The translations under genes and the position numbers were made by a program. A DNA stretch of 64,000 bases from an uncultured Bacteroidales bacterium (GTDB lineage Bacteria > Bacteroidota > Bacteroidia > Bacteroidales > P3). Numbering within the stretch: the first letter of the stretch is position 1; every line of letters begins with the position of its first letter. The stretch is taken from the NCBI GenBank assembly GCA_900315935.1, contig ONBB01000009.1, positions 1 through 64,000 on the forward strand, given 5' to 3'. Positions 1 through 64,000 of this stretch are shown piece after piece. The notes under the pieces were generated by a model that was not told where the DNA came from, did no database searches, and saw only the letters and a list, made by a program, of their open reading frames with translations.

Positions 1-583
1 CACCACGTGGTTCCGCGACTACATCTACATCCCCCTCGGCGGCAGCCGCACCACCAAGTTCAAGGTCATCCGCAACACCTTCATCATCTTCCTCGTCAGT
101 GGCTTCTGGCACGGCGCCAACTGGACCTTCATCGCCTGGGGCCTCTACCACGCCGCCCTCTTCATGCCGCTCATCATCTTGGGCAAGAACCGCAAGTACA
201 CTGACGTGGTGGCCACTGGCCGCTGGCTGCCCAACCTCAGGGAACTGGGGCAGATGGTCTTCACCTTCATGCTGGCCGTCATCGGCTGGGTCATCTTCCG
301 CGCCACCGGCATCCCCAGCGCCATCGGCTACTTCAAGAGCATGCTCTCGGTCGAGACCCTCACCGGATTCTACAAGATATTCTCAGACTCACAAGCATGG
401 CCCATGAATCTGTATATCATGATAATGATAACTGTTGAATGGATAAACCGTACAAAAGAGCATGGCCTAGCCCTACACAACCTACGCCCGAGATGTCTCA
501 GGTGGGCTATCTACTATGTTTTGATTGCCGTTATATTGTTGTTCGGAGCCCAGTCGTCAAACTTTATCTATTTTCAATTTTAG
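1..583 (+). CDS. MBOAT family O-acyltransferase, C-terminal part
   Basis: The reading frame is open from base 2, so the 5' end lies outside the window; about 193 residues are visible. Near the start are the MBOAT hallmarks DYIYIPLGGSR and, some 20 residues on, SGFWHGANWTFIAWGLYH, whose His is the expected catalytic residue. Hydrophobic segments follow. MBOAT proteins of the AlgI type move acyl (usually acetyl) groups across the inner membrane to a polysaccharide. The gene is followed after 11 bases by an SGNH-hydrolase-like protein, the usual partner for periplasmic O-acetylation. Base composition changes inside the gene: GC-rich up to about 370, clearly AT-richer afterwards, as in the next gene. 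The acceptor glycan cannot be told from the sequence. Confidence 0.9.
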   Translation, partial: TTWFRDYIYIPLGGSRTTKFKVIRNTFIIFLVSGFWHGANWTFIAWGLYHAALFMPLIILGKNRKYTDVVATGRWLPNLRELGQMVFTFMLAVIGWVIFRATGIPSAIGYFKSMLSVETLTGFYKIFSDSQAWPMNLYIMIMITVEWINRTKEHGLALHNLRPRCLRWAIYYVLIAVILLFGAQSSNFIYFQF

Positions 584-594
584 AAATGTAGCCC

Positions 595-1602
595 ATGCGA
601 AAATTCCTAATTCACACATTTTTATTCTTCCTACCACTCATCCTTTTAATGGCATATGCACTACCGTTTGTAATGCAGGCAGAATCAATGTGCGACTTGG
701 CTCGTATGTCGGGCACCCGATTCCGCTATGAGCAACAGCCTCCCGACACAATTCATGCACGCGCAGTGTGTACAGATATTGCATTAGGGGAACATCTTCC
801 CGATTCGCTCAAAGGGGACTTCATTTTAATATTGGGAGATAGTTTCTCGAATTCTAATCCAATTTGGCCATACAACAGCAGATGGCACCAATATATGGGC
901 GGATTTCTTGGCCATAGGGTTGTCTCTGTATCCAAAGCAGGAATCAACCCATTCCAACTATTTCTAACTATGCTGAAATATCGTCCAACAGAATTGCCTG
1001 ACACCGTTATTATAGAAACTGTTGAACGTGCTTTTGTTCCGCGCATTATACATTTGGATTTCGACAGCACGCCTACTCCGAACGTATTCAAGAGCCATCG
1101 TATTCCCAAAGCGAGCGTTCATGAAAGGCTTTTAACCTACTACAAAGCCAAACTGAATATCGACCGCCCTGTTCTTACCCTACAACTAGATACGAATCTC
1201 TTTTCCTGCCGCCCCAACAAACTCTACGCATTGAAAGAAGACACAATCCAATATCCTTTCCAAGACGCATCACTTATGCGCAACAATTTCCTGCATTTCG
1301 TCAACCTTGCCTCAAAACAGGGTATTACCGTATTCGTTCTGCTAATACCCGACAAATACACCGTTTACCATCACCGCTGTGTCGAGAATAAATTTATCCA
1401 AAGCTATCGTCTAATGGAGGACTCCTCTATCGTGAATATTTCAGAGCGACTGCTCAACCCACTTCCTCTATTACGCGATCTCGTGACCCAAGGGGAACAA
1501 GATGTCTATCTACCTGACGACTCTCACTTTTCTTCTTTAGCAGCAAAAGAGATTGGACTATTTGTAGCATCCAAGCTACAACCAATGCGTACCCAACAAT
1601 AG
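595..1602 (+). CDS. AlgX/AlgJ-like SGNH-hydrolase protein
   Basis: A 335-residue protein with an N-terminal hydrophobic segment (about residues 4-26) that can be a signal anchor. The core carries GDSFS (Ser83 as likely nucleophile) and near the C-terminus LPDDSHFS (D308-H311), the paired Ser and Asp-x-x-His blocks of SGNH/AlgX-type acetyltransferases. Such proteins act in the periplasm, taking the acetyl group delivered by an MBOAT protein and placing it on a glycan. The MBOAT gene lies just upstream, which supports this role. The gene is much AT-richer than most of the window, suggesting recent exchange together with the 3' end of the MBOAT gene. The exact substrate is unknown; a hydrolase rather than transferase role is possible. 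Confidence 0.7.
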   Translation: MRKFLIHTFLFFLPLILLMAYALPFVMQAESMCDLARMSGTRFRYEQQPPDTIHARAVCTDIALGEHLPDSLKGDFILILGDSFSNSNPIWPYNSRWHQYMGGFLGHRVVSVSKAGINPFQLFLTMLKYRPTELPDTVIIETVERAFVPRIIHLDFDSTPTPNVFKSHRIPKASVHERLLTYYKAKLNIDRPVLTLQLDTNLFSCRPNKLYALKEDTIQYPFQDASLMRNNFLHFVNLASKQGITVFVLLIPDKYTVYHHRCVENKFIQSYRLMEDSSIVNISERLLNPLPLLRDLVTQGEQDVYLPDDSHFSSLAAKEIGLFVASKLQPMRTQQ

Positions 1603-1641
1603 GCTTGTTGAAATATTTTTCTGCATGTAGAAAAAATAATG

Positions 1642-1649
1642 TATCTTTG
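1642..1649 (+). promoter_or_regulatory. -7 box TATCTTTG upstream of the C69 dipeptidase
   Basis: TATCTTTG fits the Bacteroidota -7 consensus TAnnTTTG and lies 33 bases before the start codon at 1682, in an AT-rich stretch after the preceding stop. I do not assign the -33 box with confidence. Confidence 0.65.
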
Positions 1650-1681
1650 CACCGCAATTGTAGAACAAAAACACACCTCGA

Positions 1682-3256
1682 ATGAAGCGATTATTTATAC
1701 TCTTACTCATGGCGCTGCCGCTGTTTGCCGGCGCACAAATCAATCAGAAAGAGAGCTGCACCTCCATCATGGTGGGCAAGCAGGCTAGCGCCGACGGCAG
1801 CGTCATCACCTCGCACACCTGCGACGGACGCTACCGCACCTGGCTCAGCATCGAACCCGCCGCCGACCACGACCTCACGGCGCTCCACACCGTGCGCCGC
1901 GGCACCATGCACACCGCCTTCCGCACCGACACCACCGGCATCCGCATCACCGGCACAATCCCCCAGGCGGCCCATACCTACGCCTACCTCAACACCGCCT
2001 ACCCCTGCCTCAACGAGAAGCAGCTGGCCATAGGCGAGACCACCTTCGGCGGCCCCGACACACTGCGCAACCCTGACGGCATGTTCACCATCGAGGAGCT
2101 GCAGCGCGTGGCTCTCCAACGGTGCACCACCGCCCGCCAGGCCATACGCCTCATCGGCGACCTCATCCGCCTCTGCGGCTACGGCGACGCCGGCGAGTGC
2201 ATCACCATCGCCGACAAGAAAGAGGTGTGGCAGATGGAAATCCTCGGCTGCGGCAAGCGTGAAATCGGCGGCGTATGGGTGGCCCAGCGCGTGCCCGACG
2301 GGCATGTGGCCGTCAGTGCAAACATTCCTCGCATCGGCAGCCTGCAGCGCGAGAATCCCGACTATTTCATGTGCTCCGACAATGTCGAGGCCGTAGCCCG
2401 CAAATATAAACTCTGGGACGGCCGCGGCGAGTTCATCTTCTGGAAAGCCTTCTGCCCCGACTATGCCGGAGGCAAGAACTTCCGCGAGCGCGAATGGTTC
2501 ATCCTCAGCTCGTTGGCTCCCTCGCTCGGCCTGCGCCGCGATGCCAAGGAGCTGCCCTTCAGCGTCAAGCCCGACAAGAAAGTCTCCGCCCAGGAGGTGA
2601 TGGCCCTGCTGCGCTCCACCTACGAGGGCACCGAGCTCGACATGACGCGCAACGTGCAGATGGTCGTCGAGAAGAAAGACAAGCACGGCCTCAAATACAA
2701 AGACACCATCGTCAGCCCCGTGGCCAACCCCTGGCTTAACGGCAACATGCAGAAGACCCTCAACCACATAGCCCCCGGCACCATCGACTTCGTGCGCACG
2801 GTGAGCGTGGCCTGGTGCTCCTACAGCTGGGTGGCGCAGCTGCGCGACTGGCTGCCCGACGAGGTGGGCGGTGTCGCCTGGCTCTCGTTCGACAATCCCG
2901 GCCAGTCGCCCCGCATCCCCATCTTCTGCGGCAACACCCGCCTGCCCAACGCCTTCGGCCTCTGCGGCCAGAAGAAGTACGACGAGCAGGCCGCCCTCTG
3001 GCAGTTCCGCCGCGCCAACAAGCTGGCCACCGTCGGCTGGCAGCGCACCAAGAAAGGTATGCTCGACGAGGTGCTGCGCCTCGAGAAGGAAGCCTTCGAC
3101 GGCCTCAACACCCTCGAGCCCACACTCAAGAACAGCCACCCTTCCCGCTGGGCCGACCTCCTGAACGACTACACCTACCGCACCTACGACCACGCCGCCC
3201 TCGCCTGGAGCCAGCTCGAAGCCCAGTACTGGCACATGTTCGGCATGGGATTCTAG
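1682..3256 (+). CDS. Secreted C69 family dipeptidase
   Basis: A 524-residue protein. Residues 1-18 form a signal peptide ending in AGA, followed by QINQKESCTSIMVGK. Cys26 in this ESCTSIMVGK block is the N-terminal nucleophile of peptidase family C69 (U34, PepD-like), and ADGSVITSHTCDG follows as in the family. C69 enzymes cleave dipeptides; in Bacteroidales the exported versions act in the periplasm on peptides from protein degradation. Full length compares well with family members. It has its own promoter-like -7 box and stands before the HEPN/MNT pair, to which it has no evident functional link. Confidence 0.9.
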   Translation: MKRLFILLLMALPLFAGAQINQKESCTSIMVGKQASADGSVITSHTCDGRYRTWLSIEPAADHDLTALHTVRRGTMHTAFRTDTTGIRITGTIPQAAHTYAYLNTAYPCLNEKQLAIGETTFGGPDTLRNPDGMFTIEELQRVALQRCTTARQAIRLIGDLIRLCGYGDAGECITIADKKEVWQMEILGCGKREIGGVWVAQRVPDGHVAVSANIPRIGSLQRENPDYFMCSDNVEAVARKYKLWDGRGEFIFWKAFCPDYAGGKNFREREWFILSSLAPSLGLRRDAKELPFSVKPDKKVSAQEVMALLRSTYEGTELDMTRNVQMVVEKKDKHGLKYKDTIVSPVANPWLNGNMQKTLNHIAPGTIDFVRTVSVAWCSYSWVAQLRDWLPDEVGGVAWLSFDNPGQSPRIPIFCGNTRLPNAFGLCGQKKYDEQAALWQFRRANKLATVGWQRTKKGMLDEVLRLEKEAFDGLNTLEPTLKNSHPSRWADLLNDYTYRTYDHAALAWSQLEAQYWHMFGMGF

Positions 3257-3302
3257 GCGCTCCTACACAATATTCCCGCGAAAAACACGTTATCGCAACG
3301 CA

Positions 3303-3695
3303 ATGGACAAGGAAGAAAAGGTAAAATACTGGCTGGATATTGCGGAGTATGACCTAGAGACCGCCGAAGCCATGTACAGCACAGGACGCTGGCTGTATGT
3401 TGCATTCATGTGCCACCAGGTGATAGAGAAAACGCTGAAGGCTTGCTGGTGTGCTACCCAAAGCGAAGACCCGCCATATATACACAACCACAAGCGGCTT
3501 GCCGCGGGATGTGGCCTCTATGAAAATATGTCGGAAGACCAGAGGGACTTCCTTGAAACCATCATGTTATACAACATCGAGGCACGCTATCCCGAAAGCA
3601 AGGACGCACTGGCGCGGAAGCTGGGCAAGGATGTTTGCCGGACATTAATTGACAAAACAAAAACACTGCACCAATGGATAACAGAACGCTGTTGA
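3303..3695 (+). CDS. HEPN domain protein
   Basis: A 130-residue all-helical protein of the HEPN superfamily (the PF05168-like kind): WLDIAEYDLETAEAM, then CHQVIEKTLKACW, and IEARYPESKD near the C-terminus are typical. It overlaps the next gene, a minimal nucleotidyltransferase, by 22 bases, the standard order of HEPN-MNT pairs. In several pairs of this kind the HEPN protein is a toxin (RNase) and the MNT protein neutralises it by nucleotidylation. The classic R-x4-6-H RNase motif is not clear here: the only Arg-His pair (R29, H38) is spaced wider, so ribonuclease activity is uncertain. The start ATG at 3303 is the first in frame. Confidence 0.8.
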   Translation: MDKEEKVKYWLDIAEYDLETAEAMYSTGRWLYVAFMCHQVIEKTLKACWCATQSEDPPYIHNHKRLAAGCGLYENMSEDQRDFLETIMLYNIEARYPESKDALARKLGKDVCRTLIDKTKTLHQWITERC

Positions 3696-3991
3696 ACCGC
3701 GACGAGGCACTCGACCTAGTCCGCCAGTACAAGCGTCTGATAGCTCGCCACTTTGCCGATGAGCCACAGGTGTTTATGTACGGATCCTACTCGCACGGCC
3801 ACCCCACCGCTGAGAGCGACATTGACGTGGCCGTCATCGTCCCTTCGTATGGCGACCGCAAGTTCGAGATTTCCAAGCAGCTCTGGCGCGACGTTGACCA
3901 AGTCAGCCTCCTCATCGAGCCCGTGCTGATGGAGGCCAATTCCCCGTCTCCGCTCTACGACAGCGTTATGCGCACGGGCGTTGCAGTGTAA
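3674..3991 (+). CDS. Minimal nucleotidyltransferase (MNT)
   Basis: A 105-residue protein with the polymerase-beta-type motif GSx10DxD: G37-S38 followed by D49 and D51 (GSYSHG...SDIDVAV). A further acidic residue of the triad is expected in the strand near VSLLIEPVLM (Glu). It overlaps the HEPN gene by 22 bases, which implies coupled translation. MNT proteins of such pairs transfer nucleotides to the HEPN partner; this is established for some HEPN/MNT systems and inferred here. The small size matches the family. Confidence 0.85.
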   Translation: MDNRTLLNRDEALDLVRQYKRLIARHFADEPQVFMYGSYSHGHPTAESDIDVAVIVPSYGDRKFEISKQLWRDVDQVSLLIEPVLMEANSPSPLYDSVMRTGVAV

Positions 3992-4018
3992 ATTACAACC
4001 AACACAACGTTATTGGAC

Positions 4019-5764
4019 ATGAAGTTACGCTCATTGACTTTCATCCTGTTATGCCTCATGCCTCTGTTGGCGGCAGCGCAGAATGTGAAGATATCGAAGG
4101 ATGCCAATCGGTTTACCTACTGGCAGTTCGAATACGGCGAGAAGACCGACACTTCATGCATCGAGGTGTGGCTCAACGACGGCGTGGCAAGCATAGAGAC
4201 ACCCGGCATCGAGGGAACGCCGGTTCAGGGCTATGCCCCGACGCATACCTATATCGACTACCCCGACGACAGCATCACCGTTTCCGTCAGCTACCCCGAC
4301 AGCAGCTACTACTATCGCACCGCGCTTTCGCGTAGCGACATAGAGTGGAAGGTGGAAGGCCCGGCCAAGGAGCGGAAATACACCTGCTCCATCAACAGCA
4401 ACACCCTCGTCTTCGTGATGGACGAAACCGTGGAGCAGAACGCCACCCCTCTGCCGTACTATGGCCTGGCGAAAGGCGTGCTTCGCAGCTTCACCCGCAA
4501 CGGACAGCTGCGGATAAAGCTTGCCAAGAGCACATGGATAAACAATGCCCCATGGCCCGGTATCGGGGCGATGGGCCGCCGCGTGACGCCACGCGAACTC
4601 GACCGCATCATGAAGGAGCGCCTGGTGGTTACCACCCGCGTCTTCGACCGCGCGCAGCTGCACTGGGGTGCCAAGAACGCCTATTTCGAAGGCAGCCACG
4701 ACCGATTCTCCTCGTCGGTGCTCCTGCCTTTCGACACCCTCGTCCACTATGCCGGCGGCACCCTCGTCCTCAAGCGCATGCGTCTGCCCGACCTCCCCGC
4801 CCACTACCAGCACTTCGTCGAGCTGCACCAGCAGAGCAACGGCGACGCCTACGACCGCACGGGCTCCGTATTCATCATCCCGACCGATGGCTCGGTGCAC
4901 CATAATTTCTTCGACGGCGTCAACTGGCACCCCGACTCGCTGCCCACCTTCACCGGCCGCGACGGCCAGCGCTACCAGGGCATGATGGCCACCCATACCT
5001 ACCAACCGCCCGTCGAGTGGGTGCGATTCTTCACCCCCTTCGGCGTGGGCCACTTCAACGAGCGGATGAAAGACTTCGGCATCGACTGGCGTGGCGAGAC
5101 CTATTACCGCCAGGAAATCACCGACGTGTACCGTGGCGGCGACGTCATCGTCGGCGCCTGGATAGGCAACTACGACGGCGGCGGCCACCTCATCACCCTC
5201 GACATCAAGTCGTACCCCAACGACTACACCACCCAGAATTCAGAATCCAAAATCCAGAAATCGGCCGTGCCCCTCTTCAACACCTGCAACGTGCTGGAGA
5301 TGGCCGGGCAGAACTACGGCAAGCTGTTCGGCACCGATTCGCTGACCGTTACCTTCCGCATCCAGCCCCGACATTTCACACGCGACACCCTTAAATCCGC
5401 CCGCCTACGCTACATCAGCACCGGCCACGGTGGCTGGGGCGAGGGCGACGAGTTCGTGCCCAAAACCAACACTATCCTCATCGACGGCAAGCCCGCCTTC
5501 ACCCACACCCCTTGGCGGCAGGACTGTGGCTGCTACCGCGACCTCAACCCCGTCTCCGGCAACTTCTGGAACGGCCTCAGCAGCTCCGACTTCTCGCGCA
5601 GCGGCTGGTGCCCCGGCACCGCCACACAGCCCGTCTATTTCGACATGAGCCCCTGGGCCGACGGCCGCGAGCACACCCTCACCGTCGCCATCCCGCAGGG
5701 CAAGCCCGTCGAGGGCATGTTCTCCCACTGGGCCGTCAGCGGAGTGCTCATCATTGAATACTAG
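4019..5764 (+). CDS. Secreted PNGase F-like glycoamidase
   Basis: A 581-residue protein starting at ATG 4019 (a TTG six bases upstream is in frame but less likely), with a signal peptide ending in LLAAAQ. The C-terminal half carries PNGase F blocks: STGHGGWGEGDEF around residue 465, then DCGCYRDLNPVSGNFWNG and SGWCPGTATQP. These match the two-domain catalytic core of peptide-N-glycosidase F, which cuts N-glycans from asparagine. The roughly 200 residues before the core resemble the extra N-terminal domain of the longer PNGase F type. Export suggests action on host or dietary glycoproteins. An in-frame word repeat (5233-5260, QNSESKIQKS) sits between conserved parts. The next gene starts five bases after the stop. 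Confidence 0.85.
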   Translation: MKLRSLTFILLCLMPLLAAAQNVKISKDANRFTYWQFEYGEKTDTSCIEVWLNDGVASIETPGIEGTPVQGYAPTHTYIDYPDDSITVSVSYPDSSYYYRTALSRSDIEWKVEGPAKERKYTCSINSNTLVFVMDETVEQNATPLPYYGLAKGVLRSFTRNGQLRIKLAKSTWINNAPWPGIGAMGRRVTPRELDRIMKERLVVTTRVFDRAQLHWGAKNAYFEGSHDRFSSSVLLPFDTLVHYAGGTLVLKRMRLPDLPAHYQHFVELHQQSNGDAYDRTGSVFIIPTDGSVHHNFFDGVNWHPDSLPTFTGRDGQRYQGMMATHTYQPPVEWVRFFTPFGVGHFNERMKDFGIDWRGETYYRQEITDVYRGGDVIVGAWIGNYDGGGHLITLDIKSYPNDYTTQNSESKIQKSAVPLFNTCNVLEMAGQNYGKLFGTDSLTVTFRIQPRHFTRDTLKSARLRYISTGHGGWGEGDEFVPKTNTILIDGKPAFTHTPWRQDCGCYRDLNPVSGNFWNGLSSSDFSRSGWCPGTATQPVYFDMSPWADGREHTLTVAIPQGKPVEGMFSHWAVSGVLIIEY

Positions 5765-5768
5765 CACC

Positions 5769-7013
5769 ATGAAAAGACTCCGCATCAGCCTCATCTGCGC
5801 CAGCCTGATTTTCAATTTTCTATTTTCTATTTTCAATTCTGCACAGGCCCAGCAGCTGAAGCTCATCTTCGCCGGCGACCTCATGGGGCACACGCCGCAG
5901 CACAAGGCCGCCCTCACTGCCGACGGCACCTACGACTACACGCCCTGCTTCCGCTACGTGAGCGACTACATCCGCAGCGCCGACCTGGCCATCCTCAACC
6001 TCGAGGTAACGCTCGCCGGACCGCCCTACACGGGCTACCCCCAGTTCTCGTCGCCGCGCGAGCTGGCCGTGGCCGCCAAGGAGGCCGGCTTCGACATCTT
6101 CACCACCGCCAACAACCACTGCATGGATCGCGGCAAGGCGGGTCTGGAGCGCACCCTGCGCGTGCTCGACACCCTCGGCATACCCCACCTCGGCACCTAC
6201 CGCGACCGGCAGCAGCGCGACCAGGAGCACCCGCTCATCGTCAACCGCAACGGCATCCGCCTCGCACTGCTCACCTACACCTACGGCACCAACGGCATCC
6301 CCGCCGTCAGCCCCAACGTGGTCAACCTCATCGACACCGCCGACATGGCGCGCGACCTGGCCGTGGCCCGCCTACGGGGAGCCGACTTCATCATCACCCT
6401 CATCCACTGGGGCATCGAGTACGCTGTCAAGGCCAACCGCGAGCAGGAGGCGACCGCCCGCTGGCTGCTCGAGCACGGCTGCGACGCCGTCATCGGCGGC
6501 CACCCCCACGTGGTGCAGAATTTTACTATGGACGCCATCCCCGACAACACGCGCTACCCCGAAATCGTAGTCTACTCCATGGGCAACCTGGTCAGCAACC
6601 AGCGCGACGTCAACACCGACGGCGGCATTATGATCGAACTCAACCTCCAAAAGACTCGCAATTCAGAAATCAAGATTCAGAACTGCCAGTACATGCCCTA
6701 CTGGGTGCACCGCGGCACCATCGACAGCCTCTACCAATATTATATCCTCCCCTCGACCGACGCCGTGGAGCATCCCGACCTCTACCAAATCGGCGGCGAC
6801 GACCTCAAAGCCCTGCAACGCTTCTCCGAGAACACCCGCAAGCGGCTGGACGACTGCGCCCTGCCCAATGGGAGCAACATCACCGAGCGCCGCTTCTACC
6901 GCCGCGGGCGACCCAAGCCCACCCCCTTCCCCCTCCGCACACAGTTCCGCGCCGCGCGCAAGAACGACCCCCTCCGCCCGCTGATGCAAGAAAAGAAGCC
7001 CGCCTGGTACTAA
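5769..7013 (+). CDS. CapA family metallophosphatase-like protein
   Basis: A 414-residue exported protein. Family blocks of CapA (PGA_cap, PF09587) are present: IFAGDLMGH at the mature N-terminus, TTANNHCMDRG, and GGHPHVVQ, which supply the metal ligands of a calcineurin-like fold. CapA proteins were first linked to poly-gamma-glutamate capsules, but in Bacteroidales the role of single CapA-like proteins is unknown. The ATG at 5769 begins a signal peptide; a TTG at 5754 in frame is unlikely because it overlaps the preceding gene. The h-region contains the repeated phrase FNFLFSIFNS, encoded by TTTTCAATTTTC-type words, and a second word repeat lies at 6655-6690 (RNSEIKIQN). The gene follows PNGase F closely and is probably cotranscribed. 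Confidence 0.85.
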   Translation: MKRLRISLICASLIFNFLFSIFNSAQAQQLKLIFAGDLMGHTPQHKAALTADGTYDYTPCFRYVSDYIRSADLAILNLEVTLAGPPYTGYPQFSSPRELAVAAKEAGFDIFTTANNHCMDRGKAGLERTLRVLDTLGIPHLGTYRDRQQRDQEHPLIVNRNGIRLALLTYTYGTNGIPAVSPNVVNLIDTADMARDLAVARLRGADFIITLIHWGIEYAVKANREQEATARWLLEHGCDAVIGGHPHVVQNFTMDAIPDNTRYPEIVVYSMGNLVSNQRDVNTDGGIMIELNLQKTRNSEIKIQNCQYMPYWVHRGTIDSLYQYYILPSTDAVEHPDLYQIGGDDLKALQRFSENTRKRLDDCALPNGSNITERRFYRRGRPKPTPFPLRTQFRAARKNDPLRPLMQEKKPAWY

Positions 7014-7047
7014 ACAAGAAGTCAACAACGTAAAACCCATATCCATC

Positions 7048-7587
7048 ATGAAGCGAATCCTCACCATGGCCCTCATGGCCCTCCTCGCCGGCGGCGCCTG
7101 CGCGCAGCACGGCAACTGCGGCAACTGCCCCAACCACGCCAAGCACCGCGGCCACCACGCCCAGCAACGCAGCACCGAGCTGCAGTACAACGCCGACGGC
7201 ATCGAACTCACCCTCGTCCGCGCTTTCCCCACCGTGAAGAGCGTCAACAAAACCGACAAATGGACCGAAGCCTACGATGCCAACAAGAAACTCCTCGGCT
7301 ACGCCGTCTACTCCAAACCCGCCTCCGACGGCATCCGTGGCTACGCCGGCGAGACACCCGTCCTCGTCGCCCTCACCCCCAAGAAAGTCATCGCCGGGGT
7401 CTACCTCCTGCCCAACCTCGAGACACCGCGCTACGTGAAGAGCGTCGCCGACGCCGGCTTCTTCAACCACTGGAACGGACTCACCGTCAAGAAAGCCCTC
7501 AAAAAAGAGGTCGACGCCGTCAGCGGCGCCACCATGACCTCCACCTCCGTAGCCAAGAGCGTGCGTGCCGCGCTGGAGAAACTCTGA
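7048..7587 (+). CDS. Exported FMN-binding domain protein
   Basis: A 179-residue protein with a signal peptide (to about residue 19, GGACAQ), a Cys/His-rich segment (HGNCGNCPNHAKHRGHH) and an FMN-binding domain (PF04205). The flavinylation motif SGATMTS (159-165) is intact; T164 should carry FMN as a phosphoester added by an ApbE flavin transferase. Single FMN-binding-domain proteins serve as extracytosolic electron carriers. No ApbE, Rnf or Nqr gene is in the window. The His/Cys-rich stretch could bind a metal; that is inference. A strong terminator follows. Confidence 0.85.
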   Translation: MKRILTMALMALLAGGACAQHGNCGNCPNHAKHRGHHAQQRSTELQYNADGIELTLVRAFPTVKSVNKTDKWTEAYDANKKLLGYAVYSKPASDGIRGYAGETPVLVALTPKKVIAGVYLLPNLETPRYVKSVADAGFFNHWNGLTVKKALKKEVDAVSGATMTSTSVAKSVRAALEKL

Positions 7588-7627
7588 CCCTCCAGCACAT
7601 CGCCCCCCCCCCTGCCGCCCCTGCCGT

Positions 7628-7655
7628 CCCCGCTCCCGCGGGGGCGGCTTTTTTT
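7628..7655 (+). terminator. Rho-independent terminator
   Basis: A GC hairpin (CCGCTCCC / GGGGGCGG) is followed by seven T. It lies 40 bases after the stop of the FMN-binding protein gene and is nearly identical to the hairpin at 8647-8672. Confidence 0.85.
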
Positions 7656-7656
7656 G

Positions 7657-7736
7657 TCCCCGCCCATCCCCCAACCAAGGCCCAAGAGAAGATTAAGAGA
7701 GGCAAAACCTATAGCTTTCTATCCGCTGACAATCAG
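7657..7736 (+). repeat. Intergenic repeat GGCAAAACCTATAGC, copy 1
   Basis: The block from CCCGCCCATCCCCC through AAGAGAGGCAAAACCTATAG and on to ATCAG recurs at 8674-8753 (same strand) and, for its second half, at 17764-17825 (opposite strand). The core AAGAGAGGCAAAACCTATAG is identical in all three. Each copy points towards the start of the next gene. Confidence 0.8.
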
Positions 7737-7880
7737 TTAGTTGCAATCGGCCGATTTCACACTCGTTTTCCAAAAAGGTGCCAAAAAATTGCATACGTTT
7801 GCACATGCGTATATACCGCTGGTTTCCAGATTATTGCAACTAAAATACAACTTTTTTTTCGTAATGTGGATTTTTTTATG

Positions 7881-7888
7881 TAAATTTG
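7881..7888 (+). promoter_or_regulatory. -7 box TAAATTTG
   Basis: Matches TAnnTTTG and is followed by CACCG, as at other promoters of this window. It would give a leader of roughly 165 bases for the lipoprotein gene at 8058. Confidence 0.5.
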
Positions 7889-8057
7889 CACCGTCAAAAC
7901 ATACTTGTAGCAGGGAGGAATGTTAAAAATTATTAAATCTTGCACCCCCGTGCAAATTTTGGCAAAAAAGTGAGTATTATATATATGTGGGCATGTTTGC
8001 AGCCAGCCCCGATGAAGCAACCCGAAGTCGAACCCAACATTTAAAAGAACAACAACT

Positions 8058-8429
8058 ATGAAACCAACCGACAAAACCAAACCCACCCTCCTCCTCGCCG
8101 CGGCGCTGGTGTGCCTGCTGGCAGCAGGGTGCGAAAATGAAAAGGAATGCCACTGTGGTGTAGCAAACCCTGCAACGGACTTAAAGTGGCTTGCTACAGC
8201 AATCGATGAGAGTGGCGACTGGCTCGACAGTGAGGTGTGGACATGCTCCTATCAACACAAATCCTCATCACTCCCTGAAGACGGCATTGCGGTTCTTATT
8301 ACTATTCAAACAAAAACCATAGCCCTTTACGATTGTCAGGGAAACCCCGTATGTAGTTCTACAACAAGTTGGTCTCCAGGAACATGTGGCGACTATACGA
8401 TAGATTTAATCGACAAACTTCAAATTTGA
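8058..8429 (+). CDS. Short lipoprotein of unknown function, mosaic gene
   Basis: A 123-residue protein with a lipoprotein signal peptide and lipobox LLAAGC (Cys about 25). The mature part starts CENEKECHCG and has four further Cys (in WTCSYQ, LYDCQ, PVCSS and GTCGDY). No domain is recognised. The first 60 bases or so are GC-rich like the genome, while the rest to the stop is AT-rich. After the TGA stop the same frame continues GC-rich for 68 codons (see 8430-8636). This suggests that the middle of an older lipoprotein gene was replaced. Function unknown. Confidence 0.6.
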   Translation: MKPTDKTKPTLLLAAALVCLLAAGCENEKECHCGVANPATDLKWLATAIDESGDWLDSEVWTCSYQHKSSSLPEDGIAVLITIQTKTIALYDCQGNPVCSSTTSWSPGTCGDYTIDLIDKLQI

Positions 8430-8636
8430 CATTATGATGAGGGTACGGTGCATGTGCGCGTCGGCAACCGCTCCGCCATCCCCTCGACCTCCGCCACCCT
8501 CACCCTGCATCCGCGCCTGGGTGCCATCCTCGCGGTCGCGCCCAACCTCGTGGCCGCCGGCCAGACCGAGGTCAGCCTGCGCCTGGCTGCGACCCTTGGC
8601 GGTGCCACCCTGCAAGTCGTGTTTTCTTTTTCATAG
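8430..8636 (+). pseudogene. In-frame GC-rich coding remnant after the lipoprotein stop
   Basis: Directly after the TGA at 8427-8429, in the same frame, 68 codons stay open up to TAG at 8634-8636 and read HYDEGTVHVRVGNRSAIPST..., ending LGGATLQVVFSFS. Codon use is GC3-rich and beta-strand-like as in genuine genes here. It is best read as the orphan 3' end of the gene whose middle was replaced. Stop-codon readthrough is possible but I see no signal for it. Confidence 0.45.
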
Positions 8637-8646
8637 TGTCGCCCCC

Positions 8647-8672
8647 CGTCCCCGCGGGGGCGGTTTTTTTTT
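8647..8672 (+). terminator. Rho-independent terminator
   Basis: The hairpin CCGTCCCCGC / GGGGGCGG is followed by nine T, close to the copy at 7628. It sits ten bases after the remnant stop at 8636, which supports the view that transcription ran through the remnant. Confidence 0.85.
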
Positions 8673-8673
8673 G

Positions 8674-8753
8674 TTCCCGCCCATCCCCCAGCCGAGACCC
8701 AAGGGAGGATTAAGAGAGGCAAAACCTATAGCTTTCCACGGGCTGGTTATCAG
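8674..8753 (+). repeat. Intergenic repeat GGCAAAACCTATAGC, copy 2
   Basis: Near-identical to 7657-7736 over about 60 bases, including the spacer between terminator and core. It lies 140 bases before the PqqD-like gene. The rest of the gap to 8896 is AT-rich with no clear ORF or TAnnTTTG box. Confidence 0.8.
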
Positions 8754-8896
8754 GCGTTTATAACCTTGTAAAATCGTAGCTGTTTTCAAACTTTTTCCCA
8801 AAAAAAGGACACTTTTTCGATATTGATTTTCAGGGGCGCATACAATAAATACGCCAGGGGTGCGTTTTGGTCATATAGGATTCAAACGACAACAGC

Positions 8897-9166
8897 ATGA
8901 AGATAAATCCCAGAATGAAGGTCCGCCACGTAGCCGGCGAGGACATCGTCATCACGCAAAGCCCCGAGGCGGCCGACATGACCAAGGTCATCGCCCTCAA
9001 CGAGAGCGCCTTGCACCTGTACAACGCCCTGCAGGAGCGCGACTTCACGATGCAGGACGTGGTCGACACCCTGCTTGAAACCTACGACGTGGACGCCGAC
9101 ACAGCCCGCCGCGACGCCGAGGCATGGGTGGCCGAGATGCAGCAGAACCTGATGATAACCGACTGA
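8897..9166 (+). CDS. PqqD-like peptide-binding protein
   Basis: An 89-residue protein of the PqqD superfamily, the winged-helix fold used in peptide modification (RiPP) systems to present a precursor peptide to its enzyme. Visible traits are the N-terminal MKINPRMKVRHVAGEDIVI, the block KVIALNESALHLYNALQERDFTMQDVV and the following helices DTLLETYDVDADTARRDAEAWV. It is two bases upstream of an HPr-kinase-like gene and starts a four-gene operon. No radical SAM enzyme or obvious precursor peptide lies next to it, so a role outside classical RiPP synthesis is possible. Confidence 0.85.
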   Translation: MKINPRMKVRHVAGEDIVITQSPEAADMTKVIALNESALHLYNALQERDFTMQDVVDTLLETYDVDADTARRDAEAWVAEMQQNLMITD

Positions 9167-9168
9167 CA

Positions 9169-10023
9169 ATGGCCAGCGCCACACTCCAGATAGCCGACCT
9201 TGCGGTGCGCTACTCCGGCGCCGACTCGGTGGCGCACGCCATGGGTATCCCCGGCATGCGCGAGTTCCTGGTGCCCGAGGCGGCGGCCGACATCGAGGTG
9301 CGCCTCGACGAGCCGCTCGCGCTGCCCGACTGCCGCTGGATACACCGGTTCGACATAGCCGACGGCAACGCCGAGTGCCGCGTGGGCATCGATGCCGGGG
9401 GTGCGTGGCACTACCTCTTCGGCGAGGAGAGCCTGCTGCGCTACTCCGAGCAGCAGCCCAACGTGGTGGCGCTCAACACGATGACCGAGGGTTCGCACCT
9501 GCGCTTCGCCCTGTGGGTGGCCTACGCCTTGGCCGGCCTGCGACGTGGTCGGGTGCCGGTCCACACCTCGGCGGTGGTCCACCAGGGCCGCGCCGTGCTC
9601 TGCCTAGGCGAGAGCGGCACCGGCAAGAGCACCCATACGCGCCTATGGCTCAAGCATATCGAAGGCTGCCACCTCCTCAACGACGACAGCCCCATCGTGG
9701 CCCTGCGCGACGGGGTGCCCACGGCCTACGGCTCGCCCTGGAGCGGCAAGACCCACTGCTACCGCCCGGAGCACTACCCCATCGCCGCCCTGCTGCGCCT
9801 CGAGCAGCGGCCCGAGAACACCATCCGCCGCCTCGGCACCCTCGAGGCATTCACCGCCCTGCAGCCCTCCTGCCCGCCCACCTTCGCCAAGGACGAGCGG
9901 TCGATGGACCTGCTGTGCGACTTCATTTCCGACATCATCGCGCGCACACCCGCCTACCGTCTGGGCTGCCTGCCCGACGAGGCCGCCGCGCGCCTGAGCC
10001 ACAATACCATTTTCGAACCATGA
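9169..10023 (+). CDS. HPr kinase/PEPCK-like ATP-binding protein
   Basis: A 284-residue protein. An N-terminal part of about 130 residues precedes VHTSAVVHQGRAVLCLGESG with Walker A GESGTGKST (147-155), then LLNDDSPIVALRDG, GSPWSGKTHCY and ALLRLEQ. This is the HprK/PEP-carboxykinase-type P-loop fold often annotated as PEPCK-like in Bacteroidota. I chose ATG 9169, three bases after the PqqD stop; an in-frame ATG at 9124 would overlap PqqD by 43 bases. Homologues in lasso-peptide clusters phosphorylate a serine of the peptide, so peptide phosphorylation is a reasonable but unproven role. Its stop overlaps the next start (ATGA). Confidence 0.8.
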   Translation: MASATLQIADLAVRYSGADSVAHAMGIPGMREFLVPEAAADIEVRLDEPLALPDCRWIHRFDIADGNAECRVGIDAGGAWHYLFGEESLLRYSEQQPNVVALNTMTEGSHLRFALWVAYALAGLRRGRVPVHTSAVVHQGRAVLCLGESGTGKSTHTRLWLKHIEGCHLLNDDSPIVALRDGVPTAYGSPWSGKTHCYRPEHYPIAALLRLEQRPENTIRRLGTLEAFTALQPSCPPTFAKDERSMDLLCDFISDIIARTPAYRLGCLPDEAAARLSHNTIFEP

Positions 10024-10784
10024 ACGTAGACAACGCCATATTCTTCGCCACCGTCGAGGAAACCATCGCCGCCGGCCAGCAGGTGAAAATCACCCTCCGC
10101 GGCACCAGTATGCTCACCACCCTGCGCGAGGGCGACACCCTAACCCTTGCCCCTCTCGACGGCCGCCCCAAGGTGGGCGATGTGGTGCTTTTCCGCCACT
10201 ACGGCAAGCACCTCCTGCACCGCATCATCCGCATCCACGGCGGCCGCATCACCCTGCAGGGCGACAACTGCTACAATATGGAACACGCTGTGCGCGAAGA
10301 CATTGTAGCCCGTCTGGTTCATGTGGACCGCATTGGCGGCACCGATGGTGCGGAGTGGGCCGCCGCTTCGCGCAAGGCACTGAAACGCAAGCGCGTGAAG
10401 AACTTCTTTATCCGTTGGTTCGGCAGCGAAGGCCGTCAGAAGCTGCGCCCGTGGTACCTCTTCGCCCTCTTCTTCCTGATGTGGGCACCGCTCAACGGCG
10501 TAGGCCCGGCGCTGAACAACTATGTCTTCGGCATCCGCGCCGACCACCTCCTCCACGCCACGGTATTTATCCCCTGCGCCCTGTTCTTCATGGACCTCTC
10601 GCGCTACCGCTGGGTGGTATGGCTCATGGTGGTGGCGCTGGCGCTGCTCTGCGAGAGTGTCCAGTACTTGCTTCCTTTCCGCAAATTCGATGTGAACGAC
10701 ATGGTGGCCAACGTGCTGGGTGTCAGCCTCGGTCTGATTGTTATCCTGCTGATTGTCAAAAAATTAAAACATAAATCCTTATGA
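10020..10784 (+). CDS. Signal-peptidase-like (S24/S26) domain fused to VanZ domain
   Basis: A 254-residue protein. The N-terminal part has the S26 box RGTSMLTTLREGD (Ser30 nucleophile), GDVVLFRHYGKHLLHR with His67, and ITLQGDNCYN, which suggests a Ser/His dyad like that of SipW/ER-type signal peptidases rather than Ser/Lys. From about residue 145 come four membrane segments of a VanZ-like domain (WYLFALFFLMWAPLNGVG; CESVQYLLPFRKFDVNDMVAN). It overlaps the kinase-like gene and the next lipoprotein gene by four bases each. The context suggests cleavage of an exported peptide or protein handled by the PqqD-like protein. The fusion of peptidase and VanZ is noteworthy. Confidence 0.8.
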   Translation: MNVDNAIFFATVEETIAAGQQVKITLRGTSMLTTLREGDTLTLAPLDGRPKVGDVVLFRHYGKHLLHRIIRIHGGRITLQGDNCYNMEHAVREDIVARLVHVDRIGGTDGAEWAAASRKALKRKRVKNFFIRWFGSEGRQKLRPWYLFALFFLMWAPLNGVGPALNNYVFGIRADHLLHATVFIPCALFFMDLSRYRWVVWLMVVALALLCESVQYLLPFRKFDVNDMVANVLGVSLGLIVILLIVKKLKHKSL

Positions 10785-11137
10785 AAAAGCTATTGTTTCC
10801 ATTGTGCCTGTTGGCACTTCTCTTTGTGTCGTGCAAAGAAGATCCGACCATCGTGGGCAAATGGGAGGTAACAGAGAGTACCGAGATGAGTACCGATCAA
10901 TTTACCATCGTGTACGAGTTTTTTGAAAACAAGGACATGAATTGCTACATGGGAGATTCGCTCGTGGACGAAGACATGGCGTGGGCCATGCGTGGCGACA
11001 CCTTGCTCATGTACTATAAATACCCCGATGAGTACAGCGGCATGCCCGGAGTGATGCTGGTCGAGAAGTTGACCGGGGAGGAGATGCAGTGGTATGCCTT
11101 GATACCGGGCGTTCGAGTCTGGCTAAAGCGTATCTAG
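10781..11137 (+). CDS. Lipocalin-like lipoprotein
   Basis: A 118-residue protein with lipobox LLFVSC (Cys about 19) and a mature part beginning KEDPTIVGKWEVTEST. IVGKWEV followed by alternating strands is typical of small lipocalin-like Bacteroidota lipoproteins. It starts inside the stop of the VanZ fusion gene (ATGA) and is the last gene of the operon. Its stop shares the palindromic CTAG with the stop of convergent rlmN. It may be a substrate or surface partner of the upstream genes; no direct evidence. Confidence 0.75.
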   Translation: MKKLLFPLCLLALLFVSCKEDPTIVGKWEVTESTEMSTDQFTIVYEFFENKDMNCYMGDSLVDEDMAWAMRGDTLLMYYKYPDEYSGMPGVMLVEKLTGEEMQWYALIPGVRVWLKRI

Positions 11138-12231
11138 GCGTTCTTCCCCGCCAGCAGGCCACAGGCCGCGTCGATATCCTGCCCGCGCGAGGCGCGAAGG
11201 GTGCAGGTTACGCCGTGGCGGTTCAGGTAGTTCTGGAAGGCCGCTATGGTCGACGGCATCGAGGTCTTGTACGGTGCCTCGTCCGATTCGTGGAAACGTA
11301 TCAGGTTCACCCTGCATTCCAGCCCCTGCAGCGCCTCGGCCAGCTTGGCGGCGTGCGCCAGGTCGTCGTTTTCGCCGCGGAACATGGTGTACTCGAACGA
11401 GAGGCGCCGCTGCCCGCTCCAGTCATACTGCCGTAGCAGCGCCAGCACCTGGTTCAGCGGGAAGGCTTTCTGCACCGGCATCATAGCCAGGCGCTCCTGC
11501 GGCACGGGGTTGTGGAGGCTCACGGCGAGGTGGCACTGGCACTCGTCGAGGAAGCGCTTCATGCCCGGCAAGATGCCCACAGTGCTGACGGTGATACGTT
11601 TGGGGCTCCATCCGAGCCCCCAGTCGGAGGTGAGCACGGCGCAGGCATCAAGCACGGCGTCGAGGTTGTCCATCGGCTCGCCCATGCCCATGAAGACCAC
11701 GTTGGTGAGGCTCTCGAACTCGGGGATGGAGAACAGCTGGTTCAGTATGTCGCCCGCCGAGAGGTTGCCGTGGAAACCCTGGCGGCCGGTTACGCAGAAG
11801 CGGCAGCCCATCTTGCAGCCCACCTGGCAGGAGACGCAGAGGGTGGCACGGTCGTCGTCGGGGATATAGACGGCCTCGATGCCGGCTGTAGGGACGTGGC
11901 GTGCCACGTCCGCAGTGGACGGCGCATCTTTGCTTGCGGACGTGGCACGCCACGTCCCTTCAGACGGCACCATGAAGAGGTATTTTTTTGTTCCGTCGCG
12001 CGAGACCTGGCAGTTGACAGGCGTATGGCGCCCGATGCAGGCCACCTCGTTCAGCCGTGCCCGCTGGGCGAGCGAGAGGTTGGTCATGGCGTCGATTGTG
12101 TCCACGCGCTTCTTGTACAGCCAGTCGCACATCTGCTTGGCCGTGAACTTCGGGAAACCCTCGGAGGCGCACAGTCCTTGCAGCTGCACAAGCGTTATTC
12201 CCAACAAGTTAGCTTTATTCTGCGTATTCAT
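11134..12231 (-). CDS. rlmN: 23S rRNA/tRNA adenine C2-methyltransferase RlmN
   Basis: A 365-residue radical SAM enzyme that methylates A2503 of 23S rRNA and A37 of some tRNAs. The radical SAM cluster is C139-x3-C143-x2-C146 (CKMGCRFC). VVFMGMGEPMDN and SLHNP follow as in RlmN, and RASRGQDIDAACGLLAG closes the protein with the C-terminal Cys used in catalysis. Residues about 91-116 (EGTWRATSAS...VPTAG) have no counterpart in the family and are encoded by a 72-bp double-palindromic element in frame, placed between the N-terminal accessory domain strand KKYLFMVPS and AVYIPDDDRATLC. The enzyme may tolerate it as a surface loop. Confidence 0.93.
   Translation of the reverse strand: MNTQNKANLLGITLVQLQGLCASEGFPKFTAKQMCDWLYKKRVDTIDAMTNLSLAQRARLNEVACIGRHTPVNCQVSRDGTKKYLFMVPSEGTWRATSASKDAPSTADVARHVPTAGIEAVYIPDDDRATLCVSCQVGCKMGCRFCVTGRQGFHGNLSAGDILNQLFSIPEFESLTNVVFMGMGEPMDNLDAVLDACAVLTSDWGLGWSPKRITVSTVGILPGMKRFLDECQCHLAVSLHNPVPQERLAMMPVQKAFPLNQVLALLRQYDWSGQRRLSFEYTMFRGENDDLAHAAKLAEALQGLECRVNLIRFHESDEAPYKTSMPSTIAAFQNYLNRHGVTCTLRASRGQDIDAACGLLAGKNA
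11889..11960. repeat. Double-palindromic element inside rlmN
   Basis: A 72-base element: a 26-base arm (TAGGGACGTGGCGTGCCACG...) and its inverted copy at 11935-11960 with one mismatch, separated by 20 bases. Each arm itself contains the palindrome GGACGTGGC-GCCACGTCC. Length is a multiple of three and the rlmN frame stays open. A related element lies at 20418-20487. Confidence 0.9.
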
Positions 12232-12244
12232 CTGATGTCATATT

Positions 12245-12315
12245 GTACCATATCCTTCCATATCCTTCCACAGTCGAAGTATTCCCCTAGAGATCCCCTA
12301 CCATTCCCCTACCGT
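12245..12315 (-). repeat. TAGGGGAA intergenic repeat, copy 1
   Basis: On the minus strand this reads ACGGTAGGGGAATGGTAGGGG..., then a TAGGGGAATAC unit, a variable stretch and GGAAGGATATGGAAGGATATGGTAC. It is a diverged copy of the family at 30100, 44247 and 52925 and lies between the starts and stops of rlmN and the PBP1A gene. Confidence 0.75.
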
Positions 12316-12322
12316 GTCGGCA

Positions 12323-14572
12323 CTAAAAATTCCACTCGAAGTCCTCGCGTTCGATCTCCTGCTGGAAGTTGGAGCAGTCCATTTCGATGGGCACGCTGGG
12401 GCGGTCGAAGTCGCCACGGTAGAACTTGATGCTTGGGTCCTCGTAGATTCGCTTCATGTAGTAGCCGAAGATGGGCAGGGCCATGGCGGCGCCCTGGCCG
12501 TAGGTCATGTTGCGGAAGTGGATGCTGCGCAGCTCGCCGCCGGTCCATACGGCGGTGGCCAGCTTCGGGGTGATGCCGACGAACCAGCAGTCCGAGTTGT
12601 TCTGCGTGGTGCCAGTCTTGCCGGCGATGTTGGTGGTGTACTTGTTGAGGCCGTATTTGTAGTTGAGCCTCACGCCGGTACCGCTCTGCACCACGCCCTT
12701 CATCAGCTCGAGCATCATGTAGGCCGTGGCCTCGTTCAGTGCCTGGCTGCGCTTGGCGGTGAAGCGTTCGAGCACCATACCCTTGTTGTCCTCGATGCGG
12801 CTCACGAAGATGGGCTCCACATACTCGCCCTTGTTGGCATAGGTGGCCATGGCGCCGGCCATTTCGTACACGGTGATTTCGGGTGTGCCCACGGCGATGG
12901 CGGGCACCACGTCGATGGGGCTGCGGACACCCATCTTGCGCGCTATGTTCACCACCTGCTCCGGCGACCCCTGCTTCATCAGGTAGGCGGAGACCCAGTT
13001 GATGGAGTGCGCCAGGGCCCACTTCAGTGTAACCATCTCGCCCTCACGCTCGTGGCTCGAGTTCTTCGGGCACCAGTCGGGCTGGCCCCACACCTCGAAG
13101 CATACCTCCGAGTTGGGCACCTCGGTGCAGGGGTACATGCCCAGGTCCTGCAGCGCCATGGTGTAGACGAAGGGTTTGAAGGTGGAGCCTACCTGTCGGT
13201 GGCTCTGTACGTTGTCATACTTGAAGTAGCGGTAGTTAATGCCGCCCACATAGGCTCGCACATAGCCCGTGCCCGGCTCGACGGACATCAGGCCGGCGTT
13301 GAGGAACTTCTTGCAATAGATGAGCGAGTCCCACGGGGTCATCGTGGTGTCCTTGATGCCTTGCCAGCTGAAGACGCGCATGCCGACCTTCTCGTCGAAG
13401 GCGGCGCGTATCTCCTTCTGGCTCATGCCGGCATCCTTCAGCGCGCGGTAGCGGTCGCTCTGGCGCATGGCCTGGGTGAGGAACTTCTCCTCCTGCTCCT
13501 TGGTGATGTCGCAGAAGGGGTTTCCCTTGCGGCTCTTCAGCTCGCGCTCGAAGGCGGGCTGTATCTCCTTGCTGAAGTGCTCGCGCACGGCCTGCTCGGC
13601 GTAGCGCTGCATGCGGCTGTCGATGGTGGTATAGATTTTCAGGCCGTCCTTGTGCACGTTGTAGTACTCGCCGTTGGGCTTGCGGTGATGCTTGCACCAG
13701 TCCTTCATGTAGGTGCGGAGATATTCGCGGAGGTAGGTGGCGATGCCGTCGTTGTGGCTCTGGGGCGAGTAGCGGCTCATGTCGATGGGCTTGGCCTGGT
13801 ACTTGGCCAGGTCCTCGTCGCTGAGGTAATCGTAGCGGTTCATCTGCGAGAGCACCGTGTTGCGGCGCGCGAGCGAATTGTCGGGATGCCGCACCGGGCT
13901 GTAGGTGGAGGGAGCCTTGAGCAGGCCCACGAGTATCGCCGCCTCGTCGACATCGAGCTCCGAGGGCTGCTTGTCAAAGAAGGTCTTGCAGGCGGTCTTG
14001 ATGCCGTATGCGTTGCTGCCGAAGTCCACGGTGTTGAAGTACATGGCAAGGATTTCCTGCTTGGAGTAGTTGTGCTCCAGCTTCACCGCCACCACCCATT
14101 CCTTGAACTTCGAGAAGACGGTGCCCACCTTGCTCTTGTGTTCGCGAGGGAACAGGTTCTTGGCCAGCTGCTGGGTGATGGTGGAGCCGCCGCCCGACGA
14201 GCGGTTGCCCCCTACGAGTGTCTTGAAGAGCACGCGCCCAAGGCTGCGGATGTCGATACCGGAATGGTGGTGGAAGCGCACGTCCTCGGTGGCGATGAGG
14301 GCGTTGACGAGGTTGGGCGATATCTGGTCGTAGGTAACATTGGAACGGTTCTCCAGGCCGATATAGCCGAGGGTCTGTCCGTCGTCGCTGAGCACCTCGG
14401 AGGCTTGCAGGCTGCGGGGGTTCTCCAATTCCTCGAACGAGGGCATGAATCCCAGCCACCCCAGCGAGAGCAGCGTGAAGAACAGGAAGATGGCTAGCCA
14501 AAGTCCTCCGAATGACCACCAGAGGATTTTGACGTAGCGCGGGCGTGATTTCGATACAGTTTTCTTGGCCAT
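12323..14572 (-). CDS. Penicillin-binding protein 1A (bifunctional)
   Basis: A 749-residue class A PBP. One N-terminal membrane helix (about 14-38) is followed by a glycosyltransferase (GT51) domain with TEDVRFHHHSGIDIRSLGR (catalytic Glu) and GGSTITQQLAKNLF. The transpeptidase domain has STFK (nucleophile Ser and Lys), SIN in AHSINWVSAYLM, and KTGTTQNNSDCWFVG. It polymerises and cross-links peptidoglycan at the periplasmic face. A Tyr/Asp-rich linker lies between domains. Its start is one base from the end of gldH, so the two are likely cotranscribed. Confidence 0.95.
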   Translation of the reverse strand: MAKKTVSKSRPRYVKILWWSFGGLWLAIFLFFTLLSLGWLGFMPSFEELENPRSLQASEVLSDDGQTLGYIGLENRSNVTYDQISPNLVNALIATEDVRFHHHSGIDIRSLGRVLFKTLVGGNRSSGGGSTITQQLAKNLFPREHKSKVGTVFSKFKEWVVAVKLEHNYSKQEILAMYFNTVDFGSNAYGIKTACKTFFDKQPSELDVDEAAILVGLLKAPSTYSPVRHPDNSLARRNTVLSQMNRYDYLSDEDLAKYQAKPIDMSRYSPQSHNDGIATYLREYLRTYMKDWCKHHRKPNGEYYNVHKDGLKIYTTIDSRMQRYAEQAVREHFSKEIQPAFERELKSRKGNPFCDITKEQEEKFLTQAMRQSDRYRALKDAGMSQKEIRAAFDEKVGMRVFSWQGIKDTTMTPWDSLIYCKKFLNAGLMSVEPGTGYVRAYVGGINYRYFKYDNVQSHRQVGSTFKPFVYTMALQDLGMYPCTEVPNSEVCFEVWGQPDWCPKNSSHEREGEMVTLKWALAHSINWVSAYLMKQGSPEQVVNIARKMGVRSPIDVVPAIAVGTPEITVYEMAGAMATYANKGEYVEPIFVSRIEDNKGMVLERFTAKRSQALNEATAYMMLELMKGVVQSGTGVRLNYKYGLNKYTTNIAGKTGTTQNNSDCWFVGITPKLATAVWTGGELRSIHFRNMTYGQGAAMALPIFGYYMKRIYEDPSIKFYRGDFDRPSVPIEMDCSNFQQEIEREDFEWNF

Positions 14573-14573
14573 A

Positions 14574-15050
14574 TTATCTTGTTTTGCAATATTCTATGCG
14601 CAGTCCGATGCTGCGGAGGTCGGTGATGGCGCTGTCGCGCATGCCGTTGGTAACGGCAAAGCGGTAGGTACCCGGCATGGGGAAGCGGGCGTTGCGGCGG
14701 AAATAGTAGCGGGTGTCGACGTAGCGCCCTGTGCGTTTGCCGTACCATTGGCCTGAGGGGTCGGCCAGGGGGAACTCGAGGGTGTCCTGTGCATGGCTGC
14801 CGTCGGGAAAGGTGGTGCCGAGGAAAAGGAAAGTGTTGCTGTAGGGGTACTCGACGCCGTTGCGCACCTCGATGAGGAAGTTGAAGGGCTGCAGGGTGTC
14901 GTCGACCTGCACCGTGAAGGCAGCGCTGTCGGCCGGCAGCCAGCCATGCTCGTCGACCTGGGCGTATTCGGAGTAGAACACGTCGCCGCCGCACGAGGCA
15001 AACAGCAGTGATAGCAGCAGGGCTGCAAGGTATGGGCGTGTCTGTTTCAA
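14574..15050 (-). CDS. gldH: Gliding motility lipoprotein GldH
   Basis: A 158-residue lipoprotein with lipobox LLFASC and mature start GGDVFYSEYAQVDEHGW. The blocks DDTLQPFNFLIEVRNGVEYPYSNTF and DTLEFPLADPSGQWYGKRTG are characteristic of GldH. GldH is required for gliding in Flavobacterium and kept in non-gliding T9SS-positive Bacteroidales, where it belongs to the wider T9SS/gliding set. It sits between the RicT-like gene and PBP1A, a common arrangement in the group, with gaps of only 1-2 bases. Confidence 0.88.
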   Translation of the reverse strand: MKQTRPYLAALLLSLLFASCGGDVFYSEYAQVDEHGWLPADSAAFTVQVDDTLQPFNFLIEVRNGVEYPYSNTFLFLGTTFPDGSHAQDTLEFPLADPSGQWYGKRTGRYVDTRYYFRRNARFPMPGTYRFAVTNGMRDSAITDLRSIGLRIEYCKTR

Positions 15051-15052
15051 GG

Positions 15053-16576
15053 CTAGTTCCTCCTGTCGCGACCGCCACCGCTGCGACGGGGCTGGTCGCC
15101 CGTTTTGGGTTTGTTGTTGCGACGCTCGCGGTTCTCCTGCCGTTCGCCCTGGGGTTTGCCCTGCCGTTTCTCGCGGGGCTTGCCGCCATCCTTGCGGGGT
15201 TCGCGGCGTTCGGGAGCCCTGCGGGGAGCCTCGTCGCCCACCACGCCGTTGTCGCCCTCGGCCAGGCGGCGCATCTCGCGCTCCACTTCCTCGTCGGTAC
15301 TCTCCTGAGCCAGGGCGGAGGTGGACATGAGCTCGACCTGGTAGTCTTCCAGGCGTTCGGGGTACTGCTGCTGGCGGTTCATCTCTATGATGGCCTTGAC
15401 GTCGGCGGCCTTAATGGCCATGAGGTCGTTCTCGCCCTCGTAGGCATACCACATGATGCCGCGGAAGACGTCGGTCTTCTTGTAGAGGGCGAGGCCCTTC
15501 TTGAAGCGTATGGGGGTATTGGCCGGCGGGAACTGCTTGAGGGCGTCGGCATAGACCTCGTACTCGAAGTTGAGGCAGCATTTGAGCTTGCCGCACTGGC
15601 CGGCCAGCTTCTGCGGGTTGGGCGAGGTGGTTACGGACTTGAAGTTGGTGAGCCAGGTGCTGCAGCACAGTTCGCGGCCGCAGGTGCCGATGCCACCCAC
15701 CTTGCCGGCCTCCTGTCGCACGCCAATCTGCTTCATCTCGATGCGCATGCGGAACTCTTCGGCCAGCACCTTGATGAGCTGTCGGAAGTCTACGCGGGCG
15801 TCGGCGGTGTAGTAGAAGATGGCTTTCGAGTGGTCGCCCTGGAATTCGATGTCGTTCACCTTCATGTCGAGGCCGAGGTCGGACACGATGCGGCGTGTGC
15901 GCAGCAGGGCGGTGCTCTCGTCATGCAGCGCCTCGGCCCAGCGGTCGATGTCGGCTTCCTTGGCGCGGCGGAAGAGTTTCTTGATGGATTCGGACTCGGG
16001 GTTTACGCGGTGCTTGCGCATCTGGAGGCGGCAGAGTTCGCCGGTGAGGCTGACGATGCCCACGTCGTGGCCCGGCTGTCCCTCGACGGCCACCACCTCG
16101 CCCTCGCCGACCGAGAGGCCGTCGGGCAGACGGTAGAACTCCTTGTGGTTGTTTTTAAAACGCACCTCGACGCAGTCGAAGGGTCTGTCGGTGGGCTGGC
16201 GGATGCCTTCCATCCAGTTGGTGGAGGTAACCTTGGAGCAGCTCTGGCGCTCGCAGCGGCAGACGGCCTTGTAGCACTCCGGCTTGCGGCGGCAGCCACG
16301 CGAGAGGTAGATGGGTTCCTCGTACTTGGGCCACGGGATGTCGGGGTCGGGGTCGAGGTAGGGGTCCAGCTGGTTCTCCTCGCTCATGTACTCCTCGACC
16401 TCGGGGTTGGGCTTCTCTTCGCGCTGTTTCTCCTGGCGGGCCTTGCGGCGGTCGCGCATAAAGGCTTCGATGTCGGCAGCGGTGGCCACCTCCTCCACGT
16501 TGTCGGGTATCTGGTCGTCGGCTATCTTGCGTCCGGTGATGTCTTGTGTTTCGGGTGCTTTCTTTTCTTCTTCCAT
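15053..16576 (-). CDS. RicT/YaaT-like PSP1 domain protein
   Basis: A 507-residue protein. After a charged N-terminal extension comes CRRKPECYKAVCRCERQSC, then FKNNHKEFYRLPDGLSVGEGEVVAVEG and the PSP1 domain with GIGTCGRELCCSTWLTNF and QCGKLKCCLNFEYEVY, the conserved Cys pairs of the family. In Bacillus RicT takes part in an Fe-S complex affecting RNA maturation; in Bacteroidota the role is unknown. A long basic, Arg/Lys/Gly-rich tail (from about residue 430) may contact nucleic acid. It lies downstream of holB and upstream of gldH, a conserved neighbourhood. Confidence 0.85.
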   Translation of the reverse strand: MEEEKKAPETQDITGRKIADDQIPDNVEEVATAADIEAFMRDRRKARQEKQREEKPNPEVEEYMSEENQLDPYLDPDPDIPWPKYEEPIYLSRGCRRKPECYKAVCRCERQSCSKVTSTNWMEGIRQPTDRPFDCVEVRFKNNHKEFYRLPDGLSVGEGEVVAVEGQPGHDVGIVSLTGELCRLQMRKHRVNPESESIKKLFRRAKEADIDRWAEALHDESTALLRTRRIVSDLGLDMKVNDIEFQGDHSKAIFYYTADARVDFRQLIKVLAEEFRMRIEMKQIGVRQEAGKVGGIGTCGRELCCSTWLTNFKSVTTSPNPQKLAGQCGKLKCCLNFEYEVYADALKQFPPANTPIRFKKGLALYKKTDVFRGIMWYAYEGENDLMAIKAADVKAIIEMNRQQQYPERLEDYQVELMSTSALAQESTDEEVEREMRRLAEGDNGVVGDEAPRRAPERREPRKDGGKPREKRQGKPQGERQENRERRNNKPKTGDQPRRSGGGRDRRN

Positions 16577-16598
16577 GGGGTAGTCGGATTGGGTGTGT

Positions 16599-17627
16599 TT
16601 ACCTTTTCTTGAGGGCCTTGCTCATGCGGAACGAGAGTTCCATGAAGGCTATCTTGGCGTTGGCGTTGCGCTCGATGGCGAACAGGGCCTCGTCGAGCGC
16701 ACTTTCGATGGATTCTATGTTGTTGACTGTTATCATTTTGGGGAACTGTGCGTCGAACTTCTCGTCGCCAGACCCGAGGTTGCAGGGCAGGCCGGCGGCC
16801 GAGCAGAGGAAGCAGTCGCGCACGAGCGACGAGGCATAGGCGAGCATCTGCTTCTGCTGCTGGCGGTTGAGGGCGGCCAGCTTGTCCACCTGGGCGGCCA
16901 GTTCCTTCATCTTCAGTTTGAAGAGCATGCGCAGCCAGCCCACGATGAGGGGTGCGAAGAGGGAGGTATCCTCCGCGCTGCGACCGGCGGCTACGGGCAG
17001 CAGCTTGACGGTCTGCACACGGCTCTTGATGGTGGGCAGCAGCCCCTCGTCGGTATCGTCCACCATCAGGATGAGGGTCTGCGGCATAGGCTCCTCGAGG
17101 GTCTTGAGCAGCTCGTTGGCCGCGGCGGCGTTGAGGGTGGTGGGTTTCCAGATGACCAGCATGCGCCAGCCGCCCTCGTAGGGCTTGAGGCTGAGCACCT
17201 CGACGATGTGCGCCGCGTCGCGCTCACGGATGAGCGAGGTCTTCACGTCGGTGCCCACGAAGGCATGCCACTCCTCCAGCGAGCCGGCGGCGCGCTTCTC
17301 GAGGAGAAAGTCGCGGTACTGCACCTGGTAGTCGGCGCAGCTCACACTGGCCGACCCGTTGGGCGGGTTGGGGAATACGAGGTGCAGGTCGGGGTGCTGC
17401 AACTGGCTGATCTTCTTGCAGCTCGGACACTGGCCGCACGAGTCGGCGTGGCCATCCACGTGCCGGCGGTCGGTGCAGCAGAGATACTGCATGTATGCCA
17501 ACGCCATCGGCATGCCCACCGAGAGGTCGCCGAGCAGCATCTGGGCGTGGCTGACGCGCCCGCTGTCGATGGCGGCGGCCAGGCGGTCGGCTATATCTTG
17601 CTGTCCTACAATGTCTTTAAACTGCAT
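16599..17627 (-). CDS. holB: DNA polymerase III subunit delta'
   Basis: A 342-residue clamp-loader subunit beginning MQFKDIVGQQDIADRLAAAI. It has a Cys-rich zinc module (CGQCPSCKKISQLQHPDLHL), SYS-like AAA+ folds with LKTLEEPMPQTLILMVDD and a degenerate nucleotide site, as usual for delta'. I use ATG 17627; the frame stays open upstream through the promoter, which is not coding. The gene starts 21 bases after a TATCTTTG box and leads the holB, PSP1, gldH, PBP1A run. Confidence 0.9.
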   Translation of the reverse strand: MQFKDIVGQQDIADRLAAAIDSGRVSHAQMLLGDLSVGMPMALAYMQYLCCTDRRHVDGHADSCGQCPSCKKISQLQHPDLHLVFPNPPNGSASVSCADYQVQYRDFLLEKRAAGSLEEWHAFVGTDVKTSLIRERDAAHIVEVLSLKPYEGGWRMLVIWKPTTLNAAAANELLKTLEEPMPQTLILMVDDTDEGLLPTIKSRVQTVKLLPVAAGRSAEDTSLFAPLIVGWLRMLFKLKMKELAAQVDKLAALNRQQQKQMLAYASSLVRDCFLCSAAGLPCNLGSGDEKFDAQFPKMITVNNIESIESALDEALFAIERNANAKIAFMELSFRMSKALKKR

Positions 17628-17647
17628 AACCTTACGTATTAAACTTG

Positions 17648-17655
17648 CAAAGATA
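17648..17655 (-). promoter_or_regulatory. -7 box TATCTTTG for holB
   Basis: On the minus strand TATCTTTG followed by CAAG lies 21 bases before the holB start codon. It would drive the holB-PSP1-gldH-PBP1A-rlmN run. Confidence 0.7.
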
Positions 17656-17763
17656 CACATTTTTTTTGATATAATATAAAAAAGTTGCCCCACGCCACCG
17701 CGACAGCCACCGCAAAACAACGGCGGAAAAGTGCATTTCGGCAGAAAAAATCCAGCCACACAA

Positions 17764-17825
17764 ACGGCTGATTCTCAACGGACGGAAGGCTATAGGTTTT
17801 GCCTCTCTTCGTACTCTCTTGGGGG
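17764..17825 (-). repeat. Intergenic repeat GGCAAAACCTATAGC, copy 3
   Basis: The minus strand reads CCCCCAAGAGAGTACGAAG, then AGAGGCAAAACCTATAGCC, TTCCGTCCGTTGAGAATCAG. The 20-base core equals copies 1 and 2 and the flanking CCAAGAG and ATCAG words also agree. It points towards the holB promoter. There is no terminator hairpin beside this copy. Confidence 0.75.
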
Positions 17826-17846
17826 AGTCGTGCAATATTCTTCCGA

Positions 17847-18081
17847 GGTCGGCGTTCTTCTTTTTGGTCGGCGAATTTCCTTTTTTTTTTGGTCGGCGAA
17901 TTATGCGAATTAAACGAATTAATATACTGCGCAGTAAATCAGGAAAATTCGCATAATTCGTTAAATTCGCCGACAGAAAAAAAATAAGCAGGTCGGCGAA
18001 TTTTACGAATTATGCGAATTAATTTAACTCGCTGTAAATCAAAAATTCGTAAAATTCGCATAATTCGCCGACAGAAAAAAT
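17847..18081. repeat. Tandem hairpin repeat with permuted GAATT words
   Basis: Two units of about 100 bases (17891-17991 and 17991-18086), plus a shorter start at 17847-17890, each begin GGTCGGCGAATT and end AATTCGCCGACAGAAAAAA-TAAGCAG. Arms are built of nine-base words (GAATTATGC, GAATTTTAC, GAATTAAAC) whose order differs between left and right arm, so the outer GTCGGCGAATT pairs but the inner words are shuffled. The last unit ends ten bases before the DUF6266 start. Together with the holB promoter and repeat copy 3 this accounts for the 465-base gap. Confidence 0.85.
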
Positions 18082-18092
18082 AAGCAGTTAAG

Positions 18093-19037
18093 ATGGCGAA
18101 GTTGGATATGGGCATACTGGGCGGCTTCAGTGGCCGCGTGGGCACCGTGGTGGGTTACTACCGGCGCGGGGCCTGGTTCGTGCGTGCCTATCAGCCGCAT
18201 ATAAAGGACAGGAAATCAGCGGCGCAGCTGGAGCAGCGGAGCCGTTTCAAGGCGATGATCCAGTTCGCCTCGCCGGCCACGCCGGTGCTGCGCGTGGGGC
18301 TGCGACAGGTGGCTGCCGACTGGCAGATTACCGAGGGGAATGCTTTCTTGAAAATCAACAAGGAGTGTTTTCCTAGAGAATCTAGAAATACTAGAAATAC
18401 TAGAAATTCTAGAAATTCTAGAGAATCTAGAGAATCTAGAGAATCTAGAAATTCTAGAGCCATTGACTATCGCAGCCTGCAGTTCTCGCGGGGCTCGCTG
18501 GCTGCGCCTGCGGCGCTGCAATATGCTGTGGACGAGGGCGGTGTGCTCGCGGTGCGGTGGAGCGCCGGGGGCGGGCGGCTGGCGGACCGGATACACATCT
18601 ATGTCTACTGCCCGGCGGCCATGACGGGCATCGCCCTGGAGGGCGAGCGCGGACGGCACGGGCTGCAGGCGCTTCTGCCACAGAACTTTGTGGGGAATGA
18701 GCTGCACCTGTGGGCCTTCGCCGAGGGGAAGGGGGGCGAGGTTTCGGCGACGGTCTATGGGCGGCTGGCGGAACTAACGCGCCTCGCGGACGGCACGGAC
18801 GGAGAGGCCGATCTCGCGCGGGTAGTAGTACATGTGCCGGCTGAGGAAATCAAAATCGAGTGCCCAGGCACGATTGGGGTAATCCATCCAGAGCGAGGCG
18901 GACCAGTAGCGGCCGACGCTGTTCCGATAGGTGAGGGTGTCGTCCCACCGCTCGCCGGCGGCGGGCAGGAAGAGACGGTTGCCGTTGGGGCCGGTGAATC
19001 GGCGACCCTTCACGCCGTTCTGCGTGTCCCATCTTGA
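18093..19037 (+). CDS. DUF6266 family protein with Arg-Asn-Ser word repeat
   Basis: The N-terminus MAKLDMGILGGFSGRVGTVVGYYRRG is the DUF6266 signature; function unknown. Residues 96-122 are a run of three-residue words (RNT, RNS, RES) encoded by nine-base CTAGA words. Family similarity seems to end near EVSATVYGRLAE (about residue 226). From 18774 the frame runs 264 bases antisense to the FISUMP lipoprotein gene, which is clearly coding; this tail is probably a loss of the original stop (a TAA lies one base out of frame at 18775) rather than true protein. The real end could be at about 18775. Confidence 0.7.
   Translation: MAKLDMGILGGFSGRVGTVVGYYRRGAWFVRAYQPHIKDRKSAAQLEQRSRFKAMIQFASPATPVLRVGLRQVAADWQITEGNAFLKINKECFPRESRNTRNTRNSRNSRESRESRESRNSRAIDYRSLQFSRGSLAAPAALQYAVDEGGVLAVRWSAGGGRLADRIHIYVYCPAAMTGIALEGERGRHGLQALLPQNFVGNELHLWAFAEGKGGEVSATVYGRLAELTRLADGTDGEADLARVVVHVPAEEIKIECPGTIGVIHPERGGPVAADAVPIGEGVVPPLAGGGQEETVAVGAGESATLHAVLRVPS
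18379..18458 (+). repeat. Nine-base CTAGA word array in the DUF6266 gene
   Basis: About nine successive nine-base words of the form TCTAGAAAT, ACTAGAAAT or TCTAGAGAA. In this frame they encode R-N-T/R-N-S/R-E-S. A similar array in another gene lies at 38309-38376. Confidence 0.9.
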
Positions 19038-19451
19038 GTCGCATTCGTTGAGCAGTTCCTCCCATTCCTCCTTGGTGGGCATGCGTGCGCCGTCGCCGAG
19101 GAGCATCGTGGCGGCATCGTCCGAGGGCGTGAGGAGGGTCAGGGTGTCGGTGAACCCATCATAGCCATGGGAGGCCGAGTAGCAGTATTTTGTATATCCA
19201 TGAGCCTCACCGTAACTATGCACATAGGCCCTCTGGCTGTAGTTTTCCTTGGGTGCGATTTCGCCCCAGGCGTAGTAATTTCCGTACTCCTCGGGGCTGT
19301 CGGCACCCAGGTTGCAGTTGGCCCACAGCAGGCCGCTGGGCAGGCCGAGGTCGACCCATCCGTCCACACTGCCGTCGTCGTCTCTTTCGCAGGAGAAAAG
19401 TCCCACGCTCAGTAGGGTTGTCAAAGCCAATAGTCTGAATATCTTTTGCAT
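18774..19451 (-). CDS. FISUMP-domain lipoprotein
   Basis: A 225-residue lipoprotein with lipobox GLFSC and mature start ERDDDGSVDGWVDLGLPSG. LGLPSGLLWANCNLGA, NYYAWGE, RMPTKEEWEELL and YWSASLW are hallmarks of the FISUMP (Fibrobacter succinogenes major paralogous) domain, common on the surface of Bacteroidales; function unknown. The 3' 264 bases are antisense to the open end of the DUF6266 frame. The EEP-family gene ends seven bases upstream of this start, so the two may be cotranscribed. Confidence 0.85.
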   Translation of the reverse strand: MQKIFRLLALTTLLSVGLFSCERDDDGSVDGWVDLGLPSGLLWANCNLGADSPEEYGNYYAWGEIAPKENYSQRAYVHSYGEAHGYTKYCYSASHGYDGFTDTLTLLTPSDDAATMLLGDGARMPTKEEWEELLNECDSRWDTQNGVKGRRFTGPNGNRLFLPAAGERWDDTLTYRNSVGRYWSASLWMDYPNRAWALDFDFLSRHMYYYPREIGLSVRAVREAR

Positions 19452-19457
19452 AGGTGA

Positions 19458-20501
19458 TTAGTTTACATTTTTGGAAATCTTCAGCAGCAGGGGCAGGTGG
19501 TCGCTGAGGCCGCCTTCGTAGCGGGGCCCCTGGTTGGTGCGGAGGGGTCGGACGCCGGGGCGGCGCTCTTCGGGGGTGAGCAGGTGGCCGAAGCGTATCA
19601 GCTTGAGTTTGCGCACATTCCAACTGTCGTCGGAGAGGAAAAAGACGGCGTCGATGTAGCGCCACTCGCCCTGGAACTTGTGGCTGCCCCAGTCGTCGGG
19701 CAGGCGGTAGTCGAGGTTGCGGATGCCGTCGGGGCTGACGGTATCGCCACGGAAGCCCATGCCGTGGGCGATGGCGGGCTCGTCGGCGGTGGAGTTCATG
19801 TCGCCCATGGCGATGACGGCGGCCTGGGGGTAGCGCTTGTGCAGCCGCAGCATCTGGCTGCGAAGCTTCTGGGCGATGCGCAGGCGGTGCCGGTCGGCCT
19901 CTTCCCCACCGCGCTTGGAGGGCCAGTGGTTGAGGAAGAGCACCACCGTGTCGCCCTCGGGCGTGGTGCCCTCCACCTGCAGTATGTCGCGCGTGTAGAA
20001 GCCTGTGGTGGAGTCGGATACACGTATCGGCTTGCTGAAAAAGACGCGGAAACGGTCGCGGCGGTAGAGCAGCGCGACGTCGATGCCGCGGCGGTCGGGC
20101 GAGTCGTAGTGCACGTAGCGGTAGCCGAACTGGCGCAGGGGCGTGGCGTTGCAGAGTTCCTTGAGCACCCACGCGTTCTCCACCTCGGCCAGCCCCACCA
20201 CGTCGGGCAACTCCATCTGCAGCAGGGTTTTGTAGAGCCCTTGGATTTTGTCGTTCAGCTTGCGGCGGGTCCAATGGTAGTCGCCGCGGGGCGTGAAGTC
20301 GTCGTCGGCCGTGTGGGGGTCGTCGCGTGTGTCGAAGAGGTTCTCCACGTTCCACCAGGCGGCGGTGAAAATGGACGGAGATTGTGATTGGACAGACAAA
20401 GGCATAAGCATCAGCAGTAGGGACATGGCGTGCCATGTCCGCCGGCATCCGCAGAGGCGCTTGCGGACACGGCGCGCCGTGTCCCTACCAAGGTAATTCA
20501 T
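19458..20501 (-). CDS. Endonuclease/exonuclease/phosphatase family protein
   Basis: A 347-residue protein with EEP-fold blocks WWNVENLFDTRDD (metal Asn/Glu region), VGLAEVENAWVL (catalytic Glu), IDVALLYRR, LNHWPSKRGG, MGDMNSTADEPA and the final GLSDHLPLLL (Asp-His). Such secreted proteins cleave nucleic acids or phosphoesters. ATG 20501 overlaps the upstream stop (ATGA), so it is the likely start; residues about 5-28 come from a palindromic element that precedes the hydrophobic signal segment MSLLLMLMPLSVQSQ. Alternatively ATG 20426, inside the element, gives a normal signal peptide. Confidence 0.88.
   Translation of the reverse strand: MNYLGRDTARRVRKRLCGCRRTWHAMSLLLMLMPLSVQSQSPSIFTAAWWNVENLFDTRDDPHTADDDFTPRGDYHWTRRKLNDKIQGLYKTLLQMELPDVVGLAEVENAWVLKELCNATPLRQFGYRYVHYDSPDRRGIDVALLYRRDRFRVFFSKPIRVSDSTTGFYTRDILQVEGTTPEGDTVVLFLNHWPSKRGGEEADRHRLRIAQKLRSQMLRLHKRYPQAAVIAMGDMNSTADEPAIAHGMGFRGDTVSPDGIRNLDYRLPDDWGSHKFQGEWRYIDAVFFLSDDSWNVRKLKLIRFGHLLTPEERRPGVRPLRTNQGPRYEGGLSDHLPLLLKISKNVN
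20418..20487. repeat. Double-palindromic element at the EEP gene start
   Basis: Left arm TAGGGACATGGCGTGCCATG... (20418-20442) and right arm GCGGACACGGCGCGCCGTGT... (20463-20487) are inverted copies with a few changes, 20 bases apart, as in rlmN. Here the element supplies the first residues of the EEP protein and also an in-frame ATG. Confidence 0.88.
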
Positions 20502-22555
20502 GTAGCAGGTGTTTCGGCAGCGGCAACTTCCTCGGCAGGGGCTGCCTCCTCGGCCACGGGGGCCGGCTCCTCGGCAGGGGCGGGAGCCTCGACGGCCTCG
20601 ACAGCCACGGGCTCAGGCTGCCAGGGCCAGCGGTGCTGCGTCAGCTTGAAGACGGCCAAGGCGATGGCAGCCAGCACGATGAGCCACAGCAGGCACTTCT
20701 TCCACCAGGCCATCTTCTTGTCGGCCAGCGGGTCCTTGCCCACAGCCTTGGGATATTTGGCCACCGAGGTGAGCAGCGCGCCGAAGGTGGTGTTCACCTT
20801 GACCATCGAGTTGATGGCCCAGCCGTTGGCGTTGAGCACGGGGCCAAGGTTGCGCTTGCGGAGCTTGAGCCAAGCCAGGAGCATGGAGGGACCGCTGATG
20901 ACGATGACCACCAAAGCGATGGCAATCAGCGGGTTGTACCATGCCGAGACGAGGAACTTGGCCACGGCGGCCAGCGCCATGCCGACGGCGCCGACGGCGA
21001 GGCCGATGGCGGCGAAGATACCGGCGAACTTGGCGATGTCGAAGGCGGGCTTGGGGGCGGCGGCGGGGTCGGCGGGCTTGCCGTCGGCGGCCTTGGCGGC
21101 GAGGTCGGTCGAGGCGGTGTCGGCCTTGGCGGTCATGTTGTCGAACTGCTTGCTCTCCTTCTCCTCGGCGCTCTTGTTGATTTTGTCGGTCACCCAGTTG
21201 CCGAACTTGCGGTAGGGGCTCCAGAAGGCCTGTCCGACGGAGATGGGGTTGTCGATGATTTTGGTGACGGTGGCGTCCCAGTCCTGGCCGTGGCGGTCGT
21301 AGAAGACGCCGTTCTTGCCCTCGCGGAAGTTGCGGATGTCGCCGGCGGTGACAACGGCGGCGATGTCCATCTCGCCCAGACCGGCTTTGGAGACGCAGTG
21401 GCAGTAGAGGATATACATGCCACTCAGGCCGGCCGAAGCGAGCTGCTTGCCCATGTCGGCCACTTTGACGCAGAGCTCGCAGCAGCGCTGGTCGATATAG
21501 AGTTTGCCAGCTTGGAAGACGGCCTCGGAGCCGACGGCGCGATTATAGAAATCTTTGAAGACCACGTAGTTGTGGAGCAGCGTGAAGTAGTCGCGGCAGA
21601 GTCGCAGCAGTTTCTCCACGGGTGCGAAGGCGGCGCTGTGCTCCTCCAGGCGGGCGGCGATGGCCTCGTTCATGGCGGTCTCGCCGGCGGCCTTCCAGGC
21701 GGTGTAGGCGTCGACCTTGGAGACGAGGGCGTTCCAGTCGTCCTCGTTGATGCTGTCGCCCTCGAGGGCGGCGAGCTCCTTGACCGAGGCGACGGCGGCT
21801 TTCCAAGCGGGGTTGAGCCCGTCCACGAGGGGCAGGAGGGCCTCCTTGTTGGGGCGCGCCAGGGGGTAGGTGGAAATCTCTTCGATGTTGTCGCTGAGGT
21901 TGTTGGCGCTGATGGCGGCGATGCGCTCCACCTGCACGTCGAGCGCCTGGGCGGCGTCGGCGTCGAACTGGACGAGCTTGCAGCGCATGAAATAGTCGGC
22001 CACCTTGGCGCGGACGGCGTTCACGGCGGCCTCGGCGTCGTCGCTCTTGTCGCCGAAGGGTGGCTCGAAGGGCTCGGCATTCTGGGCCGTGTACTCGGCG
22101 CGGCATTTCTCTTCGAAGATGGCCATGTATTCCACCACCTCGGCGAGCGAGATGTCCTCCTTCTCCAGGCCCAAAGCCTTGAGGATGAGGCGTGCGGAGT
22201 CGAGCACCTGCTTGCCCTCGTCGGTGTCGGGCTGGATGTCGGCGAAAGCGATGTGGTCGCGGCCCTGGAGGAGGTAGTTGAGGTCGCGGAGCACCTTCTT
22301 GAGCCACTCGGCGGCGGCGATGATTTCGTTGACGCGGATGCGGCCGTCCTTGTCGGAGTCGAGCATGGCGAGGGTCTTCTCGTCGAACTCGAGCCCTTTG
22401 ACGGGGCAGCTGAGGACGGTCCAGAGCTTCTGGTCCAGCTCGTGGAGGTGGGCTATGTCGGCAGCGGTCTCGATGTTGACGCGTGCCACACCGCCGACCA
22501 TGCTGAACTTCCACTGATAGCCACTTTTGGAAACAAGCTTGTTATTCTTTGACAT
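20498..22555 (-). CDS. Large membrane protein with EF-hand, unknown function
   Basis: A 685-residue protein of a Bacteroidota-conserved but unnamed family. The N-terminus LVSKSGYQWKFSMVGGVARV and LDQKLWTVLSCPVKGLEFD are typical; LDSDKDGRIRVNEIIAAAEW is a near-canonical EF-hand loop (about 85-100), suggesting Ca2+ binding. A long alpha-helical region follows. The C-terminal third has membrane segments (IFAAIGLAVGAVGMALAAV, NPLIAIALVVIVISG, CLLWLIVLAAIALAV) and an Ala/Glu/Pro-rich tail. No enzymatic motif is seen. It is the first gene of a unit with the EEP hydrolase and FISUMP lipoprotein. Confidence 0.8.
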   Translation of the reverse strand: MSKNNKLVSKSGYQWKFSMVGGVARVNIETAADIAHLHELDQKLWTVLSCPVKGLEFDEKTLAMLDSDKDGRIRVNEIIAAAEWLKKVLRDLNYLLQGRDHIAFADIQPDTDEGKQVLDSARLILKALGLEKEDISLAEVVEYMAIFEEKCRAEYTAQNAEPFEPPFGDKSDDAEAAVNAVRAKVADYFMRCKLVQFDADAAQALDVQVERIAAISANNLSDNIEEISTYPLARPNKEALLPLVDGLNPAWKAAVASVKELAALEGDSINEDDWNALVSKVDAYTAWKAAGETAMNEAIAARLEEHSAAFAPVEKLLRLCRDYFTLLHNYVVFKDFYNRAVGSEAVFQAGKLYIDQRCCELCVKVADMGKQLASAGLSGMYILYCHCVSKAGLGEMDIAAVVTAGDIRNFREGKNGVFYDRHGQDWDATVTKIIDNPISVGQAFWSPYRKFGNWVTDKINKSAEEKESKQFDNMTAKADTASTDLAAKAADGKPADPAAAPKPAFDIAKFAGIFAAIGLAVGAVGMALAAVAKFLVSAWYNPLIAIALVVIVISGPSMLLAWLKLRKRNLGPVLNANGWAINSMVKVNTTFGALLTSVAKYPKAVGKDPLADKKMAWWKKCLLWLIVLAAIALAVFKLTQHRWPWQPEPVAVEAVEAPAPAEEPAPVAEEAAPAEEVAAAETPAT

Positions 22556-22596
22556 AAGTATGTTTTTTTGTTTTTGTGCAATGAAATATAGCGCTG

Positions 22597-22604
22597 CAAA
22601 AGTA
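22597..22604 (-). promoter_or_regulatory. -7 box TACTTTTG
   Basis: On the minus strand TACTTTTGC lies 42 bases before the start of the EF-hand membrane protein gene (22555). Confidence 0.6.
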
Positions 22605-22637
22605 CAACTTTTTTTGCAATCGGCAACAAAAAAAATA

Positions 22638-22940
22638 TCACTCCACGCGCTCGAGGAGGAAGCTGACGGGTCGAAAGCCGTCGTTGCAGCTGATCATGGC
22701 CGAGTGGGGGTTCTGCATCCAGCCGTCGAAGAAGTTGCCGCGGCCGGCCGCCAGCTCCTCGACAAACCAGCGCATGCTCTCCCATGCGCTGTCGCACATC
22801 CCTTCGGGCATCGCGCCGCCACGGCTCACCCACTCCTGCCCAACAACCACATCGCAGGCATGTGCTATCGGGTTTTCGAATTCCGCCTGCAGGTCCTTGT
22901 AGTCCGACTTGCGCATAACTGTAATTTTAACATCGTACAT
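22638..22940 (-). CDS. TIGR04076 family small protein
   Basis: A 100-residue protein starting MYDVKITVMRKSDYKDLQAEF. NPIAHACDVVVGQEWVS, CDSAWESMRWFVEELAAG and the final MISCNDGFRPVSFLLE are the pattern of the TIGR04076 family, whose function is unknown. The two conserved Cys (in HACD and ISCND) could bind a metal or be redox-active. The reading frame is open further upstream but that part covers a promoter and is poly-T rich, so I place the start at 22940. Divergent from the DUF1846 gene. Confidence 0.8.
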   Translation of the reverse strand: MYDVKITVMRKSDYKDLQAEFENPIAHACDVVVGQEWVSRGGAMPEGMCDSAWESMRWFVEELAAGRGNFFDGWMQNPHSAMISCNDGFRPVSFLLERVE

Positions 22941-22962
22941 CGCATTCTCTGTTTTGCAGTTG

Positions 22963-22970
22963 CAAAAGTA
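22963..22970 (-). promoter_or_regulatory. -7 box TACTTTTG
   Basis: Minus-strand TACTTTTGCAA lies 23 bases before the TIGR04076 gene start. Confidence 0.6.
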
Positions 22971-23023
22971 CGACTTTTTTCCCACAGGGCGAACTTTTTT
23001 TCTGCACATCGGAAAAAAAATCT

Positions 23024-23031
23024 TACCTTTG
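23024..23031 (+). promoter_or_regulatory. -7 box TACCTTTG
   Basis: TACCTTTGCCG fits TAnnTTTG and gives a leader of about 75 bases to the DUF1846 gene; divergent to the promoter at 22963. Confidence 0.65.
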
Positions 23032-23106
23032 CCGTGAAACAAGACATCATTATATTATCAACAACTGGTTGAACAACAAGCGATTTGGCCAGAAAAATGT
23101 GTATTT

Positions 23107-24570
23107 ATGAAACAAGGTTTTGACAACGAGAAGTATCTGCGGATACAATCCGAACACATCAAAGAGCGCATCAGCAAGTTCGGCAATAAGCTTTATCTTG
23201 AATTTGGCGGTAAACTGTTCGACGACTACCACGCCAGCCGCGTGCTGCCCGGCTTCGAGCCCGACAGCAAGCTGAAGATGCTCACCCAACTGAAGGACGA
23301 TGCCGAGATAGTCATCGTGATCAGCGCCGTAGACATTGAGAAGAACAAGAAGCGCGGCGACCTCGGCATCACCTACGACGAGGACGTGCTGCGCCTGCGC
23401 GACGCTTTTATGGAGCGCGGCTTTATGGTGAGCGGTGTGGTCATCACCCATTACAGCGGCCAGGCCAGCGCTACGGCCTACCACGAGCGCCTCCACCGCC
23501 TCGGCATCAAGGCATACTACCATTATATTATTGAGGGGTATCCCACCAACGTGGAGCTCATCGACTCGGACGAGGGCTTCGGCAAGAACGACTACGTCGA
23601 GACCACGCGCCCGCTGGTGGTCGTTACCGCCCCGGGGCCCGGCAGCGGCAAAATGGCCGTATGCCTCAGCCAGCTCTACCAGGAGAACAAGCGCGGCATC
23701 AAGGCCGGCTACGCCAAGTTCGAGACCTTCCCCATCTGGAGCATACCGCTGAAACACCCCGTCAACATCGCCTACGAGGCCGCCACCGCCGACCTCAACG
23801 ATGTGAACATGATTGACCCCTTCCACCTGGAAGCCTACGGCGAGACCGCCGTCAACTACAACCGCGACATAGAGATATTCCCCGTCTTGAATGCCATCTT
23901 CGACGGTATCTATGGAGAAAATCCCTACAAGTCGCCCACCGACATGGGGGTCAACATGGCCGGTTTCTGCATCTGCGACGACGAGGTCTGCTGCCAGGCA
24001 TCGAAGGATGAAATCATCCGCCGCTACTATGCCGCCCTGTGCGCCTATGCCGAAGGGAAGCCCAACGAGGCTGAAATCAACAAGATAGCCCTGCTCATGA
24101 AGCAGGCCAAGATATCGACCGACGACCGTCGCGCCACCGTGGCCGCCAAGGAGCGCCGCGACAAAGAAGGCGCCCCCTCCGCCGCCATCGAACTCTCCGA
24201 CGGTACCATCATCACCGCTCACAGCGGCGACCTGCTCGGTGCCTGCGCAGCACTGCTGCTCAACGCACTCAAACACCTGGCCGGCATTGACCACAGCGTC
24301 AAGCTCATCTCGCAGAAGATGATAGAGCCCATCCAGCACACCAAGGTCAACATGCTGCATGGCAGCAACCCGCGCCTGCACACAGACGAGGTGCTGGTAA
24401 CCCTCTCCATCCTCAGCCTGCTGGACGACAACTGCCGCCGCGCCCTCGACTGCCTCCCCATGCTCGACGGGTGCCAAATGCACACCACGGTGATGACCAG
24501 CGAGGTAGACCGCAAGATATTCAAGAAACTCGGCGTCGGACTCACCTCCGAACCCGTCCGCAAAGATTAA
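23107..24570 (+). CDS. DUF1846 family protein
   Basis: A 487-residue soluble protein beginning MKQGFDNEKYLRIQSEHIKE. The blocks KLYLEFGGKLFDDYHASRVLPGF, VIVISAVDIEKNKKRGDLGITYDEDVLRL and TAPGPGSGKMAVCLSQLY are those of DUF1846 (PF08903), a conserved family without established biochemical function. The PGPGSGK segment looks like a phosphate-binding loop, so nucleotide binding is possible. Length fits the family. Monocistronic promoter upstream; deoD follows after 38 bases. Confidence 0.92.
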   Translation: MKQGFDNEKYLRIQSEHIKERISKFGNKLYLEFGGKLFDDYHASRVLPGFEPDSKLKMLTQLKDDAEIVIVISAVDIEKNKKRGDLGITYDEDVLRLRDAFMERGFMVSGVVITHYSGQASATAYHERLHRLGIKAYYHYIIEGYPTNVELIDSDEGFGKNDYVETTRPLVVVTAPGPGSGKMAVCLSQLYQENKRGIKAGYAKFETFPIWSIPLKHPVNIAYEAATADLNDVNMIDPFHLEAYGETAVNYNRDIEIFPVLNAIFDGIYGENPYKSPTDMGVNMAGFCICDDEVCCQASKDEIIRRYYAALCAYAEGKPNEAEINKIALLMKQAKISTDDRRATVAAKERRDKEGAPSAAIELSDGTIITAHSGDLLGACAALLLNALKHLAGIDHSVKLISQKMIEPIQHTKVNMLHGSNPRLHTDEVLVTLSILSLLDDNCRRALDCLPMLDGCQMHTTVMTSEVDRKIFKKLGVGLTSEPVRKD

Positions 24571-24608
24571 TCCAAACCTTTAACTATAACCTTTAACCTA
24601 TACCCCCT

Positions 24609-25313
24609 ATGACCCCTACCCCCCATAACAGCGCAAAACTCGGCGAGATAGCCGAAACCGTACTCATGGCCGGCGACCCGCTGCGCGTCAAATTCATGGC
24701 CGAGACCTACCTCGACAATCCCGTGCTCTTCAACCAGGTGCGCGGCATGCTGGGCTACACCGGCACCTACCGCGGCAAACGCATCAGTGTGATGGGCCAC
24801 GGCATGGGCGGCCCGTCGATAGGCATATACACCTACGAGCTGTACAACTTCTACAACGTGCAGACCATCATACGCGTGGGATCGGCAGGCTCCATCCAGG
24901 AGGACCTCCATGTGGGCGACCTGGTCATTGCCACCGGCGCCTGCACCAACTCCAACTACGCCGCCCAGTATGAGCTGCCGGGCACATACGCTCCCATCGC
25001 CGACTTCGCGCTGGCGCGGCGCGCCGTCGAAGCCTGCGAGCGCATGGGCTACCGCCACCGCGTGGGCAACGTCCTCTCCTCCGACACATTCTACACCGAG
25101 AACCCCCACAACGAGCGCTGGCAGCACATGGGCGTGCTGGCCGTCGAGATGGAGATAGCCATGCTCTATATGAACGCCGCCCGCAGCGGCAGAAAGGCCC
25201 TCGGCATCTGCACCGTCTCCGACCATATCCTGACCGGCGAGGCCACCACCGCCGAGCAACGCCAGAACACCTTCACCAAGATGATGGACGTAGCCTTTGC
25301 CATAGCCGACTAA
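24609..25313 (+). CDS. deoD: Purine-nucleoside phosphorylase DeoD
   Basis: A 234-residue hexameric-type PNP that cleaves purine (deoxy)nucleosides with phosphate. TVLMAGDPLRVKFMAETYL, SVMGHGMGGPSIGIYTYELY, VGSAGSIQ and VEMEIAMLYMNAA (substrate-binding Glu/Met-Glu) are the family blocks, with SDHILTGEATTAEQR near the C-terminus carrying the catalytic Asp. Between DUF1846 and this gene is a short CCTTTAACTATAACCTTTAACC word repeat. Confidence 0.95.
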   Translation: MTPTPHNSAKLGEIAETVLMAGDPLRVKFMAETYLDNPVLFNQVRGMLGYTGTYRGKRISVMGHGMGGPSIGIYTYELYNFYNVQTIIRVGSAGSIQEDLHVGDLVIATGACTNSNYAAQYELPGTYAPIADFALARRAVEACERMGYRHRVGNVLSSDTFYTENPHNERWQHMGVLAVEMEIAMLYMNAARSGRKALGICTVSDHILTGEATTAEQRQNTFTKMMDVAFAIAD

Positions 25314-25357
25314 CCTTCGCCGAATACTAACCTACAGCCCGAAATTAATCTCAAATA

Positions 25358-25975
25358 ATGATATTGAAACTCTACAACGGCAACCCCAACGTGCGCGATG
25401 TCAGGCGTGTGGCCGACATGCTGCGCAATGGGGGTGTCGCCATTCTGCCCACCGACACACTCTATTGCTTCGCCTGTTCGATGGAAAGCAAGCGGGCGGC
25501 CGAGAGCATAGCCCAGCTCAAGGGCTTCAAGTTGAAGCAGGCCAAGTATTCGATGCTGTGCGCCTCGTTAAGTCAGGCATCGGAGTACTACCGCTCGGTG
25601 GACCGAGACACCTTCGCCCTGCTGAAGCAGTGCCTACCCGGCCCCTTCACGTTCATCATGGAGGCCGCGGGCAGCGTGCCGCGCAATTTCCAGAACGCCA
25701 ACCACACCATCGGCATCCGTGTGCCGGAGAACGACATCACGCGCGCCGTCATCGAGGAGGTGGGCACGCCGCTTATCTGCACCTCCGTGCGCCCGCTGGG
25801 CGAGGAGGACGAGCCGGAGAACTACACCGACCCCGAGCTTATCCACGACCGCTTCGGCACACGCGTGGACGTGGTGGTTGACGGTGGAGTGGCCGACATC
25901 GAGGCATCGACGGTGATTGATTGCTCCGACGGTATCGAACTGGTACGACAGGGGAAAGGATGGGTCGAGCTATGA
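25358..25975 (+). CDS. tsaC: L-threonylcarbamoyladenylate synthase
   Basis: A 205-residue Sua5/YrdC/TsaC protein: GGVAILPTDTLYCFACSM, RAAESIAQLKGFKLKQAKYSMLCASL and GIRVPENDITRAVIEEVGTPLICTSVRPLGE. It makes the threonylcarbamoyl-AMP used for t6A37 in tRNA. The single-domain length matches TsaC rather than two-domain Sua5. Its stop overlaps the start of the next gene (ATGA). Confidence 0.93.
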   Translation: MILKLYNGNPNVRDVRRVADMLRNGGVAILPTDTLYCFACSMESKRAAESIAQLKGFKLKQAKYSMLCASLSQASEYYRSVDRDTFALLKQCLPGPFTFIMEAAGSVPRNFQNANHTIGIRVPENDITRAVIEEVGTPLICTSVRPLGEEDEPENYTDPELIHDRFGTRVDVVVDGGVADIEASTVIDCSDGIELVRQGKGWVEL

Positions 25976-26427
25976 GCGAGAGTTTCTACACCCAGCGCAG
26001 CGGATGCCTGATGCGCCTGCTGCTGCTTTCGATAGCGGTCATCGTGGGAGCCTGGCTGCTGCCGGGCATACATGTGGAGTCGGTCTGGTCGGTATTCCTG
26101 ACGGCGGTGGTCATATCGCTGCTGAACAACCTGCTGCGGCCGGTGCTTATCGTCATCACCCTGCCGGTAACCGCCGTAACGCTGGGGCTGTTCCTGTTTG
26201 TAATCAACGCGGTAATTATCCTATTGGCCTCAGGGCTGGTGAGCGGGTTCCATGTGGACAGCTTCTGGTCAGCGCTGCTGTTCAGCCTGGTGCTGACGGC
26301 GGTGAACTACCTGCTGGAGTGGCCCAACCGCTACATCAACCGCAGCCAGTTCAAGGGCAACCGACAGCCCCCCGAGGCCGACACCGACGACGAGGGCTTC
26401 ACCCCATACGAAGAAATCAAAGATTGA
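25972..26427 (+). CDS. YvlD/PF04020 family membrane protein
   Basis: A 151-residue protein with four hydrophobic segments (LLLLSIAVIVGAWLLPGI, VFLTAVVISLLNNLLRPVL, TLGLFLFVINAVIILLASG, ALLFSLVLTAVNYLL). The block LNNLLRPVLIVITLPVTAVTLG is the signature of the PF04020 (phage holin family 4, YvlD) membrane proteins of unknown role. An acidic tail ends it. Translationally coupled to tsaC; panC follows after five bases. Confidence 0.88.
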   Translation: MSESFYTQRSGCLMRLLLLSIAVIVGAWLLPGIHVESVWSVFLTAVVISLLNNLLRPVLIVITLPVTAVTLGLFLFVINAVIILLASGLVSGFHVDSFWSALLFSLVLTAVNYLLEWPNRYINRSQFKGNRQPPEADTDDEGFTPYEEIKD

Positions 26428-26432
26428 ACAAA

Positions 26433-27320
26433 ATGAAACAGATAACCCAAGCCGCCGGCCTACAGCAGGCTGTGCGGGAGGCCCGCGAAAAGGGTCTCAC
26501 CATCGGACTGGTGCCCACCATGGGCGCCCTGCACGAGGGGCACCTCTCGCTCATCGAGCGCGCCATCGGCGAGAACGACATGGTAGTAGTATCCCTCTTT
26601 GTCAACCCCATACAGTTCAACAACAAGGAGGACCTTGAGAAATATCCCCGCACGCTGGAGGCCGACCTGCGCCTCATCGGCACCCTTGAAGGGGCCGAGG
26701 CCAAAGTGGTGGCCTTCGCACCGACAGTGGAGGAGATGTACCCCGACGGCGAGCCCAAGGAGCAGTACAGCTTCGGCCCCGTGGAGGAGGTGATGGAGGG
26801 GCCGCGCCGCCCTGGACACTTCAACGGGGTGGCCGTGGTGGTGCGCCGCCTGTTCGACCTCAGCCAGCCCACCCGCGCCTACTTCGGCGAGAAGGACTAC
26901 CAGCAAATAGCCGTCATACGCGCCCTGCTGGAGCAGATAAAGTACCCCATCGAGCTGGTTCCCTGCCCCATCGTGAGGGCCGACGACGGCCTGGCCCTCA
27001 GCAGCCGCAACATGCGCCTCTCGCCCGAGGCGCGCGCCATCGCACCGGTTATCAACGCCACGCTGGAGCAGGCGGCCGAGATGGCGGAGTACGAGGAGGT
27101 GGACGATGTGAAGGAGTGGGTACTCGACACACTGGCCACCTTCCACGAAATCAATCCCCAGCCCAACGGCTTGCGCTTCGAGCCGGAGTACTTCGAGGTG
27201 GTGGACGCGCGCACGCTGCAGCCCATCGCCGACTGGAGCGAAGCGGGCGACCTCGGTGCCGTGGGCTGCATCGCCGTGTGGCTCGACGGAGTGCGCCTGA
27301 TTGATATCGTCAAATTCTAA
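26433..27320 (+). CDS. panC: Pantothenate synthetase
   Basis: A 295-residue enzyme joining pantoate and beta-alanine with ATP. Motifs: LVPTMGALHEGHLSL (HxGH class of adenylylation), NPIQFNNKEDLEKYPR, GHFNGVAVVVRRLFD, FGEKDYQQIAVI, ADDGLALSSRNMRLSPE. Slightly longer than E. coli PanC because of an acidic insert EMAEYEEVDDVKEW. No panB or panD is adjacent. Confidence 0.95.
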   Translation: MKQITQAAGLQQAVREAREKGLTIGLVPTMGALHEGHLSLIERAIGENDMVVVSLFVNPIQFNNKEDLEKYPRTLEADLRLIGTLEGAEAKVVAFAPTVEEMYPDGEPKEQYSFGPVEEVMEGPRRPGHFNGVAVVVRRLFDLSQPTRAYFGEKDYQQIAVIRALLEQIKYPIELVPCPIVRADDGLALSSRNMRLSPEARAIAPVINATLEQAAEMAEYEEVDDVKEWVLDTLATFHEINPQPNGLRFEPEYFEVVDARTLQPIADWSEAGDLGAVGCIAVWLDGVRLIDIVKF

Positions 27321-27332
27321 CCCATCCCCATT

Positions 27333-27373
27333 GGCGGAACGCATCTATCGCCCCCGGGCGGGATGCCTCCGCC
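27333..27373. other. GC-rich imperfect hairpin after panC
   Basis: GGCGG...GCATC and GATGC...CCGCC pair across a CCCCCGGGCG centre. It lies 13 bases after the panC stop but has no T-tract on this strand, so termination is uncertain. Confidence 0.35.
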
Positions 27374-27414
27374 TCCATAAAAAAACAAACACCTGGCCAA
27401 GAACACCCTAGCAG

Positions 27415-30102
27415 ATGAACCGTACATTCGACCCCTGGCAGCGGGAAGCCATCGAGATCAGCGGCGGGCGGCACGTGGTGCTGGCGCCGCCGGGGTGCGG
27501 CAAGACGGACATCCTGACCGAGCGGGTGGTGCACGCGCACGCCAACGGTGTGGCGTATAGCGACATGCTGTGCCTCACTTTCACCAACCGCGCCGCCAAG
27601 GGCATGGCACAACGCATCGCCGACCGCACGGGAAACCCCGTGCCGGACGACCTTTATGTGGGCAACATACACCGCTTCTGCTCGCAACTGCTGTTCAACC
27701 AGGGGCTTGTGAACCACAACACGGCCATCATCGACGAGGGCGACGTGGAGAGCATCATCCAGGAGGAGCTGTGCAAGCGGCTGAACACCACCAGCCGCAC
27801 CACGGAGCTGATGCGGTTCCAGCACGGGCTGCAGCAGATGGTGCTGGGGATGCGCGGCGAGCTGGTGCTACACGGCGACCTGTTCCGCGCGGCGGCGCTG
27901 GGCAAGCTGTGCGACGTGTTGGGGCGCCCCTTCGACGAGGCGAACCTGGCCGCCATCTACAGCGACATCGAGGGCCTCACACAGCGCTACTCCACCCTGC
28001 GCGAGCTGCCAGCGGCCAACATGATGCTGCTGGCCAAAGCCTACGAGCGATACAAGGAGGAGAACGACCTGCTAGACTACGACGACCTGCTGGTGCGGGC
28101 CTATCGGTACCTGAATGAGGAAGGAGGAGCGAGGAGTGAGGAACCAGCTTTGCGCAACAACTCCTCATTCCTCACACCGCCTTCTTCACTGCACAAATAC
28201 CGCTGGATAGAGGTGGACGAGGTGCAGGACCTCAACGCGCTGCAGTTCGCACTGATAGATCTGCTGGCGGCGGAGGATGCCACGGTGGTGTACCTAGGCG
28301 ACGAGCAGCAGGCCATCTTCTCGTTCATCGGCGCCAAACTGGAGACCCTCGAGGCACTGAAGCGGCGCTGCCGAGGAAACATACACCACCTGCACACCAA
28401 CTACCGCTCACCCAAGTACTTGCTGGACCTCCAGAACGACTTCGCGGTGCGCAACCTGGGCATTGCGCGCGAGATGCTGCCCACCACCCCTGACGCAGAA
28501 CCCTTAACCCATAACTCTGAACTCATAACTCATAACTCCCAAGACCTGTGCCTGCTGAACGTGGTGGACGCCCAGCTGCAGAGCTACTACACGGCGCGCT
28601 TCGCCAAGCGCTACGGCGACCTCGACCCCGAGGGGCGCGTGGCCCTGCTGGTGAGCACCAACCGCGAGGCCGACGAGCTAGGCGAGATGATGAGCGGCAT
28701 GGGGGTGAACCACTTCAAAATCAGCGGTACCGACCTCTTCTCGCTGCCGTCGGTAAGGCTGCTGCTGGCCCACCTGACGGTGGTGTGCGACGAGAACGTG
28801 TTCATCGCCTGGGCACGCCTGCTGTGGGGACTGGGCGTGGCGCCAACCTACACCGCGGCGCGCGACCTGATGCGCGACCTGCGGCGTGTGGCCCTGCTGC
28901 CGAGCGACTTCGTAAAGCACCCCGGCAGCTCCTACCTGCAGGAATTCGTCAACGCCTACGACACCGAGGAACTCGTCATCTTCGACACCGAGACCACCGG
29001 CCTCGACACCGACAGCGACGACATCATCCAGATTGCCGCCATCCGCGTGCGGCAGGGCCGGGTGGTGGGGCAGCCGTTCGACATCCTGCTGGAGACCGAC
29101 CGCGAGCTGCCCGAGACCGTGGGCGGACACCCCAACCCCATGCTCGAGGTATACCGCAGCGGCAAGCGCCACCCACGGGCCGTGGGGCTGCGGCGCTTCA
29201 TGGACTACTGCCACGGCAAGGTGCTGGTGGGGCACAACGTAGAGTACGACTACCAGATACTGAAACGCAACCTGGAGCGCAGCTGCCCGGACATCCACCT
29301 GGAGGAGGCCTGCCCGCGTTACTTCGACACGCTGAAATACATACGCCTCGTGCGGCCGCGCCTGCGCAACTACAAGCTGGCCCACCTGCTGGAGGTGCTG
29401 CACCTCGAGGGCGAGAACAGCCACCGCGCCGACGACGACATACGGGCCACCAAGGAGCTGCTCGTCTTCTGCCACCGCTGCGCCATGCAGATGACGGGCG
29501 ACCAGCGCCTCTTCCTGCAGGAACACCAGCGGCAGGTGGAACGGTTCCGCGAACGCTACGCCGACATCTACCTCGAGGCACCGCGGCAGGCGGGCATCGT
29601 GGAGGCACTGGAGGCCGCCTACGGGCGGTGGCTGGCTCTGGGACGCATCGAGCCTGTGGAGAAATGGCACCACCTGACCCACTACCTGCGCGAGGAACTG
29701 GTCCGCACCGACCTATACCCCACCCTGCGACGCCAGCTGGAACGCTACGTAACCGACCTCTGCACCCTGAAGGAGGCCGACCTCTGTGGCAGCTCGCTGC
29801 AGGAGCGCTACATCATCTCCACCGTCCACAAAGCCAAGGGGTTGGAATTCGACACGGTGATTGTCTACCGCGGCATCGACGGCAACTACCCGGGCCAGCG
29901 CAGCTGGACCGAGAAGCAGATACAGGAGGACGCGCGGCGGATGTTCGTAGCCCTCTCTCGCTCGCGCAAGCGGCTGTGTATCACCATGGACGAGTATTTC
30001 GGCCGCTCGTCCCACGCCCTCTCTCCATTTTTGGAGCGCGTCAGAAACCACTTCACCGAATACCGCCGCGGAAGCGACGGCAAAATCCGACAGGTCAACT
30101 AG
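27415..30102 (+). CDS. UvrD-type helicase with inserted DnaQ-like exonuclease
   Basis: An 895-residue protein. Superfamily 1A helicase motifs: Q-like WQREAIEI, Walker A APPGCGKTDIL (about 24-34), CLTFTNRAAKGMAQRI, Walker B YRWIEVDEVQDLNALQ, LGDEQQAIFSFIGA, LHTNYRSPKYLLD, and near the C-terminus STVHKAKGLEFDTVIVYRGID and FVALSRSRKRL. Between them (about 520-700) sits a complete DEDD exonuclease: IFDTETTGLDTDSDDIIQIAA, LVGHNVEYDYQILKRNL and ENSHRADDDIRATKELL. The arrangement suggests unwinding coupled to 3'-5' trimming in DNA repair. Two in-frame word repeats (28118-28180, 28500-28545) add about 37 residues flanking the Walker B and exonuclease approaches. Confidence 0.92.
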   Translation: MNRTFDPWQREAIEISGGRHVVLAPPGCGKTDILTERVVHAHANGVAYSDMLCLTFTNRAAKGMAQRIADRTGNPVPDDLYVGNIHRFCSQLLFNQGLVNHNTAIIDEGDVESIIQEELCKRLNTTSRTTELMRFQHGLQQMVLGMRGELVLHGDLFRAAALGKLCDVLGRPFDEANLAAIYSDIEGLTQRYSTLRELPAANMMLLAKAYERYKEENDLLDYDDLLVRAYRYLNEEGGARSEEPALRNNSSFLTPPSSLHKYRWIEVDEVQDLNALQFALIDLLAAEDATVVYLGDEQQAIFSFIGAKLETLEALKRRCRGNIHHLHTNYRSPKYLLDLQNDFAVRNLGIAREMLPTTPDAEPLTHNSELITHNSQDLCLLNVVDAQLQSYYTARFAKRYGDLDPEGRVALLVSTNREADELGEMMSGMGVNHFKISGTDLFSLPSVRLLLAHLTVVCDENVFIAWARLLWGLGVAPTYTAARDLMRDLRRVALLPSDFVKHPGSSYLQEFVNAYDTEELVIFDTETTGLDTDSDDIIQIAAIRVRQGRVVGQPFDILLETDRELPETVGGHPNPMLEVYRSGKRHPRAVGLRRFMDYCHGKVLVGHNVEYDYQILKRNLERSCPDIHLEEACPRYFDTLKYIRLVRPRLRNYKLAHLLEVLHLEGENSHRADDDIRATKELLVFCHRCAMQMTGDQRLFLQEHQRQVERFRERYADIYLEAPRQAGIVEALEAAYGRWLALGRIEPVEKWHHLTHYLREELVRTDLYPTLRRQLERYVTDLCTLKEADLCGSSLQERYIISTVHKAKGLEFDTVIVYRGIDGNYPGQRSWTEKQIQEDARRMFVALSRSRKRLCITMDEYFGRSSHALSPFLERVRNHFTEYRRGSDGKIRQVN
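28118..28180 (+). repeat. AGGAGTGAGGA word repeat in the helicase gene
   Basis: GAGGAAGGAGGAGCGAGGAG and, 15 bases on, AACTCCTCATTCCTCACACC form inverted runs of GAGGAGTGAGGAA-type words, adding about 21 residues (235-256) just before YRWIEVDEVQ. Related words lie in queE (34785) and recO (47033). Confidence 0.85.
28500..28545 (+). repeat. AACTCATAACTC word repeat in the helicase gene
   Basis: Words TTAACCCATAACTCTGAACT and CATAACTCATAACTCCCAA encode EPLTHNSELITHNSQ (362-377). A reverse-orientation relative, GAGTTATGAGTTATGAG, lies at 47429-47458. Confidence 0.85.
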
Positions 30103-30167
30103 GGAACCGGTAGGGACTCTCTAGGGGAATACATAGGCCTTGGTAGGATTTGGTACGTTATGGTACC
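30100..30167 (+). repeat. TAGGGGAA intergenic repeat, copy 2
   Basis: Starts exactly at the TAG stop codon of the helicase gene: TAGGGAACCGGTAGGGACTC, TCTAGGGGAATACATAGGCC, then TTGGTAGGATTTGGTACG and TTATGGTACC. A diverged member of the family. Confidence 0.75.
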
Positions 30168-30449
30168 TATGCCCCCGACCCTTCTAGATTCAAAGGATAA
30201 AAAAAACTCATTAAAAGAGAAAAAAACAACCCATTAACATCGCTACAATACTTTTATACGAATAATATATTGCTGATAATCAGTGTAAAACAAAAAAAAA
30301 CAATAAAATTTATTTTGTAGATTGAAAAAATGTTCGTATCTTTGCACTTGGTTTAGACGTCGAACCACCCGACCAACAAAAGACCCAATGGATTTATTAG
30401 GGAATCAATTTGTCCTATTTTAAAATTTAAAACAAAAAATAAAAGACAA
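30103..30449. other. AT-rich intergenic region
   Basis: After the repeat copy this 347-base gap is A/T-rich (30170-30335) with no credible ORF, ending in the promoter at 30337 and a leader of about 100 bases. Its composition continues into the next two genes. Confidence 0.6.
30337..30344 (+). promoter_or_regulatory. -7 box TATCTTTG
   Basis: TATCTTTGCAC fits TAnnTTTG; likely start of transcription for the two exported-protein genes 30450 and 30942. Confidence 0.65.
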
Positions 30450-30929
30450 ATGAACATTAGGAAACAAGCACTTTTTAGTGCATTCATTATCGCAATTTGT
30501 ACGATGATAATTGTCGCATGCGAAAAAAGCGATTCTTCTGAAAAAAGCAGAACCCCGCAAGTGAACAGCATGGATTCAAAAGCGACTATTGAGGATGGAA
30601 TTTACACGGGTGAATTCAAACGAGAATCTACCACTCTCTATTACACACTTGTAGTGAAACAAGGAATGGTTGTAGATTTTACAGCAAAAGATGAAAACGG
30701 CGTAATGGCAAATCCTCCAGATAATGCAGATTGGAGAGGACCTAAGTATGACCCCATTAGCGCTTATGATATATTTACGGACATGTGCCTGATAGAACGT
30801 TATCCTTGTGTCGCGGTTGTTCCCGTGAGGACTCACGGCTGGAACGATGGGGGAAAGCCGATGTACTATTATTATGTAGTGGGATGCGATTATAACGAGG
30901 ATGGGGACTGCTGGTATAATGAAGAATAA
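30450..30929 (+). CDS. Lipoprotein of unknown function
   Basis: A 159-residue protein with hydrophobic N-terminus and lipobox IIVAC followed by EKSDSSEKS. The mature part has IEDGIYTGEFKRES and a C-terminal half rich in Trp/Tyr/Asp (PDNADWRGPKYDPISAYD; DYNEDGDCWYNEE). No family is recognised. Much AT-richer than the neighbourhood, as is the following gene, 12 bases on, so the pair may have arrived together. Confidence 0.7.
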   Translation: MNIRKQALFSAFIIAICTMIIVACEKSDSSEKSRTPQVNSMDSKATIEDGIYTGEFKRESTTLYYTLVVKQGMVVDFTAKDENGVMANPPDNADWRGPKYDPISAYDIFTDMCLIERYPCVAVVPVRTHGWNDGGKPMYYYYVVGCDYNEDGDCWYNEE

Positions 30930-30941
30930 AAAAAAGTCATT

Positions 30942-31340
30942 ATGAAAAAGCTCTTGTTATGGATATCCCTGGCGTTGATGGCATTGAATGCCTCCGCCAA
31001 CAGCACCGCCAATGGCACGAAAGACAAACCCACCAACGACACTACATTCCGCGTTGACACAACTTCCATTTTGAATGGGCGTTCTTTAATCTCGCAACGC
31101 ATGACTGAAGGTTGGTCGTTATACAACACTGTTCGCTTGGACGAAGAAACGGTCAAAATCACCTTCTATCGTCTTAATGGTTCAAAGTCGGCGAGAAGTA
31201 GCGGAAAAGAAGAGTACGACGAAATCCCAGACGGAACCTATGAGTCGTACTTCGAATTACTCTCGGGGAAAATGACAAAGATAGTGATTGTAGTGAAAGA
31301 CGGGAAGGTCGTCAGTCATTCGAGCGAGAACCTCCCATAA
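30942..31340 (+). CDS. Small exported protein of unknown function
   Basis: A 132-residue protein with signal peptide ending ALNASA and a mature part NSTANGTKDKPTNDTTFRVD. The C-terminal half (PDGTYESYFELLSGKMTKIVIVVKDGKVVSHSS) resembles the DGxYxG...G motif of the preceding lipoprotein (EDGIYTGEFK...YYTLVVKQGMVVDF), so the two may be distant paralogues with a shared strand pattern. Function unknown. Confidence 0.65.
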   Translation: MKKLLLWISLALMALNASANSTANGTKDKPTNDTTFRVDTTSILNGRSLISQRMTEGWSLYNTVRLDEETVKITFYRLNGSKSARSSGKEEYDEIPDGTYESYFELLSGKMTKIVIVVKDGKVVSHSSENLP

Positions 31341-31391
31341 CAACGTACCACATTTGGAGTATTGATGGACAAAGGCACTTTGTCCTACCCC

Positions 31392-31427
31392 AATCTCGGT
31401 TGTCCACCTAGGTGGACAACCGAGATT
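31392..31427. terminator. Perfect 36-bp palindrome between convergent genes
   Basis: Two 18-base arms (AATCTCGGTTGTCCACCT and its exact complement) meet at CCTAGG without a spacer. It lies between the stops at 31340 (plus) and 31449 (minus). It could be a bidirectional terminator, although it lacks T-tracts, or a protein-binding site. Confidence 0.5.
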
Positions 31428-31448
31428 TCGTAGTCAGTGGCAGAAAGT

Positions 31449-33785
31449 CTAGATGGAGAGCTTGAGGCCGAGGAAGACGGTGCGGGGGCGATTGGGGCCG
31501 TAGATGTAGCCGGCGTCGCGGTCGGGTCCCTGGTCGAAGTCGCGCTGGTAAGCGTTGAAGATGTTCTGCACACCGCCGTGGAGCTGCAAAGTGCTCGAGG
31601 CGGCAAGGCGGAAGTCGTAGCTGAACTTGAGGTTGAGGTCGAAGAACGAGGGAGTTACCACCTCGCGGTCGCTCTCGACGTAGCCGGCCAGGTGCTGTAC
31701 CAGCATGGGCCCCGTGTAGGTACCCGAGAGAGCGGCCTTGAAGGCAGCGGTGATATTGTAGCCGGCGGTGAGGTAGCCGTAAAAGTCGGGCGTGCGGAAC
31801 ATGCGCTTCTGGGGCTCGATGGAGGCGTCCTCGCTCCACTGCTCGGGCTCGAGGTAGCGGCTGCGCTGGGCGGTGAAACCTGCCTGCAGGTTGAGGCTGT
31901 TGGGCCATGTGGCCGATGCCTCGAGGTTGGCACCTGCCACAAAGGCGCCGCTGCCGTTGGTGCGCACCATCAAGAGGTTGCCGGCGGCATCGCGGCCATC
32001 CTCGCGGAGGATGAAGACATCGTCCAGACGCGTATAGAATCCCTCGAGCAGGAGGTCGAGGGTGCATGCACCGAGGGTGCGCCCCCAGCCGACCGAAGCG
32101 CTGGCACTGGTGGAGTACTCGGGCCGCAGGCCGGGGTCGAGCGAAATGATGGCCACATCTCCGCCGACGGCCATGATGTGGAGGTCTTCGTCGAACGCCT
32201 GCGGGGCACGGAAGCCGGTGGAGTAGCTGCCGCGGAAGACGAAGCCGCCGTGCACGTTGTAGCGCAGCGTGGCGCGCGGACTGATGACCACATTCTCCAT
32301 CAGGTTGTGCTTGTCGGCACGCACGCCCATCAGGATGCCGAGGGCATCGGTCTTCCACTCGTTCTGCACGAAGGCACTGGCGATAGCAATGTCCTGGTTG
32401 AGCTCGCGGTGGTAAGCCAACTGAATGTCCTCCAGCACATTGCGTGAGTATTCCACGCCGGCCACGAGGTTGGCAGGCATGAAGAGGAGTTTCTCGAAAT
32501 CGTAGTTGAACTGGGCACCGGAGACCGAGGTGAGGTCGGTGGAGGTGCCGTAGGCGTTGAGGTCGCGCCCGGTGCCGTAGTAAGTGTTGCGGTCGATATG
32601 CTGGAGGGAGGAGAAGAGCGAGAGGCGGGCGCGCTGGTCGGCCGAGGCAAGGTCGAAGCTGAGGCTGCCGCCGTTGATATGGTGCTCGGCCTGCTCGGCC
32701 ACCAGGGCCTGGTGGGGCTGGAGATCGATGCTGTCGCCGCCGCGGCGGAACTCGTAGGTATTGTGGTACTCGAGGGTAAGCTTCGAGCGGTCGCTTACGC
32801 GGTAGAACGAGCGGAAGCCCAGCGAGCTGCTGCGCAGACAGCCCAGCTCTGTGAAGCCGTCGCCGTCGTGGTCGAAGCCCTGACGGGCGCGGTGCGAGCC
32901 GAAGACATAGGCGCCAGCGCGGCGGTCCGGCGACACGAAGGCGGCGTTGAGCGACGAGACATTGTCCCACGCCTTGCCCTCGAGGTTGCTGACGGTGTGC
33001 GCAATGTCGAGCGAATTGTAGAGCGGCTCGCGAGTGATGACGTTAATAACGCCGCCGATGGCGTTGGCACCGAAGAGCGACGAGCCGCCGCCACGGATGA
33101 CCTCCACGCGGTCAATCATCGAGGCCGGCACCTGCTCCAACCCATAGACACCAGCCAGCGAGCTGAACACCGGACGACCATCGATGAGTACCTGCGAGTA
33201 CTTGCCATCCAGTCCATTAATGCGCACCGAGTTGACACCGCAGTTCTGACAGGTGTTTTCCACACGCAGGCCGGGTTGGAAGACCAGGCCCTCGGCCAGG
33301 TTCACTGCGCCGACATCCTCCATGGCCGCCGGCGTGAGCACACCGACCACGGTGGCGCTGGTCTGGCGGTCGGTGTCGTAGCGGTTGGCCGAGATGAGCA
33401 CGTCGTTGAGGCGTGTGGCGTTGGCCTCGATGTCGAAGTTCACCTCCTGGCTGCGGTTGCTACGGGCCGAGACGCGGTGTTCGAGTTTCTTGTAGCCCAC
33501 CATCGACACCGCTAGCACATACTCACCCTCGGGGACATTGTGGAGGTAGTAATGGCCTGTCTCATCGGTGGCGGTACCCATCACCTGAGTGCGTAGCCCC
33601 TGGGCATTCTCACGGTAGAGCACCAGGTTGGCGAAGGGCAGGTGGGCACCCGTGGCGCGGTCTACCACATGGCCGAAAACCATGGCATCGGACTTCGAGG
33701 ACTGCGCAGCGGCAGGTATGTGGAAGCACGAGAAAAAGGCAACAAACAGGAAAACAAGGGTCGCCGACAGGGATAGATTCTTCAT
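31449..33785 (-). CDS. TonB-dependent outer-membrane receptor
   Basis: A 778-residue protein: signal peptide, a carboxypeptidase-regulatory-like domain (MVFGHVVDRATGAHLPFANL...GEYVLAVSMVGYKKLEH), plug domain with TCQNCGVNSVRINGLDGKYS, VLIDGRPVFSSLAGVYGLEQ and DRVEVIRGGGSSLFGANAIG, then a beta-barrel ending in GLKLSI. Size and plug motifs suggest a BtuB/heme/siderophore-type receptor rather than SusC. The CxxC in the plug is typical of one receptor subgroup. Substrate unknown. I start at ATG 33785; the open frame upstream crosses the -7 box. Confidence 0.9.
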   Translation of the reverse strand: MKNLSLSATLVFLFVAFFSCFHIPAAAQSSKSDAMVFGHVVDRATGAHLPFANLVLYRENAQGLRTQVMGTATDETGHYYLHNVPEGEYVLAVSMVGYKKLEHRVSARSNRSQEVNFDIEANATRLNDVLISANRYDTDRQTSATVVGVLTPAAMEDVGAVNLAEGLVFQPGLRVENTCQNCGVNSVRINGLDGKYSQVLIDGRPVFSSLAGVYGLEQVPASMIDRVEVIRGGGSSLFGANAIGGVINVITREPLYNSLDIAHTVSNLEGKAWDNVSSLNAAFVSPDRRAGAYVFGSHRARQGFDHDGDGFTELGCLRSSSLGFRSFYRVSDRSKLTLEYHNTYEFRRGGDSIDLQPHQALVAEQAEHHINGGSLSFDLASADQRARLSLFSSLQHIDRNTYYGTGRDLNAYGTSTDLTSVSGAQFNYDFEKLLFMPANLVAGVEYSRNVLEDIQLAYHRELNQDIAIASAFVQNEWKTDALGILMGVRADKHNLMENVVISPRATLRYNVHGGFVFRGSYSTGFRAPQAFDEDLHIMAVGGDVAIISLDPGLRPEYSTSASASVGWGRTLGACTLDLLLEGFYTRLDDVFILREDGRDAAGNLLMVRTNGSGAFVAGANLEASATWPNSLNLQAGFTAQRSRYLEPEQWSEDASIEPQKRMFRTPDFYGYLTAGYNITAAFKAALSGTYTGPMLVQHLAGYVESDREVVTPSFFDLNLKFSYDFRLAASSTLQLHGGVQNIFNAYQRDFDQGPDRDAGYIYGPNRPRTVFLGLKLSI

Positions 33786-33838
33786 AATGTGTTGATTTTT
33801 ACAGTTTTTAGTTAGTATTACTACATTTGATGACACTG

Positions 33839-33846
33839 CAAAAATA
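33839..33846 (-). promoter_or_regulatory. -7 box TATTTTTG
   Basis: Minus-strand TATTTTTGCAG lies 53 bases before the receptor start codon, separating it from the que genes. Confidence 0.6.
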
Positions 33847-33857
33847 CATACACAAAA

Positions 33858-33897
33858 CGAGACGGAACCTCACCAATGCTGGTGATTTTCCGCCTCG
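33858..33897 (-). terminator. Terminator after queF
   Basis: On the minus strand a long stem CGAGGCGGAA / TTCCGTCTCG with inner TCACCA / TGGTGA is followed by TTTTGTG, 22 bases after the queF stop. Confidence 0.75.
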
Positions 33898-33919
33898 CGC
33901 GCGATTCATTATTTACGCC

Positions 33920-34378
33920 CTAACGCTTGTAGGAAGCCAGGCGCTGCTCGGCTAGGGACTCATATTTGGTGCCGGGGCGGCCGTAGTTGGCGTAGGGGTG
34001 AATGGCGATGCCGCCACGGGGCACAAAGATGCCGGTAACCTCGATATATCGGGGATTCATCAACTTTATCAGGTCATTCATAATGATGTTGACACAGTCC
34101 TCGTGGAAGTCGCCGTGGTTACGGAAGGAGAAGAGGTAGAGCTTGAGGCTCTTGCTCTCCACCATGCGGCGGTCGGGGATGTACATGATGCGTATCTCGG
34201 CGAAGTCGGGCTGCCCTGTGATGGGGCAGAGCGAGGTGAACTCGGGGCAGAGGAACTCCACCCAGTAGTCGCGCCCGGGGTGCTGGTTGTCGAACGCCTC
34301 GAGTACCTCGGGGGCGTAGGTGGTGGGGATGGCGGCCTTCTGTCCGAGGGCCTGCAAATGGTCTTGTGTTCTGTCCAT
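33920..34378 (-). CDS. queF: preQ0 reductase QueF (NADPH-dependent 7-cyano-7-deazaguanine reductase)
   Basis: A 152-residue YkvM-type QueF that reduces preQ0 to preQ1. [19 protein letters not shown] carries the catalytic Cys, [14 protein letters not shown] the substrate Glu-Ser region, and HEDCVN and [17 protein letters not shown] complete the family pattern. Last gene of the queC-D-E-F run, two bases after queE. Confidence 0.95.
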
Positions 34379-34379
34379 A

Positions 34380-34979
34380 CTACTTGATGTCTAATATCTT
34401 GTGAATCTGAAGGGAGAGGCGCCACTGCGGATGCTCGAGGCAGTAGTCCACCGCCTGGCGCATGATGGCGTCATTGTGGTCGGCATCGCCCGTATCCATG
34501 GGCTGCAGAAAACGGTGTGCGGCCTCGATATAGTCGTAGGCAGAAAGGGCATGCTGGCCGTCGAAAAGCACCTTCAGCTCGTCGGCCACCTGCAGCACGA
34601 GTGCAGCATCGGGACCCAGCCACAAGCTTTTGGGCGAGAGGGTTACCCAGTCGACATTGGGCGGCAGCGGCAGGGTGCCATTGGTCTCGACGGCTACGCG
34701 GAAACCCTCCTGGTGCAGCAGGGCCACCAACGTGGCCGTGAGCTGCAGGGCAGGCTCGCCGCCGGTGATGACCAGCAGGGGGGGGAGGAGTGAGGAATGA
34801 GGAGTGAGGAGTTTGGCTGCTGCCACTATCTCTTGTTCGCTCATCTCAGTGCCGGCCTCATGCTGTGTGTCGCAGAAGGGGCACTGCAGGTTGCAGCCGC
34901 TGAAGCGGACGAATACGGCCGGTCGGCCGGCGTGGTAACCCTCCCCCTGCAGGGAGTAGAATATCTCGTTGACACGCAT
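34380..34979 (-). CDS. queE: 7-carboxy-7-deazaguanine synthase QueE
   Basis: A 199-residue radical SAM enzyme: [21 protein letters not shown], then [18 protein letters not shown] with C-x3-C-x2-C, and ITGGEPALQ. It forms CDG from carboxytetrahydropterin. Between helix IVAAAK and LLVITGGEP there is an insert [11 protein letters not shown] (residues about 55-65) encoded by CTCACTCCTCATTCCTCA-type words. The start ATG 34979 overlaps the queD stop by one base. Confidence 0.95.
34785..34815 (-). repeat. ACTCCTCATTCCTC word repeat in queE
   Basis: Plus strand GGGGGGAGGAGTGAGGAATG and GAGTGAGGAG; minus strand gives [10 protein letters not shown]. In-frame and next to the conserved TGGEP motif, with the flanking family residues intact. 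Confidence 0.85.
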
Positions 34980-35314
34980 CAGTCGTCCAGTTCGTAGGTG
35001 GCCACATTGCCTTGGGTTTCCTGCACGTCGACGCGGTAGCAGTTGGGCACCTGCTCGCAGCACCAGCGGGCCAGGTTCTCCGCCGTGGGGTTGCAGCCGA
35101 GGATGTCGTTGACCACCTGGTGGTCCAGGCGGTCGGAGACACGGCGCTTGATATCGGAGAAGTCGACCACCATACCGTGCTCGTTCAGTTCGCGGGCGCG
35201 GCAGTAGATGGTGATTTGCCAGTTGTGGCCGTGCAGCTGGGTGCACTTGCTGGGATAGTCCAGCTCCAAGCGATGGGCACCGGCCACTTCGAATGTTTTC
35301 TTGACGTAGTACAT
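34979..35314 (-). CDS. queD: 6-carboxytetrahydropterin synthase QueD
   Basis: A 111-residue enzyme starting MYYVKKTFEVAGAHRLEL. Zinc ligands are in GAHRLEL and LHGHNWQITI, the catalytic Cys in YPSKCTQLHGH, and VVDFSDIKRRV and LDHQVVND follow the family. It converts dihydroneopterin triphosphate to carboxytetrahydropterin for deazaguanine synthesis. A 52-base gap with GGAGTTAAGGAGACAGGAGG words separates it from queC. Confidence 0.93.
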   Translation of the reverse strand: MYYVKKTFEVAGAHRLELDYPSKCTQLHGHNWQITIYCRARELNEHGMVVDFSDIKRRVSDRLDHQVVNDILGCNPTAENLARWCCEQVPNCYRVDVQETQGNVATYELDD

Positions 35315-35366
35315 ATCTTTATTTGGAGTTAAGGAGACAGGAGGTAAGGAGTTAAGACAATACATA

Positions 35367-36026
35367 TTATTCGCTGTATAGGGTGGGGTCGGGGATGCCG
35401 GCCTGGGCGAAGGCTTCGCGGCGCTCGGTGCAGGTACCGCAGCGGCCGCAGTGGCGCTCGCCACCCTTGTAGCAGGAGTAGGTCATAGAGAAGTCGACCC
35501 CCAGCTCGGCACCTCGGCGCACAAGGTCGGTCTTGGTGAGGTGGGTGTAGGGGGCGTCGACACGCACGCCGATATAGGTGCCAGCCTGCATGGCGGCGTC
35601 CATGGCCTCGATGAAGGGCTGGCGGCAGTCGGGATAGATGGCGTGGTCGCCGCCATGGTTGGCGATGAGCACACGGGTGAGCCCTCGGCTCTCGGCCAGC
35701 CCGCAGGCCACGCTGAGCATGATGCCGTTGCGGAAAGGCACCACCGTGCTCTTCATGTTCTCGTCGTCGTAACGGCCTTCGGGGATGTCGTCGCCGCCAC
35801 TGAGAAGCGACGAGCTGAAATAGCGTTTCATAAATGCCAGGTCTATTACCAGATGCTCCACCCCCAGCCGCTGGCAGACGGCACGTGCCGCAGCCACTTC
35901 GCGCAGGGCATGGTTGCTGCCATAGTCAAAGGTTACAGCCAAGGCGATGCGCTTGTGCTCTTCGTGGAGGAGTACGGTGGAGTCAAGGCCACCGGAATAG
36001 ATGATGACAGTGTCTTTTTCCGACAT
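35367..36026 (-). CDS. queC: 7-cyano-7-deazaguanine synthase QueC
   Basis: A 219-residue ATP-dependent enzyme making preQ0 from CDG and ammonia. The PP-loop SGGLDST (11-17) is intact and the zinc site is CYKGGERHCGRCGTCTERR. First gene of queC-D-E-F, so the whole pathway from dihydroneopterin triphosphate to preQ1 is here. A candidate preQ1-I riboswitch ends five bases before its start codon. Confidence 0.95.
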   Translation of the reverse strand: MSEKDTVIIYSGGLDSTVLLHEEHKRIALAVTFDYGSNHALREVAAARAVCQRLGVEHLVIDLAFMKRYFSSSLLSGGDDIPEGRYDDENMKSTVVPFRNGIMLSVACGLAESRGLTRVLIANHGGDHAIYPDCRQPFIEAMDAAMQAGTYIGVRVDAPYTHLTKTDLVRRGAELGVDFSMTYSCYKGGERHCGRCGTCTERREAFAQAGIPDPTLYSE

Positions 36027-36030
36027 GGTT

Positions 36031-36064
36031 CTTGTTTTGTTAAAGGGGGTGTGCAAGTACCCCT
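36031..36064 (-). ncRNA. Candidate preQ1-I riboswitch upstream of queC
   Basis: On the minus strand the leader reads AGGGGTACTTGCACACCCCC followed by TTTAACAAAACAAG. AGGGG pairs with CCCCT (P1); loop CTTG can pair with the tail CAAG (P2), forming the H-type pseudoknot. The C after CTTG, the ACACC block and the A-rich tail match the class I preQ1 aptamer (CTAGC-ACACC...AAAACTA). Position before a que operon, with the tail five bases from ATG, suggests translational repression by preQ1. Confidence 0.65.
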
Positions 36065-36086
36065 GTGAATGACTGAATTCGCGATG

Positions 36087-36094
36087 CAAAAGTA
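36087..36094 (-). promoter_or_regulatory. -7 box TACTTTTG for the que operon
   Basis: Minus-strand TACTTTTGCATC lies 22 bases upstream of the candidate aptamer, so the aptamer would be near the 5' end of the mRNA. Confidence 0.65.
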
Positions 36095-36149
36095 CACAAA
36101 AAAAGCGACACACGGAAATATATGTCGCTTCGTACTAAAACACAGTGCG

Positions 36150-36782
36150 TTACAACTCCACCCGGACGCCCATTGCGAGGCGTCCGCCCCACATGTTGGA
36201 GCCGTTGAGGGCGTTCTCCATGCGGCTGTAGCGGAAGCTGCCAAGGTCAGCACTCCACGAGAGTGAGACATGCTTGGAAATCCAGTAGTCCCACCCGATG
36301 CCGAACCAGGCGTTGTCGGCCTCGAGGCCGGAGAAATCAAAACCCAAGCGGGCGGACATGTCGATGCCAATCTCATGGCGGTACTTGTAGGGCACGAGGT
36401 GCACCTGCACCAGGGCGCCCCAGCCGAAAGCCGACCCGTCCTTGAAATAGACTGTCTGCAGCGTCTGTCCGTTGCCGAGGTCGCGATTGCCGGTGCCGCT
36501 GGTGGCGCTGGCTCCACTATAGTTGGCATAGAGGCCTGCCTCGAAGTGGCCCCACAGGCGGTAGCCCACGCCGACATTGAGCGAGCTGGCAGGATGGCCG
36601 GCGAAGAGGCCCGAGCGCCCCTGCAGTAACGAGACTGCATTGAAGGCGGGCGACTGGGTCGAGTAGTCGATGGTAACATTGAGGCGGTGCCAGTCAAAGC
36701 CCTGGGCGCGGAGGGAATTGAAAACAGAAAATTGGAAATTGAAAATTACAATGCCAAGGCATATAATCATTGTCTTCTTCAT
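36150..36782 (-). CDS. Outer-membrane beta-barrel protein, unknown function
   Basis: A 210-residue exported protein with many short amphipathic strands (LNVTIDYS, LNVGVGYRLWGHFEAGLYANYSG, WGALVQVHLVPYKYRHEIGIDMSARLG) and a C-terminal LAMGVRVEL, fitting a small outer-membrane barrel. The signal peptide h-region is the phrase VIFNFQFSVFNSLRAQ, encoded by AATTTTCAATTTTC words like those in the CapA gene. It follows the GIN/barrel protein by 20 bases at the end of the sigma-factor operon. Confidence 0.75.
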   Translation of the reverse strand: MKKTMIICLGIVIFNFQFSVFNSLRAQGFDWHRLNVTIDYSTQSPAFNAVSLLQGRSGLFAGHPASSLNVGVGYRLWGHFEAGLYANYSGASATSGTGNRDLGNGQTLQTVYFKDGSAFGWGALVQVHLVPYKYRHEIGIDMSARLGFDFSGLEADNAWFGIGWDYWISKHVSLSWSADLGSFRYSRMENALNGSNMWGGRLAMGVRVEL

Positions 36783-36802
36783 GGTGCGGGTCTCCTATTG
36801 CG

Positions 36803-38128
36803 TTAATAATTGAAGCTGAAACCTATGGTGAGGGGGTAGACGCGGGTGTCGAATTGGGGGGTGTCGTCGTCCTTGCGGGCAGTGCGGAAGAGGGGGGTGA
36901 GGGCTCCCTGGACGAAGAAGGAGAAGTGGCCACAACCGATGTCGAAGCGCAGGTCGCAGCGCAGGCGGTTGTAGGCGCTTGAGAGGGTGTCTGTCAGCAG
37001 GTCGCTGCGCCCGGCCTCGGCCTCGGCGCCGCTGGTCCAGGTGCATTGGCTACGCATAAAACGGGTAAGGTCGATGCCGGGCCGCAGCTCGACGCTCAGG
37101 CGCAGACCGCGATAGTCGAGGCGGCGATGCCATTCCACGCGGAGGGGCACCGAGATGAACCCACTGAGCAGGCGGCTGTTCCACACGCGCCCCTGCCCGT
37201 CGTAGCGGGGCTTGCGGTACTCCTCGGGCTCGGCGACGGGGCCGAAGTGGGAGAGACCGGTGGCATCGTCGGTGCTGACGCCCATCAGGCGCGGGAAGCT
37301 GTAGCCTCCGTTGGTAACGGCCAGGCCCAGGCCGAAGTCCCAGTGGCGCCGGCGCAAAAGGTTCCAGCCGAAGCGCACATCGGAGAAGCCCAGGGTGGCG
37401 TTCATGGCGTAGTCGCCCATAGGGGCCGACATGCCGCCGAAGGGAGTGTCCGACCACCCACCCACGCCGATGGAAATACCATAGAAGATCTTGCGGCTTT
37501 GGAAGAGGGAAAATGGTTGGTATGGCTCGTCGCCTTCGGTGCTGTTGAGCAGTTGCAGGCGGCTTTCGGCACGCATCTTGCGGGTGAGGTCGCGGCTCTC
37601 GACGGTGGCGAGGCGCAGGGTGGCGAAGTCGTCGGCATCCAGCACCGCCTGGTCGGCCACCACGACGCGGGGCGACTGGATGATGGCGCGGCCGCTGGCG
37701 TCGAGCCAGAGGTACTCGAGGCGCAGCGTGTCGTCGGCGCGGCCGCTGGCGGAGAGGAGCCAGAGCTGGGCGTCGTCCTTGGCCTCGAGGTGGAGGCGGC
37801 GGGCGGTGGTGTGGATGTTGATGCCGCTGGTGTAGGGGAAGTCGGCCGGGACGGCGAGGGTGCCGCCGGAGAGCTTGATAACGTCGAGCGGCTGGCGCAG
37901 GGAGTCCACCTGGTCGGCGGTGCCGAAGGTGACGACCTGAAGGTAGTCGGCCGTGTCGAGGATGACGGTGACATCGTGGAGGCCGAGCACCGCGACATGG
38001 CCGACGGGCGAGTCGAGGTCTTGCCGCAGGGCGATGGGCAGCTGCTGGGCCTGCGTGGCGAGGCCGACGCCGAGGAGCGAGGCCATCAACGTCAGGGCTG
38101 CCACGAGGGGTTTGGGATTGCGTTTCAT
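36803..38128 (-). CDS. GIN/DUF2807-like N-domain plus outer-membrane barrel
   Basis: A 441-residue protein with signal peptide ending ATQAQ. Residues about 30-190 form a regular beta-helix-like series (GHVAVLGLHDVTVILDTADY, VIKLSGGTLAVP, RRLHLEAKDDAQLWLLSASG) as in GIN/DUF2807 head domains. The rest has barrel strands and ends VYPLTIGFSFNY. It lies after an ECF sigma / anti-sigma pair, a frequent arrangement in Bacteroidota for envelope-stress or surface-sensing genes. Precise function unknown. Confidence 0.75.
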   Translation of the reverse strand: MKRNPKPLVAALTLMASLLGVGLATQAQQLPIALRQDLDSPVGHVAVLGLHDVTVILDTADYLQVVTFGTADQVDSLRQPLDVIKLSGGTLAVPADFPYTSGINIHTTARRLHLEAKDDAQLWLLSASGRADDTLRLEYLWLDASGRAIIQSPRVVVADQAVLDADDFATLRLATVESRDLTRKMRAESRLQLLNSTEGDEPYQPFSLFQSRKIFYGISIGVGGWSDTPFGGMSAPMGDYAMNATLGFSDVRFGWNLLRRRHWDFGLGLAVTNGGYSFPRLMGVSTDDATGLSHFGPVAEPEEYRKPRYDGQGRVWNSRLLSGFISVPLRVEWHRRLDYRGLRLSVELRPGIDLTRFMRSQCTWTSGAEAEAGRSDLLTDTLSSAYNRLRCDLRFDIGCGHFSFFVQGALTPLFRTARKDDDTPQFDTRVYPLTIGFSFNY

Positions 38129-38152
38129 AGGGCGTATATCATTTGATTATCA

Positions 38153-38797
38153 CTAATTGTTGAAGGCAAGCAGCTCGCGCCAGGGGTTGGAGGCCAGGCG
38201 GGCATCCTCGACGACGATGCCGAGGGTGGCGGTGGCGCGAGGCAGATTGGGGGTGGGAGCCTCCAGGGAATCCAGGGTGGCCAGCAGCGAGGGGGCTTCC
38301 TGAGGCTCTAGATTGTCTAGATCGTCTAGAATTTCTAGAGATTCTAGAATTTCTAGTTTCTCTAGAGATTCTAGTTTTTCTTGCTGCGCGACCGCTTTCC
38401 AGGCGGGGGGCTGGGGGGTGGAAGGCTGGGCGGGAGCCGCCGTCTCCTGCGGGCGAGCCAGCAGCGCAGGCGATACCGGCGCGGCAGTGTGCTGCGCCAC
38501 CAGCGGAGCCTTCTCGGGGCGGTGGAGCACCAAGAGCGTGATCCCGGCGACGACAAGCAAGGCCACGGCGGCCGCCACGCGGTGCCACACCGCCATCGGC
38601 TGGCGGTGCAGGAGGCGTTCCTTGCCGGGCATCGACGCCACCACCGGGGTAACCTTGACCGAGGCCACGGCCTCCATCTCCTCGCGCAACCCGGGGTGCT
38701 CGGCGAGGAACGCCTCCACCTGCTGCCGCTCGGCGGCGGTGAGGGCATCGTCGGCGTAGCGCATCAGCCAGCCTTCATAGTTATCCATCGTAATCAT
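38153..38797 (-). CDS. Membrane anti-sigma factor-like protein
   Basis: A 214-residue protein. The N-terminal cytoplasmic part (YEGWLMRYADDALTAAERQQVEAFLAEHPGLREEM) is typical of Bacteroidota anti-sigma proteins, followed by one membrane helix (RVAAAVALLVVAGITLLVL) and a Pro/Ala-rich periplasmic part. Residues 141-163 are leucine words (LES, LEK, LEI, LDD, LDN) encoded by nine-base CTAGA words. The start overlaps the sigma factor stop (ATGA), supporting its role as partner. Confidence 0.8.
   Translation of the reverse strand: MITMDNYEGWLMRYADDALTAAERQQVEAFLAEHPGLREEMEAVASVKVTPVVASMPGKERLLHRQPMAVWHRVAAAVALLVVAGITLLVLHRPEKAPLVAQHTAAPVSPALLARPQETAAPAQPSTPQPPAWKAVAQQEKLESLEKLEILESLEILDDLDNLEPQEAPSLLATLDSLEAPTPNLPRATATLGIVVEDARLASNPWRELLAFNN
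38309..38376 (-). repeat. Nine-base CTAGA word array in the anti-sigma gene
   Basis: On the minus strand about seven words of the form CTAGAATCT, CTAGAGAAA, CTAGAAATT, CTAGACGAT. The frame differs from that of the array at 18379-18458, giving L-E-x instead of R-N-S, yet both stay open. Confidence 0.9.
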
Positions 38798-39270
38798 CTG
38801 TAATCCTCCAATAGTTTCTTTAATGTTTTACGCGCGCGGAAGAGGTAGACGCCCACCTGCTGCTCGCTGAGGCCGGTGAAGGTGGCCATGGCGGCGTAGT
38901 CGTAGCCCTCGAGGTCGCGCAGCAGCACCAGGGCGCGCTGCTGCTCGGGCAGCTGGGCCAGGGCTTTTGAGAGGGCGTCGTGCAACTCGAAGCTCTCGTG
39001 CTGGGCGTAAGCCTCGGCCGGGGCATCGAGGGCGGCGCGGCGCACCACCTCGTCGTGGCGGTGCTGGTCGACCAGGCGGCGGTAGAGCAGCCGCAGTAGG
39101 TACCCCCTGGCACCCTCGGCCCGCACCTCGGGGCGGTGTTCCCACAGGGCGAGGAATACATCCTGCACCGCATCCTCGGCGGCAGCCGAGAAGTTGCTGT
39201 AGCGCAGCGCGAAGCGGTAGAGGTCGTCGCTGCACTGGTGCACGGTGTGGTTATATTCACTGACAGTCAT
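38794..39270 (-). CDS. ECF RNA polymerase sigma factor
   Basis: A 158-residue sigma-70 family protein with region 2 (DDLYRFALRYSNFSAAAEDAVQDVFLALWEHRP) and region 4 (LPEQQRALVLLRDLEGYDYAAMATFTGLSEQQVGVYLFRARKTLKKLL). Short linker, no region 1 or 3, as for ECF factors. Overlaps the anti-sigma gene. The operon downstream holds two predicted outer-membrane proteins, the likely regulon core. Confidence 0.93.
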   Translation of the reverse strand: MTVSEYNHTVHQCSDDLYRFALRYSNFSAAAEDAVQDVFLALWEHRPEVRAEGARGYLLRLLYRRLVDQHRHDEVVRRAALDAPAEAYAQHESFELHDALSKALAQLPEQQRALVLLRDLEGYDYAAMATFTGLSEQQVGVYLFRARKTLKKLLEDYR

Positions 39271-39399
39271 TCGGGGCGTTTTCCGGGCTTGTTACATGCA
39301 ATATACGTCCAGCGCCCCCCAAATATTACATCCCCCATGGAAAAAAAACGCCGCGCGGCATGGGGGCACCAGGGGTACAGGAGGGGAATTGGAGGGGAA

Positions 39400-39443
39400 T
39401 ACTAGGGTCGTTCTTCGTCTGTTCTTCGTCTGTTCTTCGTCCG
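39400..39443. repeat. Three 11-bp tandem GTTCTTCGTCT units
   Basis: GTTCTTCGTCT occurs three times head to tail (the last ends CCG) upstream of the ECF sigma gene. A fragment with AGGGG/GGGGAAT words (39371-39400), possibly a decayed TAGGGGAA repeat, precedes it. Confidence 0.75.
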
Positions 39444-39485
39444 ACCTACAGCCGACCCTTTACCGGCAGAGGCCCGTGGGAATGA

Positions 39486-39528
39486 AAATCGGGGTGGAAT
39501 ACCTGTATAACGGATTCCGCCCCGATTT
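39486..39528 (-). terminator. Terminator after the SIMPL gene
   Basis: Minus strand AAATCGGGGCGGAAT and ATTCCACCCCGATTT pair over 15 bases around a 13-base loop, followed by T-rich TTCATTCC; 24 bases after the stop at 39552. Confidence 0.75.
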
Positions 39529-39551
39529 ATTACAAGGGAAATATTAAAAAA

Positions 39552-40256
39552 TTATTTCAGGTAGTACTCGACAGTGGTAACCACGCGGACTTTCTTGATC
39601 TGCGGGGTGTTCTCGTCGAGGTCTTCCACCTCGAAGTAGCCCTGCGAGGCGGTGCGCATCTTGCCGATGCGGGAGTGGCTGTTCTTGGCGAACTCGTCGG
39701 CGGCGGTGCGGGCGTTCTCGAGGCTCTCGGCAATCATGGCGGGCTTGATATCGTTGAGCCCCAGATACTGGTAGTCAGCGTAGCCGCTGGCCAGGATGTT
39801 CTGGTTCACCAGGTCGGTCTCCAGCGTCTGCTGCAGCTTGCGCACCAAGTCGAGGTTCTTGGTGAAGACCGTTACGGTCTGGTTGGCCTGGTAGCGGAAA
39901 GTGATTTGCGAGGTGTTGTTGGCCCAGGTGTAGCGGTCGTCGTAGTTGGCGGTGCCCACCTTGACCTCTTCCTCGGCAAAGCCTGCCTCACGCAGCAACT
40001 TCACTATCACCTCGTTGTTTTGGCGGAGGGTGCCGCGCAGGTCGGCCAACGAGTTGGACTTCTCACTGTAGCTGATGCGCCACACCACGCGGTCGGCCGG
40101 CACCTCTTTCTCGCAGAGGCCGCGCACCTTGACGGTGTCGTCGTAGGATTTGAGGGTGCGGACGGTGCAAATCATGCAGATGCCCAGCACAAGGGCGGCC
40201 AGGATGATGGCGCCGCCCTGAATCATGTTTTTCTTGAAGGGAACGTTTTTGCCCAT
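39552..40256 (-). CDS. SIMPL domain (DUF541) protein
   Basis: A 234-residue protein with one N-terminal membrane helix (GGAIILAALVLGICMICTV) and a SIMPL/DUF541 periplasmic domain: VKVRGLCEKEVPADRVVWRI, YQANQTVTVFTKNLDLVRKL, ILASGYADYQYLGLNDIKPA and the long helix MIAESLENARTAADEFAK. The family is widespread and of poorly known function (an envelope protein in E. coli, YggE). A GGTTTAGGGTTTAGGG word run precedes the gene. Confidence 0.88.
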   Translation of the reverse strand: MGKNVPFKKNMIQGGAIILAALVLGICMICTVRTLKSYDDTVKVRGLCEKEVPADRVVWRISYSEKSNSLADLRGTLRQNNEVIVKLLREAGFAEEEVKVGTANYDDRYTWANNTSQITFRYQANQTVTVFTKNLDLVRKLQQTLETDLVNQNILASGYADYQYLGLNDIKPAMIAESLENARTAADEFAKNSHSRIGKMRTASQGYFEVEDLDENTPQIKKVRVVTTVEYYLK

Positions 40257-40295
40257 TGGCGGTTTAAGGTTTAGGGTTTAGGGTTTTTAGAGAGC

Positions 40296-40324
40296 AAGCC
40301 CTTGCGGGGCAAGGGCTTGCTTGA
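40296..40324 (-). terminator. Hairpin after the T9SS cargo gene
   Basis: A perfect 13-base stem (AGCAAGCCCTTGC / GCAAGGGCTTGCT) with GGG loop lies 23 bases after the stop at 40347. The T-rich side is on the plus strand, so efficiency as a minus-strand terminator is uncertain. Confidence 0.6.
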
Positions 40325-40346
40325 TTTTTGGCATGCAAGGGGAGGT

Positions 40347-41948
40347 TTATTTCTTGACCACCTTGGTCATGGCGCTGCCGCTCTCGGTAACAACGTTGAG
40401 CATGTAGACACCAGCGCTGAGGGCGGAGAGGTCGACAACGTTGGCGTTGCGGGTCATGACGACACGGCCGGTGAGGTCGAGAACCTCGACATAGCGGAGA
40501 CCCTCAGCCTTGACAGTTACGCGGTCGGCGGTGGGGTTGGGAGAGACCTGGACACTGGCAACAGGGGCGTCCTCGATGCCGACGGCGGAAGAAGAGTAGG
40601 CGGTGATGAGCCAGCTATTGTTGAGGCCTAGATTGGAAGCATGATCCCAATTTCTTCCGTCTAAGGAAATCCAGTCGCTGTTGGGGTCACCAAAATAATT
40701 ACCTCCCATAGCCGGGTAGGTCTGGGTGGCCTCCATCGTAATCCAAAGGGTCTTGGTCTGGTCGATGGCGATAGGGCTGGCGGGGTCGAAGTGGACGTAG
40801 CGGCCGGCCTCGGCAGCGCTGACAGAAAGAGTAACCTCGCCCAAGACATCTCCGGGAGTGGTGGCAGAGCCGGAACGAACCTTCATGGTATAGGTGGCAG
40901 GCTGACCTCTACTAATCCAGCAGTCAACCTTGTCGACATTAGGCATGTTGGTCAGCATCGCCGGAGGGAAGCTTACTGCCCAGTAGATTTTGGCTCGACT
41001 ACCAGTGCCAATACCACTAGTACCCCGCCCGGCCTCACCACGGGTATAACTGAGTACACCGTTAGGAAGGCTGATTGATTGGACATTATGGGTGGTAGTG
41101 GCAGTGCCATTGGCGTTGGTAACAGTGAGTACAATCTGGTAATTGCCATCGGAGGGGAAGGTGGTTGTAAAGGTCTCACCTGTACCGCTGGCGGGGTTGG
41201 CTCCAGTGCAAGACCAAGTGATGCTGGTGATGGAGTCTACCGATATATAGCGTGCGGAAAAAGTAGTCTCATATCCGGTAAAGGCTTTGCTTCCGCCCAA
41301 GATCTCGCACTGCCGCGGAGCCTCTCCTGGTTGTGGAGCGGAGGCAGCGATATTTTGAATGTTCTGAATAGAGGCAGCGACATTATTATAGTTGAAGTTA
41401 TCACGCAGGTTGCAGGCGTAGCCGTTGGGGGCGATGAGGATGAGCAGGGGCACATAGCCATCGTTGAGGCTGGCGCAGGTGGCGTTGCAGGTGCCCTGGG
41501 CATCGTCGTCAATCATGGGGAAGGGGACGGGCTGGCCGTTGCCGTGGGGGTCGGTCCAGTTGCCTCGGGTGTTGGAACCACGGCCATAGACCTGGTCGAT
41601 AGTGTTGCGCGACTCCGACTCAACCCAGATGACCTGGAAGTTGGGCAGCGCATTGAGCTGCTCGAGCAGGCCGGAGGTGTGCAGGTTCCAGCAAGGACCA
41701 CACCAGGTGGCGGAGTAGTCGATAACGACAAACTTGCCATCATCCAGGTAGGACTGGAGGCTAATCTCCGTGCTGTCGCGCAGGTCGTTGGCGGTGAAGG
41801 GGGCAGCAATGTGCTCCCAGTAAATGTCACCATCCTTTGCACCCACAGGCATGGACTCCATGTTGTCCACATTGGGCGCTACCTGGAATTGTGCCGTGGC
41901 GGCGGTGCCCAGCAGGGCAGCCAACAGAACTAGTACGGTTTTTTTCAT
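40347..41948 (-). CDS. T9SS cargo with thioredoxin-like and PKD-like domains
   Basis: A 533-residue protein starting MKKTVLVLLAALLGTAATAQ. After the signal peptide is a thioredoxin-fold domain with redox motif WCGPCW (about residue 80) and the block VVIDYSATWCGPCWNLH; then a PKD-like domain (GYETTFSARYISVDSITSITWSC..., GNYQIVLTVTNANGTATTTH), a jelly-roll-like module, and a C-terminal type IX sorting domain (VSPNPTADRVTVKAEG, LDLTGRVVMTRNA, LSAGVYMLNV, MTKVVKK). It should be exported by the T9SS and act outside the cell, perhaps in thiol redox work. Upstream, 41949-42049 shows no clear promoter. Confidence 0.88.
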   Translation of the reverse strand: MKKTVLVLLAALLGTAATAQFQVAPNVDNMESMPVGAKDGDIYWEHIAAPFTANDLRDSTEISLQSYLDDGKFVVIDYSATWCGPCWNLHTSGLLEQLNALPNFQVIWVESESRNTIDQVYGRGSNTRGNWTDPHGNGQPVPFPMIDDDAQGTCNATCASLNDGYVPLLILIAPNGYACNLRDNFNYNNVAASIQNIQNIAASAPQPGEAPRQCEILGGSKAFTGYETTFSARYISVDSITSITWSCTGANPASGTGETFTTTFPSDGNYQIVLTVTNANGTATTTHNVQSISLPNGVLSYTRGEAGRGTSGIGTGSRAKIYWAVSFPPAMLTNMPNVDKVDCWISRGQPATYTMKVRSGSATTPGDVLGEVTLSVSAAEAGRYVHFDPASPIAIDQTKTLWITMEATQTYPAMGGNYFGDPNSDWISLDGRNWDHASNLGLNNSWLITAYSSSAVGIEDAPVASVQVSPNPTADRVTVKAEGLRYVEVLDLTGRVVMTRNANVVDLSALSAGVYMLNVVTESGSAMTKVVKK

Positions 41949-42049
41949 TTTGTTTTTTCGCCCGGTTATCAACCATCGGGCTCGTCGGCTTTTTGTTTAT
42001 TATTAATTTTATAACCAGTGTTCAATGGCAGGGACAACCGTGCGGTGGG

Positions 42050-44050
42050 CTAGAAGAGCCCCTCGAGCACTTGGTCGTCGACCAGGTTGGGGAGGGTTAC
42101 CTTGAGTTCGGGACAGGCTTCCATGGCGCGCTTGATGGCGAAGATGGCGCCCTCGTTGCGGGCCCAGCTGCGGCGCGAGATGCCGTTGTTGACGTCCCAG
42201 TTGAGCATCATGCGCAGGCGGCGGTCGGCCTCGGCCGAGCCGTCGAGCACCATGCCGAAGCCACCATTGATGACTTCGCCCCAGCCCACGCCGCCTCCGT
42301 TGTGGATGCTGACCCAGGTGGCGCCGCGGAACGAATCGCCGATGACGTTGTGGATAGCCATGTCGGCCGTGCGGTTGGAGCCGTCGTAGATGTTGCTGGT
42401 CTCGCGGAAGGGGCTGTCGGTGCCGCTGACGTCGTGGTGGTCGCGGCCAAGGACGATGGGGGCGCTAATCTCGCCCTTCTTGATGGCCTCGTTGAAGCGG
42501 GCGGCAATCTTGGTGCGGCCCTCGCAGTCGGCATAGAGGATGCGGGCCTGGGAACCGACGACGAGGTGGTTCTCCTTGGCACCGCGGATCCACTGGATGT
42601 TGTCGTGCATCTGCTGCTGTATCTCGGCCGGTGCGGTGGCGGCGATTTCGGCCAGGACCTCCATGGCGATGTGGTCGCTCTTGTCGAGGTCCTCGGGGCG
42701 GCCGCTGGTGCACACCCAGCGGAAGGGGCCGAAGCCGTAGTCGAAGCACATGGGGCCCATGATGTCCTGCACATAGGAGGGGTAGCGGAAGTTGATGCCG
42801 TCCTCGGCCATGATGTCGGCGCCGGCGCGGCTGCTCTCAAGGAGGAAGGCGTTGCCGTAGTCGAAGAAGTACATGCCGCGGGCGGTGAGTTTGTTGACGG
42901 CGGCCACGTGGCGGCGGAGGGACTCCTGCACCTTCTCGCGGAAGAGCTCGGGTTGCTCGGCCATCATGCGCTTGGCATCCTCGAAGGAGACACCGACGGG
43001 ATAGTAGCCACCGGCCCAGGGGTTGTGGAGCGAGGTCTGGTCGGAGCCGAGGTCGACCTGGATGCCCTTGTCGGCGCAGTATTCCCAGAGGTCGACCACA
43101 TTGCCCTGGTAGGCGAAGCTCTTGGCCAGCTTCTGCTCGCGGGCCTGGTTGACAGCCTTGAAGAGCTCGTCGAGGTTGTCGCTCACCTCGTCGACCCATC
43201 CCTGCTCGTAGCGCTTCTGCGTGGCGGCGGGGTTGATCTCGGCGGTGATGGAGACCACGCCGGCGATGTCGCCAGCCTTGGGCTGGGCGCCGCTCATGCC
43301 GCCGAGGCCGGCGGTGATGAAGAGCTTGCCGGCGGTGCCGCCACCGAGCTTACGGGCAGCGTTGAGGACGGTGATGGTGGTGCCATGCACGATGCCTTGG
43401 GGGCCGATGTACATGTAGGAGCCGGCGGTCATCTGGCCATATTGCGTTACGCCGAGGGCGTTGTAGCGCTCCCAGTCGTCGGGCTTGCTGTAGTTGGGTA
43501 TCATCATGCCGTTGGTAACGACCACACGCGGGGCGTCCTTGTGGCTGGGATAGAGGCCCATGGGGTGGCCGCTGTACATGACGAGGGTCTGCTCGTCGGT
43601 CATCTCGCTGAGGTACTGCATGGCCAGGCGGTACTGAGCCCAGTTCTGGAACACGGCGCCGTTGCCGCCATAGGTAATCAGCTCGTGCGGATGCTGCGCC
43701 ACGGCGGGGTCGAGGTTGTTCTGAATCATCAGCATGATGGCCGCGGCCTGGCGGCTGCGTGCGGGGTAGTCCTCGATGGGGCGGGCATACATGGGGTAGG
43801 TGGGCCGCAGGCGGTACATGTAGATGCGGCCGTAGAGGCGCAGCTCCTCGGCAAACTCCTTGGCCAGCACGGCGTGGTGCTTGGGGTCGAAGTAGCGGAG
43901 GGCGTTGCGGATGGCGAGCTGCTTCTCGGCGGGGGTGAGTATCTCTTTACGCTTGGGGGCGTGGTTGACCGTGGGGTCGTAGGGCTGGGGTGCGGGCAGC
44001 GGATCGGGGATGCCGAGGCGCAGTTCTTTCTGGAATTCTTCGAGTGTCAT
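42050..44050 (-). CDS. hutU: Urocanate hydratase
   Basis: A 666-residue NAD+-dependent enzyme of histidine degradation, turning urocanate into imidazolonepropionate. ITYGGNGAVFQNWAQYRLAMQYLSEM, SGHPMGLYPSH, VVVTNGMMIPNYSKPDDWER, YGQMTAGSYMYIGPQGIVHG and GLGGMSGAQPKA are family blocks, and the length agrees with the longer Bacteroidota type. Late part: VSIHNGGGVGWGEVINGGFGM. hutH, hutI and hutG/ftcD are not in the window, so the pathway is split. Own TATCTTTG promoter. Confidence 0.95.
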   Translation of the reverse strand: MTLEEFQKELRLGIPDPLPAPQPYDPTVNHAPKRKEILTPAEKQLAIRNALRYFDPKHHAVLAKEFAEELRLYGRIYMYRLRPTYPMYARPIEDYPARSRQAAAIMLMIQNNLDPAVAQHPHELITYGGNGAVFQNWAQYRLAMQYLSEMTDEQTLVMYSGHPMGLYPSHKDAPRVVVTNGMMIPNYSKPDDWERYNALGVTQYGQMTAGSYMYIGPQGIVHGTTITVLNAARKLGGGTAGKLFITAGLGGMSGAQPKAGDIAGVVSITAEINPAATQKRYEQGWVDEVSDNLDELFKAVNQAREQKLAKSFAYQGNVVDLWEYCADKGIQVDLGSDQTSLHNPWAGGYYPVGVSFEDAKRMMAEQPELFREKVQESLRRHVAAVNKLTARGMYFFDYGNAFLLESSRAGADIMAEDGINFRYPSYVQDIMGPMCFDYGFGPFRWVCTSGRPEDLDKSDHIAMEVLAEIAATAPAEIQQQMHDNIQWIRGAKENHLVVGSQARILYADCEGRTKIAARFNEAIKKGEISAPIVLGRDHHDVSGTDSPFRETSNIYDGSNRTADMAIHNVIGDSFRGATWVSIHNGGGVGWGEVINGGFGMVLDGSAEADRRLRMMLNWDVNNGISRRSWARNEGAIFAIKRAMEACPELKVTLPNLVDDQVLEGLF

Positions 44051-44121
44051 TATATTATTATATTATTTATCAATTAATTACACTGCATTTCACATGGTTC
44101 CACACAGTGCTTACACAGGTG

Positions 44122-44129
44122 CAAAGATA
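44122..44129 (-). promoter_or_regulatory. -7 box TATCTTTG for hutU
   Basis: Minus-strand TATCTTTGCACC, 72 bases before the hutU start codon. Confidence 0.65.
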
Positions 44130-44246
44130 CACATTTTTTTTGATACGCAAAAAAATAATAAAAAAAAATTCGCCCGACAGACGGCAGGTGGCTGAAGGCA
44201 GCTGCAAAAGCGCTCCGACAGCCGACCGCATCCCCCAGCCACCTTC

Positions 44247-44314
44247 TAGGGGAATGGTAGGGGAACGGTAGGGGAATACAAAGGCACTGGAAGGATATGT
44301 AAGCTTATGGTACA
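44247..44314 (+). repeat. TAGGGGAA intergenic repeat, copy 3
   Basis: TAGGGGAATGGTAGGGGAAC, GGTAGGGGAATACAAAGGCA, CTGGAAGGATATGTAAGC, TTATGGTACA. Against copy 4 (52925-53000, opposite strand) it differs at about one inner base over nearly 70. Confidence 0.9.
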
Positions 44315-44352
44315 TTAAAATGCCAGGATTCTATATCCTCCTGAAAAACAAA

Positions 44353-44375
44353 GGGAAGCGCAATATGCGCTTCCC
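44353..44375 (-). terminator. Terminator after the S8 protease gene
   Basis: Perfect stem GGGAAGCGCA / TGCGCTTCCC with a three-base loop, followed on the minus strand by TTTGTTTTT; 43 bases after the stop codon. Confidence 0.85.
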
Positions 44376-44417
44376 CTGGGTTGTCGTAGTTGTCAACGTT
44401 GCCGTTGGAAGAAAATT

Positions 44418-46718
44418 CTAGAACATCACCTGCAGGCCGACCTCGAGGCGGGGCAGGAGCACCTCGTCGGCGGCCACCTCGCCGCCCAGGCCGTTGAGGC
44501 GGTAGCGGGCGTAGAGGCCGAAGTAGTTGTAGGTGAGGCGTGTGGTGAGGCCGTAGTTGAAGCGGTAGCCGTCGAGGGCGGTGGGGTTGCCGAGTATCTC
44601 TTCGCTCGAACCGGCAACAAGGCCGTCGCCCACGAGTTTGGCCTTGATACGGTAGAAGGAGTAGCCATAGCTGCCGTAGACGCCGAGATCCCAGTGGAAT
44701 CCCTTGTGGTTGAGGCCGCCGGGCTGGAAGCGGATGCGCTGGAAGAGTTCGAGCGAGACTTCGCCCAGCGAGAGGCGGCGGCGGGTTACCTCCGCGTTGC
44801 CAAGACTCAAGTAGCCCCGCATCGGGATATTCAGCAGGCGTTCCAACTTGTTGAGTTCACGGTCGTTGAAGCGGTAGAAGGTTTTGGCCCATTCGAGTCC
44901 GAGGCCGATGGAGTAGGCCTTGGTGAAGTGGTAGCTCTGGCGGATGCCGATGTGCCAGGCCGGGGACCAAAGGTTGGATTTCAGTTCCTCGTCGCCCAGG
45001 GCGATGGGGCGGCCGAACATGAGGTAGGCATCGCGTATCCAGCGGCTCTCCTTGGCGCGCTCAAGGGCGGGGACATGGCTCTCAATGTCGGAGTAGGTGT
45101 AGTTGCCCTTGCTGTGCTCGAATCCGGCGGTAATCCACGGCGTGGCGGGTGCGGTGGGCTGGTCGAAGGTGTACTCGGCGGTGTAGCCATTGGCGTTGAC
45201 CACGAGGCGGGTGCCGCCCTGGAAGTCGATTGAAATGCCGGAATCGAATTTGTGGTACTTCCGCTGGCCGTAGCGGGTGATGAGGCCGTCGGCGGCCACG
45301 TCCTTGAAGAAGATGAGCAGCGAGGTGTCGTTGCGCAGGGGGATGACGCTGACGCGGGTGGCACTCTGGCGCTCGAAGCGGAAGGTGGGCGCGACCTGTT
45401 TCTGCTGGCCGGTGAAGTAGCTGGCCTGGGGCACGCCGTAGCCGAAGGCGTAGTCGCAGTAGGGGTAGAGGTCGGCGCTGCGCTGGATAAGGTCGAACAT
45501 CTGCATGGCGGTCTTGTCGCGGTTCATCTGCCAGGCACAGGCGGCGAAGCCGGCCACCAAGGGGCAGGAGAAGCTGGTGCCGTGGACCATCTGGTACCCT
45601 CCCTTGCCATGGGGATTGGCGGCCCAGGTGCGGGCGAAGGCGCAGACGTTGGGCTTCTGGCGGCCGTCGGCCGTGGGACCGTAGGAGGCGAAGTCGATGT
45701 GGGAGTAATTGTCGAGGGAATGGTATATGCCGCCCACGCAGAGCACGCTGTCGGCATCGGAGGGGGTTACGATGGTCTTCCACTTGCTGTCGGCGCCCTC
45801 GTTGCCGGCCGAGGAGCAGACAAGGATACCCTTGCGGGCAGCCATGTTGCCGGCACGGGCCACGTAGGAGGTGCCGTTCATGTCCTTGGTGTAGTAGCGA
45901 TCCTTGCCGTAGCCGAGGCTGGAGGAGATGATGTTGGCGCCCAGCTTGTCGGCCCACTCCATGGCCTGCATCCACCAGATTTCCTCCTTGAAAGGCTCGG
46001 GTTCCACCTCGGTACGGGCCAGGAGGAACTCGGCGCCGGTGGCCAGGCCGAGATCCTTGCCGCCCATGCGGCCGGCGATGCAGGAGAGGGTCATGGTGCC
46101 GTGGCCGTTCCAGCCGTAGACATCCTCCTTCTTGTTGGGGAAGTTCCAGGTCTTCAGGATGCGTCCCGCATCACGCAGGTGGGCAAACGCCTCGTGGGTG
46201 TTCACCTTGGGGAAGCCGCCGTCGAACACGGCGATGCGCATGCCGCGGCCGTCAATGCCTTTCTCACGGAAGAGTTGCCCCTGCATGCGGACGACCTGGT
46301 CAGTGAGGGTGGTGTCGATGTTTTCTGAATAATCAGAATATTCAGAAAAATCGGAAGAGGCCAACGTGGCGCGGCTGGCAATGAGTTGCACGCGCAGCAC
46401 ATAGGGCAGGGCCTCGATCTGCGCTGCCTGGTCGGGCGTGGCTACGATGCCCACGGCGTTCATCCAGCGGCTGCTGCCCACGTGCTCCATGGCCAACGCC
46501 GACACCCCCTGCTCGTAGGCCGGGCTGACGGGATAGTTGCTCACGTCATAGAGGTCGGCACCGCACTGGGCGTAGCGCTCCAACGCCTTGGCGTCGAAAT
46601 AGGTGTAGGGGTCGAACTCGCTGTCCGACTTGTCGGCCAGGAAGACCCAGTAGGTGTTCTGCGCCTGCGCTGCCAGGGCGGCGAGAGCAAGCATCAAAAA
46701 GGTCAGTGTCTTTTTCAT
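44418..46718 (-). CDS. S8 (subtilisin-like) protease with C-terminal barrel-like domain
   Basis: A 766-residue exported protein (signal peptide to AAQAQ). Catalytic triad: Asp in IAVFDGGFP, His in GWNGHGTMTLS, Ser in HGTSFSCPLVAG; the oxyanion Asn in SSAGNEG. An inhibitor-like N-domain (ALPYVLRVQLIASRA) precedes it. The C-terminal 250 residues have many amphipathic strands and end LPRLEVGLQVMF, resembling an outer-membrane barrel; no T9SS sorting domain is seen. Residues 121-132 (SDFSEYSDYSEN) come from TTCTGAATA words in the link to the catalytic domain. Overlaps recO by four bases. Confidence 0.9.
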   Translation of the reverse strand: MKKTLTFLMLALAALAAQAQNTYWVFLADKSDSEFDPYTYFDAKALERYAQCGADLYDVSNYPVSPAYEQGVSALAMEHVGSSRWMNAVGIVATPDQAAQIEALPYVLRVQLIASRATLASSDFSEYSDYSENIDTTLTDQVVRMQGQLFREKGIDGRGMRIAVFDGGFPKVNTHEAFAHLRDAGRILKTWNFPNKKEDVYGWNGHGTMTLSCIAGRMGGKDLGLATGAEFLLARTEVEPEPFKEEIWWMQAMEWADKLGANIISSSLGYGKDRYYTKDMNGTSYVARAGNMAARKGILVCSSAGNEGADSKWKTIVTPSDADSVLCVGGIYHSLDNYSHIDFASYGPTADGRQKPNVCAFARTWAANPHGKGGYQMVHGTSFSCPLVAGFAACAWQMNRDKTAMQMFDLIQRSADLYPYCDYAFGYGVPQASYFTGQQKQVAPTFRFERQSATRVSVIPLRNDTSLLIFFKDVAADGLITRYGQRKYHKFDSGISIDFQGGTRLVVNANGYTAEYTFDQPTAPATPWITAGFEHSKGNYTYSDIESHVPALERAKESRWIRDAYLMFGRPIALGDEELKSNLWSPAWHIGIRQSYHFTKAYSIGLGLEWAKTFYRFNDRELNKLERLLNIPMRGYLSLGNAEVTRRRLSLGEVSLELFQRIRFQPGGLNHKGFHWDLGVYGSYGYSFYRIKAKLVGDGLVAGSSEEILGNPTALDGYRFNYGLTTRLTYNYFGLYARYRLNGLGGEVAADEVLLPRLEVGLQVMF
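46322..46356 (-). repeat. TTCTGAATA word repeat in the S8 protease gene
   Basis: Minus strand TTTTCTGAATATTCTGATTA, TTCAGAAAAC: nine-base words encoding FSEYSDYSEN in the propeptide/catalytic linker. Confidence 0.8.
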
Positions 46719-47425
46719 CTTAATATGGTATGAAGGATTTCGTGACTGTGTAGGTTGCCGAAGCCGCTGAGGTGTAGCTGGAAGTAGGCGATGAGGGCGC
46801 TGAGGAGGTCGCGGCGAATGCTGGAGGAGACAGAGGGAGTAATGGGGCGTGAAGGAGAGTGGAAGGAGGAAAGATAGCTATGGAGCACGGTGGAGAGCTG
46901 GGGCGTGAGGGTGGTCTCGGTGGGGGCGCCCACAAAGCGGCCCTCTTGGAGGTCGAAGTAGGGGTGGTGAGCATCGTAGTTGTTCAGCGGCTCGATGCCG
47001 AGGTGGTGCGCCACGGCGAGCATAAACAGTTGTGGGAGTGAGGAGTGAGGGGTGAGGAGCGAGGAACTCGTATTCTCCACATAGTCCCACAACTCGGGCA
47101 TGGGCTCCTCCTCGCGCAAGGTCTTGTAGAGCACCTCGGTCATGAAGAACCGCAACGCATTGGCCACCGGGTCGGAGGGCTGTCCCGGGTGGCGCGGGGC
47201 AAGCTCCTTGACGTGGTTGAGGTCGGTCTTGGGGTTGGCGTAGACCACCATGTCGAGGCTCGAGAGGGGCTGCAGCATATTCTGCTTGGTACGTCCGCGC
47301 GCGCTGCGCACACCTTTAATCATATAGGAACGCACTCCCAGCTGGCGGGTGAACACCTTGGCCACCACCGACGACTCGGCGTAGGGCGTGGTGTGCAGTA
47401 CGAGGCCGGGGGTGGAGAGGGTCAT
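46715..47425 (-). CDS. recO: DNA repair protein RecO
   Basis: A 236-residue recombination mediator. The OB-fold N-terminus TPGLVLHTTPYAESSVVAKVFT is typical, then GVRSARGRTKQNMLQPLS; the C-terminal helical domain ends with HSHEILHTIL. RecO loads RecA with RecR. Residues 120-131 ([12 protein letters not shown]) derive from a GAGTGAGGAGTGAGG word insert (47033-47068). Placed between porZ and the S8 protease gene, which is unrelated in function. Confidence 0.88.
   Translation of the reverse strand: MTLSTPGLVLHTTPYAESSVVAKVFTRQLGVRSYMIKGVRSARGRTKQNMLQPLSSLDMVVYANPKTDLNHVKELAPRHPGQPSDPVANALRFFMTEVLYKTLREEEPMPELWDYVENTSSSLLTPHSSLPQLFMLAVAHHLGIEPLNNYDAHHPYFDLQEGRFVGAPTETTLTPQLSTVLHSYLSSFHSPSRPITPSVSSSIRRDLLSALIAYFQLHLSGFGNLHSHEILHTILR
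47033..47068 (-). repeat. ACTCCTCACTCCTC word repeat in recO
   Basis: Plus strand GGGAGTGAGGAGTGAGGGGT, GAGGAGCGAGGAA. On the minus strand it gives [12 protein letters not shown]; nearly the same peptide ([11 protein letters not shown]) arises from the related insert in queE. Confidence 0.85.
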
Positions 47426-47460
47426 GGCGAGTTATGAGTTATGAGTTATGAGTTACGAGG

Positions 47461-49758
47461 TTACCTTACTATCAGAATTTTAGCCACCGAACGGTTGTCG
47501 CCGTGCTCGTCGGAGGCGAAGACGTAGTAGACTCCGCTGGCCACCTTCTCACCGTTGTGCGTGCGACCATACCAGATGGCCTGGCCGCCGTGGGCGGTGG
47601 TGGAGTAGACGGTGTGGCCGGCGGCATCGGTGATATGTACCAAACCGTTGCGCGTGAGCCCCTTGATGGCGATAGGGCCGTCGTAGTCGGGCCGCACGGG
47701 GTTGGGGAAGGCATAGACCTCGGAGAGGGGGTTGGAGACGGCATAGGTGGCGGTGCCGCGGTAGACCTGCAGGCCACGGTCGGTGCCGACATACACCTCG
47801 CCTGTGCGCTCGTTGATGCCGAGGGCGACGATACGGTCGGAGAAGAGCGGACTGTTGGCCGTGGTGAAATGCTCCAGCTGGTCCATCCCGTTGGCCGACA
47901 GGAGGTAGAGGCCGCCGTTGGCGGTGCCCACCCACTTGCGGTTGGCGCCGTCGACGGCGATGGCGGTGATGCTCTCGTAGGCCATTAAATACTCATAGAA
48001 CTCACCATTGAAGATGGTGATGTTGTTGCAAGTAACGGGCGACATCTCCCCTGCCCCACCGTTGTTGAAGGCCTTGGAGCCATCGTAGATTACCTTTATT
48101 CCCTTGTTGGTGCCCAACCAAAGGGAACCACCCTGATCCTGCACCAGGGCGGTTACGGCATCGGTGTTGAGTTTGCTGCCGTTGTTGGGGTTGACGCGCG
48201 CCATACGGTTCTTGCCGTCGTGTACATATATTATATTGTTGCGGCCGAGGAACCATTTGTAGCCCGTTATGCTGTCCCACACCAACTTGTCCACTTCGGG
48301 CACGGAGACCATGGCCTCGGTGGAGAAGCGCTCCCATGTGCCGTCGGTGCGCCGCACGGCCAAGGCGTGGCTGCTCTGCGAGTTGAGCACCCAGAGGTCG
48401 CCCTGACGGTCAAATGCCACGGCGCCGGTGTTGAGCCTGGAGTAACTGCCCGAGGTATAGGGTACCAAGGCGCCGGCGGTGTTGGTCTCGTCGTAAAGCT
48501 GCTTCACCTGGTTGTCGCGCACCGAGGCTACACCGCAGCCCCAAAGGGCGACAACCATCTCGTTGGTGTCGAGCGGATTGACAGCCACATCCACCACGTC
48601 GGCGCAGCCGTCGAGCATGCCGTTAGAGAGGTCGAGGCCACTCCACCGGCCACCCGAAGCGGTAAGCAGGTTGGGGCTGATATAGGTATTGGCATAGGTG
48701 GCGGTGTGGCCACCGGGGCAGAGCATCATGCGGTAGTTGAAGGGTACCAGGCGGTAGGTGTTGTCGTGCGAGAAGGGGCCGTCGGGACGGAAGACATTGT
48801 AGCCATCGGCCGTGATGTGCATCAATCCTTCCCATTCGTGCCCCACCCACAGGGTGCCGTCCGACGCGGTTACGGCGTCGAAGGCCGAGAGACTGCCCCA
48901 GGCGTAAGAGCAGATACTGTCGTAGCATTCGAGGTTGGCGTTGTATTGCACCACACAGCGGTCGCGCGTGAGGGTTACCTTGCCGCCACCCACATGCACC
49001 GAGTTGATTACACCGCGGTTCCATGCGCGGTAGCCCGTGTCGGTGTGTGCATACAGGGTGAGTTGCAGCGGGTCGTAGGTGTGTCCGCCCAGCAGCAGGC
49101 GACCGCCGAAGTTCTCAAGCAGCGTGAGCGTGATGCCGTCCATGCGGCGGTCCACCTCCCAGCGGTCGCTGACCGAGGGGAAGCGTTCGCTGGCGGCGAG
49201 GCGCTTGAGACCCTCGCCGGTGGCGGCGTAGAGGCTGTCGCCCACAAAGGCGAGGTCGTAGACCGGCGTATGGGTGCCGCCGGCACCCAGGTACCAGGTC
49301 TCCTTGATTTCGTGCCGCGAGAGGTCGACCACCACCACACCGAAGCCGGTGGCGAGATACGCCCTGCCATTGGCGAAGCGGATATGGAAGATGCTTTTGT
49401 CGCCGGGTATCTCGCTGCGCTTGATGTCGGAGAGATTATAGGTGCGGCCGTCGGCGATGAGGTCGATATTGGAGTTGTTGTAGGCCACCACCAGACAGCG
49501 GTCGGCAACGCTGTAGGCCATGGCGGCAACGCCCACATCGCTGAGGCCGGCCCCTTTGGCCATGCGGGTCAGCGTGTTGTCCACCGTGTCGTAGCAGAAC
49601 ACGCCGCCACGGGCCGCGGCATAGACTCGGTCGCCCGCCAGCGCCACATGGTAGACGGTCGAGTAGTCCAGGCAGTCGCGCCACTTGCCGATGGCCACCT
49701 GGCCTCGGCCCACGGCCGCCATTGCCAGCAACAGCAGTATCAGTAACGTCCGTTTCAT
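47461..49758 (-). CDS. porZ: Type IX secretion component PorZ
   Basis: A 765-residue exported protein starting MKRTLLILLLLAMAAVGRGQ. Two seven-bladed-propeller-like regions (WRDCLDYSTVYHVALAGDRVYAAARGGVFCYD, GLSDVGVAAMAY, GTLWVGHEWEG, GGSLWLGTNKGIKVI) precede a C-terminal sorting domain (VYAFPNPVRPDYDGPIAIKG, YGRTHNGEKVASGVYYVFAS). This is the PorZ layout: a cell-surface part of the T9SS attachment complex that itself carries a T9SS signal and helps anchor cargo to A-LPS. It overlaps mreD by four bases. A GAGTTATGAGTTATGAG word run separates it from recO. Confidence 0.9.
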   Translation of the reverse strand: MKRTLLILLLLAMAAVGRGQVAIGKWRDCLDYSTVYHVALAGDRVYAAARGGVFCYDTVDNTLTRMAKGAGLSDVGVAAMAYSVADRCLVVAYNNSNIDLIADGRTYNLSDIKRSEIPGDKSIFHIRFANGRAYLATGFGVVVVDLSRHEIKETWYLGAGGTHTPVYDLAFVGDSLYAATGEGLKRLAASERFPSVSDRWEVDRRMDGITLTLLENFGGRLLLGGHTYDPLQLTLYAHTDTGYRAWNRGVINSVHVGGGKVTLTRDRCVVQYNANLECYDSICSYAWGSLSAFDAVTASDGTLWVGHEWEGLMHITADGYNVFRPDGPFSHDNTYRLVPFNYRMMLCPGGHTATYANTYISPNLLTASGGRWSGLDLSNGMLDGCADVVDVAVNPLDTNEMVVALWGCGVASVRDNQVKQLYDETNTAGALVPYTSGSYSRLNTGAVAFDRQGDLWVLNSQSSHALAVRRTDGTWERFSTEAMVSVPEVDKLVWDSITGYKWFLGRNNIIYVHDGKNRMARVNPNNGSKLNTDAVTALVQDQGGSLWLGTNKGIKVIYDGSKAFNNGGAGEMSPVTCNNITIFNGEFYEYLMAYESITAIAVDGANRKWVGTANGGLYLLSANGMDQLEHFTTANSPLFSDRIVALGINERTGEVYVGTDRGLQVYRGTATYAVSNPLSEVYAFPNPVRPDYDGPIAIKGLTRNGLVHITDAAGHTVYSTTAHGGQAIWYGRTHNGEKVASGVYYVFASDEHGDNRSVAKILIVR

Positions 49759-50270
49759 TGGTTGTCTTTCTTTAGGAAAACAAACTGGTAGAGCACCGCC
49801 AGCAGGGTGGTTACCAGGGTGCTGCACACCGTGGCCAGCAGCACGCCGCCAAAGCCGCGGAAGCCGAACAGCTCCGTCGTGTAGAACACCAGGTAGAATA
49901 CCGCCAGCAGGAGCATCAGGTAGCTGATGAAGTACTGCGGCGTAACGCTGTAGATGCTGGGGGTTGCGATGACCACGGGCTCGTTGCGCGTCAGGATGCG
50001 GTCCACGAAAAGGATGCGCAACATGGCCACCATGGTGCAGGCCAGGGCGTGGAAACCCAGCATGTTGCTCATCACATCCATCAGCAGACCCGTGCCGAAG
50101 GCGATGAGGAGCATCGGGATGCGGCGCGTGTCGGTGGGCAGCATGAGGATGAACAGCACGTAGAGCATCGGCATCACGTAGCCACCCAAGTACACATGGT
50201 TGAGCACCAACAGCTGCAGCAACATCAGCAGCGCAAAGCGTCCTATGATTCGCCATACCTGTTTAGTCAT
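49755..50270 (-). CDS. mreD: Rod shape-determining protein MreD
   Basis: A 171-residue protein with five to six membrane segments (LLMLLQLLVLNHVYLGGYVMPML, LYVLFILMLPTDTRR, FGTGLLMDVMSNMLGFHALACTMVAML). Bacteroidota MreD pattern. Overlaps mreC and porZ, so translation is coupled. Part of the elongasome with MreC; mreB, pbp2 and rodA are not in the window. Confidence 0.9.
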   Translation of the reverse strand: MTKQVWRIIGRFALLMLLQLLVLNHVYLGGYVMPMLYVLFILMLPTDTRRIPMLLIAFGTGLLMDVMSNMLGFHALACTMVAMLRILFVDRILTRNEPVVIATPSIYSVTPQYFISYLMLLLAVFYLVFYTTELFGFRGFGGVLLATVCSTLVTTLLAVLYQFVFLKKDNQ

Positions 50271-51111
50271 GACCCAGGGGATTAAGTGTGTGTTTCATAA
50301 GGGTGTCCTGTTCGGCGCGGAAGCGGTTGTTGATGATGTAGACGTGGTCCAGCTTGTTGAAGTCGGTGGCCAGCCTGATGCGCACCTTGTAGAAGCCGCT
50401 GCCGGAGAGAGTCTCGGCCTCCTCGACATAGCCCACGGCGATGCCCTCGGGGAAGTCGCCCGCCAGGCCGGAGGTGATGATGGTGTCGCCCTCGTTGAAC
50501 TGATGGGTGGTGGGCACATCGACCACCTGTGCATAGCGGTAGTCGAGGCCGTCCCACACCAGCGAGCCGCTGATGCCGGTGCGCTTCACGCGCACACTGT
50601 TGCGGCTGTCCGAGTGGAGCACGGGCATGATGGTGGCGAAGTTGTCCGACACCGACATCACCACGCCCACGATGCCGCCAGGCGAGATGACAGCCATGTC
50701 GGGCTCGAGGCCGTGGGTGCGGCCTTTGTTTATCATGATGTAGTTGTTCTGCTGGCTCCACGAGTTCTTGATGACCCGCGCCTCGGTGTAGCTGTAGCGC
50801 TGCAGGTAGACGGTGTCGTTCACCTCGAACTCGCGGTCGCTGAAGCTGATGTAGGAGGACTCCATCTGTGCGCGCAGCAGGGCGTTCTCGGCGGCCAGGC
50901 GGTCGTTCTCGGCCTTGAGGCCGAAGTAGCCGCCCACGCTGTTCACACCGCTGTACCACTCGCCCGCCACGCTGTTGGTCCAGGCGATAAGGCGCGAGCT
51001 CTGGTAATAGCTCGTCCGCGCCATCAGCACCAGGCTGACCGCCACCAGCAGGAGGAAGACCAGCACGTAGTCGTAGTCCTTGACCAGTCGTATAATCCGA
51101 TTCTCACTCAT
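50263..51111 (-). CDS. mreC: Rod shape-determining protein MreC
   Basis: A 282-residue protein: N-terminal membrane helix (YVLVFLLLVAVSLVLMA), coiled coil (LKAENDRLAAENALLRAQM) and periplasmic beta domains with YIMINKGRTHGLEPDMAVISPGGIVGVV and GDTIITSGLAGDFPEGIAVG. Organises peptidoglycan synthesis with MreD. Overlaps both neighbours by eight bases. Confidence 0.94.
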   Translation of the reverse strand: MSENRIIRLVKDYDYVLVFLLLVAVSLVLMARTSYYQSSRLIAWTNSVAGEWYSGVNSVGGYFGLKAENDRLAAENALLRAQMESSYISFSDREFEVNDTVYLQRYSYTEARVIKNSWSQQNNYIMINKGRTHGLEPDMAVISPGGIVGVVMSVSDNFATIMPVLHSDSRNSVRVKRTGISGSLVWDGLDYRYAQVVDVPTTHQFNEGDTIITSGLAGDFPEGIAVGYVEEAETLSGSGFYKVRIRLATDFNKLDHVYIINNRFRAEQDTLMKHTLNPLGHD

Positions 51112-51667
51112 CGAGGAAGGCTTCTACCACACGGCGGGTCTCGTCGACGGCCTTTTGCAGGTCGTCGTTCACAATGGTTACGTCGAAGCGCGGGGCCTGC
51201 TTCAACTCCTCGGCGCTGCGGCCGAGGCGCTTGACGATGGCCTCCTCGCTGTCGGTGCCGCGGCTGCGCAGGCGCTGCTCCAGCACCTCGAGGCTGGGCG
51301 GCATCACAAATATCGACAGGGCCTGCTGGCCGAAGTACTGCTTGAGGTTGCTGCCACCGTTCACATCCACGTCGAAGACTATCGTCTTCCCTTCGGCCCA
51401 GATGCGCTCCACCTCGCTCTTGAGGGTGCCGTAGCAGGTGCCCTGGTAGACCTCCTCCCACTCCAGGAAGTCGCCCGCCGCGACGCGCTGGCGGAACTCC
51501 TCCTGGCTGAGGAAGTAGTAGTCGTGGCCGTGCCGCTCGTCGCCGCGCGGCTGGCGCGAGGTGGCCGAGATGCTGAAGTCGAAGCAGTCGAAGTACCGCA
51601 TCAACTCCTTGATAATCGTCGTCTTGCCGCAGCCCGACGGTGCCGAGAACAATATCGCCTTACCCAT
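51104..51667 (-). CDS. gmk: Guanylate kinase
   Basis: A 187-residue enzyme phosphorylating GMP to GDP. P-loop APSGCGKTT near the N-terminus, SATSRQPRGDERHGHDYYFLS (GMP-binding), FLEWEEVYQGTCYGT, FDVDVNGGSNLKQYF. Start ATG 51667 is followed at once by the kinase fold; the upstream in-frame ATG adds only eight low-value residues. Next to mreC, as often in Bacteroidota. Confidence 0.94.
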   Translation of the reverse strand: MGKAILFSAPSGCGKTTIIKELMRYFDCFDFSISATSRQPRGDERHGHDYYFLSQEEFRQRVAAGDFLEWEEVYQGTCYGTLKSEVERIWAEGKTIVFDVDVNGGSNLKQYFGQQALSIFVMPPSLEVLEQRLRSRGTDSEEAIVKRLGRSAEELKQAPRFDVTIVNDDLQKAVDETRRVVEAFLDE

Positions 51668-51674
51668 CGCGCTG

Positions 51675-52667
51675 CTAGAATTTCTTGTCAAACACCGAGT
51701 AGAAGGTCTTCACCGCCAGCGACCCCTCGTCCCAGCGGTACTGCGCCGCCGTCTCGTTGACGCAGAGCAGGGCCTCGTCGCGGTTGTCGATGGCGTTGAG
51801 CCGCAGGATGAAGTCGTTGTATGCCTTCATGTTGTTGTGGAACAGCTCGCTCATGAAGCTGAACTTGTCGTTGATGTTGATCACCGTGCGCAGGTCGCTC
51901 ACCTTGTGCTGGCTGCTGACGGCCGACTGCTGTCCGCTGACGGCCGACTGCGCGCCCAGCGTGTCGCCTAGGGTGCGCACCGTGGGCTGCTCCTCGACGG
52001 GGCGCTTCAGGTAGTCCAGCAGCGACGCCTGGCCACCGGCCGCCACCACGGGGTCGGGGGTGGGTGAGGCGTGGGGAGTTTCCACGGGGGCAGGCTCCGG
52101 CTCGGGAGTGGGCTCGGGTGCCGGCTCGTTCATCTTGGACTCCACAATTATCTCGTCGAAGAGGAGGCTGTTGCCATTGGCCTCCAGGTCCTCCATCAGG
52201 GAGGCGGAGTGAGTGTTGAGCGCAGAGGCTTGGGGAGCCTCCACGGGTGCCGGCTCGGGGGCTGCCACGGGCTCGGGTTCAGGGGCAACCACAGGTTCGG
52301 CCACCGGCTCGGGAACCACCTCGAGTTCGGGAACCACTTCGGGCTCGGGAGCCACCTCGGGTTCAGGCTCCGGCTCGGGCTGGGGCTCAGGCACCGCAGC
52401 CACGACAGGTTCAGGCACCGCCATGGCGGCCATGGTGGCCATCACGGTCGACGACAGTATCTCCTCGTCGGGCCTGGGAGCCGTTGCCGCCGGCAGGCTG
52501 CCACCCACCTCCATGCGAATCGCCACGCTGTAAATCCGACGCAACTCCTCCATCAGCAGGTCGCGCTCTATGGCCGACACCTCGCCCTCATGCGCCACGA
52601 TACGATTCGCCACAGCGCACAGCCGCTGCATGCCCTCTGTCAGTTCTTTGATGCTGTTTTTCATCAT
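51675..52667 (-). CDS. Pro/Glu-rich protein of unknown function
   Basis: A 330-residue Bacteroidales-type hypothetical. N-terminal helical part (SIKELTEGMQRLCAVANRIVAHEGEVSAIERDLLMEELRRIY), then a long Pro-Glu-Ala-Val repeat linker (about 80-215) and a conserved C-terminal block (DLRTVININDKFSFMSELFHNNMKAYNDFILRLNAI). No membrane segment or signal peptide, so probably cytoplasmic. Residues 238-250 (AQSAVSGQQSAVS) derive from duplicated CAGTCGGCCGTCAGC words. Seven bases upstream of gmk. Function unknown. Confidence 0.75.
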   Translation of the reverse strand: MMKNSIKELTEGMQRLCAVANRIVAHEGEVSAIERDLLMEELRRIYSVAIRMEVGGSLPAATAPRPDEEILSSTVMATMAAMAVPEPVVAAVPEPQPEPEPEPEVAPEPEVVPELEVVPEPVAEPVVAPEPEPVAAPEPAPVEAPQASALNTHSASLMEDLEANGNSLLFDEIIVESKMNEPAPEPTPEPEPAPVETPHASPTPDPVVAAGGQASLLDYLKRPVEEQPTVRTLGDTLGAQSAVSGQQSAVSSQHKVSDLRTVININDKFSFMSELFHNNMKAYNDFILRLNAIDNRDEALLCVNETAAQYRWDEGSLAVKTFYSVFDKKF

Positions 52668-52924
52668 GATATATTCGTTTATTCTTTTGATAACAAGACA
52701 CTTGCACCACTTCCACAGTGCAAAATTTCATCCGTAAAATTACAACATTTTTCCCATCCGCACGGCACCCTCCCGAAAAAGTTATCAAACACCCCGGTTA
52801 ATAACTTCCACCGGCCAAAAACACCCCCATCCCCCCTCCATCGACCCATTCTGCACAATGAACCATATATACCACTGAAAACAAGCATACTAACCGCACT
52901 CCACCCAGTTTCCCACGAGAACAT

Positions 52925-53000
52925 GGTACCATAAGCTTCCATATCCTTCCAGTGCCTTTGTATTCCCCTACCGTTCCCCTACCATTCCCCTACCGTCCCT
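52925..53000 (-). repeat. TAGGGGAA intergenic repeat, copy 4
   Basis: Minus strand: three GGTAGGGGAA units (AGGGACGGTAGGGGAATGGT, AGGGGAACGGTAGGGGAATA), then CAAAGGCACTGGAAGGATAT and GGAAGCTTATGGTACC. Near-identical to copy 3. Confidence 0.9.
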
Positions 53001-53064
53001 CTCCCGAAACGGACCCTTTTTAAACTAATTTTAAATAAAATTTTGCCATGTCACACATTCTTCG

Positions 53065-53072
53065 TACCTTTG
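53065..53072 (+). promoter_or_regulatory. -7 box TACCTTTG
   Basis: TACCTTTGCACC, 27 bases before the start codon at 53099. Confidence 0.65.
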
Positions 53073-53098
53073 CACCGAATTTCAAACACCCAAAAAGT

Positions 53099-53824
53099 AT
53101 GTCAGACACACTGGTCATCACCCCCACCTATAACGAGAAGGAGAACATCGAGCGCATCATCCGCTACGTCTTCTCGCTGCCCAAAACCTTCCACATGCTC
53201 ATCGTCGAGGACAACTCGCCCGACGGCACGGCCGACATCGTCAAGCGCCTCATGCAGGAGTTCCCCGACCGCCTCTTCATCCGCGAGCGCAAAGGCAAGC
53301 TGGGCCTCGGCACCGCCTACCTCGACGGCATGCGCTGGGGCCTGGAGCACGGCTACGACTACATGATCGAGATGGACGCCGACTTCAGCCACAACCCCGA
53401 CGATCTGGTGCGCCTCTACGACGCCTGCGCCACCGGCAAGGGCGACGTCGCCGTCGGCAGCCGCTACGTCGACGGCAAAATCTCCGTCGTCAACTGGCCC
53501 ATGGGACGCCTCATGATGTCCTACTTCGCCTCCAAATACGTCCGCCTCGTTACCGGCATGCGCGTCGCCGACGCCACCGCCGGCTACGTATGCTGGACAC
53601 GCCGCGTGCTGGAACGCATGAAGTTCGACAAAGTCAAGTTCATCGGCTACGCCTTCCAGATCGAGATGAAGTACACCGCCACGCGCCTCGGCTTCAAGGT
53701 GTGCGAAGTGCCCATCGTCTTCACCGACCGCGTCCTCGGCACCTCCAAGATGAGCATGAAGATATTCAAAGAAGCCTTCTTCGGCGTCATCAGCTTGCGC
53801 TTCCGCAACTGGAAAGAGTACTGA
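53099..53824 (+). CDS. Polyprenol-phosphate mannosyltransferase-like GT2 enzyme
   Basis: A 241-residue GT-A glycosyltransferase: LVITPTYNEKENIERII, IVEDNSPDGTADIV, KLGLGTAYLDGMRWGLEHGY, and the metal motif EMDADFSHNPDDL (DAD). The DxSHxP pattern and length match dolichol-phosphate-mannose synthase (DPM1) type enzymes. No C-terminal membrane segments. It would make a polyprenyl-phosphate-mannose donor for periplasmic or surface glycosylation. ATG 53099 fits the family start. Confidence 0.92.
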   Translation: MSDTLVITPTYNEKENIERIIRYVFSLPKTFHMLIVEDNSPDGTADIVKRLMQEFPDRLFIRERKGKLGLGTAYLDGMRWGLEHGYDYMIEMDADFSHNPDDLVRLYDACATGKGDVAVGSRYVDGKISVVNWPMGRLMMSYFASKYVRLVTGMRVADATAGYVCWTRRVLERMKFDKVKFIGYAFQIEMKYTATRLGFKVCEVPIVFTDRVLGTSKMSMKIFKEAFFGVISLRFRNWKEY

Positions 53825-53830
53825 TTTCCA

Positions 53831-53879
53831 ATCCTCCTACTCGCCTTCGGCTCGTGAAATCTTGTGAATCTTGTAAATT
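53831..53879 (-). repeat. Left inverted flank of the GxxExxY gene
   Basis: ATCCTCCTACTCGCCTTCGG then CTCGTGAAATCTTGTGAATC and TTGTAAATT. Its reverse complement (AATTTACAAGATTCACAAGA..., GAGTAGGAGGAT) matches the unit at 54304-54352 with few changes, so the gene 53880-54272 is bracketed by inverted copies. Confidence 0.8.
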
Positions 53880-54272
53880 ATGCTGACGCACGAGGCCATG
53901 TATGATTTAATGTACGAAGTCAGGGGTGCGGCTATGGCGGTTTACAACCATTTCGGCCCCGGATTGCTCGAATCGGTGTACGAAAAGGCGATGGTGCAGG
54001 AGCTGAAACTGAGAGGTCTGAAGGCTGAATCCCAGGTTCCATTGGAAATAATGTACAAAGGAGCCAAGATAGGAGATGAGCTAAAGCTGGACCTGTTAGT
54101 TGAGGACGAACTGATAGTTGAGCTGAAATCGGTGGAGGAAATAAAAGACGTCTACTACAAGCAATTGAGAACATACTTGAAACTTCTGGACAAGGAAGAG
54201 GGTCTGCTCATCAACTTTGGCGAGTACGACTTGACGAAAGGCATGCGACGGGTAACACTGAAAGGACATTAA
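53880..54272 (+). CDS. GxxExxY protein (PD-(D/E)xK nuclease-like)
   Basis: A 130-residue protein with the naming motif G28-LL-E31-SV-Y34 in HFGPGLLESVYEKAMVQEL. A possible PD-(D/E)xK core follows: D71 in DELKLDLLVEDE and E81-L-K83 in LIVELKSVEEI, then QLRTYLKLLDKEEGLLINFG. Such proteins are common in Bacteroidota and have no established function; nuclease activity is a fold-based inference. The gene is flanked by inverted copies of an ACAAGATTTACAAGATTTCG repeat, begins directly after the left copy, and is followed by four tandem units. This context suggests a small mobile or repeat-linked cassette. Confidence 0.88.
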   Translation: MLTHEAMYDLMYEVRGAAMAVYNHFGPGLLESVYEKAMVQELKLRGLKAESQVPLEIMYKGAKIGDELKLDLLVEDELIVELKSVEEIKDVYYKQLRTYLKLLDKEEGLLINFGEYDLTKGMRRVTLKGH

Positions 54273-54283
54273 CAACAACCTGC

Positions 54284-54687
54284 GTAGCCGCCGCGAAGCG
54301 AAAAAATTTACAAGATTTACAAGATTTCGCGAGCGCAGCGAGCAGGAGAATATAAAGAGAATAAAAAAGATCAACCGAGAAACAACGTAGCCACGCGAAG
54401 CGAAAATCTACAAGATCCACAAGATCTCGCGAGCGCAGCAAGCAGGAGAATATAAAGAGAATAAAAAAATCAACCGAGATACAACGTAGCCGCGCGAAGC
54501 GAAATAATCTACAAGATCCACAAGATCTCGCGAGCGCAGCGAGCAGGAGAATATAAAGAGAATAAAAAAGATCAACCGAGATCCAACGTAGCCACGCGAA
54601 GCGAAATAATCTACAAGATCTACGAGATCTCGCGAGCGCAGCGAGCAGGAGAATATAAAGAGAATAAAAAAGATCAACCGAGATACA
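54284..54687 (+). repeat. Four tandem ~101-bp units between GxxExxY and DPP IV
   Basis: Units begin at GTAGCC positions 54284, 54387, 54486 and 54588 and the last ends at the DPP IV ATG (54688). Each has CGCGAAGCGAAA, CTACAAGATCCACAAGATCT, CGCGAGCGCAGCGAGCAGGA, GAATATAAAGAGAATAAAAA and GATCAACCGAGAT. No unique spacers, so it is not a CRISPR. The last unit supplies the leader of the DPP IV gene. Confidence 0.95.
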
Positions 54688-56694
54688 ATGAGAAAGACAC
54701 TACTGACCCTGGCGGCCCTGCTCTGCGCCGCCACGACGATGGCGCAGGAGAAGCTCCTGCAGTGGGACCAACTGATGGACCGCGGCCTCTACCCGCAGCG
54801 CGAGATGATGAGCTTCATCTTCGCCCCCGACGGCAAGACCGTCACCTACTACAAAGGCGGCGACGACAAAGGCTACTACGGCTTCGACGGCAAGCGCGAG
54901 TTCAAACTCACCGATGCCCAGCAAGACTGGCGCAAGCCGCAGAACCACGACCCCAAGCTTGAAGAGCGTGTCGAACTGAAGGAGGGCAGCCTCTATGTCG
55001 ACGGCACCCTCGTGGAGCGTGGCGACGGCTACAACATCGTCCTCGGCGAGAGTGTGCACCGCAACGAGTTCGGCATCAACGGCGGCCTCTTCTGGTCGCC
55101 CAAGGCTTCAAAGCTGGCTTTCTACCGCATGGACCAGAGCATGGTTCTCGACTACCCCATCGTCAACACCAAGGCCCGCCAGGCCGAGGTGCGCAACATC
55201 AAGTACCCCATGGCCGGCATGAAGAGCCACGAGGTTACCGTCGGCGTATGGGACGCTTCGGCCAAGCAGCTCGTCTACCTCAACACCGCCCGCGACACCA
55301 CCGTCCACGAACGCGAGATGTACCTCACCAACATCGCCTGGAGCCCCGACGAGCGGTTTGTCTTCATCGCCAAGGTGAACCGCGAGCAGAACCACATGTG
55401 GCTCGAGCAGTACGACGCCACGACTGGTGCCTTCATGAAGGTGCTCTTCGAGGAGTCCCATTCCCGCTACGTGGAGCCCTGCGAGCCCATGATCTTCACC
55501 CCCAAGGGCGACCAGTTCCTCTGGTTCAGCATGCGCGACGGCTACAAGCACCTCTATCTATATAATATGGATGGCACGCTCGTGAAGCAGGTTACCAAGG
55601 GTGAGTACGAGGTCGAGGGCTTCATCCAGTTCGACAAGAAGGGCGAGCATATCTTCATCTATGCCAACAAGGACAACCCCGCCGGCCGCGACGCCTACCG
55701 TGTCAGCCTGAAGAACGGCATGATGTGGCGCCTCACCACGGATGACGGCACCCACAGTGTGGCCATCAACGAGGCGGGCGACTGCTTCGTGGATGTCTAC
55801 TCATCGGTCAGCGTGCCGGCCCGCGCCATGTGGAACAGCGTTAAATACGGCAGCAAAGGCCAGTTCAGCAAACAGTCGGCCCGCGAACTCTACCGCTCCG
55901 AGAACCCGCTAAAGGACTACGCCATGCCCACCGTCAAACTCGGCACCATCAAGGCTGCCGACGGCAAGACTGACCTCTACTATCGCCTTATCACGCCTCC
56001 CAATATGGAGCCAGGTAAGAAATACCCGACGCTGGTTTATGTCTACGGCGGCCCCCACTCGCAGCTCGTTACCGACAGCTGGCTCGGCGGCGGCAACCTC
56101 TACTTCCTGTTCCTCGCCCAGCAGGGCTATGTGGTCTTCACCGTCGACAACCGTGGCACCGACAACCGCGGCTTCGAGTTCGAGAGCTGCACGCATCGCC
56201 GCCTCGGCGAGATCGAGATGGCCGACCAGATGGAGGGTGTCAAGTTCCTCAAGTCGCTTCCCTACGTGGACGAGAACCGCATTGGCGTCGAGGGCTGGAG
56301 CTTCGGCGGCTTCATGACCATCACCATGAAGCTGGCGCACCCCGAGGTGTTCAAGGTAGGCTGCGCCGGCGGCCCCGTCATCGACTGGAAGTGGTACGAA
56401 ATCATGTACGGCGAGCGCTACATGGACACCCCGCAGGAGAACCCCGACGGCTACGCCGCCACCAGCCTGCTCGACAAGGCCAAGGACCTCGAGGGGCGCC
56501 TGCTGGTCATCCACGGCGCGGAGGACAACACCGTGGTCTGGCAGCACTCGCTGGAGTTCATCGAGCGCTGCATCAACAACCTCAAGCAGGTCGACTACTT
56601 CGCCTACCCGCACCACGAGCACAACGTCCTCGGCCGCGAACGCCTCCACCTCTACAAAAAGATGTTCGACTACTACGAGACCTTCCTGAAATAG
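54688..56694 (+). CDS. Dipeptidyl peptidase IV-like S9 protease
   Basis: A 668-residue exported protein (signal peptide to TTMAQ). N-terminal propeller (SFIFAPDGKTVTYYKGGDDKG, INGGLFWSPKASKLAFYRMD, HEVTVGVWD) and C-terminal alpha/beta-hydrolase with GWSFGG (Ser538), HGAEDNTV (Asp613) and PHHEHNV (His645). DPP IV enzymes release X-Pro dipeptides in the periplasm and are typical of peptide-using Bacteroidales. The start codon follows the last tandem repeat unit directly, so its 5' leader is repeat DNA. Confidence 0.93.
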   Translation: MRKTLLTLAALLCAATTMAQEKLLQWDQLMDRGLYPQREMMSFIFAPDGKTVTYYKGGDDKGYYGFDGKREFKLTDAQQDWRKPQNHDPKLEERVELKEGSLYVDGTLVERGDGYNIVLGESVHRNEFGINGGLFWSPKASKLAFYRMDQSMVLDYPIVNTKARQAEVRNIKYPMAGMKSHEVTVGVWDASAKQLVYLNTARDTTVHEREMYLTNIAWSPDERFVFIAKVNREQNHMWLEQYDATTGAFMKVLFEESHSRYVEPCEPMIFTPKGDQFLWFSMRDGYKHLYLYNMDGTLVKQVTKGEYEVEGFIQFDKKGEHIFIYANKDNPAGRDAYRVSLKNGMMWRLTTDDGTHSVAINEAGDCFVDVYSSVSVPARAMWNSVKYGSKGQFSKQSARELYRSENPLKDYAMPTVKLGTIKAADGKTDLYYRLITPPNMEPGKKYPTLVYVYGGPHSQLVTDSWLGGGNLYFLFLAQQGYVVFTVDNRGTDNRGFEFESCTHRRLGEIEMADQMEGVKFLKSLPYVDENRIGVEGWSFGGFMTITMKLAHPEVFKVGCAGGPVIDWKWYEIMYGERYMDTPQENPDGYAATSLLDKAKDLEGRLLVIHGAEDNTVVWQHSLEFIERCINNLKQVDYFAYPHHEHNVLGRERLHLYKKMFDYYETFLK

Positions 56695-56702
56695 AAACCA
56701 AA

Positions 56703-56726
56703 CGGAGCCGCCTTTCGGCGGCTCCG
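56703..56726. terminator. Terminator hairpin between convergent genes
   Basis: Perfect 10-base stem CGGAGCCGCC / GGCGGCTCCG with a TTTC loop, nine bases after the DPP IV stop and four before the stop of the minus-strand ATPase gene. Likely bidirectional; T-tract weak. Confidence 0.7.
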
Positions 56727-56729
56727 CTA

Positions 56730-57905
56730 TTAATAGAGCAATCCAAACGTCCACAACGGGACTACCCTGCCGTGCCCGTACTCAATATCGTCTTTGACAA
56801 TATGGCCATTGGGTATTTCTTCTATCTGGGCACCACCCTTCTTCTTGCCGCCCACTTCGAAAGTATGCTCTCCGATGACAAAGTCCGACTGCTTTGACGA
56901 AATGGTGTCGCAAATATCGCGTGTCTGGTTGTAAAAGAATGTCTCACGCAGATTACCCATATTGGTTCCCACGTTGCCCAGGGCGTACATCAGGTTCGTA
57001 TTGTCGACAAACACTTTCTCCACCTTCCCAAGGCTGCGCAGCCCTCCTGTCTCGTCGCGCAACTGCCCGATCATACCCGCCCGCTCCATATACAGGAAAT
57101 AGTCTGGCAGCACATTGCGGCTCACTCCCAGTGCATTTGCGATGCTGGAATAGTCCGGTTTGAAGGGTGCGCTCTGCGCCACAATGGCCATAAGCCTGCG
57201 CAGTTTGCGCCCGGTGGAGACAGTCATGGATGCATATTGGGGTATGTCCACTTCCAATGTTTGCGTAACAATCTGGTCCAACCGCGAAAAGAACGCACCT
57301 TCCCGACTGAAAGGATAGTACCCTTCACGCAGATACTGGCGAAACAGGGGTAGCGGATGCGGGAGTATGGCCGGGTCGACCCTGTTGCCAACAATGTCGT
57401 CAAACGTATAGACGGGCATCTCTATTCTGTGGAACATTTCAAGGTATTCGCGGAATGACAGCCCCTGCATGGAATACATCACAGCGCGGCGGCTCAAGTC
57501 GGCCTGGCCGCGAAGCAGGTCAAGCACCGATGAGCCGGTGAAAATAATGTGCAGCGACGGATGCCCATCGTATATCTCCTTTAATTCCGTAGACCAATTG
57601 GGATATTTGTGAATTTCGTCGATATACAGATGCGTGCCGCCTTCCTTGATGAAATCCGTCGCCACCTCCACCAATGTATGCTGGGCGAAATAACTTCTGT
57701 CGGCCGAGACATACAATGCGTTTTGCCTCTCCCGTTCCATCAAAATATGTTGGAGCACCAGCGTGGATTTACCCACTCCGCGTCCTCCCACCAGTCCTAT
57801 CATCCGCAGCGACCAGTCGATTGTTTGATGCTTATAGCGCACAAAATCAAGGTTTACCAGCCCCAACTGCTCGCGCATATAGTCCATAAGATGCATATCA
57901 ATCAT
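56730..57905 (-). CDS. AAA ATPase with DUF4143-like C-terminus
   Basis: A 391-residue protein: Walker A GLVGGRGVGKSTLVLQHI, Walker B HLYIDEIHKY, sensor IIFTGSSVLDLLRG and LSFREYLEM of the AAA_14/DUF4143 group, with a winged-helix-like part (YSSIANALGVSRNVLPDYFLYMERAGMI). The C-terminal nuclease-like DUF4143 end FVIGEHTFEVGGKKKGGAQI has the E-x-K pattern. Members are abundant in Bacteroidota and of unknown role. The start at 57905 is preceded by a -7 box and twin palindromes. A second member lies at 61811. Confidence 0.85.
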   Translation of the reverse strand: MIDMHLMDYMREQLGLVNLDFVRYKHQTIDWSLRMIGLVGGRGVGKSTLVLQHILMERERQNALYVSADRSYFAQHTLVEVATDFIKEGGTHLYIDEIHKYPNWSTELKEIYDGHPSLHIIFTGSSVLDLLRGQADLSRRAVMYSMQGLSFREYLEMFHRIEMPVYTFDDIVGNRVDPAILPHPLPLFRQYLREGYYPFSREGAFFSRLDQIVTQTLEVDIPQYASMTVSTGRKLRRLMAIVAQSAPFKPDYSSIANALGVSRNVLPDYFLYMERAGMIGQLRDETGGLRSLGKVEKVFVDNTNLMYALGNVGTNMGNLRETFFYNQTRDICDTISSKQSDFVIGEHTFEVGGKKKGGAQIEEIPNGHIVKDDIEYGHGRVVPLWTFGLLY

Positions 57906-57931
57906 TGTGATGTCTCCTATAATTTCGACTG

Positions 57932-57939
57932 CAAAAATA
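57932..57939 (-). promoter_or_regulatory. -7 box TATTTTTG
   Basis: Minus-strand TATTTTTGCAG, 26 bases before the ATPase start. Confidence 0.6.
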
Positions 57940-57955
57940 CAAAATAATTTCAATA

Positions 57956-58006
57956 TGCACTAAAAAAAGTGCACAATCACCAGGAATGTGCACTGAAAAA
58001 AGTGCA
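57956..58006. repeat. Twin TGCACT-N6-AGTGCA palindromes
   Basis: TGCACT and AGTGCA, six bases apart and separated by an A-run, occur at 57956-57973 and again at 57989-58006, 33 bases apart. They lie just upstream of the -7 box at 57932, where an operator would be expected. Confidence 0.75.
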
Positions 58007-58049
58007 GTAGTGGCAACTACTGTGGGTTTCGACCTTTGGCCGGGCGCGG

Positions 58050-60581
58050 CTACCTGAGCACCACCACCTTGTGGGCCGGGTGGCCGGCAACCTTCACCAG
58101 GTAGACGCCGCCTGGCAAGGCGGGTGTCCTCGCCTCGCGGGTGGCGTGGTACACCTCGCGGCCTATCGCATCGTATACGCGGTATTCCGCAACCTCATGC
58201 CCGTCGAGGCTGACATGGATATGCCCGCCGGCGTTCCAGACTTGCAGGTTGCCGGCCTGCACGTCGCGGACACCCACGCTGTCTTCACCCTCGCCGACGG
58301 CGATGTTGGAACGTATCAGCGAATCGATTCCGGCGATGTCGCAGGGACTGCTCATGACCGCTGCCACCTGGTAATACACCGTGCCGGCAGGGGCCGCCTC
58401 GTCGGTGTAGGACATGGCGCCGCCCGCAGGCAGCTGGCCGATAAGCTGCAGGTCGTTCTCCTCGGTGCCGCGATAAATCATGTAGCTTTCTAATTCGGCA
58501 CCCCTGTATTCCGGCCATGTCAGGTTCCACCGGGGGGCTGTGCCGCGGCCGATGGTGAGGTGCATGGTTTTGTGCTCCTCGCTGAACGGCGACTCGTTGC
58601 CCTGCGCATCCACCACCGTCATCTTGTAGCTGTAGCGGCGTTCACCGGGACGCGACTCCTCGTCGGTCCACACCGACGGATCGCTGTAGGGCACGGTGGC
58701 CACCAGCTCGTAGTCGCCGGCCACGGCGCCCTCGCGGTAGATCCTGTACTGCTCCACCTCATGCTCCCTGATCCAGAAGACCACGTTGCGGTCGTCCTGC
58801 ACGCTGACCATGCAGATGCTGGGAATTTCAACCTCCTCGAAGATGGCCGACACGGTGGTGTCGCCCGTGAGGGTGAAGACGGCCGGATTGTCGGTGCTTC
58901 CGTCGCCCCACCTGACGAAGCGATACCCCTCTTCGGGTACGGCCTCGAGGCTCACCTCCGTGCTGTAGGGATACGCGCCCGCCCCCACGACCGAACCCAT
59001 GGCCTCATCGTTGAGCGTTACGGACACCATATGTGTGTCGATGGCGAAGATGGCGGTAAGCGTCAGGTCGCCGTTGACCACCTCGGTGCGCACACTGTCG
59101 GTTTCGCCGTCGCTCCACCGCACGAAGTGGTGGTGTGCAAAGGCTGTGGCTGTGAGCGTTACGGTGTCAAGGTAGGCGTAGGCGCCGCCACCCGCCACCA
59201 TGCCCATGGCCTCATCGTTGCTCCCCACGGACACGGTGTACATATCCGGGGCAAAGAAAGCCGTTACCGTGCTGTCGCCTTCGAGGTAGAGCGTGTCGGG
59301 GTTGGCGGTGCGGCCATTGCTCCAATGGTCGAAGTGATAGTGCGGTGCGGCTGTTGCCTGTATGACGGCGCTTGAATCGGAGCATTGCACCGCCTGCCCG
59401 TTTTGCAGTATGATTTCCGCCGAGCCATAGAGGCTGTCGTTCACCGCCAGCGTCAAATTCCCCTCGAAATCCATTTCGACAAATCTAGAATAGGGGCCAA
59501 CAGCGGATAGGTAGGCGGCAAGCGCCCCACAGCGCACATAACATAATGCACTGTTATCAAAAAGAGAATTAGCTGTTACAAATGGCGGTACCAAAGGAAG
59601 CATCACAATGCTGTCAAGGACGAAGCAGGCACTGAAGGCAAGGTAGCCGATGCTGGTCACCGAATTGGGGATGGTAACCGAGGTCAGGCCGCTGCAGTAA
59701 TAGAAGGCATAGTCGCCGATGCTGGTCACCGAGTTGGGGATGGTGATAGAGGTCAGGCCGATGCAGTGACCGAAGGCCACGCTGCCGATGCTGGTCACCG
59801 AGTTGCCGATGGAGACGGAGGTCAGGCTGCTGCAGCCTCTGAAGGCACCGTCGCCGATGCTGGTCACCGAGTTGGGGATGGTGATAGAGGTCAGGCCGGG
59901 GCAGGCATAGAAGGCATAGCTGCCGATGCCGGTTACCGAGGTGGGGATGGTGGTGGTTTGGCATCCAAAGAGGAGGGTATTGGTGGCAGTTTCGATTATC
60001 GCATTGCAGTTGTTGCGGCTGTCGTATATGGTGTTTCCACTGGAAACTACAATGGAAGTCAGGCCGCTGCAGAAATAGAAGGCACGGTCGCCGATGCTGG
60101 TCACCGAATTGGGGATGGTAACCGAGGTCAGGCCGCTGCAGAAATTGAAGGCCCAACTGCCGATGCTGGTCACCGAGTTGGGGATGGTGATAGAGGTCAG
60201 GCCGCTGCAGTAAGAGAAGGCTTCGACTCCGATGCTGGTCACCGAGTTGGGGATGGTAACCGAGGTCAGGCCGCTGCAGCCAGTAAAGACCTGGTCGCCG
60301 ATGCTGGTCACCGAGTTGGGGATGGTGATAGAGGTCAGGCCACTGCAGCCAGAGAAGGCATAGTCGCCGATGCTGGTTACAGTAAAGGTGTTCCCTCCAT
60401 AAACTACACTGTCAGGGATTACAACAGCACCACTGGGACAACCGTAACCCCAGCATCTGGCGACCGAGGCTGTCCATGTGCTACTGGAGAGGGTGTAATT
60501 CAGGCCTCCGATAGACACGGTCTGGGTCATCCCCAGCATCGCGACCATCATCAAGGCTGCTAATAATAATATTTTTTTCAT
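58050..60581 (-). CDS. BspA-type leucine-rich-repeat T9SS surface protein
   Basis: An 843-residue exported protein: signal peptide to LGMTQ; about ten LRR_5/BspA repeats (CSGLTSITIPNSVTSIGDYAF, residues about 70-320); three InlB-B-like repeats (HYHFDHWSNGRTANPDTLYLEGDSTVTAFF, about 410-600); a fibronectin-III-like stretch (RNVVFWIREHEVEQYRIYREG); and a C-terminal sorting domain (HVSLDGHEVAEYRVYDAIG, LPGGVYLVKVAGHPAHKVVV). BspA proteins bind host proteins or other bacteria. Start overlaps the upstream unknown gene (ATGA). Confidence 0.92.
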   Translation of the reverse strand: MKKILLLAALMMVAMLGMTQTVSIGGLNYTLSSSTWTASVARCWGYGCPSGAVVIPDSVVYGGNTFTVTSIGDYAFSGCSGLTSITIPNSVTSIGDQVFTGCSGLTSVTIPNSVTSIGVEAFSYCSGLTSITIPNSVTSIGSWAFNFCSGLTSVTIPNSVTSIGDRAFYFCSGLTSIVVSSGNTIYDSRNNCNAIIETATNTLLFGCQTTTIPTSVTGIGSYAFYACPGLTSITIPNSVTSIGDGAFRGCSSLTSVSIGNSVTSIGSVAFGHCIGLTSITIPNSVTSIGDYAFYYCSGLTSVTIPNSVTSIGYLAFSACFVLDSIVMLPLVPPFVTANSLFDNSALCYVRCGALAAYLSAVGPYSRFVEMDFEGNLTLAVNDSLYGSAEIILQNGQAVQCSDSSAVIQATAAPHYHFDHWSNGRTANPDTLYLEGDSTVTAFFAPDMYTVSVGSNDEAMGMVAGGGAYAYLDTVTLTATAFAHHHFVRWSDGETDSVRTEVVNGDLTLTAIFAIDTHMVSVTLNDEAMGSVVGAGAYPYSTEVSLEAVPEEGYRFVRWGDGSTDNPAVFTLTGDTTVSAIFEEVEIPSICMVSVQDDRNVVFWIREHEVEQYRIYREGAVAGDYELVATVPYSDPSVWTDEESRPGERRYSYKMTVVDAQGNESPFSEEHKTMHLTIGRGTAPRWNLTWPEYRGAELESYMIYRGTEENDLQLIGQLPAGGAMSYTDEAAPAGTVYYQVAAVMSSPCDIAGIDSLIRSNIAVGEGEDSVGVRDVQAGNLQVWNAGGHIHVSLDGHEVAEYRVYDAIGREVYHATREARTPALPGGVYLVKVAGHPAHKVVVLR
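59640..60370. repeat. 69-bp tandem LRR-coding repeats
   Basis: Units carrying GATGCTGGTCACCGAGTTGG and GGATGGTGATAGAGGTCAGG recur about every 69 bases with very few changes, more uniform than needed for the protein, pointing to recent duplication or gene conversion. Confidence 0.85.
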
Positions 60582-61414
60582 TGATGATTATTTTTTAAAC
60601 ATTTCTTAACGCTGTAATTGAACACCAAGCCTTCGAGGAATCCCTCTCCATGCAAATAATCGCGTAGGTCGCGCCATACTTCATTGGTTTTTGCACAAGT
60701 GCATTTTATGCCCTGGGTCTTTCCTTCTTTTGAAAGAACGTACTTGACAATTTGCGAAGCCCCTTCTAGCGTAGGTCTCTCAAATCCCATGTTCTCCGAT
60801 GTGGACTTCCTGCAAGGCACAAAACTATACATTCCATCAACAGGCTTGTCAAAGGTGGCACCACGATACACATATCCGTCTGGCTGAATTTTGCCTTGCA
60901 GAATTATTTCTTTGGCATAAGGATGATCCTGCTCTACTTCATTCAGGAAGTCCGCTTGGGATTGCTTACGTTCAATAACAAAAACCGTGTCGAGTACAAA
61001 CTTTCTTCCTACAGACGAACCAAACAGCAAAAGGTCTCCTCGTTGCAACTCTTGCAGAGAGGGATATCCCTTAATCATACAGCAACTGTACACAAAGCCC
61101 TCTATAAAGACAAACGGATCAGTGTTCAAGGCCTTTTCGGTCCTCGGCTTGCACACAAAAGGCTCGTGTACGTGTTTCGGCCAGTTGCCTTTCCGGGAGA
61201 TATTGTTCACCCGAGAGCACTTGGACGGGGCTTCCCATTCTCCCCAAAATTCAAGTTTCACATTGTCCTCACGCGCCCCATCGCTTCCAATACAGTCGCC
61301 TGTGGTACACATAAACTTGCGGCAGTGAGTCTCTCTGACATTCCAATCACAGCAATCACTCCCCTTGCTGACGCGGGGTTCAGGTCCTGGATGATAAAGT
61401 TGAATAATCTTCAT
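60578..61414 (-). CDS. Conserved-looking protein of unknown function
   Basis: A 278-residue protein beginning MKIIQLYHPGPEPRVSKGSD. Distinct blocks: CCDWNVRETHCRKFMCTTGDC, LEFWGEWEAPSKCS, LQRGDLLLFGSSVGRKFVLDTVFVIE, and GFERPTLEGASQIVKYVLSKEG. The GDLLLFGS...FVLDTVFVI stretch resembles PUA/EVE/ASCH-like nucleic-acid-binding folds, but this is a guess from pattern. Rich in Cys; no signal peptide or membrane helix, so cytoplasmic. AT-richer than its neighbours and translationally coupled to the BspA gene, an odd pairing. I do not know its function. Confidence 0.65.
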   Translation of the reverse strand: MKIIQLYHPGPEPRVSKGSDCCDWNVRETHCRKFMCTTGDCIGSDGAREDNVKLEFWGEWEAPSKCSRVNNISRKGNWPKHVHEPFVCKPRTEKALNTDPFVFIEGFVYSCCMIKGYPSLQELQRGDLLLFGSSVGRKFVLDTVFVIERKQSQADFLNEVEQDHPYAKEIILQGKIQPDGYVYRGATFDKPVDGMYSFVPCRKSTSENMGFERPTLEGASQIVKYVLSKEGKTQGIKCTCAKTNEVWRDLRDYLHGEGFLEGLVFNYSVKKCLKNNHQ

Positions 61415-61439
61415 AGGGAATGTTGTTGAATATTGTTTT

Positions 61440-61579
61440 TCTCGTTGGGATTCCTTGTGTTCATAGAAGGCTGCAGTCCTGCACTGCATCCAATTGCAAC
61501 GAGCCACCGACGGAGTCCATGCGGAGTCCGAAGGCAGATGGGAATTGATATACGGGAATGGTGCTGGTGGCAGAAACAA
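61440..61579 (-). pseudogene. Remnant resembling the BspA N-terminal region
   Basis: In the minus frame continuous with the unknown gene the DNA reads LPSDSAWTPSVARCNWMQC. The BspA protein has LSSSTWTASVARCWGYGC after its signal peptide; ten of 17 positions agree. It may be what is left of a paralogue's start, or a shared repeat. No start codon or signal peptide is kept. Confidence 0.35.
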
Positions 61580-61730
61580 CCACCTCTCTGTGGGCTTCAG
61601 AGAATGTGCGCTGGTCGCGTGCTGCGGGGGGGGGTGGTGATTATCAGGTAGTTATGAATATACATCTGCATTTTGCGGCTGTTTCTTTACTGCTGCAAAA
61701 TTACGAAGAAAAATCCATCCGGCAAAATTT

Positions 61731-61765
61731 ATTTTGCCATGTGCGGGAAAGTGTGTATCTTTGCA
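61731..61765 (+). promoter_or_regulatory. Promoter block, copy 1 (with TATCTTTG)
   Basis: ATTTTGCCATGTGCGGGAAA followed by GTGTGTATCTTTGCA. Identical over 35 bases to 63113-63147. The -7 box is 61756-61763, 48 bases before the ATPase start. Confidence 0.75.
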
Positions 61766-61810
61766 GTCGAAAAAAATGCATATTTTGACAAAAAAATCGA
61801 ACAGCCAACA

Positions 61811-63070
61811 ATGATAAATAGAGATTATCTTCTGAACAAGTTGCTGTTACGCCGCCACAACAATATGATAAAAGTCATTACAGGGATGCGGCGATGTGGC
61901 AAATCGTATCTACTCTTCAACCTATTTTCCAATGCTTTGGTTTCTGAGGGTGTAAAAGAAGACCATATTATCAGAATCAACCTCGAAGACCGCCGTAGGA
62001 AGAGCCTGCGAGACCCCGATGGGCTACTGCATTATATCGACAGTCAAATGGTTGACAACGAGATGTACTACATTCTGCTCGACGAGGTTCAATATGTCAA
62101 GGAATTCGAAGATGTGCTGAACAGCTACCTGCACATCCCCAATGCCGATGTTTACGTTACCGGCTCCAATGCTCGTTTTCTGTCGAAAGATGTCATCACC
62201 GAATTCCGCGGACGCGGCGACGAAGTCCATATCCATCCCCTCTCGTTTGCGGAATTCCTCGGCGCACCCCATAAGAATGACCTGCCAAGAGAAGACCAGC
62301 TATTGGAATATATCACCTATGGCGGCCTGCCGCAAGTGGCATTGATGAAAACCGAACAGGAAAAAAGGTCATTCCTCCGCTCACTGTTCACGCATACCTA
62401 CCTGAAAGACATAAAGGAGCGACACGGCATCAGGTTGGATGCAGACCTGGAGGAATTGGTCAACATTCTGGCTTCATCGATAGGTGGCCTGACCAACCCC
62501 AGGAAATTGGCAAACACTTTTAAAAGTGTCAAAGGCAGCGAAATCACGCAGGACACCATAAAGAATTACCTGGAACATCTCCAGGATGCCTTCCTCGTCG
62601 AGAAGTCGCTTCGGTACGACATCAAGGGGAAGCGATATATTGACACTCCCGCAAAATACTACTTCGAGGATCTTGGGCTGAGAAATGCCCGATTGAATTT
62701 CCGCCAAATGGAAGAGACCCACCTCATGGAAAACCTCATCTACAACGAGTTGCGGCGCAGCGGCATGGATGTGGATGTGGGCGAGGTAACCGTGGTGGTT
62801 CCCAAGCCGGAAGGAGGCAGCGAGCGCCGACACCTGGAGGTGGATTTCGTTTGCAACCAGGGGTTCCGCCGATGCTATATACAATCGGCCTACCGAATTG
62901 ACGACGAAGCGAAACGTGAGCAGGAACTCCGCTCGCTCCAAAAAATCAATGACAGCTTCCGCAAAGTTGTCATCGTATGGGGGGCTACGCCTCGCCACCA
63001 AAACGATGACGGGATACTGTTTATCAGTCTCTATGACTTTCTGACAAATCCCGACAGCCTAATGGAATAA
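61811..63070 (+). CDS. AAA ATPase with DUF4143 domain
   Basis: A 419-residue protein: Walker A TGMRRCGKSYLL, Walker B YYILLDEVQYV, sensor VYVTGSNARFLSKDV, LSFAEFLGA, GGLPQVALM, then TLKDI-like LFTHTYLKDIKERHG, and the C-terminal DUF4143 part LMENLIYNELRRSG...HLEVDFVC with a PD-(D/E)xK-like pattern. Very typical of the AAA_14-DUF4143 family, of unknown role. The ATG 61811 directly precedes MINRDYLLNKLLLRR; the frame upstream is promoter DNA. It shares a promoter block with ribE. Confidence 0.9.
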   Translation: MINRDYLLNKLLLRRHNNMIKVITGMRRCGKSYLLFNLFSNALVSEGVKEDHIIRINLEDRRRKSLRDPDGLLHYIDSQMVDNEMYYILLDEVQYVKEFEDVLNSYLHIPNADVYVTGSNARFLSKDVITEFRGRGDEVHIHPLSFAEFLGAPHKNDLPREDQLLEYITYGGLPQVALMKTEQEKRSFLRSLFTHTYLKDIKERHGIRLDADLEELVNILASSIGGLTNPRKLANTFKSVKGSEITQDTIKNYLEHLQDAFLVEKSLRYDIKGKRYIDTPAKYYFEDLGLRNARLNFRQMEETHLMENLIYNELRRSGMDVDVGEVTVVVPKPEGGSERRHLEVDFVCNQGFRRCYIQSAYRIDDEAKREQELRSLQKINDSFRKVVIVWGATPRHQNDDGILFISLYDFLTNPDSLME

Positions 63071-63112
63071 GCACCCTGCAATACACAAATAACCAGGCAC
63101 GTTCATAAAATC

Positions 63113-63147
63113 ATTTTGCCATGTGCGGGAAAGTGTGTATCTTTGCA
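63113..63147 (+). promoter_or_regulatory. Promoter block, copy 2 (with TATCTTTG)
   Basis: Exact 35-base copy of 61731-61765; the -7 box is 63138-63145, 32 bases before the riboflavin synthase start. Confidence 0.75.
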
Positions 63148-63177
63148 CTGCATTTTTGAATAAGACAAAACAGAAAT

Positions 63178-63789
63178 ATGTTCACAGGAATCATTGAAAT
63201 GACGGCCCGCGTCGTCAACATCGAGAAGGAAAACACCAACTACCACTTCACCCTCGAGGTGCCTTTCGGCGACGAGCTGGCCATCGACCAGAGCATGGCC
63301 CACGACGGCTGCTGCCTCACCGTGGTGCGTGTCGACAAAGAGAAGAAGCAGTACACCGTTACCGCCATGGACGAGACGATGCTCAAGACCAACCTCTCCA
63401 CCTGGCAGGTGGGCACCGAGGTCAACGTGGAGCGCTCGATGCGCATGGACGGCCGCTTCGACGGCCACATCGTGCAGGGACACGTCGACCAGACCGCCAC
63501 CTGCACCCGCGTGGTCGACGAGAACGGCTCCTGGCGCTTCTACTTCGAGTACGACCAGAAGAACGCCCCCTCCATCACCGTCCCCAAGGGCTCCATCAGC
63601 ATCAACGGCGTAAGCCTCACGGTGGTCGACTCCGAGCCCGGCATGTTCTCCGTCGCCATCATCCCCTACACCTTCCAGGTTACCAACTTCCACAACTTCC
63701 GCCCCGGCACCGTGGTCAACATCGAGTTCGACGTCTTCGGCAAGTACGTCCAGCGCCTGCTGGAGCAGTATTTGGCTGCGCAAAAATGA
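63178..63789 (+). CDS. ribE: Riboflavin synthase (alpha subunit)
   Basis: A 203-residue enzyme that dismutates two lumazines to riboflavin. MFTGIIEMTARVVNIE is the classic N-terminus; two lumazine-binding repeats follow (VPFGDELAIDQSMAHDGCCLTVV and VPKGSISINGVSLTVVDSE), with HIVQGHVDQTATC. Length normal. No FMN riboswitch is seen in the short leader; transcription starts from the duplicated promoter. The stop overlaps the next start. Confidence 0.95.
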   Translation: MFTGIIEMTARVVNIEKENTNYHFTLEVPFGDELAIDQSMAHDGCCLTVVRVDKEKKQYTVTAMDETMLKTNLSTWQVGTEVNVERSMRMDGRFDGHIVQGHVDQTATCTRVVDENGSWRFYFEYDQKNAPSITVPKGSISINGVSLTVVDSEPGMFSVAIIPYTFQVTNFHNFRPGTVVNIEFDVFGKYVQRLLEQYLAAQK

Positions 63790-64000
63790 CGCGGCTGGTC
63801 ATACTGGATTTCGACGGTACGCTGGCCGACACGCAGCCCATCATCGTCGGCTCCATCCAGCGCACACTGGCCGAACTGGGGCTGCCGGCGCGGAGCGATG
63901 CCGAGTGCGCCGCCATCATCGGGTTGCCGCTGGTGGAGTGCTTCGAGCGACTTCTCACCCCCACCCCCCTGCGGGGTACTCCCCCTTGTGAAGGGGGAGC
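63786..64000 (+). CDS. HAD family phosphatase, N-terminal part
   Basis: Open to the window end; about 71 residues visible. MTRLVILDFDGTLADTQPIIVGS carries HAD motif I (DFDGTLADT) and the cap start SIQRTLAELGLPA, as in phosphoglycolate-phosphatase-like enzymes. From about residue 57 (LTPTPLRGTPPCEGG) the sequence is a known type of inverted word repeat rather than HAD cap, so the gene carries an in-frame insert or is broken there. Starts inside the ribE stop (ATGA). Confidence 0.8.
   Translation, partial: MTRLVILDFDGTLADTQPIIVGSIQRTLAELGLPARSDAECAAIIGLPLVECFERLLTPTPLRGTPPCEGG
63956..64000 (+). repeat. CTCCCCCTT hairpin word insert in the HAD gene
   Basis: Contains CCCCCCTGCGGGG and the perfect hairpin CTCCCCCTT-GTG-AAGGGGGAG (63979-63999). 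Read in frame as TPTPLRGTPPCEGG. The copy is cut by the window end. Confidence 0.8.

Follow-up and report, generated by a model that had tools for sequence, protein, structure and literature searches.

The window analysed here, a stretch of 64,000 nucleotides from an uncultured Bacteroidales bacterium, contains an rlmN gene whose 365-residue reading frame stays open across a short palindromic element (Table 1). The element supplies residues 91-115 of RlmN (EGTWRATSASKDAPSTADVARHVPT) and introduces no frame break. On either side of it the protein is a recognisable member of its family, with flanks that score 340.8 bits against TIGR00048 (cut-off 290). A first-pass annotation had singled out a segment foreign to RlmN between RlmN-like flanks, and this is borne out by the alignment of E. 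coli RlmN, which covers only residues 5-88 and 117-362 of the query and skips the insert between them.

The same annotation described an in-frame double palindrome of 72 bp at 11889..11960. The in-frame double palindrome stands, and its extent is revised to the natural unit of 74 bp at 11888-11961. Both reading of the sequence and a repeat search agree with the earlier description of two 26-nt inverted copies that differ by one mismatch and are each palindromic; they lie at 11889-11914 and 11935-11960, each holds a 20-bp palindrome, and the inverted repeat as a whole reaches 35-nt arms with 94% identity in the repeat search. When GGACGTGGCNNGCCACGTCC is sought with up to three mismatches, the window yields 4 matches against 0.08 expected, and none of 100 shuffles reaches 4.

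Table 1. Positions of the palindromic elements, their parts and the genes that carry them. Coordinates refer to the window unless a contig is named; G000 is the window's genome.
Feature	Position	Strand	Remarks
rlmN host gene	11134..12231	-	365 aa; reading frame open across the element
GTAG-REP head-to-head pair (REPIN-like)	11888..11961	.	74 bp; in frame; 25 codons together with 1 flanking nt
CT immediately 5' of GTAG	11886..11887	+	candidate cleavage dinucleotide
Left REP GTAG tag	11888..11891	+	
Left 20-bp palindrome	11892..11911	+	9-bp stem, 2-nt loop
Spacer	11912..11937	.	26 nt
Right 20-bp palindrome	11938..11957	-	
Degenerate right tag	11958..11961	-	minus-strand GAAG in place of GTAG (plus strand: CTTC for CTAC)
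CT immediately 5' of right tag	11962..11963	-	plus strand: AG
Second element copy in the window	20417..20488	.	72 bp; outside any recognisable ORF
REP-type Y1 transposase in frame inside TrmH/SpoU methyltransferase	G000:C18:11193-12521 (L251:1501-2829)		443 aa; SpoU and Y1 by Pfam

The corresponding loop of related RlmN proteins was measured as the stretch between the motifs GTKKYLF and IEAVYIP. A search of 59 genomes of the genus matched 57 and gave loop lengths for 56 (the masked L058 was dropped), and a second search of 30 loci added 17 further genomes, making 73 loops altogether with the window's included. Most of these (68/73) span 3-19 residues. The five loops of at least 20 residues are those of the window (31), L019 (35), L020 (30), L056 (94) and L137 (21). 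The GTAG pair is found in the rlmN of the window's genome only and in 0 of the 72 other genus genomes measured, a result in favour of the invading element that the first-pass annotation inferred. The long loops of L019, L020, L056 and L137 hold other sequences, which look repeat-like by eye.

Conservation of the segment in distant RlmN proteins, which would have counted against the first-pass inference, was not seen. Among 11 examined of 120 database RlmN proteins listed, an insert with identical peptide occurs only in three close ones, P0001 (99% identity), P0002 (88%) and P0003 (85%). P0001 is a protein cluster with 13 members from 9 contigs, to which the window's own protein probably belongs; only two residues separate its representative from the window protein. 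The presence of the same insert in this representative, and in P0002 and P0003, counts against an error of a single assembly. At the next RlmN hairpin (after VYIP), P0002, P0003, P0047 and P0093 have a further insert in frame, of IPLPSPERRGDGGEA type.

From these sequences, we read the RlmN hairpin as a permissive site. An AlphaFold2 model built from a 40-row alignment (mean pLDDT 88.9) has the fold of E. coli RlmN (3rfa, TM 0.84), and its pLDDT falls below 50 at residues 92-100 and 110-112, between the strands at 82-88 and 116-125. The model places the insert in a hairpin loop of low confidence, and the protein is predicted to tolerate it as a disordered loop at its surface.

Copies in the genome and in related species

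In G000 a pattern search recovers 34 repeats of this family, spread over 17 places. These comprise 31 exact matches, one with a single mismatch and two with two mismatches that partner exact ones; one stemless two-mismatch row and all three-mismatch rows are left out. The latter are uncounted because reversed-pattern controls also match at that level: across the whole genome these controls give 0 at up to two mismatches, and 11 and 12 with a looser pattern at up to three. Eight of the copies in G000 are compact head-to-head dimers by a mechanical listing. The arm recurs in the genome, where several copies occupy unrelated ORFs and share a codon phase, as the protein-invading repeat proposed by the first-pass annotation would do.

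The 17 places divide into six in frame within recognisable genes, seven in DUF6266 paralogues and four elsewhere. By Pfam or NCBIfam, the six in-frame hosts are rlmN, a gene for an HI0933-like flavoprotein, a GltD/DHODB-like fusion, ribD, nqrA and htpG, the last of which carries a single repeat. Alignments show that the element is missing in 15/15 relatives for the GltD-like fusion, 14/14 for nqrA and 16/16 for ribD, and that the htpG repeat is missing in 4/4 relatives looked at (12 found). At the HI0933-like site the element is missing in 14/16 relatives; it is shared by one related genome, G001, and another, G115, has a single repeat there.

Other kinds of insert were noticed at some of these sites. 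The HI0933-like gene of L199 (G100) holds a different, in-frame, GTAG-tagged perfect palindrome (GTAG followed by AGACGTATCATGATACGTCT) where the REP pair would be, and the loops of ribD (L161, L162, L165) and nqrA (L204, L206, L207, L210) in related species contain inserts that are repeat-like by eye. Judging from sequence, it is as if a few loops, those of rlmN, ribD and nqrA, were shared landing sites for different inserts.

The DUF6266 places (L004, L005, L006, L007, L014, L077, L079), assigned by Pfam for L077 and by common sequence for the other six, carry longer arrays in which units of ~27 bp appear by eye between the repeats. Their copies use the other open frame (CRDAAC), and several lie close to contig ends. 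A second copy in the window lies outside any recognisable ORF (Table 1), one copy in G000 sits between convergent genes, where the tag supplies their stop codons, one is at the 5' end of a gene for what, by reading, looks like a GH92 enzyme, and one is at a contig end.

Beyond G000, exact matches to the repeat pattern come from 32 of the 120 genus genomes surveyed, and the pattern occurs in 48 of 198 genomes sampled across the order, G000 being counted in both and the controls giving 0, with a survey pattern that is loose enough to merge several repeat families. In two related genomes, G001 and G113, in-frame pairs occur in genes for HydF, a GH92 enzyme, Sua5/YrdC, and transglutaminase-like, PNGase F-like and GH2-type proteins, as well as in two ORFs without a Pfam match (L427, L430); the PNGase F-like pair is common to both genomes.

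Compact pairs, defined as head-to-head pairs of 50-100 bp, were listed mechanically in the loci fetched from G000, G001 and G113. This gives 22, with some of the repeat places of G001 and G113 covered and two pairs of orthologues among them. By reading, 16 of the 22 lie in frame inside ORFs, one of them in DUF6266. In all 15 of the in-ORF pairs outside DUF6266 (13 independent), the left arm enters in the same codon phase. The left arm has a TAG stop in one phase, is open and reads as the Cys-rich CRDAAC in a second (as in DUF6266) and reads VGT in the third. Given that one phase stops and two are open, the chance that 13 of 13 would share one phase is 1 in 8192. The reading is VGT in 14 pairs and EGT in rlmN, the difference arising because the rlmN tag is mutated. 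Among single repeats, those in htpG, L433 and L438 also read VGT, the copy in an aminotransferase gene (L435) reads GHGTPCPY, and the one in L410 ends its ORF.

Net length modulo 3 was considered as a signature of a fixed change to the target and was dropped, since in-ORF pairs range from 58 to 88 bp and show all three remainders. A codon-usage classifier gave the label 'different' to ribD and L430 and the label 'stop' to three DUF6266 loci, and scored some low-scoring stretches as in frame; it was trained in part on G000 host genes and is circular there, and we relied on alignments and readings instead.

One copy could be compared between two species. Over 72 nt, the copy in the HI0933-like gene shows 4 nonsynonymous and 0 synonymous changes between G000 and G001, and the next 600 nt of the gene show 3.5 and 15.5, respectively. 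On this comparison, which involves small numbers, the insert peptide looks unconstrained. The 600 nt upstream (dN 0.16, dS 0.24) were set aside as a probable frame slip through indels.

Stems, ends and the origin of the element

Covariation was assessed in 18 distinct units from G000 and its relatives. Stem cells are paired in 96.3% of cases, with 16 double-changed cells and a covariation score of 0.345, each of which was matched by 0 of 500 shuffles; slid controls give 0 or 1 double-changed cell. Much of this signal is carried by the three of the nine stem pairs that the search pattern leaves free. The number of pairs with a double change (4) and the number of further pair types (8) are not above shuffles, 160 and 384 of 500 of which reach these values.

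Sixteen of 44 ends, belonging to 15 of the 22 elements, have the dinucleotide CT abutting the tag on its 5' side, against 2.5 ends expected from the CT frequency of the window (P about 1e-9), where the 44 ends are those of the mechanical list with its two orthologous pairs included. TnpA-REP enzymes cleave REP substrates at CT (PMC8266576). By analogy, we infer that the same CT-cutting chemistry would act on the rlmN-type element. Mobility is likewise suggested because the element is dispersed and relatives have sites that lack it; no strain-level insertion or excision was seen.

We consider the element very probably to be a non-autonomous, REPIN-like mobile element, inserted by a single-strand transposase of the TnpA-REP (RAYT) type into a loop predicted to lie on the surface and to tolerate it. 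At the level of sequence, this reading has behind it the architecture of the unit, its dispersal to 17 places, its residence in frame in unrelated genes, its absence from most relatives and its covarying stems. In the mechanism that we propose, an HUH/Y1 enzyme would recognise the GTAG-tagged hairpins on single-stranded DNA, cut at the CT beside the tag and join the element to a new site without duplicating the target. Insertions that break the frame or enter the folded core would be purged, so that the survivors would be those that begin at a codon boundary (GTA GGG ACG, giving VGT, or EGT in rlmN) within a hairpin loop. The insert peptide itself would have no function, and the element would be kept because the host gene is needed.

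Other origins are less probable in varying degree. Homologous recombination with a neighbouring species could have brought the copy into rlmN by gene conversion rather than transposition. This is suspected, along with recent transfer, given that P0002 and P0003, at 12-15% divergence from the window protein, have an identical 25-residue insert. However, these two were compared as protein only, and recombination would account for the transfer of one copy and not for dispersal to unrelated genes; we regard it as improbable, although the best of the alternatives. A regulatory role that preserves the hairpin in rlmN mRNA or DNA, through pausing, attenuation or protein binding, seems decidedly unlikely. 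The predicted RNA fold of the element is very stable (-70.7 kcal/mol, z = -10.1, with 0 of 200 shuffles as stable) and the stems covary, but a transposase substrate would likewise show stem covariation, and the same element resides in unrelated hosts and is missing from all 72 further rlmN genes that were measured.

That the element is an ordinary MITE belonging to a DDE insertion sequence, a reading already disfavoured, is less likely still. The element is short, has inverted ends and lacks a gene of its own, as such a MITE would, but none of the 19 places examined (19/19) has the target site duplication by which DDE-type MITEs are defined, at a length above 2 bp, and the GTAG tag and the CT at the ends point to HUH/Y1 chemistry instead. 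Chance growth of the RlmN loop into an accidental palindrome, suggested by the variability of that loop and by its other, repeat-like inserts, is refuted by the occurrence of the same tagged palindromes at 17 places with controls at 0 for up to two mismatches, and we give it almost no credence.

Comparison with known palindromic repeats

Rickettsia palindromic elements, reportedly described by Ogata and colleagues in 2000, are said to be palindromic selfish DNA that lies in frame within protein genes. The rlmN element resembles them in that a palindromic repeat occupies unrelated protein genes without breaking their frame, and the first interpretation of this locus drew that analogy. The interpretation of an in-frame, protein-invading repeat in Bacteroidales is supported, with the refinement that by its GTAG tag and REP-pair layout the element is a GTAG-REP pair and not a Rickettsia-type element. 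Rickettsia elements are also treated in PMC6649704 and PMC3733652, the second of which assigns RPE-4 and RPE-6 of R. conorii to the CGTC superfamily (Di Nocera et al. 2013), in contrast to the GTAG tag of the rlmN element.

A close match is with the GTAG repeats of that survey (PMC3733652). Like them, the present family has GTAG on one end of a short stem-loop with a 2-nt loop, its 9-bp stem falls within the range of 6-13 bp and shows complementary variants among copies, and its members are multi-copy, often head-to-head dimers and in some cases within ORFs. In both, moreover, the TAG of the tag can provide neighbouring genes with stop codons, here at the place between convergent genes. The tagged repeats surveyed are mostly between genes, although some head-to-head dimers inside ORFs code for 20-30 residues, whereas the compact pairs described here are mainly (16/22) inside ORFs. 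As taxa with GTAG repeats that survey names Proteobacteria, Cyanobacteria, Chloroflexi and the PVC superphylum, and not Bacteroidetes.

REPINs, as described in Pseudomonas, are mobilised by RAYTs, to which they are tied, and occupy extragenic space (Bertels and Rainey 2011, PMC3116915). The rlmN element is similar in that two inverted REPs with a spacer form a dispersed unit that folds as a hairpin, and differs in that it is mainly intragenic and that no cognate RAYT was found. In tnpA-REP subclass 2.4, which is abundant in Cyanobacteria and Bacteroidetes, REPs lie in frame inside the transposase gene (Quentin et al. 2018, PMC6006769); the element shares with these the in-frame residence of REPs in a protein gene, but its hosts are genes other than that of the transposase. 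That work excluded a small number of unexpectedly long proteins as fusions or annotation errors. With these comparisons in mind, we file the element as a GTAG-REP dimer family that is new to the phylum list of Di Nocera et al. 2013 and that would work in the manner of a REPIN, apart from its mainly intragenic placement. Our literature search, in sources available in part, found no description of REP pairs inside Bacteroidota genes or of a RAYT nested in a host gene.

Transposases and their host genes

No intact Y1 gene flanked by the rlmN-type repeat was found at the four Y1 matches of G000, a draft genome, nor was the repeat found beside Y1 genes at 30 Y1 loci of the genus. In 12 repeat-bearing draft genomes, 8 of which have any Y1 match, none of 21 matches is an intact Y1 gene flanked by this repeat. 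The nearest association is in G001, where a Y1 fragment of 70 aa lies ~700 bp from a repeat pair. One 94% complete draft genome (G062) has 62 exact pattern hits on both strands and no Y1_Tnp match. The genus also has Y1 genes with GTAG palindromes of other kinds on their flanks. The missing partner may reflect loss of the gene, gaps in the drafts or the action of a different Y1 protein in trans. A family of longer Y1 proteins (L229 on contig C29 of G000, L243, L245, L247, L248) was also observed, with an internal, in-frame, species-variable repeat stretch that is Gly-rich, or Gln-rich in L248.

One of the Y1 matches in G000 is a complete REP-type transposase, bordered by REP peptides, that is nested in frame inside a TrmH/SpoU methyltransferase (Table 1). 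Such nesting occurs in 3 of 120 genus genomes (G000, G046 and G047; loci L251, L252 and L253). An AlphaFold2 model of the protein (28 rows) is modest overall (pLDDT 68.5, pTM 0.45), but its two parts each match a solved structure, the REP transposase 4er8 and TrmH 1v2x. Among the three copies, dN/dS is 0.05-0.07 for the transposase part and 0.08-0.27 for the SpoU parts, with some dS values near saturation. In the nested transposase of G000, the stretch from the REP peptide up to the first conserved strands contains no ATG, and a GTG start is possible.

Sixteen aligned SpoU sequences lack the transposase. At the site of nesting, L260 and L263 (from G062 and G009) have a peptide of the TQASRLH type, possibly a solo or deleted form, L274 has a remnant-like peptide, L272 has another insert and the rest are short. 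A protein database holds 27 clusters with SpoU and Y1 domains that cover 96-100% of the query at 59-98% identity. The transposase is nested in all five of those examined for this feature (P0121, P0122, P0131, P0139, P0147). Some database cases, P0153 and P0221, are C-terminal fusions that are not nested.

Y1 domains are associated with other hosts as well. In four species they lie in frame inside a WYL regulator, by Pfam in G060/L255 and by reading in G027/L256, G021/L259 and G105/L262. They also occur in frame in MmeI-like proteins of G070/L283 (Pfam, with Y1 at 22.4 bits, just below the cut-off) and G052/L261 (by reading), and as a C-terminal extension of HAD proteins in G083/L257 (Pfam) and G034/L258 (by reading). 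The REP peptides of the nested transposases are different ones (TQASRLH, TGSQPV), and the rlmN-type family is absent from all of their loci.

We judge it evenly balanced whether REP/RAYT DNA in this Bacteroidales lineage normally resides in loops of housekeeping proteins, both as REP pairs and as the full SpoU-nested transposase, the latter with no ATG near its beginning and under strong purifying selection. If it does, an indispensable host gene would give the element shelter and drive translation of the nested transposase, which would amount to an intein-like life without splicing. Palindromic repeats of the REP kind are usually counted as intergenic, and in the three genomes examined here the compact pairs are mostly in genes and, outside one gene family, all share a codon phase. 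Tolerance, choice of frame and choice of loop can be measured on about twenty natural insertions that have element-free relatives. The loops of RlmN, RibD, NqrA and the HI0933-like protein, which by eye take other repeats too, would mark natural permissive sites for protein engineering, and the nested transposase would open an old question, the domestication of RAYTs, to direct test.
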